Below are positions 1 through 48,516 of a stretch of 48,516 nt of DNA, in pieces (position 1 is the stretch's first letter; each line of letters opens with the position of its first letter). Both the position numbers and the translations under genes were made by a program. The notes beneath the pieces are model-generated. The model had not been told where the DNA came from and did no database searches. It saw only the letters and a list, made by a program, of their open reading frames with translations. Location of the stretch: positions 1 through 48,516 of the forward strand of contig DASUYB010000053.1 of NCBI GenBank assembly GCA_036377595.1, in the 5' to 3' direction. Origin of the DNA: Longimicrobium sp. (GTDB lineage Bacteria > Gemmatimonadota > Gemmatimonadetes > Longimicrobiales > Longimicrobiaceae).

Positions 1-52
1 TGTCTCGTTGATTTAGAAAAGTCCGGGGTTTGGTTGATTTAGAAATGTCCGG
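1..52. repeat. IS left end with two tandem terminal motifs
   Basis: Two copies of a 20-base motif at 7-26 and 33-52 differ by one base (GAAAAG versus GAAATG). The inverted right end shows the same arrangement. The transposase stop codon lies inside the first copy. Confidence 0.75.
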
Positions 53-1332
53 CGAAAGGTTCCTTGCTTGCGCCAGGGATGATCGGGCGCGGGTTTGTTG
101 GGTTTGGAAGTTGTTTGATCCCTCTTCTCCCGAGGAGGAGTGGCCCGCGGCGAAGCCGCGGAAGGGTCAGGGACGAACTCGGTGAGCTGGAGGTAGCGCT
201 CGCGCCAGCGGAAGCAAAGCGAGCCGTCCAGGCGTTGCTCGATGGTGAGGGTGCTTCCGGGCATGGAGGGAAGGGCCTCGGCCGGCCCGATCTGAAGGCA
301 GCGGCGCTTGTAGCGGATGGTGAAGTCGCGGGCGATCACGCGCTGCTCGGTGTGGGCGAAGAGGCGCTCCAGGTCTGCGTCGGGAGGGAGCGCGCGGTGG
401 GCGTCGACCGGCACGGCCGCAGCCATGGTGAAGCGCTCTTCCCACCACGGCAGGAAGACGTCCTCGAGGAAGCGGTTCGCGCCGTCGAGCGAGCAGACGC
501 CGGCGAGGCGCAGCTCCTTGATCAGCCGGTCCTGAAGCGTCTGGAAGAGGCGCTCCACCCGGCCCTTGGCCTGGGGTGAGAGCGCCAGGATCAGCTCGAT
601 GTCGAGTGCGTCGAGGGCGCGGCGGATGATCGAGTTCGTCTGCTCGCTCTCCCGGTCGTCCGCATGGCTGCGCGCCCGGCCTCCGAGGGAGTTGCGGAAG
701 TGCCCGGCCTGGTCGGTGTAGAGCGCTCCCATGCGTCCGAAGCGGCGCAGGTAGTCGACGATCAGCTGCCGGTTGGCCGCCCCGGTGTCGCGCGGGAAGA
801 ACCGTGCGTAGAGCCGGCTGGTGGCGTCGTCGATCATCGCGATCAGCACGATCTCCTCCGACGAGCGGTCCTCCAGCCACCGGTGGATCGAGGTGTCCAT
901 CTGCACCAGCTCGCCCGCGGCCGCGCGGCGTGGACGTCGGCGGCGGTGGCGAAGCTTGCGCTCACGGGGCTTCCATAATCCCGCCGCGATCATCCACGCG
1001 CGCAGCGTGTGCGGGCACAGCGGCCCGATCGCCGGATCGCGCGAGAGGTGCTCGGCCAGCAGTGTGGGGCCGAAGTCGTGGTAGGCAGGCTCGCGGGCCC
1101 GCTCCAGCGCCGCTGCACGCACAGCTTCGGGCAGACGCCGGTTCGAGGGCCGGTCACGACCACGGTGGATCACCGATGCGTCCCCCTCCTCCTCGAAGCG
1201 ACGCAGCATGCGATGGAAGTGCCGTGGGCAGACCCGGATCCGCCGCGCGCCTGCGGACGCGCTGAGCACTCCGTCGGATACCTGGTGCAGCACGATCAGA
1301 CGATCTCGATCTCGTGTGCTCAACTTTAGCAT
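13..1332 (-). CDS. ISNCY/IS481-like DDE transposase
   Basis: A 439-residue transposase. The N-terminus (about residues 1-115) is a helix-turn-helix region of the kind that binds IS ends. It is followed by a basic stretch and an RNase H-like integrase core. The catalytic triad can be read as the Asp of QMDTS, the Asp of YTDQA and the Glu of GRVERLF. The C-terminal about 110 residues form the usual beta-rich tail. ATG is at 1332-1330. The reading frame runs into the left terminal repeat, so its last residues (NQPNPGLF) are encoded by the repeat itself and the stop lies at 13-15. It is assigned to the ISNCY group by overall pattern; IS481 is the close alternative. No frameshift or internal stop is seen, so it is probably active. 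Confidence 0.85.
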   Translation of the reverse strand: MLKLSTRDRDRLIVLHQVSDGVLSASAGARRIRVCPRHFHRMLRRFEEEGDASVIHRGRDRPSNRRLPEAVRAAALERAREPAYHDFGPTLLAEHLSRDPAIGPLCPHTLRAWMIAAGLWKPRERKLRHRRRRPRRAAAGELVQMDTSIHRWLEDRSSEEIVLIAMIDDATSRLYARFFPRDTGAANRQLIVDYLRRFGRMGALYTDQAGHFRNSLGGRARSHADDRESEQTNSIIRRALDALDIELILALSPQAKGRVERLFQTLQDRLIKELRLAGVCSLDGANRFLEDVFLPWWEERFTMAAAVPVDAHRALPPDADLERLFAHTEQRVIARDFTIRYKRRCLQIGPAEALPSMPGSTLTIEQRLDGSLCFRWRERYLQLTEFVPDPSAASPRATPPREKRDQTTSKPNKPAPDHPWRKQGTFRRTFLNQPNPGLF

Positions 1333-1387
1333 CTCCTCGCTCCGTGGCAGGTGTCGCCGCCAGTGTGGGCGAACCTGCCCCGAAGGA

Positions 1388-1435
1388 GGACATTTCTATT
1401 TCAACCAACCCGGACATTTCTACTTCAACGCTACA
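1388..1435. repeat. IS right end with two tandem terminal motifs
   Basis: Read on the minus strand this end begins TGTAGCGTTGAAGTAGAAAT and carries a second motif about 20 bases further in. It matches the left end closely apart from a one-base indel in the spacer. Confidence 0.75.
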
Positions 1436-1528
1436 TCGACGGAGATGCGGGGCCTACACGTAATCCCCATCTCCCGCTACCTTTCTGCGCATCTCCCCCC
1501 GCTCCACCCCTGATCCACGTCTCCGAAG

Positions 1529-2506
1529 ATGATCCGCCGCGCCCTCCCCGCGCTCGCCCTGGCGTGCGCCGCCGCCTGCGTCGATGCCGGCCGCGGCGCT
1601 CAGATCGCGCCCGCCGCCAGCGCGTTCCTCGAACCGCGCGGTGCGCCGTCGTCTCCGGCCGTGTCGACGCAGGCGGACGCGTTCCTGGTGTGGTCGGCGG
1701 ATTCGGCGGCGGCGGAGACGGTGTGGCTGGACGCGGGCGGCCGCGCCGTGGCCCAGCGCCCCGAGGTGGTGATCGCCGCGGGCGGGGCGATGTGGACGTG
1801 GCGGAAGGGCACGGGCATGGCGAAAGGGATCGAATGCCAGTGCATGCAGAAGCACGACTTCGATCCCGGCGCGCACTGCCCGGCCCAGGCGCAGGTGGAG
1901 GTCGCCGACGTCGTGGACCTGGTGAGCGGGCGCCGGGCGTCGCTCCTGGCCGTGCCGGACAGCGTGGAAGGAATGGCGCCGGTGGAGCAGCGTGCCGAGC
2001 CGCTGTCCAGCGCCGGCCCGTTCCTCTTCGCCGTGGTCCGCAGCTACGCCAACGCGTGTGGCGCGCACGGGTCCGAGGGCGTGGAGAAGCCCGTGTTCGA
2101 CCTCTCCGCGGAGGCGAGGGAGACGGACCTGCTGGGCGGCGACACGGCGGCGGTGCTGGCGCGCGAGGGCGCGGCCGCACGCCGCGCGCTGGAGCAGGCC
2201 GGCGACGCGTGGACGCCGCTGCAGGAGTTCCGCCTGTCCGCCGTCGAGGCGCGGTGGACGCCGGCGGGCGCGCTGGAAGTGGGCTATCGCTTCTCCGCCG
2301 GCGCCTGCTACGCGTGCACCGATGGCGAGTCGAGCGCCTACAACACCTCCACGCTCGTCCCCGCGCAATCTCCGCCCGCGAAGCTGGCCGCGTGGATGCA
2401 GGCGCCCGAGGCGGTGCGGCGCTGGTGGCGCGAGCATCCTCCGCGCGAGCACGCCGGGTGGAGCGCCGCACCGGCGGACGGGCTCGCGCGCTTCCGGTCA
2501 CCGTGA
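1529..2506 (+). CDS. Predicted lipoprotein of unknown function
   Basis: A 325-residue protein that I do not recognise. It opens with MIRR and a short Ala/Leu-rich hydrophobic stretch ending in cysteines at residues 13 and 17, which fits a lipoprotein signal (AAAC then Val-Asp). The mature part has several cysteines (CQC near 100, CYAC near 260) that could form disulfides or bind metal. No catalytic motif is evident. The ATG at 1529 is the first start after the IS end, and the purine-rich CCGAAG before it is only a weak ribosome site. The neighbours (IS upstream, mqnA downstream) give no functional hint. The third-position GC bias is strong, so the frame is very likely real. Confidence 0.65.
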   Translation: MIRRALPALALACAAACVDAGRGAQIAPAASAFLEPRGAPSSPAVSTQADAFLVWSADSAAAETVWLDAGGRAVAQRPEVVIAAGGAMWTWRKGTGMAKGIECQCMQKHDFDPGAHCPAQAQVEVADVVDLVSGRRASLLAVPDSVEGMAPVEQRAEPLSSAGPFLFAVVRSYANACGAHGSEGVEKPVFDLSAEARETDLLGGDTAAVLAREGAAARRALEQAGDAWTPLQEFRLSAVEARWTPAGALEVGYRFSAGACYACTDGESSAYNTSTLVPAQSPPAKLAAWMQAPEAVRRWWREHPPREHAGWSAAPADGLARFRSP

Positions 2507-2613
2507 CGCGTATTCGACCGGGACGGTATTGACGGCGGAGGGCGAGGGGCCGAGCTTGGCGGCGCCGGTGCACGAGCGTGTGCCGGCGCGCTTGTTTGCC
2601 GCAGACGATCGAC

Positions 2614-3450
2614 GTGACGCAAGACGAATCTCGCCCGCTCCGGCTGGGCCACATCATCTACAGCAACTGCTTTCCCGTCCACGCGCGGCTGATGGACTGC
2701 GGCGCACCGGAGGGGATCACCCTGACCGAGGGCACCCCCGGCGTGCTGAACGGGATGCTGGAGCGCGGCGAGATCGACGTGGCGCCGTCGTCCAGCATCG
2801 AGTACGCGCGCCACGCCGACCGCTACCGCATCCTTCCCGACCTGGTGATCGGCTCGCGCGGGCCGGTGCGCAGCATCCTCTTCCTCTCCCGCCGCGACCC
2901 GGCGGAGCTGGGCGATTCGGCCGTCGCCATGCCGACCGCGTCGGCCACGTCGGTGGTGCTGCTGAAGATCCTGCTGGCGAAGAAGTGGGGCGTGCGGCCG
3001 CGCACCTTCTGGTTCGACCAGGCGCGCGACGACGCGTTCGAGCAGGGCGCCGACGCCGCGCTGTTCATCGGCGACGTGGCGCTGCGCGACAGGCTGCACG
3101 CCGAGATGCCGTTCCGCTACGACCTGGGCCAGGTGTGGTGGGAGATGACGGGGCTGCCGTTCGCCTTCGCCGTGTGGCAGGCGGCGGGGGGATCGGACGC
3201 GCAGCTGCGGCGGCTGCACCGCGTGCTGCTGGAGTCGCGCGCGTACGGATGCGGGCACCGCGCCGAGCTGGCCGCGCGCTGGGCGCCGCGCTTCGGCTTC
3301 ACCCCCGAGTTCCTGGACGCGTACTGGGCCGGCCTGTCGTTCGACCTCGACGGGGCGATGATCGAGGGGCTGCGCACCTACTACCGCCTGGCCGCGGAGA
3401 TCGGCGAGATCGACCGCGCACCCGAGCTGCGCTGGGTGGACGCCGGGTAG
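2614..3450 (+). CDS. mqnA: Chorismate dehydratase MqnA (futalosine menaquinone pathway)
   Basis: MqnA converts chorismate to 3-[(1-carboxyvinyl)oxy]benzoate, the first committed step of menaquinone synthesis by the futalosine route, in the cytoplasm. The protein has the family's periplasmic-binding-like fold. The N-terminus reads LRLGHIIYSNCFPVH, followed by EGTPGVLN and DVAPSSSIEYA, motifs typical of MqnA. The centre has TSVVLLK and FIGDVALRD, and the end has YWAGLSFDLD. GTG at 2614 puts the start eight codons before the conserved RLGHI. An in-frame GTG at 2578 would add 12 unconserved residues. Length (278 aa) is normal. No other menaquinone gene lies in the window, so it is an orphan here. 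A hairpin terminator follows. Confidence 0.88.
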   Translation: MTQDESRPLRLGHIIYSNCFPVHARLMDCGAPEGITLTEGTPGVLNGMLERGEIDVAPSSSIEYARHADRYRILPDLVIGSRGPVRSILFLSRRDPAELGDSAVAMPTASATSVVLLKILLAKKWGVRPRTFWFDQARDDAFEQGADAALFIGDVALRDRLHAEMPFRYDLGQVWWEMTGLPFAFAVWQAAGGSDAQLRRLHRVLLESRAYGCGHRAELAARWAPRFGFTPEFLDAYWAGLSFDLDGAMIEGLRTYYRLAAEIGEIDRAPELRWVDAG

Positions 3451-3478
3451 GCGATCGCATCTCGCGTGAGATGAAGAC

Positions 3479-3511
3479 GCGGGCACCCGGCCGGTCGCGC
3501 TGGGTGCCCGC
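3479..3511. terminator. Bidirectional hairpin between convergent genes
   Basis: A perfect 10-base-pair stem (GCGGGCACCC at 3479-3488 with GGGTGCCCGC at 3502-3511) around a 13-base loop. It lies between the stop of mqnA and the stop of the convergent minus-strand gene. There is no strong T run, so it is a likely but not certain terminator. Confidence 0.6.
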
Positions 3512-3544
3512 TTCGTCATGGGGATGCGCTTCGCGGCGATGCGC

Positions 3545-4521
3545 TCACGGCCGCTGGTTCGCGAGCGGCGACCGGGGGACCAGCGTGGCGGCCACCTGGA
3601 AGCTCCCCGCCTGCGCGCCGGTGAGCGTGCGCGTGGTCTGATAGCTTCCCGTCGCCGCGGCGTCGCTCGGCGCGATGGAGAGATCCTGCCGGTCGCCGCC
3701 CTCCATCCCCACCACCGACGGCGTGCGGTTCTCCAGCCGCACGGCCACCGTGCTGTCGATCCCCTCGAGTCCCGTCACCTGCACCGTGAGCGTGGTGCGC
3801 TCGCCGCGCAGCAGGCTGGTGCGCGGCGCGCTCAGGCGCACGCCGATGCTGCGGTACGGCCCGCTCGCCGTCCCCTCTCCCTCGCGCAGCTCGATCTGCG
3901 TGGGGCCGGGCCGGTCATCTCGCGCGGGCTCTCCACCACCAGCTTGCGCGGCGACTCCGCCAGCGGACGAACCGGGCGCCCGCCCACGCCCACCCTGGTG
4001 TTGTCAAAGCTGCCGTCGAACGGGCCCGGGATCTCCAGCGGCTTCCCCTGCTGGCCGATGCGCGGAAGCTGCCAGCTCTCCGGGCGCGGCGCGTCGTTCG
4101 GGGGATGGGGCACGGCGCCGGCGACGGGCACCTCCGCCCGCGCCACCTCGCGTCCCGAGCGGTCGCGCAGCACGGCGGCCGCCATGCCGCCGCCCAGCGC
4201 CGCGGGAATCGTCCATCTCAGCACGCGCGCGGAGACGGCCGTGCGCGACTCTCCCATCTCCACCACGTAGCCGTTCAGCTCGTCCTCGGCGCGCCGGCGC
4301 TCGCGGTCGCCGCGGCCCTCCGGCTCGGCCACGACGGTGCCGGAGATCACGTCCCCCGCCGCCATGTCGTCGGGGAGGCGCACCACCACGCGCCCCTGCG
4401 GCACCGCGAAGGTGGCCGTGTGGAGCCCGGCGCCGGTGACGGCGCGCGCCTCCTGCGCGCGCATGGGATCCGCCGCCAGGGTGAGGAGGGCACAGCAGAG
4501 GGGGATGGAGACGCGATGCAT
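3545..4521 (-). pseudogene. Exported protein with Ig-like C-terminus, interrupted by a one-base frameshift
   Basis: Two overlapping minus-strand frames form one gene. The first starts with ATG at 4521, with AGGCAGG before it, and a signal peptide (MHRVSIPLCC to MRAQ-EA). It reads well to about 3912. The second frame reads TQIELREGEG straight on and continues through LLRGERTTLTV to the stop at 3545. Adding one base to the G run at 3902-3905 (C run in the coding sense) joins them into about 325 residues. The rebuilt protein is a secreted beta-rich protein with a proline-rich middle and a C-terminal domain resembling bacterial Ig or carrier folds. Function is unknown. A real disruption and a homopolymer sequencing error are both possible. 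Confidence 0.6.
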
Positions 4522-4919
4522 GGTGCACCTGCCTTTCCGCGTGGCGGCCGGAACGGCGACGGCGCGGGCCGGGACGTCGTCCCCGGTCCGCCACGACAGG
4601 TGTCCGGGCGAGCGTCGATTCGCTCGCTCGCGATGTGGATCGCTCCCGGTCACGCGCCCGAGCGGCTACGCGGGAGGGAGGCGCCGGAGGGCGGGGCGCG
4701 CGGAAGAGCGCGGGCGTCGCGGCGCGGGAGGCGGCGGGGGCGTGGATGCGCGCCCCGCTGCAATTCTGCGGAGGCCGCGCGACGGCGCAAGAAAACGTTT
4801 GGGCGCCGCACCAAACACTTGACGATGCGCGGCGCCGCGCATAAACAATCCATCACCGCAGACGATCCATCACCGGCGCCCCGCCCCCCCCGCCCCGAGC
4901 TCTCCCGGAGAACGGACGA
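4522..4919. other. Divergent intergenic region
   Basis: This stretch separates the minus-strand exported gene from the plus-strand NlpE-META gene. It is very GC-rich up to about 4790 and then AT-richer, where a promoter for the rightward gene is proposed. Open frames here show no family resemblance and look like GC-rich artefacts. Confidence 0.5.
4819..4847 (+). promoter_or_regulatory. Sigma-70-type promoter of the NlpE-META gene
   Basis: TTGACG (4819-4824) and TAAACA (4842-4847) are separated by 17 bases. They lie about 75 bases before the ATG at 4920, in a local drop of GC content. Confidence 0.5.
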
Positions 4920-5963
4920 ATGCGCTCCCGCGCGCTCCTCGCCATCCTCGCCCTGGCCCCGCTCCTTCCGCAGCGCGTGAACGCCCAGCGGCCGCCCGCC
5001 GACACCGCGTGGGCGCTGGCCGCGCCCGTCACCTACGCGGGCGACCTGCCTTGCGCGGAGTGCGCGGCCATCCACCGCACCCTCACGCTGCGCCCCGACG
5101 GCAGCTACCTGAGCCGCGACGTGTACCGTGGCGCCGCGGGCGACACGGCGGAGATGGCGGAGATGGGGCGCTGGAGCGTGACCCCCGACGCGCGCCGGCT
5201 GACGCTGCGCGGCGGCGGCGCGCCGATGCACTTCGCCGTGCGCGGGCCGGCGACGCTCCGGATGCTCGACGCGGACGGGAACGAGATCGCCAGCCGCACG
5301 CAGTACGACCTGGAGCGCGCGGCCGAGGCCGACACCTCGTCGCCGGCGCTGCCGTTGCTGGGCGCGTTCGCGTACATGGCCGACGCAGCGACCTTCGTCG
5401 ACTGCGCCAGCGGGGTGCAGCTGGGCGTGCCCGCCGCGGGCGACTTCGCCTCGCTGGAGCGCGCGTACCAGCAGGCGCAGCACGCGCCCGGCGCCGCCGT
5501 CCCCGTCCGTCTCCAGGGCCGCGTCACCCCGCGCCCCGCCGGCGAGGAGGGCGCCGGCGGGGTGCTGACGGTGGAGCGCTTCACCGAGCTGCAGGCCGAC
5601 GCGCGCTGCCCGGCGGCGGACGCGGGCGCGCGGCTGGAGGAGGGGACGTGGACGCTGGCCGACGTGGGCGGGATGGCGCCCGCCGCCGGAGAGCCCGCGC
5701 CCACGCTGGCCCTGCAGCCCGGCGAGCGCACCGCCAACGGCTTCGCGGGGTGCAACCAGTTCTTCGGGCGCTACCTGCGCCGCGGCACCGACCTGCGCTT
5801 CGAGGCGCTCACCACCACGCGCATGGCGTGCGACGCCACGGCCGCGCTGGAGGCGCGCTACCTGGCGGCCCTGCGCGCCGCCACCCGCTTCGAGCTGGGC
5901 GCCGACGACTCCCTCACCCTGTACGCCGGCGGCCGCCTGCTCGCCACCTTCGTGCGGATGTGA
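4920..5963 (+). CDS. Envelope protein with NlpE N-terminal and META (HslJ-like) domains
   Basis: A 347-residue exported protein. Residues 1-22 are a signal peptide ending NAQ. Residues about 38-130 match the NlpE N-terminal domain: TYAGDLPCAECAAIHRTL, with a CxxC at 45-48, then LRPDGSYLSRDVY. Residues about 235-347 are a META domain, with WTLADVGG, FAGCNQFFGRY, TTTRMAC and the final LATFVRM. In E. coli, NlpE is an outer-membrane lipoprotein that senses copper or adhesion stress, and META proteins are heat-shock or motility envelope factors. Here both are on one soluble exported chain without a lipobox, so a periplasmic stress or metal-related role is an inference. The start is supported by the signal peptide and by GGAG at 4905-4910. 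Confidence 0.8.
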   Translation: MRSRALLAILALAPLLPQRVNAQRPPADTAWALAAPVTYAGDLPCAECAAIHRTLTLRPDGSYLSRDVYRGAAGDTAEMAEMGRWSVTPDARRLTLRGGGAPMHFAVRGPATLRMLDADGNEIASRTQYDLERAAEADTSSPALPLLGAFAYMADAATFVDCASGVQLGVPAAGDFASLERAYQQAQHAPGAAVPVRLQGRVTPRPAGEEGAGGVLTVERFTELQADARCPAADAGARLEEGTWTLADVGGMAPAAGEPAPTLALQPGERTANGFAGCNQFFGRYLRRGTDLRFEALTTTRMACDATAALEARYLAALRAATRFELGADDSLTLYAGGRLLATFVRM

Positions 5964-6377
5964 GCCGCCGGGATCCCCCGAAGCAGGGGATCCCATCCCG
6001 GTCCAGAATCCGCTCTCGCTCCTTTGATGCCGCCGACGGCACACTGCTGTATCCGCTCCGCCTGACGTTCCCCTCCTTTCCGCTCCTTATCCCGCCTTCG
6101 GGTCAGCGCGTTCATTTCGTTCCTATCATACAACTCTGGACACCCGCCGAGTTCCGCTCCCGTCCTAGTTCCGAATTTTGTCCCGTCTGTTTCCGTCCAC
6201 TTCAATTACAGGTACAAACCTTTGCGAGAAGGGTACTTAGATGAACAAATGGGCAGAGTGCACCCAATCCACGCTGCGGCTCTGCTCCTTGGGCGGCATG
6301 CATGTTGCGCAAGGTGCACGCCCTCATTCCGGACAGTGTCCGGAAGTGCCGTCGAATCGATTTTGCGATTCTGGAGA
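5964..6377. other. Lower-GC intergenic region
   Basis: GC content falls clearly between about 6040 and 6360 compared with the flanks. Apart from the perfect palindrome at 6327-6345, I see no convincing gene. Short open frames starting at 6222 and 6241 lack coding character before 6378. Confidence 0.5.
6327..6345. promoter_or_regulatory. Perfect palindrome, possible operator
   Basis: TTCCGGACA, one central G, then TGTCCGGAA: two perfect 9-base arms. It lies 32 bases before the start codon at 6378, in the AT-richer upstream region. Its size and symmetry fit a dimeric regulator site; the regulator is unknown. Confidence 0.45.
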
Positions 6378-6668
6378 ATGCTCAGCACGCCCCCTCCCGC
6401 GGAGGCCGCCGAGGCGGCGGAGCTCCGCGGACGGATCTTCACCGACCTGGACCGGCTGGCCTTCGCGCTGGAGATGGAGGCCGCGGCGCTGCTCGAGCTG
6501 GGGCGCGAGGCCGAGGCCGGCCGGGTGCAGGAGCAGCGGCTGGGGGTGCGGCTGGCGCAGCGGCTGGTCGCGGGCGTGTGGGCCGACGAGGTGAACGGGC
6601 GGCTGCAGCGCTGGGCCGCGGAGTACGACGCCCGCCTGGCGCCGCCGGCGCCGGTGGCCGCGGGCTGA
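6378..6668 (+). CDS. Small helical hypothetical protein
   Basis: A 96-residue protein starting MLSTPPPAEA. It is dominated by Ala, Glu, Leu and Arg with a heptad-like pattern (residues about 10-80), so it should be an alpha-helical hairpin or coiled coil. It has no signal peptide and no recognised domain. ATG at 6378 is preceded by TGGAGA at a short spacing. The frame is open back to 6222, but the earlier part has poor coding character, which supports the internal start. Its position behind a palindrome suggests a regulated small gene. Codon bias fits the genome. Confidence 0.5.
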   Translation: MLSTPPPAEAAEAAELRGRIFTDLDRLAFALEMEAAALLELGREAEAGRVQEQRLGVRLAQRLVAGVWADEVNGRLQRWAAEYDARLAPPAPVAAG

Positions 6669-6987
6669 AGGAGCGGGACCGGGAGCCGCGCGCTCCTGGG
6701 CACAGACGGGGCCGGTTGACGGGAAACTCACGCATCCGGCCGCACGCGACCCCACCGTCGCCCGGGTGTGTCGACGTGGCGGCGGTTCGCGTGAAAGGCA
6801 GTCCCCACCCGGCGGGATTGCTACCAAAGTGGTCCGGATCTCGCGTTTACCTCGTCCTCTTTTTCTCCAGGAGGACGACGAGAAACGTGTTTCGGGGAAC
6901 GCGGCGAATCCGCCTTCGCGTTTGCCAAGGTGCGTAGAGGATACGCGGCAGGGGCCGCGCGACAATCGAACAGCGGGAGGAGCTTCA
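6669..6987. other. Leader region of the glycan cluster
   Basis: 319 bases upstream of the first epimerase gene. It holds a hairpin with 8-base arms (TCGTCCTC at 6852-6859, GAGGACGA at 6871-6878, T-rich loop) and a small inverted repeat GAAAC-gt-GTTTC at 6882-6893. The promoter of the cluster is probably here, but no clear pair of -35/-10 boxes was found. Confidence 0.4.
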
Positions 6988-8112
6988 GTGGCTCGCAAGG
7001 TACTGGTGACGGGCGGGGCGGGGTTCGTGGGAAGCCACTTGGTGGACGAGCTGCTCGCCCGCGGCGACACGGTCCGCATCTTCGACAACCTCGACCCGCA
7101 GGTGCACGGACCCGCGCGGCGCAGGCCGGCCTGGGTTCCCGAAGACGCGGAGTTCATCGAGGCCGACGTGCGCGACCGGGACGCGCTCCGTCGGGCGCTC
7201 TCCGGCGCGGAGGTGGTCTACCACCTGGCGGCCGCGGTGGGCGTGGGCCAGTCGATGTACCAGGTGGCCGACTACACCGAGGTCAACACCATGGGCACGG
7301 CCCACCTCCTCCAGGCGCTGGTGGACGACCGAGGCGTCGTCGAACGGCTGGTGGTGGCCTCGTCGATGTCGATCTACGGCGAGGGGCGCTACGTCCGCCC
7401 CGACGGGCGCGAGCCGCTGACCGGCGCCCGATCGCTCGACCAGCTGCGCACGCACGACTGGGAGCTCCGCGACCCCGACGGCGTCACCCTCCGCCCCGTT
7501 TCCACCGACGAGTCCAAGCCGCTCGACGCCACCTCCATCTACGCGCTGACCAAGGCCGACCAGGAGCGCATGGTGCTGATGATCGGCGGCGCGTACGGCA
7601 TCCCGAGCGTGGCCCTGCGCTTCTTCAACATCTACGGCCCGCGCCAGGCGCTCTCGAACCCGTACACCGGCGTGGCCGCCATCTTCTCGTCGCGCCTGCT
7701 GAACGGCCAGCCGCCGCTGGTCTACGAGGACGGCGAGCAGCGGCGCGACTTCGTGAGCGTGCACGACGTCGTGCAGGCGCTCCTTCTCGCGGCGGAAGAG
7801 GAGGCCGCGGTGGGGAAGGCCTTCAACGTGGGCTCCGGCCGGGCCGTCTCCGTGCGCGAGGTGGCGGAGACGCTGGCGTCGGTGATGGGAACGGAGATCG
7901 AGCCGGAGGTGACGGGAAAGTACCGGGTGGGCGACATCCGCAACTGCTACGCGGACATCTCGCTCGCCCGCGAGGTGCTGGGCTACGAGCCGCGGGTGGC
8001 GTTCCGCCCAGGGATGGAAGAGCTGGTGGGATGGCTTCGGGAGCAGGAGCGGCCCGACAGCGCGGTCGAGGCGCACGCCGCCGAGCTCGCCGCGCGCGGA
8101 CTCACGCTGTGA
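6988..8112 (+). CDS. NAD-dependent epimerase/dehydratase (extended SDR)
   Basis: A 374-residue extended short-chain dehydrogenase acting on a nucleotide-activated sugar. It has the NAD-binding GGAGFVG at residues 9-15, NLDPQ after the second strand, Ser-Ser-Met at 125-127 and the catalytic Tyr185-x3-Lys189 in YALTK. RFFNIYGPRQ and YEDGEQRRDFV are typical of the UDP-glucose 4-epimerase group. The start is GTG at 6988 with a strong GGGAGGAG site at 6975-6982. It is the first gene of a rightward cluster; the next gene begins 14 bases after its stop. The exact substrate cannot be read from the sequence. Confidence 0.85.
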   Translation: MARKVLVTGGAGFVGSHLVDELLARGDTVRIFDNLDPQVHGPARRRPAWVPEDAEFIEADVRDRDALRRALSGAEVVYHLAAAVGVGQSMYQVADYTEVNTMGTAHLLQALVDDRGVVERLVVASSMSIYGEGRYVRPDGREPLTGARSLDQLRTHDWELRDPDGVTLRPVSTDESKPLDATSIYALTKADQERMVLMIGGAYGIPSVALRFFNIYGPRQALSNPYTGVAAIFSSRLLNGQPPLVYEDGEQRRDFVSVHDVVQALLLAAEEEAAVGKAFNVGSGRAVSVREVAETLASVMGTEIEPEVTGKYRVGDIRNCYADISLAREVLGYEPRVAFRPGMEELVGWLREQERPDSAVEAHAAELAARGLTL

Positions 8113-8126
8113 GGGAGATCGAGACG

Positions 8127-9218
8127 ATGAAGGGGAAGCGCGACCATGTGCTGGTGACCGGCGGCGCCGGGTTCGTGGGCTCGAACCTGGCCGACGCGCT
8201 GCTGCGCGACGGCCACAGGGTGATCGTGGCCGACAACTTCAGCCGCGAGGGCGTGCGCATGAACGCCGCGTGGCTCAAGCGCCGCCACGGCGAGCGCGTG
8301 CGCATCGAGACGGTGGACGTGCGCGACGGCGCCCGCATCCGCGCGCTGGTGCGCGAGAGCCGGCAGGTCTTCCATCTGGCCGCGCAGGTCGCCGTCACCA
8401 CCTCGCTGGTAGACCCCGCGGCGGACCTGGAGACCAACGTCCTGGGCACCTTCAACGTGCTCGAGGCCGCGCGCACCATGCTCGATCCCCCCTCGATCCT
8501 CTTCACCTCCACCAACAAGGTCTACGGGGGGATGGAAGACGTTCCCGTGGCGCTGGACGGCGACCGCTACGTGTACGCCGACGGGCGGCGGGGGATCGGC
8601 GAGGACGCGCGGCTGGACTTCCATTCGCCCTACGGCTGCAGCAAGGGCGCGGCCGACCAGTACGTGCACGACTACGCACGCATCTTCGGGGTGCCGACGG
8701 TGGTGTTCCGCATGAGCTGCATCTACGGGACGCGGCAGTTCGGCACGGAGGACCAGGGATGGGTCGCCCACTTCGGCCGCGCGATGCTGCGCGGCGAGCC
8801 GCTGACCGTGTACGGCGACGGCTGCCAGGTGCGCGACATCCTGTGGATCGACGACCTCGTGCGGGCGATGCGCCTGGCCACGGAGCAGATCGACACGGTG
8901 GCGGGCGAGGTGTTCAACCTCGGCGGCGGGCACCGCAACGCCGTGTCCGTGCGCGGGGTGATCGAGGGGCTGGGCGGCATCACCGGCGCGGAGGTGACCG
9001 TGACCTGTGCGGATTGGCGGCCGGGTGACCAGAAGATCTACGTCTCCGACACCTCGCGGGCGGAGCGGGTGCTGGGGTGGCGCGCGGAGACGGGGTGGCA
9101 GGAGGGGCTGGAGAAGCTGGCCGGCTGGCTGCACGAGGCCAACCTCGATACGCCGGCCGTGCCGCGCTCCGTGGTCCCCGAGCGCCCCGTCCGGGCGAAG
9201 GCGGCGGCGGCGGTCTGA
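8127..9218 (+). CDS. NAD-dependent epimerase similar to CDP-paratose 2-epimerase
   Basis: A 363-residue extended SDR with GGAGFVG at residues 12-18 and the catalytic Tyr169-x3-Lys173 (YGCSK). STNKVYG, FRMSCIYG, RQFGTEDQGWVAHF and GDGCQVRDILWIDD closely follow CDP-paratose/CDP-tyvelose 2-epimerases (RfbE group). The reaction is probably a C2 epimerisation of a nucleotide sugar, but many unrelated pathways use this subfamily. ATG at 8127 follows GAGGGAG. A GTG at 8109 overlapping the previous stop is an alternative start. The C-terminus carries a short Pro/Ala-rich tail. It belongs with the SDR before it and the dehydrogenase after it. Confidence 0.83.
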   Translation: MKGKRDHVLVTGGAGFVGSNLADALLRDGHRVIVADNFSREGVRMNAAWLKRRHGERVRIETVDVRDGARIRALVRESRQVFHLAAQVAVTTSLVDPAADLETNVLGTFNVLEAARTMLDPPSILFTSTNKVYGGMEDVPVALDGDRYVYADGRRGIGEDARLDFHSPYGCSKGAADQYVHDYARIFGVPTVVFRMSCIYGTRQFGTEDQGWVAHFGRAMLRGEPLTVYGDGCQVRDILWIDDLVRAMRLATEQIDTVAGEVFNLGGGHRNAVSVRGVIEGLGGITGAEVTVTCADWRPGDQKIYVSDTSRAERVLGWRAETGWQEGLEKLAGWLHEANLDTPAVPRSVVPERPVRAKAAAAV

Positions 9219-9262
9219 TCGACACTGAATCGACACCTCTTCGACGACCCGACGACGCACGG

Positions 9263-10237
9263 ATGCTGACCGCGACCGACACGATGAAGGCGGCCCGGCT
9301 GACGGGGCCCGGACAGGTGGTGCTGGAGGACGTGGCGCTCCCCGAGCCGGGGGCGGGGCAGGTGCGCATCCGCCTGGAGGGATGCGGCGTCTGCGCGTCG
9401 AACCTCACGCTGTGGGGCGGGGCGGAGTGGATGAAGTATCCCACCGACCCCGGCGCTTTGGGGCACGAGGGATGGGGCGTGATCGACGCGCTCGGCGACG
9501 GCGTCGACGGACTGTCCATCGGCGACCGTGTGGCGGCGCTCAGCTACAACGCGTACGCGGAGTACGACGTGGCGGACGCGGCGAACGTGGTGCCGCTGCC
9601 GCCGTCGCTCGACGGAAAGCCGTTCCCGGGCGAGCCGCTGGGGTGCGCGCTGAACATCTTCCGCCGCAGCGGCATCTCCAGCGGGCAGACGGTGGCCATC
9701 GTGGGCGCCGGCTTCCTCGGCGCGCTCCTCGTGCGGCTGGCGAAGGAGGCGGGCGCGCGCGTGATCGCCATCTCCCGCCGCCCCTTCTCGCTGGAGGTGG
9801 CGCGCGGGATGGGCGCGGACGAGTTGGTTCCCATGGACGACCACTGGCGGATCGTCGAGCGGGTGAAGGCGCTGACCGGCGGCGTGCTCTGCGACCGGGT
9901 GATCGAGGCCGTGGGGAAGCAGTGGCCGCTCGACCTTGCCGCGGAGCTGACGCGCGAGCGGGGGCGCCTGGTCGTGGCGGGATACCACCAGGACGGGCCG
10001 CGGCAGGTGAACATGCAGCTGTGGAACTGGCGCGGGCTGGACGTGATCAACGCCCACGAGCGCGACCCGCGGGTGTACGTGGACGGCATCCGCGCGGCGG
10101 TCGACGCCGTCGCGAGCGGCCGGCTCGATCCCACGCCGCTGTACACGCACACCTTCCCGCTCGACCGGCTCGGCGACGCGCTGGACGCCACCCGCGACCG
10201 GCCCGACGGCTTCCTGAAGGCGCTGATCACGAACTGA
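9263..10237 (+). CDS. Zinc-type alcohol dehydrogenase-like oxidoreductase (MDR)
   Basis: A 324-residue medium-chain dehydrogenase. The GroES-like N-terminal part carries the catalytic-zinc ligands Cys44 (GVCASN) and His68-Glu69 (GHEGWG). The structural four-cysteine lobe is absent, as in sorbitol or inositol-type relatives that have lost it. The Rossmann part has VGAGFLG. It likely oxidises or reduces a sugar or cyclitol alcohol with NAD(P). ATG at 9263 is chosen; ATG at 9284, just before AARLTGPG, is an alternative. It sits 44 bases after the epimerase gene, in the same direction, and is followed by a palindromic repeat that separates it from the next gene. Confidence 0.78.
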   Translation: MLTATDTMKAARLTGPGQVVLEDVALPEPGAGQVRIRLEGCGVCASNLTLWGGAEWMKYPTDPGALGHEGWGVIDALGDGVDGLSIGDRVAALSYNAYAEYDVADAANVVPLPPSLDGKPFPGEPLGCALNIFRRSGISSGQTVAIVGAGFLGALLVRLAKEAGARVIAISRRPFSLEVARGMGADELVPMDDHWRIVERVKALTGGVLCDRVIEAVGKQWPLDLAAELTRERGRLVVAGYHQDGPRQVNMQLWNWRGLDVINAHERDPRVYVDGIRAAVDAVASGRLDPTPLYTHTFPLDRLGDALDATRDRPDGFLKALITN

Positions 10238-10242
10238 AGGGT

Positions 10243-10323
10243 CTCACGCAGAGGCCGCAGAGGTCGCAGAGGGATACGGAGTCGGCGGTGAGTTCTCTGC
10301 GTCCTCTGCGGCCTCTGCGTGAG
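10243..10323. repeat. Palindromic repeat, family A (CTCACGCAGAG), copy 1
   Basis: Two 29-base arms (10243-10271 and 10295-10323) are inverted copies with 28 of 29 positions matching, around a 23-base loop. It can form a very stable hairpin and lies between two cluster genes. The same ends (CTCACGCAGAG/CTCTGCGTGAG) recur near 20986 and 34377. Confidence 0.85.
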
Positions 10324-10363
10324 CCATCGAGATAGCCGGAACCTGCACCGAACCTGACCGACC

Positions 10364-11407
10364 GTGACCGACGTTTTGATCGCACCCGCGGACGAGCTCG
10401 CGCATTCGGGCGCCACGGAGCTGTCCACGCCGCGCCTGGGGTTCCTGGGCGTGGGATGGATCGGCCGCCACCGCATGGAGGCCATCGCCAACGCGGGGGT
10501 GGCGGAGGTGGCCGCCATCGCCGACACGGCGCCGGAGATGATCGCCGCCGCGCAGGAGACGGCACCCGCGGCCGAGGTCGCCGCCGGGCTGGACGCGCTG
10601 CTGGAGATGGGGCTGGACGGGATCGTCATCGCCACGCCCAGCGCGCTGCACGCGGAGCAGTCGGTGCGCGCGCTGGAGGCCGGCGTGGCGGTGTTCTGCC
10701 AGAAGCCGCTCGGCCGCACCGCCGCCGAGGCGCGCCGCGTGGTCGACGCCGCGCGCGCCGCGAACCGGCTCCTCTCCGTCGACTTCTCCTACCGCTTCAC
10801 CGAGGGGATGCGCGCCATCCGCGAGCGGGTGCGCGCCGGCGAGCTGGGGAAGGTGTTCGCCGTCGACCTCGTCTTCCACAACGCGTACGGGCCCGACAAG
10901 GACTGGTTCTACGATCCCGCGCTCTCCGGCGGCGGGTGCGTGATGGACCTGGGCGTCCACCTGGTCGACCTCGCGCTGTGGACGCTCGGCTGGCCGCCGG
11001 TCGAGTCCGTCTCCAGCCGACTGTTCAAGGACGGCGCGGCGCTCGGCCCCTCCCCCGGCGTCTGCGAGGACTACGCGATGGCGATGCTCGGGCTGGAGGG
11101 CGGCGCCACCGTCTCGCTCGCCTGCTCGTGGCGCGTCTCCGCGGGGCAGGACGCGGTGATCGGCGCGGCGTTCTACGGCACCGGCGGCGGCGCGGCGCTC
11201 AGGAACGTGGGCGGGTCGTTCTACGACTTCACCGCCGAGCTCTACCACGGCACCGCGCGCGAGACGCTGGCCTGTCCGCCCGACGCGTGGGGCGGGCGCG
11301 CGGCGGCCGACTGGGCGCGGCGCCTGGCCCAGGGCGAGCGCTTCGACCCGGCGTGCTGGCGGCTGGTGGAGGTGGCCGAGGTCCTGGACCGCATCTACGG
11401 GCGATGA
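10364..11407 (+). CDS. Gfo/Idh/MocA family oxidoreductase
   Basis: A 347-residue NAD(P)-dependent sugar or cyclitol oxidoreductase. After a 23-residue variable head it has the Rossmann motif GFLGVGWIG. CQKPLG follows, where the family normally has E-K-P; the catalytic Lys is kept and Glu is replaced by Gln. Further on is GGGCVMDLGVHLVDLAL with the conserved Asp and His. The start is GTG at 10364. Its stop overlaps the ATG of the next glycosyltransferase gene by four bases (ATGA), so the two are translationally coupled. It probably works with the preceding SDR and MDR enzymes to build an unusual sugar or cyclitol donor or acceptor. Confidence 0.85.
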   Translation: MTDVLIAPADELAHSGATELSTPRLGFLGVGWIGRHRMEAIANAGVAEVAAIADTAPEMIAAAQETAPAAEVAAGLDALLEMGLDGIVIATPSALHAEQSVRALEAGVAVFCQKPLGRTAAEARRVVDAARAANRLLSVDFSYRFTEGMRAIRERVRAGELGKVFAVDLVFHNAYGPDKDWFYDPALSGGGCVMDLGVHLVDLALWTLGWPPVESVSSRLFKDGAALGPSPGVCEDYAMAMLGLEGGATVSLACSWRVSAGQDAVIGAAFYGTGGGAALRNVGGSFYDFTAELYHGTARETLACPPDAWGGRAAADWARRLAQGERFDPACWRLVEVAEVLDRIYGR

Positions 11408-12498
11408 AGATCCTGCTCACCACCGACACCGTCGGCGGCGTGTGGGACTACACCGTCACGCTGGCGCGGCGGCTCGACGCGATGGGGTGCGAGGTCCTGA
11501 TCGCCGTCATCGGCGAGCCGCGCGACGAGCGGCTGGCGCGCATCCCCGCCGGCGTGCAGGTGACGTCGCGCACCTATCGCCTCGAGTGGATGCGGGACGC
11601 GGCGGACCACGTGCGGGCGGCGGCGCGGTGGCTCCGCGAGCTGGCGCAGCTGTGGGCGGCCGACGTGGTCCATCTCAACCAGCTGGCCTACGCGGCGTTC
11701 GGCTTCCCCTGCCCCGTCGTCACCGCCGTGCACAGCGACGTGCTGTCGTGGTGGGCGCACGTCCACGGCGGCGACGCGCCGACCGAGTGGGCCACCTACG
11801 CCCGCTGGGTGAGCGACGGCATCCGCGCCTCCGACGCCGTCGTCACCCCCACGCGCTACCAGTCCGCCCTGCTCTGGCGCCACTACGGCCTGCACGCCAC
11901 CCGCGTCATCTACAACGGCGTGGAGATGGGAGATGACGAGCCGCCGGCGAAGGGCGAGCCACTGGTGCTCTGCGTCGGCCGCGCGTGGGATGAAGGCAAG
12001 GGCGTCGACCTCCTCGACGAAGCCGCGGGGATGCTGGGCGAGGGCGCGCCGCCCATCCACCTGCTCGGCGAGACCGTCGCCCCGCACGGCAGCGTGTTCG
12101 AGCCGCGCCACGTGACCGCGCACGGCCGCGTGGAGCGCGCGGAGGTGGACGGGTGGATGCGCCGCGCGACCCTCTACGTCGCCCCGTCGAGATACGAGCC
12201 GTTCGGGCTGGCGCCGCTGGAGGCCGCGCTGCACGGCTGCGCGCTGGTGCTGAGCGACATCGGCACCTTCGGCGAGCTGTGGAACGGCTGCGCGGACTTC
12301 TTCCCCAGCGGCGACGCGGCGGCGCTGGCCGACGTGCTGGCGCGGCTCGCCGGCGACCCCATGCGCATCCGGCGGCTGGCCGAAGGCGCGCGCAAGCGGG
12401 CGCTGCGGCGCTACGGCGCGCGGCACATGGCCGGGGAATACGTCGCGCTCTACCGCGACGTCATGGCCGCACCCGAATTCCGGCGATCGGTGGCGTAG
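11404..12498 (+). CDS. Glycosyltransferase family 4
   Basis: A 364-residue GT-B fold glycosyltransferase. The N-terminal half reads TTDTVGGVWDYTVTLAR and ends in VVTPTRYQ. The C-terminal donor-binding half has GRAWDEGKGVDLL and the E-x7-E motif EPFGLAPLE, typical of GT4. It should transfer a sugar from a nucleotide donor to a glycan or small-molecule acceptor in the cytoplasm. ATG at 11404 overlaps the previous stop. The next gene starts directly after its stop (12499), so it is in an operon. No membrane segment is evident. Confidence 0.85.
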   Translation: MKILLTTDTVGGVWDYTVTLARRLDAMGCEVLIAVIGEPRDERLARIPAGVQVTSRTYRLEWMRDAADHVRAAARWLRELAQLWAADVVHLNQLAYAAFGFPCPVVTAVHSDVLSWWAHVHGGDAPTEWATYARWVSDGIRASDAVVTPTRYQSALLWRHYGLHATRVIYNGVEMGDDEPPAKGEPLVLCVGRAWDEGKGVDLLDEAAGMLGEGAPPIHLLGETVAPHGSVFEPRHVTAHGRVERAEVDGWMRRATLYVAPSRYEPFGLAPLEAALHGCALVLSDIGTFGELWNGCADFFPSGDAAALADVLARLAGDPMRIRRLAEGARKRALRRYGARHMAGEYVALYRDVMAAPEFRRSVA

Positions 12499-13668
12499 AT
12501 GCGATTCGTCTTCTTCATCCACAGCGCGGTCAGCGACTGGAACCACGGCAACGCGCACTTCCTGCGCGGGCTGATGAGCGCGCTGGTCCGCGGCGGGCAC
12601 GCGGTGGCGTCGTACGAGCCGCGCCGCGCGTGGTCGTTGGAGAATCTCCTCGCCGACCACGGCGTGGCGCCGGTGGTGGAGTTCGCGCGCGCGTATCCGG
12701 AGATCGACGTCCGCACCTTCGATCCCGCGTCGCCGTCGCTGGCAGAGGAGCTCGCGGCGGCGTGCGCGGGCGCGGACGTGGTGATGGTGCACGAGTGGAA
12801 CGATCCCCACGTCGTCAATCTCCTCCCGTCGGTGGCGAGGGAGGCGGGGGCGCTCTCGATCTTCCACGACACGCACCACCGGCCCTGGAGCCAGCCGGAC
12901 GCCATCGCCCGCTTCGACCTGCGCGCGTACGACGGGGTGCTGGCCTTCGGCGACGTGCTGACGGAGATCTACCGCGCGCGCTTCGGGGTGGAGCGCGCGT
13001 GGACCTTCCACGAGGCCGCCGACCACCTCCGCTTCCGCCCGCTCGACCGGCCGAAGGCGCAGGACGTGGTGTGGATCGGCAACTGGGGCGACGAGGAGCG
13101 GACGCAGGAGTTGCGCGGGTTCTGGCTCGATTCGGCGCGCGCGCTGCCGGAGCTGAGGTTCGTCGCGCACGGGGTGCGCTACCCGGAGTACGCGCTGGCG
13201 GAGCTGGCGGACGCGGGGGTGGAGTTCCGCGGGTGGGCGCCGTCGGCGCAGGTGCCGGAGGTGTTCGCGCGCAGCCGGGTGACGCTGCACGTGCCGCGGC
13301 GCGCGTACGTCGACGCGCTGGCGGGGATCCCCACCATCCGCGTGTTCGAGGCGCTGGCATGCGGCATCCCGCTGGTCTGCGCGCCGTGGGACGACGCGGA
13401 GGGCCTCTTCCGCGCGGGCGACTACGCCGTGGCCGCCACCCCCGCGGAGATGCGCGACGCGCTCCTGCGCCTGGCGCGCGACGAGGACGCCGCCCGCGCG
13501 CAGGCCGAGCGCGGCCTGGAGACGATCCTCGCGCGCCACACCTGCGAGCACCGCGCCGCGCAGCTGCTCTACATCGTCGGCGAGCTGGGCGCGGCGGGGA
13601 GCGCGGGTGGGATGGGAGAGACTGCCGGCATTTCGGGGCTTGGAGACACCCTCCAGGTGTCATCCTGA
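12499..13668 (+). CDS. CgeB-like glycosyltransferase
   Basis: A 389-residue protein with the layout of CgeB/DUF3880-type glycosyltransferases. It opens MRFVFFIHS and has VMVHEWNDPHVV and VWIGNWGDEERTQEL. The donor-binding segment IPTIRVFEALACGIPLV is close to the Glyco_trans_1_2 pattern. ATG at 12499 immediately follows the previous stop. The last about 25 residues (from GAAGSAGG) are Gly/Ala-rich and non-conserved. Its final codons and TGA are supplied by the palindromic repeat starting at 13656, so the original end may have been changed by repeat insertion. It is one of three related enzymes in this cluster. Confidence 0.8.
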   Translation: MRFVFFIHSAVSDWNHGNAHFLRGLMSALVRGGHAVASYEPRRAWSLENLLADHGVAPVVEFARAYPEIDVRTFDPASPSLAEELAAACAGADVVMVHEWNDPHVVNLLPSVAREAGALSIFHDTHHRPWSQPDAIARFDLRAYDGVLAFGDVLTEIYRARFGVERAWTFHEAADHLRFRPLDRPKAQDVVWIGNWGDEERTQELRGFWLDSARALPELRFVAHGVRYPEYALAELADAGVEFRGWAPSAQVPEVFARSRVTLHVPRRAYVDALAGIPTIRVFEALACGIPLVCAPWDDAEGLFRAGDYAVAATPAEMRDALLRLARDEDAARAQAERGLETILARHTCEHRAAQLLYIVGELGAAGSAGGMGETAGISGLGDTLQVSS

Positions 13669-13856
13669 GGCAGCCGCCGACGAGACCTTCGGCGTGAGCG
13701 ATACCGGGCGGCTGCCGAAGGATCTCGCCGCGTGCGAGCGAGGCAAGCGTTAGCGCACAGGGGCAGACCCCCTGCGGTTGGAAAGTAGATCCTTCGGGAG
13801 CGCGCAGGTTGCGGTGTGGACGCTGGTTCCGCGCCGCGCTCCCTCAGGATGACACC
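13656..13856. repeat. Palindromic repeat, family B (TGTCATCCTGAGG), full copy
   Basis: A 201-base element bounded by perfect 15-base inverted ends, GGTGTCATCCTGAGG (13656-13670) and CCTCAGGATGACACC (13842-13856). Inner parts repeat in inverted form as CCGAAGGATCT and AGATCCTTCGGG. Its left end lies inside the 3' end of the CgeB-like gene and provides its stop codon. Related copies are at about 22048, 29611 and 30778. Confidence 0.85.
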
Positions 13857-13912
13857 CGTTGGGGTGTGCGAGAACGAATCATCATCAATCTCACAAAACG
13901 GCGGGAGGCCGC

Positions 13913-14995
13913 GTGGAGCTGACCTTCTTCGGATCGTCCCTCGTCTCCAGCTACTGGAACGGCGCGGCCACGTACTACCGCGGGCTGATCCGCGCCCTGG
14001 CCGCGCGTGGGCACCGCATCACCTTCTGCGAGCCGGACGCGTACAGCCGCCAGCAGAACCGCGACCTGGTCGAAGATCCGGACTACGCGCGGGTGATCGT
14101 CTACCGCAGCGAGGCGGAGCGCGACGCGCTGGTGGAGCAGGCGTTCGCCACCGGCGACTGGGTGATCAAGTGCAGCGGCGTGGGCGTGTGGGACGCGGAG
14201 CTCGAGGCCGCCGTGGCCGAGCGCTCCGGCGGCGGCGCGCGCACCGCGTTCCTCGACGTGGACGCGCCGGCCACGCTCGCCCGCATCGCCGCGGACGAGG
14301 GGGACGCGTTCCGCGCCTGCATCCCCCGCTACGACCACGTGTTCACCTACGGCGGCGGCCCGCCGGTGGTCGCGGCGTACACGGCGTGGGGCGCGCAGGG
14401 GTGCACCTGCATCTACAACGGCCTCGATCCCGAGGAGCACCGGCCGCTGGAGATGGCCGCGCACCCCGGGTTCGACCTCCTCTTCATGGGCAACCGCCTG
14501 CCGGACCGCGAGGCGCGCGTGGACGAGTTCTTCTTCCGCGCCGCATCCCTGTCTCCCGACCGGCGATTCGTGCTCGGCGGCGAGGGGTGGGGCGACAAGG
14601 CGATGCCGGCGAACGTGACGTATCTCGGCCACGTGCCGACGCATCGCCACAACGAGGTGAACGCGTCGGCGCGGCTCGTCCTCAACATCCACCGCGAATC
14701 GATGATCGAGAACGGGTGGAGCCCGGCCACGCGGATGTTCGAGGCCGCGGGCGCCGGCAGCTGCCAGGTGACGGACGACATGCGGGGGATCGAGGAGTTC
14801 TTCGCGCCCGGCGAGGAGATCCTCGTCGCCGGGGACGGCGCCGCCGTGGCGGAGATCGTGGCGGCCACGACCGACGCGGACGCGCGCCACATCGGCGAGG
14901 CGGGGCGGCGCCGGGCGCTGGCGGACCACACCTACGCCCAGCGCGCCGAGCGCATGGACGCCGTGCTTCACGCCGCGGTGGGGAGCGTCGCATGA
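13913..14995 (+). CDS. CgeB-like glycosyltransferase
   Basis: A 360-residue glycosyltransferase of the CgeB/DUF3880 type. It starts VELTFFGSSLVSSYWNG, has VIKCSGVGVWD and LFMGNRLPDREARVD in the middle, and SPATRMFEAAGAGSCQVTD in the donor-binding part. GTG at 13913 is preceded by GCGGGAGG, a good ribosome site that decides the start over earlier frame extension. Its stop overlaps the next ATG by four bases. It and the following gene share the SS-x-W-N-G opening, so they are likely diverged duplicates. The family is named for B. subtilis CgeB, linked to the outermost spore layer; the role here is inferred to be glycan assembly. Confidence 0.8.
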   Translation: MELTFFGSSLVSSYWNGAATYYRGLIRALAARGHRITFCEPDAYSRQQNRDLVEDPDYARVIVYRSEAERDALVEQAFATGDWVIKCSGVGVWDAELEAAVAERSGGGARTAFLDVDAPATLARIAADEGDAFRACIPRYDHVFTYGGGPPVVAAYTAWGAQGCTCIYNGLDPEEHRPLEMAAHPGFDLLFMGNRLPDREARVDEFFFRAASLSPDRRFVLGGEGWGDKAMPANVTYLGHVPTHRHNEVNASARLVLNIHRESMIENGWSPATRMFEAAGAGSCQVTDDMRGIEEFFAPGEEILVAGDGAAVAEIVAATTDADARHIGEAGRRRALADHTYAQRAERMDAVLHAAVGSVA

Positions 14996-16065
14996 AGCTG
15001 GTCGTCTTCGGCCTCTCCATCTCCTCCAGCTGGGGGAACGGGCACGCCACCACCTACCGCGCGCTCCTCCGCGCCTTCGCCGCGCGCGGCCACGAGGTCG
15101 TGTTCTACGAGTGGAACGCGCCCTGGTACGCCGACAATCGCGATCATCCCAATCCCCGCTACGTCACCCTGAAGCTGTGGGATGATTGGGATGAGATCCG
15201 CGCGGAGGCCGTCGCCGAGGCGCGCGAGGCGGACGCGACCATCGTCGGCAGCTACGTGAACGGCGGCCCGCGGGTGATCGACGACCTGGCCGGGGCGGGC
15301 GTGGAGCCGCTGTTCTTCTACGACATCGACACGCCGGTAACGGTGGCGGCGCTGCGCAACGGCGGCACGGATTACCTGCGGCGCGACCAGGTGCCGCTGT
15401 TCACGCGCTACCTGTCGTTCACCGGCGGCCCCTTCCTGCGCCAGGTGGTGGAGGGCGAGCTCGGCGCGCGCGAGGCCGTGCCGCTGTACTGCTCGGTGGA
15501 TGGAGAGCGCTATCACCCCACCACCCCCGACCGCGAGCTGGCGTGCGAGCTCGCGTACATGGGCACTTACGCGGCCGACCGCCAGCCCGTGGTAGAAAAA
15601 TTTCTACTGCGCGTTGCGGAGAGGCTGCCGCGCAGGCGCTTCATCGTAGCCGGCCCGCAGTACCCGGCGGAGATGGCGTGGCCGGGGAACGTGCGGCACA
15701 TCCACCACCTGCCGCCCCAGCGGCACCCGACGTTCTACAGCAGCGCGGCCTGGCAGCTGAACGCCACGCGCGCCGACATGGTGGCGGCGGGGTGGTCGCC
15801 CAGCGTGCGGCTGTTCGAGGCGGCGGCGTGCGGCGCGGCCATGATCAGCGACCGGTGGGACGGCCTGGACCACTTCTTCACCCCCGGCGCCGAGATCCTG
15901 CTCCCCGAAACGACGGAAGACGTCGTCGATATCCTGCGCAGCACGCACCCCGACGACCGCCGCGCCATCGGCGCCGCCGCCCGCGCCCGCATCCTGGCCG
16001 CCCACACCGCCGAGCACCGCGCCGAGGAGCTGGAGGCGTACGTGACGGAGGTGGTGGCGGCGTAG
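14992..16065 (+). CDS. CgeB-like glycosyltransferase
   Basis: A 357-residue protein opening MKLVVFGLSISSSWGNGHATT. Later it has LFFYDIDTPVTV, ELAYMGTYAADRQPVVEKF and SPSVRLFEAAACGAAMISD, the pattern of CgeB-type glycosyltransferases with a C-terminal Glyco_trans_1_2 domain. ATG at 14992 overlaps the preceding stop (ATGA), so it is coupled to its paralogue. It is the last gene of the cluster; GC content drops sharply within 50 bases after its stop. Acceptor and donor are unknown. Relatives are often found in tandem sets, as here. Confidence 0.82.
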   Translation: MKLVVFGLSISSSWGNGHATTYRALLRAFAARGHEVVFYEWNAPWYADNRDHPNPRYVTLKLWDDWDEIRAEAVAEAREADATIVGSYVNGGPRVIDDLAGAGVEPLFFYDIDTPVTVAALRNGGTDYLRRDQVPLFTRYLSFTGGPFLRQVVEGELGAREAVPLYCSVDGERYHPTTPDRELACELAYMGTYAADRQPVVEKFLLRVAERLPRRRFIVAGPQYPAEMAWPGNVRHIHHLPPQRHPTFYSSAAWQLNATRADMVAAGWSPSVRLFEAAACGAAMISDRWDGLDHFFTPGAEILLPETTEDVVDILRSTHPDDRRAIGAAARARILAAHTAEHRAEELEAYVTEVVAA

Positions 16066-16123
16066 ACTCGCACCCGTCCGATTGAGCCGATAATTTGCGG
16101 CGTCGCTGAACGTCTGATTCCAC

Positions 16124-16156
16124 CATCTGGATAATCAGATGCAGCAAATCTATGCT
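16124..16156 (+). promoter_or_regulatory. Promoter with overlapping dyad upstream of the TIR gene
   Basis: A dyad CATCTG-GATAAT-CAGATG (16124-16141) overlaps a possible -35 TGGATA (16128-16133). A possible -10 TATGCT (16151-16156) follows at 17-base spacing. It lies about 32 bases before the ATG at 16188, in AT-rich DNA. The match to consensus is moderate. Confidence 0.35.
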
Positions 16157-16187
16157 AGATTCTCTCCTCACTTCGCTCTAGCCGACC

Positions 16188-16991
16188 ATGCAAACTCCCG
16201 AAACGAAACACCTCGTCTTCCTGAGTCACAGTTCACGGGACGGTGCCGTCGTTCGGCGGATAAAAGACCTGCTGGTACATAGAACAGGCGGGACTGTGGC
16301 ATTCTTCTGCTCCAGCGACAATGAAAGCATCCCGTTCGGCCGTAACTGGATAAACAAAATCCTTTCTTCGCTGGATCAGGCGGATCTGTTTTTCGCCTTC
16401 TTGTCCCCGAACTCACTGGGTTCCCAATGGATTTTTTTCGAGGCAGGGATTGCTCACCAGCGCGATATTCCGACCGTTCCTGTTGGCATAGCCGGTGTGG
16501 ATATCGGAAAAGCTCCCCCACCCTTGGCCATCTTACAGGGATTCAATCTCATGCCGGATGGTCTCGAAAAGATGATGGCTGTGATTAACTCCACCTTTGG
16601 GTTCTCGCTTCCAACAGCATTTGATGATGCTGACTACAGCAGCCTTCGTGGAGAAACCGTTGAGACGATTTCGCTTGGTGACGGGACACACAGGTTCCAA
16701 GTTTTCTCAATAGATGACAACGGAGAGACACCGCATGAGCGGATCGCGGTACAAGTTCAAGGAACAACGATGACGGTGCGCTCTACCCAGCGAACCGAAG
16801 CATGGGAAAGTGTCGGCATCCTGGACCAGAACCGATATACTGGACGATTCAAGTATTCCCGTGGAGGTTCGCCCGAGGATGTGGGTAGTCACGATTTCGT
16901 TTGGAACGGGAGGGAATTCGTCGGTTCGGCCAAACTCGACAGCGGCAGATGGTACGTTGACAACCTGATCTGGCGGCCCATACGCGACTGA
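16188..16991 (+). CDS. TIR-domain protein with beta-rich C-terminal domain
   Basis: A 267-residue protein. Residues 7-140 form a TIR domain: LVFLSHSSRDGAVV for the first strand and helix, SIPFGRNW in the BB-loop region, and LSPNSLGSQWIFFEAG containing the expected catalytic glutamate Glu85. This points to NAD-cleaving or nucleotide-modifying activity as in bacterial defence TIRs. Residues about 150-267 look beta-rich (YTGRFKYSR, SHDFVWNGREFVG, WYVDNLIWRP) and match no domain I recognise; it may be the sensing part. No Thoeris, CBASS or Argonaute partner lies next to it. GC content is much lower than in the neighbours, so it is probably imported. It has its own upstream AT-rich region. A role in antiviral defence is inferred. 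Confidence 0.78.
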   Translation: MQTPETKHLVFLSHSSRDGAVVRRIKDLLVHRTGGTVAFFCSSDNESIPFGRNWINKILSSLDQADLFFAFLSPNSLGSQWIFFEAGIAHQRDIPTVPVGIAGVDIGKAPPPLAILQGFNLMPDGLEKMMAVINSTFGFSLPTAFDDADYSSLRGETVETISLGDGTHRFQVFSIDDNGETPHERIAVQVQGTTMTVRSTQRTEAWESVGILDQNRYTGRFKYSRGGSPEDVGSHDFVWNGREFVGSAKLDSGRWYVDNLIWRPIRD

Positions 16992-17031
16992 TGAAGCGCC
17001 CATTCGCTAGCAGCTGCTCCGCACATCTCCC

Positions 17032-17679
17032 ATGAAGATCAACGTCAAAATCCACCTCAGGCAGCTGCTCGACCTCGAGGATCCGCGCAACCTGAGGGCG
17101 TTTACGACGTCGCTGATGCTGGCGCTGCTGTTCGGCGCGCTCGCGTTTTCGACGTTGCTCTCCGTCGGTCTGCTCTGGGCGCTCCTCGGCGCCGTGCTGG
17201 CGATCGCGGCGACGATGATCTTGGTGCCGACAGCCGTGCTGTGGTTCGCGCACAGCGCCGCGCGCGGAGCCACGATGTTCGTCGCACCGTCAGGCAGCAG
17301 CACACCGTCGGCGGACGACTATTCGTACGAGAAGGCGCTGCTCGCGCGCGGGCAGGTGGACGCGGCGCTCGCGTCGCTGGAGGCGCGGCTCGCGAGCCGT
17401 CCCGACGACCCGGCGCTCTGCCTGTTCGTAGCGGACGTGTACGCCCGCGATGCCCGGGATCCCAGGAAGGCGGAGCGGCTGTACCTGCACGCGCGCGAGG
17501 TACCCGGCGCCTCGTCGGCCAACGACTACCTGGCCACGAACCGGCTGATCGACCTGTACATGGGCGCGCTGGACGAGCCCGTCCTCGCCGCCGCGGAGCT
17601 GGAGCACATGCGCGCCCGCCACGCCGGCACCACCGCCGCCGCGCACGCCGAGCAGGCGCTGCGCGCGCTCCGGCACTAG
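17032..17679 (+). CDS. Membrane protein with TPR-like C-terminal domain
   Basis: A 215-residue protein. Residues about 25-75 contain two transmembrane helices (LMLALLFGALAFSTLLSVG, then a second segment through ILVPTAVLWFA). The remainder (about 95-210) is a soluble helical repeat region with TPR features (KALLARGQVDAALASLEARL, CLFVADVYARD). It is probably anchored with the TPR part in the cytoplasm and acts as a protein-interaction scaffold; the partner is unknown. ATG at 17032 follows a CATCTCCC stretch with no clear ribosome site. GC content returns to the genomic level here, so it is unlikely to belong with the TIR gene 40 bases upstream. Confidence 0.7.
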   Translation: MKINVKIHLRQLLDLEDPRNLRAFTTSLMLALLFGALAFSTLLSVGLLWALLGAVLAIAATMILVPTAVLWFAHSAARGATMFVAPSGSSTPSADDYSYEKALLARGQVDAALASLEARLASRPDDPALCLFVADVYARDARDPRKAERLYLHAREVPGASSANDYLATNRLIDLYMGALDEPVLAAAELEHMRARHAGTTAAAHAEQALRALRH

Positions 17680-17799
17680 CCGCGGCGTCTCCGTCCCACG
17701 ACTGGCGTCCGGCTCGTCTCCGCACCATCATCCCCCCGCCAGCTGTTCCCGATCTCCCATCTAAGAAACAGCACTCTCCCGCCCGGAGCACGAACGCGC

Positions 17800-18513
17800 A
17801 TGCGCGAAATCCTGGTGTCGATCGTCGCCGCCGCGCTCGTCGCGGGCGCGGGGCGTCCCGCCGAGCGCCGGGACGCTGGCGGATGCCCGAGAGAGGTGCG
17901 ACTGCTCGTCGTTGCCGGCCAGGACCTGGAGGTGACGCCGGGGGAAACACGCAGGCTGGAGCCGCCGCAGATCCTCGACGGGCCTTTCGGCAACAAGCCG
18001 CTCCCCGCCGGCTGCCGCGTGCGCTGGTCGGTGCGCGGCGGCGCGGCGACCATCGGCCGCGACGGCATCCTCCGCGTGCGGCCGGACGCGGCGCCGGGAG
18101 ACACGTTCCAGGTGGTGGCGTCGGCGGCGGGGCAGACGGCTGCGGAGACGGCATACGTCGTGGACCCGGCGCCGAACCCGGTCGCCGGGAGGTGGGTGCT
18201 GCGCGAGCAGGAGGAGTGCGCCGACGGATCCACGCCGCACGAGCACATCCTGGCGCTGCTGCTGCGGCGGAACGGGCGGTACGCCATCACCACGCAGCCG
18301 TCGATGTCGGACTACGGCGCGTGGGGGCGGTACACCTACGACGCGGCCACCCACCGCCTGTCGCTCGGTCCCCCCGACGACTGGCAGGGCGGCCCCCGCG
18401 CGAACGACGAGTACCTCGCGCGCGTCGACGAGCGCGGGCGGCTGCTGGTGGAGAGGGTCTACGCGTCGCCCATCCGGCAGTGCCCGGTCACGCTGGACCG
18501 CGTGGAGCGCTGA
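17800..18513 (+). CDS. Secreted protein with an Ig-like (BIG2-type) segment
   Basis: A 237-residue exported protein of unknown function. The signal peptide covers about residues 1-17 (ILVSIVAAALVAGAG). Residues about 45-125 resemble a bacterial Ig-like fold: LEVTPGETRRLEP, CRVRWSVRGGAATIGRDGILRVRPDA, DTFQVVASAAGQTAA. The C-terminal half (about 128-237) has WVLREQEECADG and RRNGRYAITT, similar to lipocalin-like or copy-protein beta domains. ATG at 17800. It ends six bases before the stop of the convergent TMEM175 gene. Codon bias is normal. Confidence 0.65.
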   Translation: MREILVSIVAAALVAGAGRPAERRDAGGCPREVRLLVVAGQDLEVTPGETRRLEPPQILDGPFGNKPLPAGCRVRWSVRGGAATIGRDGILRVRPDAAPGDTFQVVASAAGQTAAETAYVVDPAPNPVAGRWVLREQEECADGSTPHEHILALLLRRNGRYAITTQPSMSDYGAWGRYTYDAATHRLSLGPPDDWQGGPRANDEYLARVDERGRLLVERVYASPIRQCPVTLDRVER

Positions 18514-18519
18514 CGCGGA

Positions 18520-19125
18520 TCACCCGCCGGCGATCTTCGCGTGCTCGGGGTGGTGGACGAGGTGCGACTCGATGCGGCGGTCGGGGACGAGCCAGATCAG
18601 CGCCACCAGCACGTAGATCGCATCGGCCATCCACGGCCGCACGAACGCCAGCCCGATGGCCGAGGCGTACAGCAACGGCGAGATCTTCCCCTTGATGTCG
18701 CGGCCGATGGCGGCGCGCAGGCGCGAGTGCGGCCCCTGCGCCGCGATGATCGTGCCCTGCAGCACGTAGTACGCGATGGCCGGCATCAGCATCACCACGC
18801 CGTAGATGGCCGTCGGCAGCACGTCGAGGTGGTTCTCGCCCAGCCAGGCGGTGGCGGCCGGGATCAGCGACAGCCAGAACAGCAGGTGCAGGTTGGCCCA
18901 CAGGATCTTGCCGTTGATGTGCTCCGTGGTCTGCAGCATGTGGTGATGGTTGACCCAGTAGATGCCGAGATAGATGAAGCTCAGCGTGTAGGCCAGGAAT
19001 CCCGGCAGCATGGTGCGCATCGCCGCGGCGTCGGCCCCGTGCGGGATCTTCAGCTCCAGCACCATGATGGTGATGAGGATGGCGATCACGCCGTCGCTGA
19101 ACGCCTCCAGCCGTCCCTTCGTCAT
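18520..19125 (-). CDS. TMEM175-family (DUF1211) integral membrane protein, putative K+ channel
   Basis: A 201-residue protein starting MTKGRLEAFSDGVIAILITI. The FSDG motif at residues 9-12 in the first helix is the hallmark of TMEM175/DUF1211 proteins, whose studied members are potassium-selective channels. Six hydrophobic segments can be traced, with YWVNHHHML after the third. A TMEM175 subunit normally has six helices, so length is right. ATG at 19125 is preceded by GCGAGGCAGGG on the coding strand. The frame extends to 19206 but that part is unconserved. It converges with the secreted-protein gene. Confidence 0.85.
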   Translation of the reverse strand: MTKGRLEAFSDGVIAILITIMVLELKIPHGADAAAMRTMLPGFLAYTLSFIYLGIYWVNHHHMLQTTEHINGKILWANLHLLFWLSLIPAATAWLGENHLDVLPTAIYGVVMLMPAIAYYVLQGTIIAAQGPHSRLRAAIGRDIKGKISPLLYASAIGLAFVRPWMADAIYVLVALIWLVPDRRIESHLVHHPEHAKIAGG

Positions 19126-19230
19126 CGCCCTGCCTCGCAGGTTGAGGATCTTCGCGCCGCCGCATCGACTCCGTCCAATGTATCGGTGCGCGCAAGGATC
19201 ACCCACGATCCTCTCATCCGAAGCTCCACG

Positions 19231-19275
19231 CTGTCATTCCCGAGCCTCCATGCTGTCATTCCCGAGCCTCTATGC
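19231..19275. repeat. Tandem 22-base units leading into a palindromic repeat
   Basis: CTGTCATTCCCGAGCCTCCA recurs with 22-base periodicity at 19231 and 19253. A third start at 19275 opens into the full family C element. This looks like amplification of the element's end. Confidence 0.7.
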
Positions 19276-19452
19276 TGTCATTCCGAGGGCGCTGCGCCTA
19301 ATCGTCGGTGTGCGCCAAACTCTGGCGCCCGAGGAATCTGTGGCCGGCGTCCGAGCGACCGGCCGCCTGTGGCTCGGCAGCCGGCCACAGATTCCTCAGG
19401 CGCCACGGTTTCGGCATGGAGGAAAGGGTGACGCAGCGCCTTCGGAATGACA
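19276..19452. repeat. Palindromic repeat, family C (TGTCATTCCGAGG), full copy
   Basis: The element starts TGTCATTCCGAGGGCGCTGC and ends with the imperfect inverse GCAGCGCCTTCGGAATGACA. Inner inverted segments GAGGAATCTGTGGCCGG and CCGGCCACAGATTCCTC match almost perfectly. Confidence 0.8.
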
Positions 19453-19494
19453 TGCCTATTCCTTCCTTCAATGCACAGTTGATCCGCAATTTGG

Positions 19495-19579
19495 TGTCAT
19501 TCCGAGGGCGCTGCGCCTGATCGTCGGCATGCGCCGAACTCCGGCGCCCGAGGAATCTGTGGCCGGCGTCCGCGCGTGA
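19495..19579. repeat. Palindromic repeat, family C, left half only
   Basis: A second copy of the left half of the preceding element, from TGTCATTCCGAGGGCGCTGC through GAGGAATCTGTGGCCGG. The right half is missing. Confidence 0.75.
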
Positions 19580-19718
19580 TTGGGCTGTAGGCAATGACAG
19601 CGTTGGAGATTCGACTTCATCAAATCCTTACCATTCTGCTGTAACTCCGCGTATCGTTGTCGTCTCCAATCTCACGTCACCGCACGAGCAGGGATGCATC
19701 CGGGCGATGCGGTGTATC

Positions 19719-19734
19719 CGTATCACCTGATACG
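19719..19734. promoter_or_regulatory. Palindrome upstream of msrA, possible operator
   Basis: CGTATCA-CC-TGATACG, perfect 7-base arms, 29 bases before the msrA start. TACGAT (19731-19736) overlapping its right arm could serve as a -10 box. Confidence 0.4.
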
Positions 19735-19762
19735 ATTTAGAACCTTCGGGACGAGGACGGGG

Positions 19763-20410
19763 ATGAGACTACGACTGGTTCGATCGATGTCCGGCATCGT
19801 CGCCGGCGCGGCGTTCGTGGCGGCGGCGGGGGCGTTCGCGGGGAGCGGAACGGCGGCGCCCATGCGGCCGGCCTTCGCGCGCGACACCGCCATCTTCGCC
19901 GGCGGCTGCTTCTGGTCGATGGAGAAGGCGTTCGAGCACGTGCCGGGCGTGGTCTCGGCCGTGTCGGGGTACGCGGGCGGGCGCGTGGCCAATCCCACCT
20001 ACGAGCAGGTGGGCTCGGGGCGCACGGGGCACGCCGAGTCGGTGCAGGTGGTGTTCGATCCCGCGCGCACCAGCTACGAGAAGCTGCTGGACGTGTACTG
20101 GCACAACATCGACCCCATCTCCACCAACGGGCAGTTCTGCGACCACGGCCCGGAATACCGCAGCATCGTGTTCTACCGCAACGCGGCGCAGCGGCGCGCG
20201 GCCGAGGCGTCGAAGACCACGGTGCAGGCGCACTTCACGCGCCCGGTGACCACGGAGATCGCCGCGGCCACGCCGTTCTACGCGGCCGAGGACTACCACC
20301 AGGACTTCGCCGAGAAGAACCCGGGCCACTACAACGCCTATCGCCTTGGCTGCCGCCGCGACGCGCGCCTCCTCGCGCTGTGGGGCGACGCCGCCGGCGG
20401 GCAGAACTGA
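19763..20410 (+). CDS. msrA: Exported peptide-methionine (S)-S-oxide reductase MsrA
   Basis: MsrA reduces methionine-S-sulfoxide in proteins. The active site is GGCFWS with catalytic Cys49. [31 protein letters not shown] and [15 protein letters not shown] are standard MsrA blocks. Further cysteines in QFCDHG and RLGCRRD can serve in the disulfide relay. About 35 residues of signal-like sequence (Ala-rich helix ending FARD) precede the domain, so it acts in the periplasm or at the membrane. ATG at 19763 follows GAGGACGGG. The msrB gene starts seven bases after its stop, giving an exported repair pair. Confidence 0.92.
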
Positions 20411-20417
20411 TCGGGGG

Positions 20418-20963
20418 ATGAAGATGAAGATCACGACCAGACACGCGCTCGCCGCGGCGGTGATGCTGCTCGGCGCGGCCGCCGTTCCCACGCACGCGCA
20501 GGCGCCGCGTCCGGCATCCGAACGCACGTACACGCGCCCGAGCGACGCCCAGCTGCGGCGGACGCTGACGCCGCTGCAGTACCAGGTCACGCAGCACGCG
20601 GCCACCGAGACGCCGTTCCGCAACGAGTTCTGGGACAACCACCGCGCCGGCATCTACGTCGACGTGGTGTCGGGCGAGCCGCTGTTCAGCTCGACGGACA
20701 AGTTCGACTCGGGCACCGGGTGGCCCAGCTTCACGCGGCCGCTGGAGCGGGCCAACATCCGCACGCGCGCCGACCACTCGTACGGCGAGCGCACCGAGGT
20801 GCGGTCCGCGCACGCCGACTCGCACCTGGGCCACGTGTTCGACGACGGCCCCCGGCCGACGGGGCTGCGCTACTGCATCAACTCCGCGTCGCTGCGCTTC
20901 GTCCCCGTCGACAGCCTCCAGGCGGCGGGCTACGGGAAGTATCTCCGCCTCTTCCGGCGGTAA
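20418..20963 (+). CDS. msrB: Exported peptide-methionine (R)-S-oxide reductase MsrB, single-cysteine type
   Basis: MsrB reduces methionine-R-sulfoxide. The fold motifs [19 protein letters not shown] and [11 protein letters not shown] are present. The catalytic cysteine is Cys153, and it is the only cysteine in the 181 residues. Both zinc-binding CxxC pairs of the classical enzyme are replaced ([19 protein letters not shown]). The resolving cysteine near GWPSF is a serine. A signal peptide (to THAQ, residue 28) sends it to the envelope with MsrA. ATG at 20418 is used; ATG at 20424 behind GGGGGATGAAG is equally possible. A single-cysteine enzyme needs an external thiol or partner for recycling. 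Confidence 0.9.
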
Positions 20964-20985
20964 GATCCAGGACAACAAGAGAAAT

Positions 20986-21051
20986 TCTCACGCAGAGTCA
21001 GCAGGGTCAGCAGAGGACTTCAGCTGCTGACCCTGTTGACTCTGCGTGAGA
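20986..21051. repeat. Palindromic repeat, family A, copy 2
   Basis: Arms 20986-21013 and 21024-21051 match as inverted copies at 27 of 28 positions, around a 10-base loop. The ends TCTCACGCAGAG/CTCTGCGTGAGA equal those of copies 1 and 3. It lies between msrB and the stop of the glycosyltransferase relic. Confidence 0.85.
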
Positions 21052-21052
21052 T

Positions 21053-21490
21053 TCATTGGGTGACCAGGCGCTGGGCGGCGACCCGTGCACCGTCGCGGCG
21101 CATCGCGGTGGCGATGGATCGGGCGCGGGCCGCCACGTTGGGGTGGAGAGCGTGCTCGAGCGCGCTTGTCAGCGACTCGGTCGCGCCCACGATGAGGTCG
21201 CACCCCGCGGCGGCCGCCGTGATGGTCTCGAACTGCGCGGCGACCGTGCCTTCCATCATCTGCCGCCGCTGCTCGGGCGTGGGCGGGGCCGCCGACGGGT
21301 TCGCCTTCCCCGTCGCGCGCAGCTCGGGGCCGATGGGGGTGACGGGGAAGCTGAGCCCTTCGATCCACGCGCGGAAGTCGGGCGGCACGCACAGGCGGAC
21401 ATCCTGGCCGAGCGCCCGCAGCTCCATCGCCAGCGCCACCAGCGGCTGGACGTCGCCCCGCGACCCGATCGTCGACAGCAGCACGCGCAT
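21053..21490 (-). pseudogene. Internally deleted family 1 (UGT-like) glycosyltransferase
   Basis: The N-terminus MRVLLSTIGSRGDVQPLVALA is the classic opening of GT1/GT28-type glycosyltransferases. Sequence runs normally to CDLIVGATE, about residue 105. It then jumps to ALHPNVAARARSIATAMRR, which resembles the extreme C-terminal helix of the same family. Some 270-290 residues, including the whole donor-binding domain, are missing, yet the frame is preserved. The 145-residue product cannot be catalytic. ATG at 21490 has a strong AGGGGAGG site on the coding strand. The stop lies just beside family A repeat copy 2. Confidence 0.75.
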
Positions 21491-21566
21491 CGAAATCCTC
21501 CCCTGAAAAGGCCGCTGTTCACCGGCTGATACCGGCTGCCGCGATTGATTGTGCATTCCGACCGGA

Positions 21567-21835
21567 TGTCATTCCGAGTCGTACACCGCGCTGCGCGCGA
21601 CCACGGAGGATGAAAGTCATAATCACCTGCACCACAACGACTTAGGCGATCTATTTTCTATTCAGCGGCGCCGCTGCTCCGAACCTTCAATCACGCCGAT
21701 GCCGGGCGGCGCCCGAGGAATCTGTGGCCTGCGTCCGAGCGACAGGCGGCCTGTGGCTCGGGAGCCGTCCACAGATTCCTCAGGCGCCACGGCTCGGCAT
21801 GGAGGACAGGACGGCGCGGCGCCTTCGGAATGACA
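21567..21835. repeat. Palindromic repeat, family C, variant copy
   Basis: It starts TGTCATTCCGAG and ends CGCCTTCGGAATGACA. The inner GAGGAATCTGTGG and CCACAGATTCCTC arms are present. It differs from the 19276 copy by an AT-richer insertion of about 80 bases near its left end. Confidence 0.7.
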
Positions 21836-22047
21836 TGCCGATTCCTTCCTCCAGTGCACAGTTGACCCGGAGATTCGGCATGATTGGGCCACGAGTATGG
21901 ATGGGCCCCGGGTTCTTGCCGCAAGTCTCCCCTCGTGATATATGCTGAATACAGCATCGCGCCGGAGCGGATCGCCGCTCCGGCGCGTTCGCATTTTCGG
22001 CGGACGAACATCGCCGCGTCAGGCCAACGATGTGCCGGACGCGGCGA

Positions 22048-22112
22048 TAGATCCTTCGGCCTGCGACCTACGGCGCAGTCGCAGATTCGTCCTGACCGGC
22101 CTCAGGATGACG
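22048..22112. repeat. Palindromic repeat, family B, right half
   Basis: It runs from AGATCCTTCGGCC to GGCCTCAGGATGACGTCA. This equals the right half of the 13656-13856 element. Confidence 0.6.
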
Positions 22113-22195
22113 TCATCTGTTCAGCGTCGTCAATCCAGTCCGCGAAGGCGGACTTCCTGCCGTTCAGCGGTGGGTCTCAACCCACCGGCAACGCG

Positions 22196-23476
22196 TCACC
22201 GTACGCGCACCTTCACCCCATCCTTCACCTTGTCCGACGGGTAGAGGACGACGCGCTCGCCGGGGCGCAGGCCGCCGGCGACCTCGGCCTCCGCCTCGCC
22301 GCGCTGGCCGATGCGGACGGAGCGGAGGCGCGCGCGGCGGGCGTCCAGCACGAACACGCTCCACTCGCCGCCGGTGCGGAAGAGTGCGCTCACGGGCACC
22401 TTCACCACATCCCGTCCCTCCCACACCACGATGCGCGCCTCCACGCGGTAGCCGTCGCCCAGGGCCGCCGGCGCGGCGTCCAGGTCGGCGAAGACGCGCA
22501 CGCGCTGCTCCTCCACGCCCAGCGCGGACACCTTCGTGAACGCCGCGGGCGAGACGGTGCGCACGCGGCCGCGCAGCGCCGGTCCGCCGCCCCACTCCTC
22601 GATCAGCACCGGCATCCCCGGGCGGATGCGGACGGCGTCGGTGGAGAGCACGTCCGCCGTCACCTCCAGCGCGCGCGCGTCGCCCAGCTCCACCAGCGGC
22701 GCGCCGGGGGCCACGGCGCGCTCGCTCCGCTCCGGCACCCGCAGCACGCGCCCGGCCACGGGGGAGCGCACCTCCGTCACCGTCGCCACGCCGACCGTTG
22801 CGGGGCTCGCGTCCGCCAGCGCGGCGCGGGCGCCGGAGAGCTCGGCCGCGGCGGTGCGGACGGCGGCCCGCGCGGCCTGCCAGTCGCGCAGCGCGGTGGC
22901 CTCGGCGAGCTCCGCCTGCTCGCGCGCGCTCTCGCTTATCGCCCCCGCGCCGGCCAGGGTGCGCGCGCGTGCGGCCTCGCGCAGGGCCTGCGCGTGCGCG
23001 GCCTGCGCCTGCGACGCCCGCGCGCGCGCCTGCGCCACCGCGGCTTCCGCCGCCGCCACGCGGGCGTCGCCCTGCCGCGCCGTCCGCGCGTCCAGCGGCG
23101 CCGCGGCGATGCTCGCGACCACGTCGCCCGCCGCGACGCGGTCCCCCTCCTCCAGCGCGATCCGCTGCAGCCGCCCGGCCACCGGCGCGGCCACCACGAA
23201 GCGGTCGTGCACGCGCGTCATCCCCTCCTCGTCCACCGTCACGCGCAGGTCGCCGCGGGAGATCGTGCCGACTTCCACGTCCACCGGCTCGGGACGCGTC
23301 CAGATCACCCCCATCGCCACCAGCAGCAGCGCGCCGAAGGCCAGGAGAACGCGCGAACGCAGCTTCTTCGCGCGCAACCCGCCGGGTCCACCCGGCCTCG
23401 GCGGCGCGGGAATCGTCGCCGCCGGCTTCGGCGCGGTGCGGAGCGGCGCGCGCTCCGGTGCGATCGTCGTCGACAT
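22196..23476 (-). CDS. Periplasmic adaptor (HlyD/MacA-like) of an ABC exporter
   Basis: A 426-residue membrane-fusion protein linking an inner-membrane ABC pump to the envelope. A Pro-rich cytoplasmic head of about 38 residues precedes one transmembrane helix (VLLAFGALLLVAMGVIW). Next come the first lipoyl half (VVAAPVAGRLQRIALEEGDRV), a long Ala/Arg/Glu coiled-coil hairpin (about 125-225), the second lipoyl half (VRSPVAGRVLRV) and a beta-barrel region ending GERVVLYPSDKVKDG. It is the third gene of a minus-strand operon, starting 15 bases after the permease stop. ATG at 23476. The substrate cannot be told. Confidence 0.85.
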   Translation of the reverse strand: MSTTIAPERAPLRTAPKPAATIPAPPRPGGPGGLRAKKLRSRVLLAFGALLLVAMGVIWTRPEPVDVEVGTISRGDLRVTVDEEGMTRVHDRFVVAAPVAGRLQRIALEEGDRVAAGDVVASIAAAPLDARTARQGDARVAAAEAAVAQARARASQAQAAHAQALREAARARTLAGAGAISESAREQAELAEATALRDWQAARAAVRTAAAELSGARAALADASPATVGVATVTEVRSPVAGRVLRVPERSERAVAPGAPLVELGDARALEVTADVLSTDAVRIRPGMPVLIEEWGGGPALRGRVRTVSPAAFTKVSALGVEEQRVRVFADLDAAPAALGDGYRVEARIVVWEGRDVVKVPVSALFRTGGEWSVFVLDARRARLRSVRIGQRGEAEAEVAGGLRPGERVVLYPSDKVKDGVKVRVR

Positions 23477-23491
23477 CTCAGCCTCCCGCGC

Positions 23492-25855
23492 TCACTCGCG
23501 CGTCTTGAGCACTGCGATCATGTCCAGCCGCCCGATCCGCCGCCGCATCAGCATCCCCGCCAGCCCCGCCGCGCCCGCGACCACCGCCGCGGCGAACACG
23601 TAGGTGCGAGGGTCGATCACCAGGGGGATGCGGAACACCTCCACCCGGAACGCGGCCACCGTCATCATCCCCAGCAGCCAGCCCAGGACGCACCCCACGG
23701 GGATGCCGGCGAGCGTGACCGTGGCCTGCTCGCCCAGCAGCATCACCGCCACCTCGCCCTTCGTGAAGCCCAGCACACGCAGGCTGGCCAGCTCGCGCCC
23801 GCGCTCCGACAGGGCGATGCGTGCGCCGTTGTAGATGACGCCGACGGCGATGACCACCGCGAACGTCACCATCAGCGTGGTCTGCACGCGCATGTTGCGG
23901 GCGATGTGCTCCTCGAACCCCTGCACCATCGCCACGCGGGACTGGACGGCGCCCACACGCGGCATCCGCTTCAGCGCCGCGTGCACCTGCTCGTAGCGCG
24001 CGGGGTCCACGCGCAGGTACGCGCCCGATGCGGTGGGCGCGTCGCCCAGCGCGGCGTCGAGCGCGCGCGGGTCCATGTACGCGTTCAGCCCGAACAGCTC
24101 CTCCACCGCGCCGGCGACGGGAACGCGCAGCACCGGGCGGCGCCCCTCCAGCACCTCCACCGTCACCGAGTCTCCCGGCCGCACCCCCAGCACCTCGGCC
24201 AGCACGTCCGTCAGCACCACGCCGCCGGGCGGAACGACGGCAGCGTGGTGGCGCATGTCGAGGACGCGACGCAGCTCCGAGCCCGGCTGCAGCGCCGTCA
24301 CCGCCGTCTGCCGCGCCGCGTTCGCCTGGCGGAGACGGACGGGGACGACGCGGAACGTCTCCACCCGCACCACGCCGGGAACGTGCGCCAGGTCGTGGCG
24401 GACGGAGGCGGGGCGGCCGGAGGCGAAGGCCACGGTCAGGTCCTCGCGCTGGGCGGCGCGGAACTGAAGGTCCATCATCGCCCGCACGGAATCGAACAGG
24501 AAGCTGCCGACCACCAGGACGGCGATCGACATCGCCACCCCCAGCGCGGAGAGGACGGAGCGCGCGGGGTAGCGCTCGAAGGAGCGGACGATCATCCGCC
24601 CGGCGGGGGTGAGCAGGCGGGAGAGGCCGATGCGCTCGATCACCCCCGGGCGGAAGCGCGCCGGCGCGTCCGGCCGCATCGCCTCCGCCGGTGGCAGGGA
24701 GACCGCGCGGCGCACGGCCGAGAGCGCGCCCACCACCGCCGCGCCGCCCGCCACGGCGATCCCGATCGCCACCAGCGGCCAGCTGAAGCGGTACTCGAAC
24801 TCGGGGAAACGGAAGAACTCCTCGTACAGCTTCAGGTACTGCCGCCCCAGCCAGATCCCCACCGCCGTCCCCAGCGCCGCGCCGAGCGCGACGGCGACGA
24901 GGGCGAAGCGGAGATAGTGCATCCCCACGTCGCGGTTGGTGTAGCCGAACGCCTTCAGCACGGCGATCTCGTCGCGCTGCGTGCCGACGAGCCGAAGCAG
25001 CACGATGTGCAGGAGGAAGGCGGCCACGGCCAGGAAGATGGCAGGGATGATGGTCCCCGTGTAGCGGTTCTGCGACATCTCGTCGCGGATCACCCGGTCG
25101 CTCACCTGGTCGCGCCGGCCGTAGGCGCCGAAGCCGCCGTAGCGCGCCAGCAGCCGGTCGACGGACGCGATCACCTCGCTGTGGCTCGCGCCGCGGGCCA
25201 GGCGGAGGGAGACGGAGTTGAAGGCGCCCTGCATGTCGTACGCGGGCCCCAGCGCCTCGCGGCTCATCCACAGCACGCCGAAGCGCCTGCGGTCGGGAAA
25301 GGCCTGCCCCTCCTGCACCTCGTAGACGAACTCGGGAGAGACGGCGATGCCGGCGATGCGCAGCCGCTCCCACCGCCCGTTGATCACCGCGCCGATGCGG
25401 TCGCCGGGGCGCAGGTGGTTGGCGATGGCGAACCCCTCGCTGACGATGGCCTCGTCGCGCCGCCCGGGAGCGACCCATCGCCCCGAGCGCAGGTACAGGT
25501 CATCGAGGATGGGGACGCGGCGCTCGGGGATGGAGAGGACGCGCCCCGTGGCCACTTCGGCGAGCCCCGGCACGTCGAGGGTGACGTCGAGCGCCACGCG
25601 CGTCTGCACGGCCGCCACGCCGGGGATGCGGCGGATGCGCTCGGCCAGCGGCTCGGGCGCGCGCTTGCACGAGGTCCACACGTCGGCGAAGCGGAAGTCG
25701 GCGTAGAAGCGGTCGCGCGACACCTCGAGCGAGTCCAGCGCGCTGCCGGTGGTCACCACGGACATGGACCCGCACGCCACCACCAGGGCGATGGACACCA
25801 CCTGCCCCCGCAGCCGCCACAGCTCGCGCACCAGCCTCCGCTCCATCGCCCGCAT
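23492..25855 (-). CDS. ABC transporter permease with two FtsX domains
   Basis: A 787-residue inner-membrane permease of the MacB/LolC (type VII ABC) superfamily. The first transmembrane helix near the N-terminus ([16 protein letters not shown]) is followed by a large periplasmic MacB-like core domain. A first FtsX unit of three helices (about 265-385, with [18 protein letters not shown]) comes next. A second transmembrane helix ([18 protein letters not shown]), a second periplasmic domain and a second FtsX unit (about 665-780, with [17 protein letters not shown]) follow. The repeated [18 protein letters not shown] coupling helices contact the ATPase. ATG at 25855 has AGGTGGGC before it on the coding strand. 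A frame extension to 25882 is less likely. Confidence 0.87.
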
Positions 25856-25907
25856 CTGCCCACCTCGCCGTTCGCGCTTCACACCGGATGTCCGCGCGGC
25901 CGCCGCC

Positions 25908-26050
25908 GGCCCCCTCCCCCCGGCCCCCTCCCCCGCTTCGCAGGGGCGGGGGAGAACTCAGCGCGAAGAGCCGAAGCCCGTGCCGCGCTGAGGTCTCCCC
26001 TCCCCCATCCCTCCCCCCTCGTGGGGGAGGGGCCGGGAGTGGGGGGGAGC
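25908..26050. repeat. GC-rich palindromic repeat, family D (CTCCCC...GGGGAG)
   Basis: Inverted CCCCTCCCCC/GGGGGAGGGG tracts enclose a core with AACTCAGCGC and GCGCTGAGGTCTCCCC. It lies between the exporter ATPase and permease genes. The segment GCGCTGAGGTCTCCCC recurs at about 28224. Confidence 0.6.
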
Positions 26051-26086
26051 CGGTGGCCACGCCATTCCCCGCCACTCACTCCTTCA

Positions 26087-26839
26087 TCACCACTCCAGCT
26101 CGTCCGGCCGCTTCTTCGTCGCGTTGCGCGCCACGCCGCTGATGGTGCCGCTCGACATGCGGATCACGCGGTCGGCCATTGCGGCGATGGCGGCGTTGTG
26201 GGTGATGACGACCGTGGTCGTGCCCAGCTCGCGGTTCACCCGCTCGATCACCTCCAGCACCAGCCGGCCGGTGGAAAAGTCCAGCGCGCCCGTCGGCTCG
26301 TCGCACAGCAGCACGTCGGGGCGCTTGGCGATGGCCCGCGCGATGGCCACCCGCTGCTGCTCGCCCCCCGACATCTGCGCGGGGAAATGGTCCAGCCGGT
26401 CGCCCAGCCCCACCATCTCCAGCGCCTCCTCGGGCCGCATCGGCCGCTCGGCGATGTCGGTGACCAGCGCCACGTTCTCCCGCGCGGTCAGCGAGGGGAT
26501 CAGGTTGTAGAACTGGAAGACGAACCCCACGTGCTCGCGCCGGAAGCGGGTGAGCCCCGCGTCGTCCGCCGCGGTCAGGTCGTGGTCCTCGAACCACACG
26601 GTCCCCGCGGTCGGCACGTCCAGCCCGCCCAGGATGTTCAGCAGCGTGGACTTGCCGCTCCCCGACGCGCCCAGCAGCACCATCAGCTCGCCGCGGAACA
26701 GGTCCAGGTCCACCTGCCGCAGCGCGTGCACGTCCACGTCGCCCATGGGGTAGACCTTGGTGACCCCGCGCGCGCGGAACACCGCCTCGCGCCCGCCGTC
26801 GAGCGTGGCGTCCGCCGTCTTTGTCGGTCGCTCGAGCAT
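26087..26839 (-). CDS. ABC transporter ATPase (MacB/LolD type)
   Basis: A 250-residue nucleotide-binding subunit energising the FtsX-type permease downstream. It has Walker [10 protein letters not shown], a Q-loop in FVFQFYNL, the signature MSGGEQQR and Walker [13 protein letters not shown], followed by the His switch in VITHN. The sequence [14 protein letters not shown] and the [11 protein letters not shown] block place it in the LolD/MacB/FtsE group. ATG at 26839 (MLERPTKTA) is the most plausible start. The frame extends upstream to 27277 without conservation. It is the first gene of the three-gene exporter operon; 231 bases containing a family D repeat separate it from the permease. Confidence 0.9.
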
Positions 26840-27219
26840 CTCCAGCAACGCCGCACCCTCCGCACGGGAACACAGGAGATCGGGAGATCCGGATCTCCCC
26901 GCCCGCAATCGTATTCTCCGCCGTCCCCAAGCACAGTCGGAAAGCGCCCGACCCGCGGTAAGGAGATGGCTTCGGCGGAGATGCGCGGTGGGGAATCGCC
27001 CCACCCGCGGCCGCGCGCAACCGACGACGCGCCCACCCGCTCCGGCCCCACACGGCGGACGCCGCCGCACAGCCATGTTCCCGGTGAGTGCGCGGGGGGC
27101 TGGCCCGCCCCCCCCGCCGCGCCGGCCGGTGCACGAAGTGCTGGCGCGGCCGGCGCGCCGCGAGCACTGTTCGAGGGCACGGCGGAAGGTCCGCCCACCA
27201 CCCACCTGGGGAGGGCACG
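26840..27219. other. Divergent intergenic region with an 18-base palindrome
   Basis: It separates the leftward exporter operon from a rightward lipoprotein gene. A perfect 18-base palindrome GGGAGATCCGGATCTCCC lies at 26882-26899, about 45 bases upstream of the ATPase start, and could be an operator or a small hairpin. The rest is GC-rich with no clear gene. Confidence 0.45.
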
Positions 27220-27735
27220 ATGAAGGGACTTCGCTGGACGCTGGGCGCGGCGCTGGCGACGCTGGCGGCGTGCGCATCGACGCCAGAGCCGCGGGTGCCG
27301 GTGAGCATCAGCCCGGCCGACCTGTCGCGGCTGGGCGGCGAGTGGACGGGCGAGTACACCAGCCCGGCGACCGGGCGGAGCGGGAGCGTGGTCTTCCACC
27401 TGACCGCCACGGTCGACAGCGCGCACGGCGACGTGATGATGGTGCCGCGCGGGACCAACGCGCCGCTGCGCCGCGCGGCGTGGGACGGCCAGCCGCAGCA
27501 GCAGCCGCAGGCGCCGCAGCCGCAGGAGCTCACCATCCGCTTCGTGCGCTTCGAGGGCGACAGGGTTTCGGGGACGATGGACCCGTACACCGACCCGGAC
27601 TGCAACTGCCCGGTGTTCACGCGCTTCGAGGGCACGGTGCGGGGGAACCGGATCGAAGGCACCTTCACCACGCGCGGCTCCACCACGGGCGAACCGGTGA
27701 CGGGCACCTGGCACGCGGAGCGCCGCACGCCGTAG
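27220..27735 (+). CDS. Predicted lipoprotein of unknown function
   Basis: A 171-residue lipoprotein. The signal ([20 protein letters not shown]) ends in a good lipobox LAAC with the lipidated cysteine at residue 18. The mature protein is beta-rich ([51 protein letters not shown]) with a Gln/Pro linker around residue 95. The pattern resembles small lipocalin-like beta-barrels, but no family is firmly recognised. ATG at 27220 follows GGGGAGGGC, a strong ribosome site. The DUF5335 gene follows after 17 bases, so the two are probably cotranscribed and end at the terminator at 28107. Confidence 0.72.
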
Positions 27736-27752
27736 AGGGAAGCGAGGAAACG

Positions 27753-28082
27753 ATGTGGACGGTGGAAGACGCGGTGCGCACCGCCCTCCTGCGCGACTTC
27801 ACCGCGCGCAACGCGGGGCGGCTGACGCGGCTGGAGGAAGACGGCCCGGAGCTCGGCGCGCAGGTAGAGGAAAGCAGCACGCCGCTACGGGGGATCGCGT
27901 ACGACCCGCACGGTCGCAGCGTGGAGATCATGCTGGGCGACCTGGGCACCCCCGAGGGTCACCTGACGCGCTCCATCGCCAACGTCGAGTCGGTGGACCT
28001 GGTGACGGACGCGCTCGGCCGCGACGCCGCCCTCCGCATCGCCCACGACGACGGCCAGACGCTGCTGCGGCTGGTGTACTGA
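27753..28082 (+). CDS. DUF5335 family protein
   Basis: A 109-residue soluble protein. The order of elements fits DUF5335: F-TARNAGRLTRLE, then GAQVEESSTPLRGI, then a short loop and VEIMLGDLGTPEGHLTRSI, and finally ALRIAHDDGQTLLRL. Function of the family is unknown; members often sit near stress or envelope genes. ATG at 27753 is preceded by AGCGAGGAAACG. It ends 24 bases before a strong intrinsic terminator, closing a two-gene unit with the lipoprotein. Confidence 0.7.
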   Translation: MWTVEDAVRTALLRDFTARNAGRLTRLEEDGPELGAQVEESSTPLRGIAYDPHGRSVEIMLGDLGTPEGHLTRSIANVESVDLVTDALGRDAALRIAHDDGQTLLRLVY

Positions 28083-28106
28083 GGGCCCTCACCCGAAAAA
28101 ACGGAA

Positions 28107-28148
28107 CGAGGCGTGACGGTACTGCTGTCACGCCTCGCCCCGTTTTTT
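28107..28148 (+). terminator. Strong intrinsic terminator
   Basis: A perfect 11-base-pair stem CGAGGCGTGAC (28107-28117) with GTCACGCCTCG (28127-28137), then CCCCG and six T residues (28143-28148). An A-run before the stem makes it usable in both directions. Confidence 0.88.
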
Positions 28149-28281
28149 CGACCTCTCCCAAAACCGACTGGGAGAGGTGACCTGCAAAAAAAACATCCTG
28201 CACGAGCCGCCGCCTCGTTATGCGCTGAGGTCTCCCCCTCCCCCAGTCAGTTTTGGGGGAGGGGGCCGGGGGGAGAGGGCC
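28149..28281. repeat. GC-rich palindromic repeat, family D, second copy
   Basis: It contains CCTCTCCCA/TGGGAGAGG (28152-28177) and a TCCCCCTCCCCC/GGGGGAGGGGGCC inverted pair. It shares GCGCTGAGGTCTCCCC with the copy at 25908. Confidence 0.55.
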
Positions 28282-28387
28282 TCCGCGCCGGCATCCACGC
28301 CGACCTCCGCTCCCCGCGCGCCCCCATCCCCCGCCGTTGTCCCCCGCCGCCCGCATCCGTACCTTCCCGCCGCACCGGATCTCCAGT

Positions 28388-28419
28388 GCACTCACGCACT
28401 TCCGCACTCACGCACTTCG
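28388..28419. repeat. 16-base tandem repeat
   Basis: GCACTCACGCACTTCC is followed directly by GCACTCACGCACTTCG. It ends seven bases before the methyltransferase ATG, in place of a ribosome site. Confidence 0.65.
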
Positions 28420-28426
28420 CCGCCGA

Positions 28427-29590
28427 ATGCCAACGCCGCTCAGCATCTTCGCCATCACCGCGCCGGGGCTGGAGGCGATCTGCGCGGCGGAGCTGCGGGC
28501 GCTGGGAATCGACGCGGCGGCGGAGCCGGGCGGCGTGGCGTGGGAGGGCGCGGCGGACGACGTCTACCGCGCAAACCTCTGGCTGCGCACCGCCAGCCGC
28601 GTGGTGGTGCGCGCGGCCACCTTCCGCGCGCGCACCTTCATCGAGCTGGAGCGCCACGCCAAGCGCGTCCCGTGGGAGCGCTGGGTGGCGAAGGGACGGC
28701 CGGTGCGGCTGCGGGTGACGTCGAAGAAGTCGAAGCTGTACCACGAGGGCGCTATCGCCGAGCGGTTGCTGGGCTTCATCGACGATCGCGTGGGCGGGAT
28801 CGGCACCGCGTCGGCGGAGAAGGGGCCGGAGGACGAGGCCGCGGAGACGGTGGATGCGCAGCTCTTCGTCGTCCGCGTGCTGCGCGACGAGGTGACGATC
28901 AGCGCCGACGCGTCCGGCGCGCTGCTCCACCTGCGCGGCTATCGGCGGGCGCTCGCCAAGGCGCCGCTCCGCGAGACGCTGGCCGCCGCGATGCTGCTCG
29001 GCGCCGGCTGGCGCGGCGACACACCCGTCGTCGACCCTATGTGCGGCTCGGGGACGATCCCCATCGAGGCGGCGCTGATCGCGCGCGGCGTGGCGCCGGG
29101 GCTGGCGCGCGCGGGCCGGGAGCCGCGCGCGTTCGCCTTTACCGCCTGGCCGGAGTTCCACGCCGGCGCGTGGGAGCGCATCGTCGCCGAGGCGCGCGCG
29201 GCGGAGCGGCCGTCGTCCCCCGTCCCCATCCACGGCTCCGACCGCGACGCCGGCGCCATCGACGCGGCGACGGCAAACGCGGAGCGCGCGGGCGTGGCGG
29301 ACGACGTGCGCTTCGCGGTGCACCCCGTCTCCGCCATCGAGCCGCCGCCGGGACCGGGGCTGCTGATCGCCAACCCGCCCTACGGCGTGCGCGTGGGCGA
29401 GAGCGACGCGCTGCGCAGCCTGTACGCCGCGCTCGGCCGCACCGCCCGCGCCCGGTGCCCCGGCTGGACGCTCGCCCTCCTCTCGGCGGACCGGAAGCTG
29501 GAGGGGCAGGTCGGCCTCCCCTTCGCCGAGGTCTTCCGCACCAGCAACGGCGGCATCCCCGTTCGGCTGGTGACGACAACGGTTGGATGA
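28427..29590 (+). CDS. RlmL-like 23S rRNA guanine-N2 methyltransferase (THUMP domain)
   Basis: A 387-residue RNA methyltransferase, cytoplasmic. The N-terminal part (about 1-165) has the ferredoxin-like plus THUMP layout: APGLEAICAAEL, a VRLRVTSKKSKLYHEGA block, then ISADASGALLHLRGYR. The catalytic part binds SAM through VDPMCGSGTIPIEAA and has the N-PP-Y motif in IANPPYGVRVGE, which methylates an exocyclic amine. The architecture equals the N-terminal half of E. coli RlmL (m2G2445); the RlmK half is absent, which is common outside Gammaproteobacteria. ATG at 28427 lacks an obvious ribosome site. Confidence 0.83.
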   Translation: MPTPLSIFAITAPGLEAICAAELRALGIDAAAEPGGVAWEGAADDVYRANLWLRTASRVVVRAATFRARTFIELERHAKRVPWERWVAKGRPVRLRVTSKKSKLYHEGAIAERLLGFIDDRVGGIGTASAEKGPEDEAAETVDAQLFVVRVLRDEVTISADASGALLHLRGYRRALAKAPLRETLAAAMLLGAGWRGDTPVVDPMCGSGTIPIEAALIARGVAPGLARAGREPRAFAFTAWPEFHAGAWERIVAEARAAERPSSPVPIHGSDRDAGAIDAATANAERAGVADDVRFAVHPVSAIEPPPGPGLLIANPPYGVRVGESDALRSLYAALGRTARARCPGWTLALLSADRKLEGQVGLPFAEVFRTSNGGIPVRLVTTTVG

Positions 29591-29610
29591 CACCATGACC
29601 CCGCCCCCCG

Positions 29611-29677
29611 ACGTCATCCTGAGGCCGGCCAGACCGTAACCAGCGTCTGCTCGAGTGGTTGCAGGCCGAAGGATCTA
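29611..29677. repeat. Palindromic repeat, family B, left half
   Basis: It runs from ACGTCATCCTGAGGCCGGCC to CCGAAGGATCT and matches the left part of the full family B elements. Confidence 0.6.
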
Positions 29678-29771
29678 TAACCCGCGTCTGTACGCCAGCC
29701 TGCGCAACGCATCGATCATCGACTTGGCGCGTCGGCGTCTTGCCGGCTTTCTCCGGTCGAATCAACACTGG

Positions 29772-29803
29772 AAGGGCCGGCGCTCGCCCGAGCGCCGGCC
29801 CTT
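29772..29803. terminator. Perfect 14-base-pair hairpin
   Basis: AAGGGCCGGCGCTC (29772-29785), loop GCCC, GAGCGCCGGCCCTT (29790-29803). It lies 26 bases beyond the stop of the minus-strand TonB-plug gene and probably terminates it. Confidence 0.65.
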
Positions 29804-29828
29804 CATCATCTACCGAGATCCCCAAACC

Positions 29829-30605
29829 CTACGGGCGCGGCGCGGTCTCGGCGGGGTCGCCGCGGCGGGTCCAGATCACGATCAGGCCGCAGGTGGAGCG
29901 CTGGCCCAGCCACCGTCCGGGAATCTCGCTCGGCCCGCGGTACACCTCGATCCCCGCGATGTCGCCCGGCTTCACCAGGTTGTCCAGGTCCTGCTGCTCC
30001 ACGCCCATGTTGTCCAGGATGATGCGCGGGCTGCAGTTGTCGCCGCCGCGGGTGATGGTGATGTTGTAGTGCGTCCCCCCCGCCGGCACCAGCCCCACCC
30101 CCGGCACCCCGCGGAACACCTCGCTCGTCTCCAGCGGCGCCCGCTGCTGGATCTCGTACTGCGTCAGGAACTTGCCGAAGCCGATCCGCTCGCGGTCGAA
30201 GAACCCCTCCTGCTCCAGCGCGCGGCTGTGCGGCGGCTCGCTCTTGGCCGTCACCCGTATCGGCTCCAGCTCCACGTCGCCGGTGCTGAGCTTGACCTCC
30301 ACCTGCACCGTCTGCCGCAGCTGAACGTCCATCGGCTCCGAGGTGTTGGTGCGGTAGCCGATGCGCTGCGTGCGGATGCGGTACGCGCCCGGCGAGCGCA
30401 GCTCGAACACGAAGAAGCCGTCGCGGTCGGTGCGGCCGCGGTTCAGGGTGCGCCCGTCGGCGTTCAGCACCTCGACGATCACGTCCTTGATCGGCTCGTT
30501 GCTGGTGCGGTCCATCACCCGGCCGCCGATGATCTGCGCCGACAGCGGGCCGGCCGTGAAGAGCGCGGCCAGCGTCAGCGCCCATGTGAGCCATTTCGAC
30601 TTCAT
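29829..30605 (-). CDS. Carboxypeptidase-regulatory-like protein with TonB plug domain, no barrel
   Basis: A 258-residue exported protein. The signal peptide ends PLSAQ (about residue 24). Residues 25-115 form a carboxypeptidase-regulatory-like beta-sandwich (IGGRVMDRTSNEPIKDVIVEV, YRIRTQRIGYRT). Residues about 145-250 resemble the plug of TonB-dependent receptors: LTQYEIQQRAPLETSEVFRGVPGV, IILDNMGVEQQDLDNL and IAGIEVYRGPSEIP. The beta-barrel that normally follows is missing; it ends soon after LIVIWTRRG. Standalone plugs of this kind are seen in Gemmatimonadota-type genomes and may help in outer-membrane uptake or signalling. ATG at 30605. Confidence 0.78.
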   Translation of the reverse strand: MKSKWLTWALTLAALFTAGPLSAQIIGGRVMDRTSNEPIKDVIVEVLNADGRTLNRGRTDRDGFFVFELRSPGAYRIRTQRIGYRTNTSEPMDVQLRQTVQVEVKLSTGDVELEPIRVTAKSEPPHSRALEQEGFFDRERIGFGKFLTQYEIQQRAPLETSEVFRGVPGVGLVPAGGTHYNITITRGGDNCSPRIILDNMGVEQQDLDNLVKPGDIAGIEVYRGPSEIPGRWLGQRSTCGLIVIWTRRGDPAETAPRP

Positions 30606-30987
30606 ACGTCCCGAGGAGTTGGGCAGAGAACGAAAGATGGAGATCCGGTGCGCCTTCGTACGTCCGAGCCGCGCCGCGGGTTCCCGCAGATGGCGATGCC
30701 GCAGGGAGATGGAAGATCGCACCGCGTCGCGATGAGCGGTAGCGTGGATGCCATCCCGAGCATCATCGCGACCCAAATGTCATCCTGAGGGAGGCGCCGC
30801 GCGAATTCACGACTGCGCCGACATCCGGCGCCGACCGAAGGATCTACTCGACCCCGCGGGGATGTCTGCCCTTCACGCGGATCTCGAGACGGGGCACGCA
30901 AGATCCTTCGGGCGCGGCAAGCACTTGTCGATACGAGAGTTCAGCGCCCGCGCCCTCAGGATGACATCGGGTCGCGCCGCCGCGATC
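30606..30987. other. Intergenic region with a family B repeat
   Basis: 382 bases between two leftward genes. About half is the family B palindromic element (30778-30966). The rest, next to the plug gene, probably carries its promoter, which I cannot pinpoint. Confidence 0.5.
30778..30966. repeat. Palindromic repeat, family B, full copy
   Basis: It is bounded by TGTCATCCTGAGGG and CCCTCAGGATGACA. Inner inverted CCGAAGGATCT (about 30834) and AGATCCTTCGGG (30901) segments are present. Size (189 bases) and plan match the copy at 13656. Confidence 0.85.
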
Positions 30988-31905
30988 TCACCGCGCGCCG
31001 GTAACGTGGCGCCACACCGCGGCGGAGATCTCGCGCGCGACGGGGGCGGCGTCCTTCGTCCTGCGGTAGCCGTGTGTCATCACCACCAGCACATATGGCG
31101 GGCGGTTTGAGGGGAAGACGATGGCCGCGTCGTGCGCGATCCCGGTGATCCACCCCGTCTTGTTGGCGGTGCGCGTCCCCGGCGGCAGCCCGGCAGGGAT
31201 CATGTCGGTGAACTCCTGCCGCCCCAGGATCTCCACCATCTCCCGGCTCGCGGACGGAGACGCCGCGCGGCCGCCGGCAACGGCCTCCATCACCCGCATC
31301 AGCGCGTAGGCGCTCGTCGTGTTGTTCATCCCGGCGCGGAAGGCGGGGCCGTCTTCCACGCCGCGCAGCACGTGCATCTCCCCCGCCCCGATCCCCTCCA
31401 TCGTCCGCGCGATGCGCCGCGGGTCGGCCAGGTCGATCAGCACGTTGGTGGCCAGGTTGCTGGAGCGCGCGATCATCAGCCCCACCAGCTCGCGGATCGC
31501 CACGCGCTGGCCGACGCGCGCGTAAAGCGAGCTGTCGCTGTCGTCCGCCCTGTCCAGCGCGTACGTGCTGCCGTCAGCGATGCTGCGGAACTCGTTGCGC
31601 ACCGTCACTGAATCGCCCAGCGAGATCTCGCCGGCGTCGGCGCGGCGGAAGAGCTCCAGCATCACCGGCACCTTCATCGTGCTGGCGGCGTGCAGTGAAC
31701 GATGTGCGTCCACCAGCAGCGAATCCCCCGTCGCCAGGTCGCGGAAGGCCACCGACACCTCCGCCGTGTCGCCCGCGTGCCGCCGGATGATCGCCCGCAC
31801 CTCCGCCTCCAGCGAGGCGAGCCGCGGCGCCGGCCCGGCGGCGGGTGGCGGCGTGCACGCGGCGATCAGGATCGCCATCACGGCGGAAAGGATGGCTCGG
31901 ATCAT
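30988..31905 (-). CDS. Class A beta-lactamase-like serine hydrolase, lipoprotein
   Basis: A 305-residue exported protein with the three class A hallmarks: Ser75-x2-Lys78 (STMK), Ser-Ser-Asn at 148-150 (the usual S-D-N box) and KTG at 249-251. Glu184 in RGVEDG sits where the Glu166 general base is expected. The signal ends in a lipobox, IAAC, with Cys17, so it should be tethered to a membrane. It would hydrolyse beta-lactams or act on a related peptide or cell-wall substrate; the altered SSN box leaves the spectrum open. ATG at 31905 is chosen because the signal peptide starts there. No regulator gene lies nearby. Confidence 0.8.
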   Translation of the reverse strand: MIRAILSAVMAILIAACTPPPAAGPAPRLASLEAEVRAIIRRHAGDTAEVSVAFRDLATGDSLLVDAHRSLHAASTMKVPVMLELFRRADAGEISLGDSVTVRNEFRSIADGSTYALDRADDSDSSLYARVGQRVAIRELVGLMIARSSNLATNVLIDLADPRRIARTMEGIGAGEMHVLRGVEDGPAFRAGMNNTTSAYALMRVMEAVAGGRAASPSASREMVEILGRQEFTDMIPAGLPPGTRTANKTGWITGIAHDAAIVFPSNRPPYVLVVMTHGYRRTKDAAPVAREISAAVWRHVTGAR

Positions 31906-32341
31906 CGGGAGATTGGGGATGGGGATGGATGATGGAGATTGTATCGCGCGCGCACCTCGCCGCCAAGCCGCGGATGGCGCGGCGCGAGGGTTGCAGCGCC
32001 GGGGGATGAACATCTTGTGCACTCCGCGGCCGATGACCGATCACGAGCGCATCGCCCAAGCGGTGCGGAAAGCCCGCGTGAACTGCCTGGTGGCCGCCGC
32101 GCTCGTGCGTGGCGCCAGCAGGGCGGTGATCCGCGCGCGCGCCGCCGTCGCCGCGTCGCTGGTCACCCTCGCGCGCGTAAAGACCGCCCGCGACTGAAGC
32201 TCTCGCGCTCCTGAAATCGATCCGGGCCAGCCATCTCGCGATCCCGTCCCGACCCGCTTCCCTCCGCTTGCGCCATCCCCTCGATCGCCCCAAATCACCC
32301 CTTCCAGGTGGAGGTTGCAACGTGAACCGGGGGAGGGCGGG
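31906..32341. other. Divergent intergenic region
   Basis: 436 bases between the beta-lactamase-like gene and the SDR gene. A short plus-strand frame (32006-32197) may be coding. No repeat or clear promoter was identified. Confidence 0.4.
32006..32197 (+). CDS. Possible small helical protein
   Basis: 63 codons from ATG at 32006 (MNILCTPRPM), or 54 from ATG at 32033 (MTDHERIAQAV). The product is rich in Ala, Val and Arg and would form one or two amphipathic helices. GCCGGGGG precedes the first ATG. There is no recognised family, and overlapping frames are also open, so this is tentative. Confidence 0.25.
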   Translation: MNILCTPRPMTDHERIAQAVRKARVNCLVAAALVRGASRAVIRARAAVAASLVTLARVKTARD

Positions 32342-33064
32342 ATGGCGGTGGACCTGCAGGGGCGCACGGCGGTGGTCACGGGAAGCAGCAAGGGGATCGG
32401 CTACTCGATCGCCGAGGCGCTGGCGCGCGCGAACGCCAACGTGGTCGTCTCCGCGCGCAACGGCGCGGAGGTCACCGAAGCGGCGCGGCGGCTGGAGGGC
32501 GCGGGATCGGGAAAGGTGCTCGGCATCCCCTGCGACGTCGGCAAACTGGAAGACGTGCGGCGCCTGATCGGCGAAACGGTGGAGCGGCTGGGCGGGCTCG
32601 ACATCCTGGTCAACAACGCCGGCTTCGGCGCCTTCGCGCCCGTCGGCGAGCTCGACCCGGAGACGTGGGACCGGCTGATCGCCACCAACCTGTCCGGCGT
32701 GTTCTACTGCTGCCACGAGGCCATCCCGCACCTCAGGCAGAGCAGCGACGGATGGATCATCAACATCGCGTCGCTGGCGGGGAAGAACCCGTTCCCCGGC
32801 GGCGCGGCCTACAACGCCAGCAAGTTCGGGCTGGTCGGCTTCAGCGAGGCGCTGATGATGGACGTGCGCCAGCACATCCGCGTCAGCTACATCATGCCCG
32901 GCAGCGTCGACACCTATTTCAACGCCAACGAGCCGGGCCAGGAAGGCGCCTGGAAGATCCAGCCCGAGGACATCGGGCAGGTGGTGATGGACCTCCTCGC
33001 GCTCCCGCCGAACTCGCTCGTTTCGCGCGTCGAGATGCGCCCCTCGCGCCCGCCCAGGCGGTGA
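32342..33064 (+). CDS. Short-chain dehydrogenase/reductase (classical SDR)
   Basis: A 240-residue NAD(P)-dependent oxidoreductase. Cofactor motif TGSSKGIG is at residues 13-20 and NNAG at 91-94. The catalytic set is Ser144, Tyr157 and Lys161 (NIASLAG, YNASK). IMPGSVDTYFN follows, as in 3-oxoacyl-ACP reductase-like members. Arg39 after the second strand hints at NADP preference, which is only an inference. The substrate is unknown. ATG at 32342 has the strong site GGGGGAGGGCGGG. Its stop overlaps the GTG start of the GNAT gene by four bases, so the two are coupled. Confidence 0.87.
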   Translation: MAVDLQGRTAVVTGSSKGIGYSIAEALARANANVVVSARNGAEVTEAARRLEGAGSGKVLGIPCDVGKLEDVRRLIGETVERLGGLDILVNNAGFGAFAPVGELDPETWDRLIATNLSGVFYCCHEAIPHLRQSSDGWIINIASLAGKNPFPGGAAYNASKFGLVGFSEALMMDVRQHIRVSYIMPGSVDTYFNANEPGQEGAWKIQPEDIGQVVMDLLALPPNSLVSRVEMRPSRPPRR

Positions 33065-33618
33065 GCGAGGTCCGCGTCCGCCCCGCCACGCCGGACGACG
33101 CCGCCGAGATCGCCCACGTGCAGGTGGCGAGCTGGCGATCGGCCTACCGCGGGCTGATCGCGGACGCCACGCTCGACGCGCTGGACGAGGGGCGGCGGAC
33201 GGACGCGTGGAGCGAGGCCATGGCGCAGCCCTATCACGTCGCCGTCGTCGCGGAGGTGGACGGCGAGGTGGTCGGGTTCGCGGACGGCGGCCCCAACCGC
33301 GCCGGCGAGCCGCCGTTCGGCGCGTTCACCGGCGAGCTGAACGCCATCTACCTCCTCCCCACGCACCAGCGCGCGGGGATCGGCAAGCGCCTCGTCCGCG
33401 CGTTCGTCGACGCGCTGCGGGCGCAGGGGCACGCCTCGATGATCGTATGGGTGCTGGAGACGAACCCCGCGCGCGCGTTCTACGAGGCGCTCGGCGGCCG
33501 CCTGGTCGGCGCGGCGGAGGTCGTCATCGGCGGCGAGCGCTACCCCGACGTCGCCTACGGCTGGGACGATCTCGACGCGCTCGCCCGGCGCCTCGAGAAC
33601 CCATCTACGAGCGGGTAG
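33061..33618 (+). CDS. GNAT family N-acetyltransferase
   Basis: A 185-residue acetyltransferase using acetyl-CoA. It opens VRVRPATPDDAAEIAHVQVASWRSAYRG, typical of stand-alone GNATs. The CoA-binding motif A is present (LNAIYLLPTHQRAGIGKRLV, with the Q/R-x-x-G-x-G/A core). WVLETNPARAFYEALGG and a C-terminal YGWDDL follow. The start is GTG at 33061, overlapping the stop of the SDR gene (GTGA). The acceptor is unknown. Confidence 0.87.
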   Translation: MSEVRVRPATPDDAAEIAHVQVASWRSAYRGLIADATLDALDEGRRTDAWSEAMAQPYHVAVVAEVDGEVVGFADGGPNRAGEPPFGAFTGELNAIYLLPTHQRAGIGKRLVRAFVDALRAQGHASMIVWVLETNPARAFYEALGGRLVGAAEVVIGGERYPDVAYGWDDLDALARRLENPSTSG

Positions 33619-33703
33619 GCCAAGATCCAATCCCGTTCCATCCCAGTGGCAAGCATCTTCCAGCATCTCCATCCCCAAGTGTCGAAACGACAGGGAGATG
33701 GAG

Positions 33704-34408
33704 ATGCCGAAGCACCTGCCGAAAGCCGTGATCTGGGACCTGGACGGCACGCTCAGCGACGACCGGGCGCGCGCCCACTTCGTGGAGGTGGAGAAGGGGA
33801 GGAAGCGCGACTGGAAGTCGTACTTCGACGCCATCGGCGAGGACCCGCCCATCGCCGCGTCGATGGAGGTGCTGCGCGCGATGCACGCCGCGGGATGCCG
33901 CATCGTCTTCCTCACTGGCCGCCCGGAGCACACCCGCCGCACCACCGAGCGCTGGCTCAAGGCCAACGGCCTCACCGAGTACGACCGGCTGGTGATGCGC
34001 CCGCCGCGCGACTTCCGCACCTCCGGCGCGTTCAAGGTGGACGAGATCGCCCGGCTGCGGCGGCAGTTCGAGCTGGTCTGCGCCTTCGAGGACCGCATCG
34101 ACGTCGCCGACGCGCTGCGCAACGCGGGCGTCCCCGTGTTCCTCTACGGCGCCGGCGCCGAGGCCGCCGCGGAGGCGCTGGAGGTGCTCGACGCCGACCA
34201 GGAGTCGCTCGTCGAGCGCAAGCAGGAGAAGGAGGAGCGCCGTCCAGCCGCGTCCCGCCCGCGCACCACCCCCAAGGCCAGCGCCCAGGCCGCCCGCGCC
34301 CGCCGCACGGGGACGAAGGGCCGCCCCTCCACCGCATCGCGCAAGCCGTCCCCGCCGCGATCCGGAAAACAGAAGGTCTCACGCAGAGTTAGCAGGGTCA
34401 GCAGTTGA
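33704..34408 (+). CDS. HAD-family phosphatase with basic tail (polynucleotide 3'-phosphatase-like)
   Basis: A 234-residue protein. The HAD core has Asp12-x-Asp14-Gly-Thr (DLDGT), motif II in FLTGR and FEDR near the end. The block TTERWLKANGLTEYDRLVMRP resembles T4 Pnkp-type 3' phosphatase domains and acid phosphatases, so nucleic-acid 3' ends are a possible substrate. After about residue 165 comes a Lys/Arg/Pro/Ala-rich disordered tail suited to binding nucleic acid. The last residues (KVSRRVSRVSS) and the stop are encoded by family A repeat copy 3. ATG at 33704 is spaced correctly from AGGGAG; ATG at 33698 is too close to it. Confidence 0.75.
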   Translation: MPKHLPKAVIWDLDGTLSDDRARAHFVEVEKGRKRDWKSYFDAIGEDPPIAASMEVLRAMHAAGCRIVFLTGRPEHTRRTTERWLKANGLTEYDRLVMRPPRDFRTSGAFKVDEIARLRRQFELVCAFEDRIDVADALRNAGVPVFLYGAGAEAAAEALEVLDADQESLVERKQEKEERRPAASRPRTTPKASAQAARARRTGTKGRPSTASRKPSPPRSGKQKVSRRVSRVSS

Positions 34409-34446
34409 ACCGCAGTTTCTGCTGACCCTGCTAACTCTGCGTGAGA
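34377..34446. repeat. Palindromic repeat, family A, copy 3 (perfect)
   Basis: Arms 34377-34404 and 34419-34446 are perfect 28-base inverted copies around a 14-base loop, followed by an A run. It lies between convergent genes and could terminate both. Its left arm is translated as the end of the HAD protein. Confidence 0.88.
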
Positions 34447-34474
34447 AAAAAAGATCGGTGATCCGTGAACGGGA

Positions 34475-35917
34475 TCATGAGGCCGGCGCCGTGCCGACCG
34501 GAACGCGGAGGACGAACGCGGCACCCTCAGGGACGGCGTCGTCCAGCGCGAGCGAGCCACCCAGCCGCTCCGCCAGCCGCCGCGCGATGGTCAGCCCCAG
34601 CCCGGCACCGCGGTGGAGCGAGTCGGTGCGCGCGTCGTCGGCGCACACCTGCTCGAACGCCTCGAACACGCGCGACCGGTCCTCCGCCGCGATCCCCGGT
34701 CCCGAGTCCTCGACCCGCACCACCACCTCGCCGCCGTCCGCGCGGACGGAGACGCGCACGTCGCCGCGCGCGGTGAACTTGATCGCGTTGGCCACCAGCG
34801 CGTACAGCACCTGCCGCAGCCGCTCGGGGTCGGCGTGGACCACCGGGAGCCCCGCCGGCACGTCGAGCGAGAAGCGCAGGCTCTTCGCCTCGGCCTGGCG
34901 GCGGAGCGGCTCCAGCACCTCGGGGAGGTATTGGGACAGCCTCAGCGCGGCGGGATAGGTGGGCAGCCGGTCGATCTCCGCCGTGGTCAGCAGCAGTACG
35001 TCGTCGATCAGCCGCGACAGGTGCTCGGCGCACACGCTGGCCCGCTCCGCCGCGCGCGACGCCTGCTGCGGCAGGTCGCCGTACGAGTCGGTGGACAGCA
35101 GGTGCGTGTACCCCACGATGGCGTGCAGCGGCGTCCGCAGCTCGTGGCTCACGGCGGCGAAGAAGCGGCTCTTGGCGCGGCTGGCCTCCTCCGCCTCGGC
35201 CGCCAGCCGCGCCAGCTCCGCCTCGCGCTGCTGCCGCTCCGTCACGTCCTGGAAGAGCAGCGAGATCCCGCCGCCGACCAGCGGATCCACCGAGAGGTCG
35301 AACCAGCGCCCGCGCAGCCACTCCGCCGCCGGCCGCACGGCCACGAGGCGGCGCGGCCGGCCGTCCTCCATCGTGGCCCGCAGCGACTCGCCCAGCTCCC
35401 GCGGCTCGGCGGGAAGATGGTCCAGCAGCCGCGCGCCGACCGCCTTGTGCAGCCGCACGTGCAGCAGCGCCTCGGCCGCGGGGTTCACGTAGACCACCCG
35501 CCACTCCGCGTCCACCGCCAGGAACCCGTCGCGCAGGCTGGCCAGCAGCCGCGAGTAGCGCTCCGCCACCCGCGCGTGGTCGGTGGCGTCGCGGAAGTGC
35601 AGCGCCAGCCCGCCCCCGTCCAGCGGCGACGCGTCCAGCGTCAGCGCCGAGCCGTCGCCCGGCACGGCGAAGGCGACGCGCAGCGGCGCGCCGGTGGCCA
35701 GCACCGCAGCCAGGCGCGCGCGCATCGACGGCTCGGCCGCTCCGGGGAGCGCGTCCCACAGCGGCGCGCCCAGCGTGGTCTCGCGCGCGGCGCCGAACCA
35801 GCGCTCGGCGGCGGCGTTCCAGTACGACACGCGCCAGTCCTCGCCGACGGTGCAGAACGCGTCGGCGAGCGACTCCAGGGCGGGAATTCTGGCCACGTGC
35901 ACGGCGGTCGTCGACAC
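34475..35917 (-). CDS. PAS-domain sensor histidine kinase
   Basis: A 480-residue kinase. Two PAS domains (about 12-120 and 125-235; [12 protein letters not shown] and [12 protein letters not shown]) are followed by a short coiled coil. The dimerisation domain has the phospho-acceptor His in [15 protein letters not shown] (about residue 257). The ATPase domain has the N box [13 protein letters not shown]1 [13 protein letters not shown] and G2 [11 protein letters not shown]. No transmembrane segment or signal peptide is seen, so it senses a cytoplasmic cue. The start is GTG at 35917, with AGGA on the coding strand at suitable spacing. No response regulator gene is adjacent, so it is an orphan kinase. 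Confidence 0.86.
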
Positions 35918-36301
35918 TGCTCGTTCCTGCGTAACTGCCAATGGGCGAAACCACTTGCGGGTTTCGCGACACCGTATGCGACCCCGCCCGGAGAAGGATG
36001 TTCCCCCGGCGTGGAGAGTGACGCCCGCGCGGGACGCACGGTCACATCCAGCCACATTCGAGGCCGCCACCCCCGCCCGGGTTTCACCCGCGCGATCCGT
36101 TCCCCGCCTCCTCCGACACGCCCGGGGCGCCTTCCCCCTCGCCATCCAGGACCGGATCGGTCAATGAGCGCGGCTCAGCGGGCGCGGGATCGGCTTGCAC
36201 CGCGGCGTTGGGCGTGCTACCCTACCGGTTTCCACCCCCGCCGCCGGCACGCTGCAGAAATCGGGCGACGGACTGCGTTCCTGAAAACGAGACCCAGAAG
36301 C
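35918..36301. other. Divergent intergenic region
   Basis: 384 bases between the histidine kinase and pckA. It should hold both promoters; a candidate for pckA is given separately. Open frames crossing it lack conserved features. Confidence 0.45.
36195..36223 (+). promoter_or_regulatory. Candidate promoter of pckA
   Basis: TTGCAC (36195-36200) and TACCCT (36218-36223) with 17-base spacing, about 80 bases before the pckA ATG. The -10 match is weak. Confidence 0.35.
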
Positions 36302-37936
<1,635 letters not shown>

Positions 37937-37972
37937 TCTTCTTCTCCATCTGATAAATAGGGCTGGAGATGA

Positions 37973-38000
37973 ATGGGCCGGAGCGAAAGCTCCGGCCCAT
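37973..38000 (+). terminator. Hairpin after pckA
   Basis: A perfect 12-base-pair stem ATGGGCCGGAGC (37973-37984) with GCTCCGGCCCAT (37989-38000), closed by a GAAA tetraloop, 37 bases after the pckA stop. No T run follows. Confidence 0.65.
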
Positions 38001-38043
38001 GTCCATTATGGCACCTGTGGAAATAGCGGACAAACGCACGCGC

Positions 38044-38072
38044 TTGACGAACACTCCGTCTTCCATTACTGT
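38044..38072 (+). promoter_or_regulatory. Candidate promoter upstream of the small gene and DUF2335
   Basis: TTGACG (38044-38049) and TACTGT (38067-38072) with 17-base spacing, in AT-richer DNA about 50 bases before the start at 38123. Confidence 0.4.
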
Positions 38073-38122
38073 GTTCATCCTCACGTTCGACGCGCGCGTT
38101 CCTCTCAGCCCGAACGGTGAAT

Positions 38123-38368
38123 ATGCCAAGTCTCGGCTCCCGCTTCTCCATCCCGAGCTTCCTCGGCGGCATGGCGCAGGCGCTCGACCTGAGCGGGGGT
38201 GGCGCCGCCATCACGCTCGATCGCTCCGGCCTCAGCCCGGCCCAGCGAGACGCCCGCGCCCTTTCAGCGGATTGGCGCATGGTGGGCGCTGACCTGCGCA
38301 CGGCCATGCAGCGCGTGCGTGCCGAAGCCACCCTCGTGCGCGGCGCCGCCCGCGATGGCGCGCGGTAA
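38123..38368 (+). CDS. Small hypothetical protein overlapping the DUF2335 gene
   Basis: An 81-residue protein, MPSLGSRFSIPSFLGGMAQALDLS and onward, ending in a charged helix (DWRMVGADLRTAMQRVRAEA). GTG at 38117 would add two residues. It has no signal peptide and no recognised family. The last 14 bases overlap the proposed start of the DUF2335 gene, which suggests translational coupling. A candidate promoter precedes it. Codon bias matches the genome. Confidence 0.5.
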   Translation: MPSLGSRFSIPSFLGGMAQALDLSGGGAAITLDRSGLSPAQRDARALSADWRMVGADLRTAMQRVRAEATLVRGAARDGAR

Positions 38369-38816
38369 GAACAGCCGCACCATCGCTATCTCTCCCCCTC
38401 CCGGGATACCCCGGGAGGGGGAATTTGTCCATGACGTTCCCGTGATCGGGCAGACGGTGGCGGTGGAGGCGTACTTCGCCGGGCCGCTCCCCGCGCCGGA
38501 CGTGCTGCTGGACTACGATCACGCGCTCGAGGGCACCGCCGACCGCATCATCCGCATGGCCGAGCAGGAGGCCGAGCACCGCCACCTGATCGAGCGTCAG
38601 CTGGTCGGGATCCAGGCGCGGAACTCCCTGCTGGGGATCGCGTCGGGGCTGGTGCTGGGGTTGTCGGGGGTGCTGGGCGGCGTCTACGCGGTGGTGCACG
38701 GCGCTGACATCGCCGGGGCGGGCGTGGCACTCACCGCGCTGGCGGCGCTCGTGGGCGTCTTCATCACCCAGCGACGCACGCAGTCTGCCCAGCCTGCGGC
38801 GAGTCCGCAGGCGTGA
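38355..38816 (+). CDS. DUF2335 family membrane protein
   Basis: A 153-residue protein. From about residue 38 it follows DUF2335: YFAGPLPAPDVLLDYD, then RIIRMAEQEAEHRHLIERQL, then two transmembrane helices (SLLGIASGLVLGLSGVLGG, and AGVALTALAALVGVFI). The function of the family is unknown. ATG at 38355 overlaps the previous gene. However, residues about 13-24 (SPPPGIPREGEF) are encoded by a perfect 13-base hairpin. A start at the GTG of 38442, just before VIGQTVAVEAYF, is therefore possible. Confidence 0.7.
   Translation: MARGKNSRTIAISPPPGIPREGEFVHDVPVIGQTVAVEAYFAGPLPAPDVLLDYDHALEGTADRIIRMAEQEAEHRHLIERQLVGIQARNSLLGIASGLVLGLSGVLGGVYAVVHGADIAGAGVALTALAALVGVFITQRRTQSAQPAASPQA
38393..38422. repeat. 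13-base-pair hairpin inside the DUF2335 reading frame
   Basis: TCCCCCTCCCGGG (38393-38405), loop ATAC, CCCGGGAGGGGGA (38410-38422), a perfect match. It resembles the CTCCCC/GGGGAG ends of family D repeats. Confidence 0.75.
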
Positions 38817-38835
38817 TCCGAGCGCGAAAAGACAC

Positions 38836-38867
38836 GGCGCGCAGGAGATCCGTATCTCCCGCGCGCC
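38836..38867. terminator. Bidirectional hairpin between DUF2335 and nfuA
   Basis: GGCGCGC-A-GGAGAT (38836-38849), loop CCGT, ATCTCC-C-GCGCGCC (38854-38867): 13 paired bases and one mismatch, between two convergent genes. Confidence 0.65.
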
Positions 38868-38896
38868 GCGCATCTTCGCCTTCGACGAACTGGGGA

Positions 38897-39502
38897 TCAG
38901 TAGTACGGGTTGAGGCCCGCCTCGTGCTCGGTGACGTCGATCACCTCGCGGATCTCCGGCACCTCCTCCTTCACCATCCGCTCGACCCCCAGGCGCAGCG
39001 TCTGCGCGCTGGCGCTGCATCCCTGGCAGCCGCCGCTCATCCGCACCCAGATGGTGTCGTCGCTGGCGTCCACCAGCTCCACCGCGCCACCGTGCATCGC
39101 GATGCGCGGGTTCACCAGCGTGTCCAGCACCATCTGCACGCGGTCGGCGAGCGGGCCGTTCACGCCGGGGTTGCTCGAGTACGCGGGGGAGGGGGGGCGC
39201 TTGGGACGCGGCGTGTCCACGCTGAAGCCGCCCGCGTCGTCGCTCCAGTCGATGGTGGCGCCGCTCAGCAGGTTGCTGGTGTCCAGGTTCAGCAGCACGC
39301 GGATGCCGTCGAGGTTGATGGCGATCTCCGTCTTCTGCTTGTCCTCGCGCTCCACCAGCGAGATCGCGTACTCGCGGTCCCACGGGCTGCGCGGCGCGTC
39401 CTCCTCGGCCGCCAGCGCGATGCGGAGCGCGGGGTCGCGCACCAGCTCCGCGTCCACCAGAGACTGGATCTTGGCGCGCGCGGTGTCGGTGAGCTCGATC
39501 AT
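38897..39502 (-). CDS. nfuA: Fe-S biogenesis protein NfuA-like
   Basis: A 201-residue carrier that receives an Fe-S cluster and hands it to target enzymes. Residues 1-105 form an A-type (IscA-like) domain that has lost the cluster cysteines (DTARAKIQSLVD, INLDGIRVLLN). Residues 110-200 are a NifU C-terminal domain with Cys159 and Cys162 in GGCQGCSAS, which ligate a cluster at the dimer interface. The order and the missing N-terminal cysteines are exactly those of NfuA. ATG at 39502 is preceded by GGCATGGAGAT on the coding strand. It stands alone between hairpins. Confidence 0.87.
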   Translation of the reverse strand: MIELTDTARAKIQSLVDAELVRDPALRIALAAEEDAPRSPWDREYAISLVEREDKQKTEIAINLDGIRVLLNLDTSNLLSGATIDWSDDAGGFSVDTPRPKRPPSPAYSSNPGVNGPLADRVQMVLDTLVNPRIAMHGGAVELVDASDDTIWVRMSGGCQGCSASAQTLRLGVERMVKEEVPEIREVIDVTEHEAGLNPYY

Positions 39503-39646
39503 ATCTCCATGCCTTCCCCGCGGCCGGGTGATCCACCTCTCCGGCCGCTCGAAGCGGACTGCGTGATTTCGGACAGGACTCTGCCGCAAAGCGTTCTGCG
39601 GCATACACCGAGTGCGATGAGCGGTTCGGCGGTGGCCGCAAGATAG

Positions 39647-39678
39647 CGCGCGCCGCCCCCGGACGGGAGCGGCGCGCG
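39647..39678 (-). terminator. GC-rich hairpin after the exported protein gene
   Basis: CGCGCGCCGC (39647-39656) pairs with GCGGCGCGCG (39669-39678) around a 12-base loop. It lies just beyond the stop at 39707 on the minus strand. Confidence 0.5.
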
Positions 39679-39706
39679 TGGATTGATGCCGGATGACTGG
39701 ATTCCG

Positions 39707-40351
39707 TCAGGGCTTGCCGCGGCCGTGGCCGCGTCCCCGCCCCGCGCCGGGAACGGACGCGGGCGGGCCGCCACCGTTGGCCTGCCCGCCGTGGGCCGTC
39801 GCGTTGGCGCGCCCGCGCACGTCGGGCGGCCCGTGCGGGGCCTGCGCCTGGCCGTGCGCCGCGCCCTGCTCGCCGGGAAGGCGGCGGAGCGCCTCGGGCC
39901 CGCGGGCGAGCGCGGTCGTCACCCGCTGCAGGGCCACCTCGGAGGCCAGCCCCTGCTGCACCAGCTCGGTCAGCACGGCGATGGCCACGGCGCGGCGGTC
40001 CGGCGCCGCGGCGCGGGCCAGGCGGCCCAGCACGCCGGGCTCCACCCCCGCCTCGATGGCGTCGGCGCCCACGTTCAGGTCCGCCCCGGTCAGCGCCACC
40101 GGCGGCTGCCCGGCCATGGCGCCGCGGGCGCGCTGCAGCGAGGCCAGGCGCCGCTCCACCGCGGCGGCGATGCGGTCCTCGGCCACGCCCTTGGCGCGCC
40201 CCTCGGCGATCTTCGACTCCAGCAGGGCCACCGGGATCCCGACTTGCGACGCCCGCTGGCGCGCCGCCTGCATCCGCTGCGCGGGCGTCTGCGCCCCCGC
40301 CCACGAGAGCGGCAGCAGAAGGAGCAGGGCGGTCAGGGTCAGACGTCTCAT
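39707..40351 (-). CDS. Exported Ala/Gly-rich protein of unknown function
   Basis: A 214-residue protein. The signal peptide MRRLTLTALLLLLPLSWAGAQ ends at about residue 21. Residues 22-150 are helical and Ala/Arg-rich (RMQAARQRASQVGIPVALLESKIAEGRAKG, then ALQRVTTALARGPEAL). The end (about 160-214) is low-complexity Gly/His/Pro/Arg. No domain is recognised. ATG at 40351 follows TGGAGAATGGAAG on the coding strand. It lies 86 bases downstream of the barrel-CBM48 gene in the same direction and may share its transcript. Confidence 0.65.
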   Translation of the reverse strand: MRRLTLTALLLLLPLSWAGAQTPAQRMQAARQRASQVGIPVALLESKIAEGRAKGVAEDRIAAAVERRLASLQRARGAMAGQPPVALTGADLNVGADAIEAGVEPGVLGRLARAAAPDRRAVAIAVLTELVQQGLASEVALQRVTTALARGPEALRRLPGEQGAAHGQAQAPHGPPDVRGRANATAHGGQANGGGPPASVPGAGRGRGHGRGKP

Positions 40352-40437
40352 CTTCCATTCTCCAGGAAGCCGGGAACATCCCCCGGCTGCCCTGTAGGAC
40401 GAACGGAACCGTCGCCGCGTCACAACGTTACCTTCGT

Positions 40438-41550
40438 TCACGGCACCACCAGCACCGCGTTCTTCCCCCCGAACCCATCGTCCACCACCGGTACGCCCGG
40501 TGGAGTGACGAAGGTCCCCTCCGCGGTCCTGAACCCGTAGTGGTGCGCGCCGGGGCCGAGACGCACGCTGGCCATCCAGTCGTCCCCGTCCGCCGTCATC
40601 GCCACCGGGCGCCAGCCGCTGAAGTCGCCCACCAGCACCGGCGCGCGGGGGTAGTCTTCCCGCGACAGGCGGAAGACGGCCACGCCATTGGCCACCGCCG
40701 GGAGGAACGCCGGCACGGGAGGCGCGGGGGGCGACGGCGCGCGGCCGATCCGGCGGCTGAGCTGCACCGTCCAGGTGCGCCGCGGGAGGCTGAGATACAC
40801 CGGGTCCATCGGCTCCTGGCGCACCCCGGCCTCGAGCTCCGCCCCGCGGTAGCGCAGGCTGGCGCCGACGCCGAAGGCCAGCCGCGGCGCGGGAACGTCC
40901 GTCCCGCCCCACTGTCCCACGTAGGCCCAACCGCCGTAGCGCCCGCGGTCCACCTGCACCGCCGCGCCCACGTACGGCCAGTCGCCGTCCGATGCATGCA
41001 GGAACCGTCCCTCGGCGGAGAGCTGCACCCCCGGCGCCGCCGCGGTGATCAGCCGGGCGAACGACTCGCTCACGGCGCGCCCGCCCGATCCGCTGTCCAC
41101 CGCCACGTCCGTGCTGTAGACCACGCCGCTCCCCAGCTCGCCGCGCCACGCACCGCGCGTGTACGTGGCGGTGGGGAGACCCTCGAGCGTGGCGCCGCCG
41201 CCGGACGAGACGCTGTCCGTGGCCCCGTAGCCGTAGACGTGCGCGCCCAGCGAGGCGCCCAGGGTGAAATCCCCCCGCTCCACGCCCAGCCAGGTGCCCG
41301 CGCCGCCGGCCCCCCACGCGGGGCCGTCGCCCGCAAGCGCCGTCCCCGCCTGCAGGTACAGCCAGCGCGCGGTGGCGCTGTCGCCGTACTCCACGCCGAG
41401 GGAGCCCACGCTGCTGGACACGCGCGCGGACACCGGGTCGCTCACTGCACGCCCGGCGGCGGCTTCCACGCGCCATCCCTGCGCGGCCAGCGCGCAGGGA
41501 AGCGTGAGGAAGATCAGGATTGTAGTGGAGATGGAAGAACGGACGCTCAC
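40438..41550 (-). CDS. Outer-membrane beta-barrel-like protein with C-terminal CBM48/E-set domain
   Basis: A 370-residue exported protein. The signal peptide ends PCALAAQ (about residue 24). Residues 25-280 are alternating short beta-strands with Gly/Ser/Tyr turns (FTLGASLGAHVYGYG, GAWRGELGSGVVYS, RYGGWAYVGQWGG), as in outer-membrane barrels. The final 80 residues form an Ig-like glycogen-binding domain: VAVFRLSREDYPRAPVLVGDFSGW, then W-ASVRLGPGAHHYGFR and VVDDGFGGKNAVLVVP. The start is GTG at 41550, overlapping the stop of the preceding anti-sigma-like gene (GTGA). It probably binds glucan at, or delivers it to, the envelope; this is an inference. Confidence 0.72.
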   Translation of the reverse strand: MSVRSSISTTILIFLTLPCALAAQGWRVEAAAGRAVSDPVSARVSSSVGSLGVEYGDSATARWLYLQAGTALAGDGPAWGAGGAGTWLGVERGDFTLGASLGAHVYGYGATDSVSSGGGATLEGLPTATYTRGAWRGELGSGVVYSTDVAVDSGSGGRAVSESFARLITAAAPGVQLSAEGRFLHASDGDWPYVGAAVQVDRGRYGGWAYVGQWGGTDVPAPRLAFGVGASLRYRGAELEAGVRQEPMDPVYLSLPRRTWTVQLSRRIGRAPSPPAPPVPAFLPAVANGVAVFRLSREDYPRAPVLVGDFSGWRPVAMTADGDDWMASVRLGPGAHHYGFRTAEGTFVTPPGVPVVDDGFGGKNAVLVVP

Positions 41551-42227
41551 GAAGCTCCGAGCGGCGGGAGCGAGATGCGGCTGTTGGTTCCGCCGAAGCT
41601 GTCGTCCACCTGCGGCGCGTTGGGATCGGGCATCCAGCGCTGGCCGTCGACCACGAAGGCGTAGTCGTGCACGCCGGGGCGCAGCGGCACCAGCGCGCTC
41701 CATTCGCCCGGCGCGGTCTCCGTCAGCACCACCTCGGGCTTCCAGTTGGTGAAGGTGCCGGCGACGGCCACCGAGCGCGCGTCGGGGACGTGGATGCGGA
41801 ACTGCACGTACACCTTACCAGCCTTCGGCGCGGCGGCGAGCGCGGCCGGCAGCGGCGTCCGCACCACCGCGGCGGGCGGGCGGCCCGGCGGGTTCAGCGC
41901 CAGCGCCAGCATCGCCACCCCGGCGGCCGCGAAGCCGTACGCGGGCCGCATCGTCACCCGCACCGGGCGCGGCGACCAGAGCCAGGCGAGCAGTGCGGAC
42001 AGCGGCGACCGCGCGCGGCGAGGCTCGGCGGCCGCGGGCTTCGGCGGGGCCGCGGGGATGGCCGCCATGATCCGCGCCGTCAGGTCCGCCGGGGCGGAAA
42101 CGGCGCGCAGGTGCTGCGTGGCCGCGTCCATGGCGGATGACAGCCGCGCGGCTTCCGCGCGCTCATCGGGGGTGAGCGCCTCCAGCGGCAGGTCGCCGTC
42201 CAGGCAGGCGTGGATGCGTTCGTTCAT
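41547..42227 (-). CDS. Anti-sigma-factor-like membrane protein fused to a CBM48/E-set domain
   Basis: A 226-residue protein. Residues 1-65 (MNERIHACLDGDLPLEALTPDERAE onward) look like the cytoplasmic head of an anti-sigma factor, without zinc-binding cysteines. A Pro/Arg-rich linker and one transmembrane helix (about 95-112, GFAAAGVAMLALAL) follow. The outer part (about 138-226) is a glycogen-binding-like domain: KVYVQFRIHVPDARSVAVAGTFTNWKP, then SALVPLRPGVHDYAFVVDGQRW and DDSFGGTNSRISL. No sigma-factor gene is adjacent. It may sense carbohydrate outside and signal inside. ATG at 42227; coupled to the barrel gene. Confidence 0.75.
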   Translation of the reverse strand: MNERIHACLDGDLPLEALTPDERAEAARLSSAMDAATQHLRAVSAPADLTARIMAAIPAAPPKPAAAEPRRARSPLSALLAWLWSPRPVRVTMRPAYGFAAAGVAMLALALNPPGRPPAAVVRTPLPAALAAAPKAGKVYVQFRIHVPDARSVAVAGTFTNWKPEVVLTETAPGEWSALVPLRPGVHDYAFVVDGQRWMPDPNAPQVDDSFGGTNSRISLPPLGAS

Positions 42228-42479
42228 ATCACTGCGAAGCCGCTCGATCGGCGAGATGCGTCGTTTCCGTCACGAAACCTGACGATCCGCCGGCCCGCCG
42301 CGTCACAAGGCATTCTCCCGTCTCGCGTTGCATCGCGGACACGACTGCGCTGGCGCGGGGGGTGCTTCGAATCTACCCACATCGTGTCGCGGACGCCACC
42401 AGCGCGTCGCCGCTGACGCATCGCCCGCGTACCTTCCCGGCGAGCCGGTTTCTTCCTCTCTCAAGGACCGACGGACGCG

Positions 42480-42719
42480 ATGTTCCTGCAGGTGATCTCC
42501 GTTCTCGGCGCGCTGATGGTGCTCGGCGCGTACTTCGGCTACCAGCGCGGGTGGCTCGGGAAGGAGCAGCGGCTCTATTCGCTGCTCAACACGCTCGGTG
42601 CCGGCCTGCTCTGCTGGGTGGCGCTGGTGGACGGCCGATGGGGCTTCGTGTTGATCGAGGGCGCGTGGACGCTGATGTCGCTGCCGGCACTCATCCGCCC
42701 GCCGCGCCCGAGCGGCTGA
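42480..42719 (+). CDS. Small membrane protein, CBU_0592-like
   Basis: A 79-residue integral membrane protein with three hydrophobic segments: VISVLGALMVLGAYFGYQRGW, LLNTLGAGLLCWVALVDG and FVLIEGAWTLMSLPALI. The Y-F, LLN and EG-W residues fit the CBU_0592 family of unknown function. ATG at 42480 has AAGGACCGACGGA upstream. Its stop abuts the stop of the convergent lipoprotein gene with no gap. Confidence 0.7.
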   Translation: MFLQVISVLGALMVLGAYFGYQRGWLGKEQRLYSLLNTLGAGLLCWVALVDGRWGFVLIEGAWTLMSLPALIRPPRPSG

Positions 42720-43031
42720 TCACCACACGTCCAGCTCGATCCGGTAGAAGTCGCCCGCCTCGTAGTCGATCGGGTGCCGCGCCACGATGCGATCGCCCTT
42801 CTTCGCGGTTACGACTGCGCGCGTGCCACCCGCGGCAACGAAGCTGAAGCGCGAGCTGGCCCGTCCTGCCACCGTCACGTAGGGCGTGCACGACACGGGG
42901 GCGCACACCTGCACGTTCACCGCGTTGAACGAGGGATTGTGCACGAGCAGGTTGACCTTCCCGGGCTCGTGTCGGGCCACGGTCGCGCAGCCGGCCAGGA
43001 ACAACGCGGCGGCGAGGGAGATTCGGCGCAT
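42720..43031 (-). CDS. Small predicted lipoprotein
   Basis: A 103-residue lipoprotein. MRRISLAAALFLAGC carries the lipobox LAGC with Cys15. The mature part is a short beta-sandwich-like domain (KVNLLVHNPSFNAVNVQVCAP, SRFSFVAAGGTRAVVTAKKGDRI) with two further cysteines, probably a disulfide. Function is unknown. ATG at 43031 follows CGAGGTGGAGC on the coding strand, a strong site that decides the start within a longer open frame. Confidence 0.7.
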   Translation of the reverse strand: MRRISLAAALFLAGCATVARHEPGKVNLLVHNPSFNAVNVQVCAPVSCTPYVTVAGRASSRFSFVAAGGTRAVVTAKKGDRIVARHPIDYEAGDFYRIELDVW

Positions 43032-43139
43032 GCTCCACCTCGGGGATTGATGAGGGTTCGCATCGCGGGAGCGGGGAGAATCACCGTAAATCGAGGCTCG
43101 GCGGGACGCAAGGAATTTCGCGTCCGCATCGAATGCATC

Positions 43140-43177
43140 AGAAAAACAGGCGCGCATCCCCGAAAAGGAAGCGCGCC
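43140..43177 (-). terminator. Intrinsic terminator of the peptide-transporter operon
   Basis: On the minus strand, GGCGCGC (43177-43171) pairs with GCGCGCC (43155-43149) and is followed by TGTTTTTC. It lies 28 bases beyond the stop of the last operon gene. Confidence 0.7.
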
Positions 43178-43204
43178 CGTCGAGTTTCCGCGCCGACGTC
43201 GACG

Positions 43205-44493
43205 TTACTGCATCACCGGCAGCGCCTTCCCGTTGCCGCCGCCCGCCTGGCCAGCGCCGAGCGGCACCTTGATGCAGGCGACGAAGTGGCCGCCGCCCTT
43301 GTCCGCCAGCGGCGGGACGATCTCGGCGCAGTCCTGGTCCTTGAGCGGATGCTGGCAGCGCGGGTGGAACGGGCACCCGCTCGGCGGGTTGGCCGGCGAG
43401 GGCACGTCGCCCTCCAGCACGATCCGGCTGCGCTTCGCCCGCGGGTCGGGGATCGGGACGGCGGAGAGGAGCGCCTGCGTGTACGGCATCAGCGGGTTGC
43501 GGTACAGCTCGTCGCTGTCCGACAGCTCCACGATCCGCCCCAGGTACATCACCGCCACGCGGTCGGAGATGTGCTCCACCACGCTCAGGTCGTGGGCGAT
43601 GAACAGGTAGCTGAGGCCGAACTGGTTCTGCAGGTCCTGCAGCAGGTTGATCACCTGCGCCTGCACGGAGACGTCCAGCGCCGAGACCGGCTCGTCACAC
43701 ACGATCAGCTCCGGCTCCACCGCCAGCGCCCGCGCGATCCCCAGCCGCTGCCGCTGCCCGCCCGAGAACTCGTGCGGATAGCGCACCGCGTGCTCCGGCC
43801 GCAGGCCGACCACCGAGAGCAGCTCGGCCACCCGGTCCTGCGCCTTCTGCCCCTTCGCCAGCCCGTGGATGGCCAGCACCTCGCGGATCATGTCGCCCAC
43901 CGTCATCCGCGGGTTCAGCGAGCTGTACGGGTCCTGGAAGACGATCTGCGCCTTGCGCCGCATCGCCCGCAACTCGCCCTTGTCCATCCGGTAGATGTTG
44001 CGCCCGCCGAACAGCGCCTCGCCCTCCGTCGGCTCGATCAGCTTGAGGATGGTGCGCCCGGTGGTGCTCTTCCCGCAGCCAGACTCGCCCACCATCCCCA
44101 GCGTCTCGCCCTTTCGCAGGAAGAAGGAGACGCCGTCCACCGCCTTCACGTCGCCCACGTGGCGGTTGAACAGCCCTTTGCGGATGGGGAACCACTTCCG
44201 CAGCCGGCGCACGACCAGGAGCGAGTCATCCGGCACCTCCATGTCCTCGGGCGTCTGGCCGCCGAGCTCGCTGTCGCCCTTGGCCGGCGGCAGCTCGCGC
44301 CGCTCGGGGCGCTCGGGAATGCGGTCGATCTCGCCCCCCTCGCGCGTGAACGGCTCGGCGACCGGGGGATGCGTCACCCCCTCGCCCACCAGCCCTTCGG
44401 CCGGGGGGCGGCCGACGGGAGACTCGCCGCCGTGGCCCAGGTGGCCGTCCGCGGCGCCGCGGCCGCCCGCGGGGGTGCGTGCGTCTGGCGTGC

Positions 44494-44497
<4 letters not shown>
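43205..44497 (-). CDS. Dipeptide/oligopeptide ABC transporter ATPase, DppF/OppF type
   Basis: A 430-residue ATP-binding subunit of a peptide importer. Walker A is GESGCGKST, the Q-loop [12 protein letters not shown], the signature FSGGQRQR and Walker [13 protein letters not shown]. The C-terminal oligopeptide domain has [15 protein letters not shown] with conserved cysteines. The start is GTG at 44497, overlapping the DppD stop (GTGA). This gives an unusual head of about 90 Gly/Glu/Pro-rich residues before [11 protein letters not shown]. An internal ATG (MEVPDD) just before the domain is an alternative. It is the last gene of the operon. Confidence 0.88.
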
Positions 44498-45641
<1,144 letters not shown>

Positions 45642-45645
<4 letters not shown>

Positions 45646-46247
45646 ATCAGCCCCCACGCTTCGAACGCCCTCCACATATCGCGGCTCTCCGCCCACAACC
45701 ACGCTGGATCGATCCAGAACCCCGTGACCACGCTGCTCGCCACCCGCGCCGGGTCTCCCGGCGCGAGCGGGAGATACGTGCCCGCTCCCGACAGACGGAA
45801 GACCTCGCAGGTGCGCTGCATGGGATCCACGATCCAGTACTCCGCGACTCCTACCTGTGCGTACTCGCGGAACTTCTCGCGGCGATCCCGCGTGCGGCTT
45901 TCAGGGCTTACGACCTCGACCACGAGGTCCGCCGGACCTTCCAGGCCGAGCCGCTTGAACCGGTCGGCCTTGTCCGCCGCAGCCCACAGCACGTCGGGCT
46001 GCCGCGCACTCGAAGGCAGCTTCATCTGGAACGGGGAGTGGCGGACCTGCCCGCCGATCCGCGTCCGGCGAACGAAGCCGTCCAGGATCTCCGCGAAGAA
46101 AAGGGTGATCTGCGCGTGCTCGTCAGACGGGGGTGTCACCGGCACCACCTCGCCATCCACCCACTCCGCATAGGTGCCCTCATCGACCGTTGCGAGGAAC
46201 TCCTCGTACGAGATGCCGTTCGGGTACTGCAGCGCAGGCAGGCTCAT
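45642..46247 (-). CDS. Uma2-family putative endonuclease (first of a tandem pair)
   Basis: A 201-residue protein of the Uma2/DUF820 family, with a PD-(D/E)xK nuclease-like fold. [24 protein letters not shown] leads in, then QPDVLWAA (catalytic Asp). [36 protein letters not shown] holds the Glu and Lys of the active site. The reaction and target are not established for this family. ATG at 46247 follows CAGGAGGCGGCC on the coding strand. It lies inside the peptide-transporter operon, 28 bases after its paralogue and overlapping DppD. Confidence 0.87.
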
Positions 46248-46275
46248 GGCCGCCTCCTGTTCGTGCGTGTCGAGC

Positions 46276-46890
46276 TCAAATCAGTCCCCACTCGCGTTGA
46301 ACCGACGTAACGCGAGGCATTGGCTGCTGCCACAGCCACTCCACGGCAATCCACATCCCGGGAAGCGAGTGGCTGCGCAGTACCGGCGGATCGCCCGTCT
46401 GGACGGGCTCATACGTCCCGTCCTCCCCCAGTCGGTACGCTTCCACCTTCTTCCGCTCGGGATCGATCAGCCAGTACTCCGGCACCCCTGCCTGCTCGTA
46501 TTCGAAGAACTTCTCTCCCCGGTCGACCACGCGGGTCGAAGCGCTGATCACCTCGATCACGAGATCCGCCGGCCCGTCCAGGTGCGAGCCCCGGTTGCGG
46601 TCCAGGTGCTCGCGCGAGACGAAGAACAGGTCGGGCTCGCGGCCGGACGGCTTGGGCGAAAGACGCATCGCGAAGGCCGGCACGAACACCTCGCCCAAGC
46701 CCTTCTCCTCCGCGTACGTCTGGAGCAGGGTGATCAGGAACCTGGCGACCTGTGAATGCCGGTCCGTGTTCGGGCTCATGACGTAGACCCTCCCATCCAC
46801 CCATTCCGCGTGCACCCCGTCAAAGCTCGTCAGGAATTCCTCGAACGAGATCGTGTCCGGCAAAGCTTCGGGAATCGCCTGCGTTGCCAT
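46276..46890 (-). CDS. Uma2-family putative endonuclease (second of a tandem pair)
   Basis: A 204-residue Uma2/DUF820 protein, paralogous to the next gene. It shows ISFEEFLTSFDGVHAEWVDGRVYVMSP, REPDLFFVS (catalytic Asp) and DLVIEVISASTRVVDRGEKFFEYEQAGVPEYWLIDP (Glu and Lys). ATG at 46890 is preceded by TGAGGACGTGAGC on the coding strand, and only two bases separate it from the DppC stop. Both Uma2 proteins end in WGLI. The setting inside a transporter operon is odd and may reflect insertion followed by coupling. Confidence 0.87.
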   Translation of the reverse strand: MATQAIPEALPDTISFEEFLTSFDGVHAEWVDGRVYVMSPNTDRHSQVARFLITLLQTYAEEKGLGEVFVPAFAMRLSPKPSGREPDLFFVSREHLDRNRGSHLDGPADLVIEVISASTRVVDRGEKFFEYEQAGVPEYWLIDPERKKVEAYRLGEDGTYEPVQTGDPPVLRSHSLPGMWIAVEWLWQQPMPRVTSVQREWGLI

Positions 46891-46892
46891 GC

Positions 46893-48107
46893 TCACGTCC
46901 TCAGCCTGGGATCCAGCGCGTCGCGGAGGCCGTCGCCCAGGAGGTTGAAGGCCACCACCGTCACAACGATGGCGATGCCGGGGAAGGTGGCGATCCACCA
47001 GGCGTTGATCAGCGCGTCACGCCCGTCGCTGACCATGTTCCCCCAGCTGGGCGTGGGCGGCTGTACGCCGAGGCCCAGGAACGACAGCGACGCCTCGGTC
47101 AGGATCGTCTGCCCGATCCCCAGCGTGGCCGACACGATCACCGGCGCCATGGTGTTGGGGATCACGTGCCGGAAGATGATCCGCCAGTCGCCCATCCCCA
47201 GCGCTCTCGCCGCCTGCACGAACTCTCGCTCGCGGAGACTCAGTACCTCGCCGCGGACCAGGCGCGCGGTGCCCATCCACCCGGTCAGGCCCAGCACCGT
47301 CACCACCAGGTAGATGTTGGGTTCGAACAGCGCGATCACCACGATCAGCAGCACCAGGCGCGGGAACGACAGCATCATGTCGGTGAAGCGCATGAGGATG
47401 CTGTCCACGATCCCCCCGAAGTACCCCGCGAACGCGCCGATCAGCGTGCCCAGGGTGATGGAGATCGCCACCGCGATGAAGCCGATCGACAGCGAGATGC
47501 GCGCCCCGTACAGCACGCGGGAAAAGATGTCGCGCCCGAACTTGTCGGTGCCCATCAGGTGCTCGAGCGACGGCGCCAGGTACCGCGACAGGATGATGTT
47601 CCCCTGCTCGGCCGGGTCGTACGGTGCGATCAGCGGGGTGACCAGGGTGATCACGTAGAGCAGGATCATCACCGCCAGGCCCGCCATCGCCAGCTTGTTG
47701 CGCCTGAAGTGGCGCACCGCGATGGACCACTGGCTGTCGCCGTGCAGCCGCCGCGGCCGCTTCGACCGCGCGGCCAGGTCGTAGAACGCCCATCCCCAGA
47801 TCGCCGCTGCCATCCCCACCAGCGTGATGACGGCCACGACGCCGTCGATGGGAACGCGGCGGCCGGTGAACACGGCGCCGATCTTCGCGCGGGTCAGGAA
47901 CGCGACGCTCAGCGTGAATCCCCACGCGAAGAACAGCGCCATCCCGGGGATCCACTCGCCGCGCGCGAAGTGGCCCAGGCCGGGGACGACGGACATCGCC
48001 ACCTGCGCGGGGGTGGCGGGGGCGCGCCCGGGGAGCCCGGCGGCGGGGGTGGCCGTCTGCGCGATGGGCTCGGGCGGCATCTGCTCGGGGGTGACGGTGG
48101 CGGGCAT
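46893..48107 (-). CDS. Dipeptide/oligopeptide ABC transporter permease, DppC/OppC type
   Basis: A 404-residue inner-membrane permease. The OppC N-terminal block HFRRNKLAMAGLAVMIL begins only at about residue 130. Then come APYDPAEQG, HLMGTDKFGRDIFSRVLYGARISL, the EAA loop EFVQAARALGMGDWRIIFRHVIPNT and the terminal NLLGDGLRDALDPR. The extra N-terminal 125 residues hold a Pro-rich head, PGLGHFARGEWIPGM and two further transmembrane helices, not found in ordinary DppC. ATG at 48107 is six bases after the DppB stop. It forms the peptide channel with DppB. Confidence 0.9.
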   Translation of the reverse strand: MPATVTPEQMPPEPIAQTATPAAGLPGRAPATPAQVAMSVVPGLGHFARGEWIPGMALFFAWGFTLSVAFLTRAKIGAVFTGRRVPIDGVVAVITLVGMAAAIWGWAFYDLAARSKRPRRLHGDSQWSIAVRHFRRNKLAMAGLAVMILLYVITLVTPLIAPYDPAEQGNIILSRYLAPSLEHLMGTDKFGRDIFSRVLYGARISLSIGFIAVAISITLGTLIGAFAGYFGGIVDSILMRFTDMMLSFPRLVLLIVVIALFEPNIYLVVTVLGLTGWMGTARLVRGEVLSLREREFVQAARALGMGDWRIIFRHVIPNTMAPVIVSATLGIGQTILTEASLSFLGLGVQPPTPSWGNMVSDGRDALINAWWIATFPGIAIVVTVVAFNLLGDGLRDALDPRLRT

Positions 48108-48113
48108 CGCTCG

Positions 48114-48516
48114 TCACTCCGCGCGGATGCGGGGGTCGACCACCGCGTACAGGACGTCGGAGATCAGGTTGCCGATCACCACCATCGCCGCGATCACGAA
48201 GCTCGTGGCCATCACCATCGGGTAGTCGCGCTGGAGGATGGCGTCGACGATGGCGCGCCCCATCCCCGGCCACCCGAAGATCGTCTCCACCAGCACCGCG
48301 CCGGAGAAGAGGAAGGGGAGGTAGAGCCCCAGCAGGGTGATGATGGGGATCAGCGCGTTCCGGAGCGCGTGCTTGAAGACCACCTTCCGCTCCGAGAGCC
48401 CCTTCGCCCGCGCGGTGCGGATGAAGTCCTGGTGGATCACCTCCAGCATCGACCCGCGCATGTAGCGCGCGACCCCGGCCGCGTTCCCGATCCCCAGCGC
48501 CACCGCGGGGAGGAAC
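48114..48516 (-). CDS. Dipeptide/oligopeptide ABC transporter permease, DppB/OppB type (partial)
   Basis: Only the C-terminal about 133 residues lie in the window; the gene continues beyond base 48516. The visible part has the EAA loop DFIRTARAKGLSERKVVFKHALRNALIP, FSGAVLVETIFGWPGMGRAIVDAI and the end NLISDVLYAVVDPRIR, all typical of DppB. It is the first operon gene visible here; a substrate-binding protein gene may lie upstream, outside the window. Confidence 0.9.
   Translation of the reverse strand, partial: FLPAVALGIGNAAGVARYMRGSMLEVIHQDFIRTARAKGLSERKVVFKHALRNALIPIITLLGLYLPFLFSGAVLVETIFGWPGMGRAIVDAILQRDYPMVMATSFVIAAMVVIGNLISDVLYAVVDPRIRAE

Follow-up and report, generated by a model that had tools for sequence, protein, structure and literature searches.

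Two-domain TIR proteins are among the simplest of immune designs, one half of the molecule killing and the other recognising. SpbK, the anti-SPbeta TIR NADase of Bacillus subtilis, follows this plan: it is a two-domain protein encoded by a single gene, and its non-TIR domain, an N-terminal four-helix bundle, binds the phage portal and drives clustering of the TIR domains (PMC12847820). In most bacterial TIRs the glutamate of the WxxxE motif is required for NADase activity (PMC11374754). The protein described here, encoded in a window of 48,516 nucleotides from Longimicrobium sp. (the whole stretch of DNA that was analysed), belongs to an ordinary kind, the bacterial TIR enzymes, but its form is unusual, an orphan tail being placed on a conserved chassis. 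The features of the locus are collected in Table 1.

Like SpbK, this protein is the product of one gene and joins to its TIR domain another domain, about 100 residues long; the order of SpbK, with its TIR at the C-terminus, is however not found, as the TIR begins at residue 5 and the extra module, predicted to be made of beta strands, is C-terminal. Among solved structures the nearest folds are SPARTA TIRs (Z reaching 15.6, with 2.7 A over 137 residues), then the TIR filament of SpbK (Z 14.4, with 3.0 A over 147 residues), matches differing by no more than 1 Z being counted as tied. The APAZ part of the SPARTA TIR-APAZ protein is far longer than the present tail, and there is no detectable sequence link to SPARTA or APAZ, the tail model being of low confidence. 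No pAgo match was obtained among the genes of the window, so that a short Argonaute does not accompany the TIR gene, the neighbours of which are glycosyltransferase-like and TPR-like.

Table 1. Features of the TIR locus, in the coordinates of the window
Feature	Position	Strand	Remarks
Glycosyltransferase-like gene, upstream flank, outside the system	14992..16065	+	conserved in the family
GC-poor leader between the glycosyltransferase-like gene and the TIR gene	16066..16187	+	122 nt, 51.6% GC
Weak hairpin, 12-bp stem	16105-16145		just upstream of the TIR gene; fold z -1.97
TIR gene, 267 aa, ATG start	16188..16991	+	ORF; TIR_2 match; foreign codon use; single copy
TIR module, residues 5-156	16200..16655	+	hhalign to the clade alignment; AlphaFold2 model
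WxxxE motif, Trp81 to Glu85	16428..16442 (Glu codon 16440-16442)	+	predicted catalytic Glu
Orphan C-terminal module, residues 157-267, ~111 aa	16656..16988	+	predicted antiparallel beta meander, low confidence
TPR-like protein gene, downstream flank, outside the system	17032..17679	+	orthologue only in sister genome G312

Site and origin of the TIR gene

The TIR gene is the strongest compositional outlier on its contig. Its GC content is 0.529 as compared with 0.66-0.75 in its neighbours, its GC3 is 0.575 where theirs is about 0.92-0.94, and its codon use lies 8.7 standard deviations below that of 22 genes of the contig (z -8.7), while across the 48.5-kb contig, where GC averages 0.713 (sd 0.038), the stretches of 900 nt with the lowest GC all cover it. 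Import had been proposed in the sequence-only reading on account of a lower GC content and a different codon use, and these values bear it out. GC3 is uniform along the gene (0.573 and 0.576 in its two halves); the fusion is therefore probably older than the import, and the two-domain protein was probably acquired as one unit. The gene exists as a single copy in its own genome. This same genome (G000) encodes nine TIR_2 proteins, two of them within frames of about 1450 residues.

A sister genome, G312, allows the site to be delimited to the nucleotide. Both flanking genes are present there, and the 587 nt that separate them hold another small ORF but no TIR gene; the upstream glycosyltransferase-like gene is 90% identical, and the downstream TPR-like gene, searched for in 21 genomes of the family, is present in G312 only (69% identity). 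Homology with the window ends at the upstream stop codon and restarts at the downstream start codon. The variable interval is therefore exactly 16066-17031, just the range first singled out, and the TIR gene, absent where its flanks are present, is thus a cassette placed exactly between the stop and start codons of its neighbours. Other relatives have differing sequence beyond the glycosyltransferase gene. Presence and absence in sister genomes, together with codon use, fit a mobile accessory gene; around the gene no clear mobile-element ends were found, merely short chance-like repeats, and no tRNA was found at the insertion site. The small ORF that occupies the site in G312 (L142, contig C110) begins MRMLTLNPDMLEVETFTT, has a Cys-rich acidic end and resembles the precursor of a modified peptide.

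The genes of the window are of the housekeeping type, with PEPCK, MsrA/SelR, menaquinone synthesis, transporters and glycosyltransferases among them, and PADLOC, run on 36 frames of the window, matched only candidate-type models (PDC-S03, PDC-S17, mad2/3/8), which lie somewhere within it: the neighbourhood of the TIR gene is not a defence island. The leader, first described as AT-rich, is GC-poor for this genome without being AT-rich as such. It yielded no Rfam match and no promoter scoring better than chance, and the TIR gene has no clear ribosome-binding site. Its hairpin is slightly stabler than shuffled sequences (8 of 200 shuffles were equally good) and is possibly an operator, or else a terminator of the upstream gene.

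The TIR module and its kin

The first module is readily recognised. The Pfam family TIR_2 matches residues 10-120 (E 1.9e-12; 48.2 bits against a curated cut-off of 28), the AlphaFold2 model, built with 42 relatives as alignment, has a pLDDT mostly above 90 across the TIR part (about residues 5-150), and the viral fold library returned TIR or nucleoside deoxyribosyltransferase folds. The motif reads W81-I-F-F-E85, and in the HMMER alignment Glu85 falls on the Glu of the WxxxE of AbTir. Both W81 and E85 are invariant across 43 aligned TIR sequences, as are F11, S13, F40, S42, S43, G51, W54, F84, G87 and P112, which upholds the early diagnosis of a TIR domain with an intact catalytic Glu85. From these residues, NADase activity may be predicted for the protein.

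An alignment of three TIR sequences, used to scan about 85,000 species genomes, recovered 80 loci, and the best 28 of these 80 make up a clade (L048-L075) with a TIR identity mostly of 40-50%, found in Verrucomicrobiota, Pseudomonadota, Bacillota, Bacteroidota, Planctomycetota, Chloroflexota, Myxococcota and other phyla. The clade proteins are nearly all 330-420 aa long (L056 ends early). After their TIR they have a conserved domain of ~210 residues that has no Pfam name (e.g. L048:3821-4879). In the tree the TIR of the window falls within the clade (support 94/67, internal order unresolved), at the end of a long branch of 1.23 changes per column, which would fit a changed function as well as a relaxed constraint.

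What the clade and the present protein have in common is the TIR module, 40-50% identical up to residue 156, whereas the conserved ~210-residue tail of the clade is absent from the protein and replaced by one of ~111 residues. When the clade profile is aligned to the protein with hhalign, residues 5-156 are matched (46% identity, E 1.1e-46), including the post-TIR stretch FDDADYSSL, and there the alignment stops; the two tails, compared in the same way, give a probability of 0.2% and are not detectably homologous. As the TIR and the post-TIR stretch have been kept while the tail differs, a domain exchange at residue 156 would be the simplest reading.

Several kinds of defence gene adjoin these kin, given here as raw, uncontrolled occurrences by locus: GajB, the Gabija helicase (L051), a type III methyltransferase (L060), RT_UG19 (L066) and another RT (L054), a PD-T4-6-like kinase (L053), CHAT and TPR-S (L059), Schlafen AlbA_2 (L055, L070, L074) and a second TIR (L058), with SLATT and phage integrase genes also among the clade neighbours, no locus being assigned to them. 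For the TIR clade, the enzyme class and the association with defence are supported. For the one-gene defence system envisaged in the sequence-only reading the outcome is divided, as the nearest TIR kin do adjoin defence genes, but the surroundings of the gene itself are of the housekeeping type and its tail has no relative; orthologues near defence genes can likewise be claimed for kin of the TIR module, while the two-domain architecture, with such a tail, is untraceable.

Some of these loci have a compact organisation of their own. In L060 (7998-14083) the TIR gene overlaps the start of the type III methyltransferase gene by a few bases, and a frame of 1047 aa follows. In L070 (6547-10853) and L074 (6457-9059) a gene encoding Schlafen AlbA_2 and a RecG-C-like domain lies about 30 nt before the TIR gene, and in L070 a DNA methylase follows, possibly forming a three-gene cassette. 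A short SPARTA had been considered for these two loci, as PADLOC called the preceding gene pAgo-like; this idea was dropped because Pfam shows the Schlafen AlbA_2 and RecG-C-like domains in it.

The orphan C-terminal module

The tail resists placement, as had been said of it from the beginning. Searches of Pfam, PHROGs and the PDB sequences gave it no significant match, and no relative came to light when genome and viral collections were scanned by pattern, whether for the whole protein or for the tail alone. In 394-395 genomes of the same class or phylum the matches were chance-like only, several of them in wrong frames or with stops; there were none in plasmids, those in phages had E values of 0.3 or worse, and none in viral contigs was significant. 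As no relative was found, conservation lends no support to a function of the tail, which could be a decayed remnant.

Structure prediction and fold search had been proposed for this part of the protein. In the full-length model the tail has some nine strands, arranged as an antiparallel meander, and a pLDDT of 44-66; folded alone it reaches a pLDDT of 40, a model too poor to interpret. The beta-rich nature first ascribed to it thus survives as strands in models of low confidence. With the full model, low-confidence tail included, Foldseek retrieves the intestinal fatty-acid-binding protein (E 7e-3). The VIA matches of the tail alone all stay below Z 4 (best 3.8) and bring together barrels (avidin, lipocalin, Cap15) and antibodies; that to Cap15 (Z 3.4, with 4.7 A over 75 residues) is almost equalled by immunoglobulin folds. 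These matches were treated as noise, and so were the Foldseek hits of the tail alone, to a norovirus protease (E above 0.3). A literature search combining TIR with lipocalin brought up nothing of relevance. A small barrel may be taken as a lead, suggested by these models.

Proposed working and its alternatives

On balance we lean, if only slightly, towards a horizontally acquired, single-gene TIR enzyme of the abortive-infection type, with a trigger-sensing module at its C-terminus. By analogy, the working would most likely resemble that of SpbK, with the tail acting from the other end of the chain. The TIR domain would stay inactive until a trigger reaches the C-terminal module; this trigger is probably something produced by infection or a component of the phage. 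The triggered module would then cluster the TIR domains, composite active sites would arise between neighbouring TIRs, Glu85 would cleave NAD+, and growth of the infected cell would stop. For this protein, NADase activity, clustering, a sensing tail and a role in defence are all inferred. A more specific version is rather doubtful: the tail would be a small beta-barrel sensor not described before, and by taking the place of the 210-residue module on a conserved TIR chassis associated with defence it would let one gene recognise a new trigger.

An imported TIR deprived of a working sensor, kept by chance or employed in another role, the metabolism of NAD or NAD-RNA for instance, is an unlikely explanation. 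The orphan tail, the long TIR branch, the housekeeping surroundings and the lack of a clear ribosome-binding site or promoter speak for a gene without a role in defence, or one that decays; against this, the frame is open over its full length, every TIR-invariant residue is kept and both halves are uniform in composition. It is distinctly improbable that the tail senses infection while the TIR makes a messenger of the cyclic ADP-ribose type for a separate effector, in the manner of Thoeris. Models of ThsB in PADLOC do match the protein weakly (1.1e-6), in its TIR part only, and they are also matched by its kin. ThsB genes, however, normally adjoin ThsA, and no ThsA-like match was obtained among the scanned genes of the window, none being seen beside the TIR gene; a search of the genome for the STALD domain gave no match, the control being likewise silent. 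Many bacterial TIRs make cADPR isomers (PMC10022894), and this too is in favour of a signal producer. That the beta-rich tail is a small barrel which binds a cyclic nucleotide as Cap15 does, switching on the TIR NADase as in a CBASS effector, is very improbable. In its favour are the weak structural matches between the tail model, of low confidence, and small barrels, this CBASS receptor among them, and the full-model match to the fatty-acid-binding protein; against it, the tail matches all have Z below 4 with immunoglobulin folds nearly equal, and no SMODS cyclase was found in the genome (96% complete; control positive).

Returning to the C-terminal sensor that we prefer, a clade with a stable killing half and an exchanged other half would provide a natural set of sensor swaps, and the present protein is a clean candidate for such a swap because its break point, at residue 156, is sharp. 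Should the tail prove to be a sensor, whatever triggers it would count as a newly recognised phage feature. TIR proteins with yet other tails also travel on phages: the phage-borne family phrog_29177 matches residues 7-131 of the TIR (E 2.3e-17) and consists of proteins of about 250 aa, found in several phages and plasmids, that form a more distant TIR branch. Among the recovered loci, L039-L047 and L033-L035 hold such phage- and plasmid-borne proteins of ~250 aa, each with tails of their own, and in L035 the TIR gene lies between the transcriptional activator and terminase genes of a prophage.
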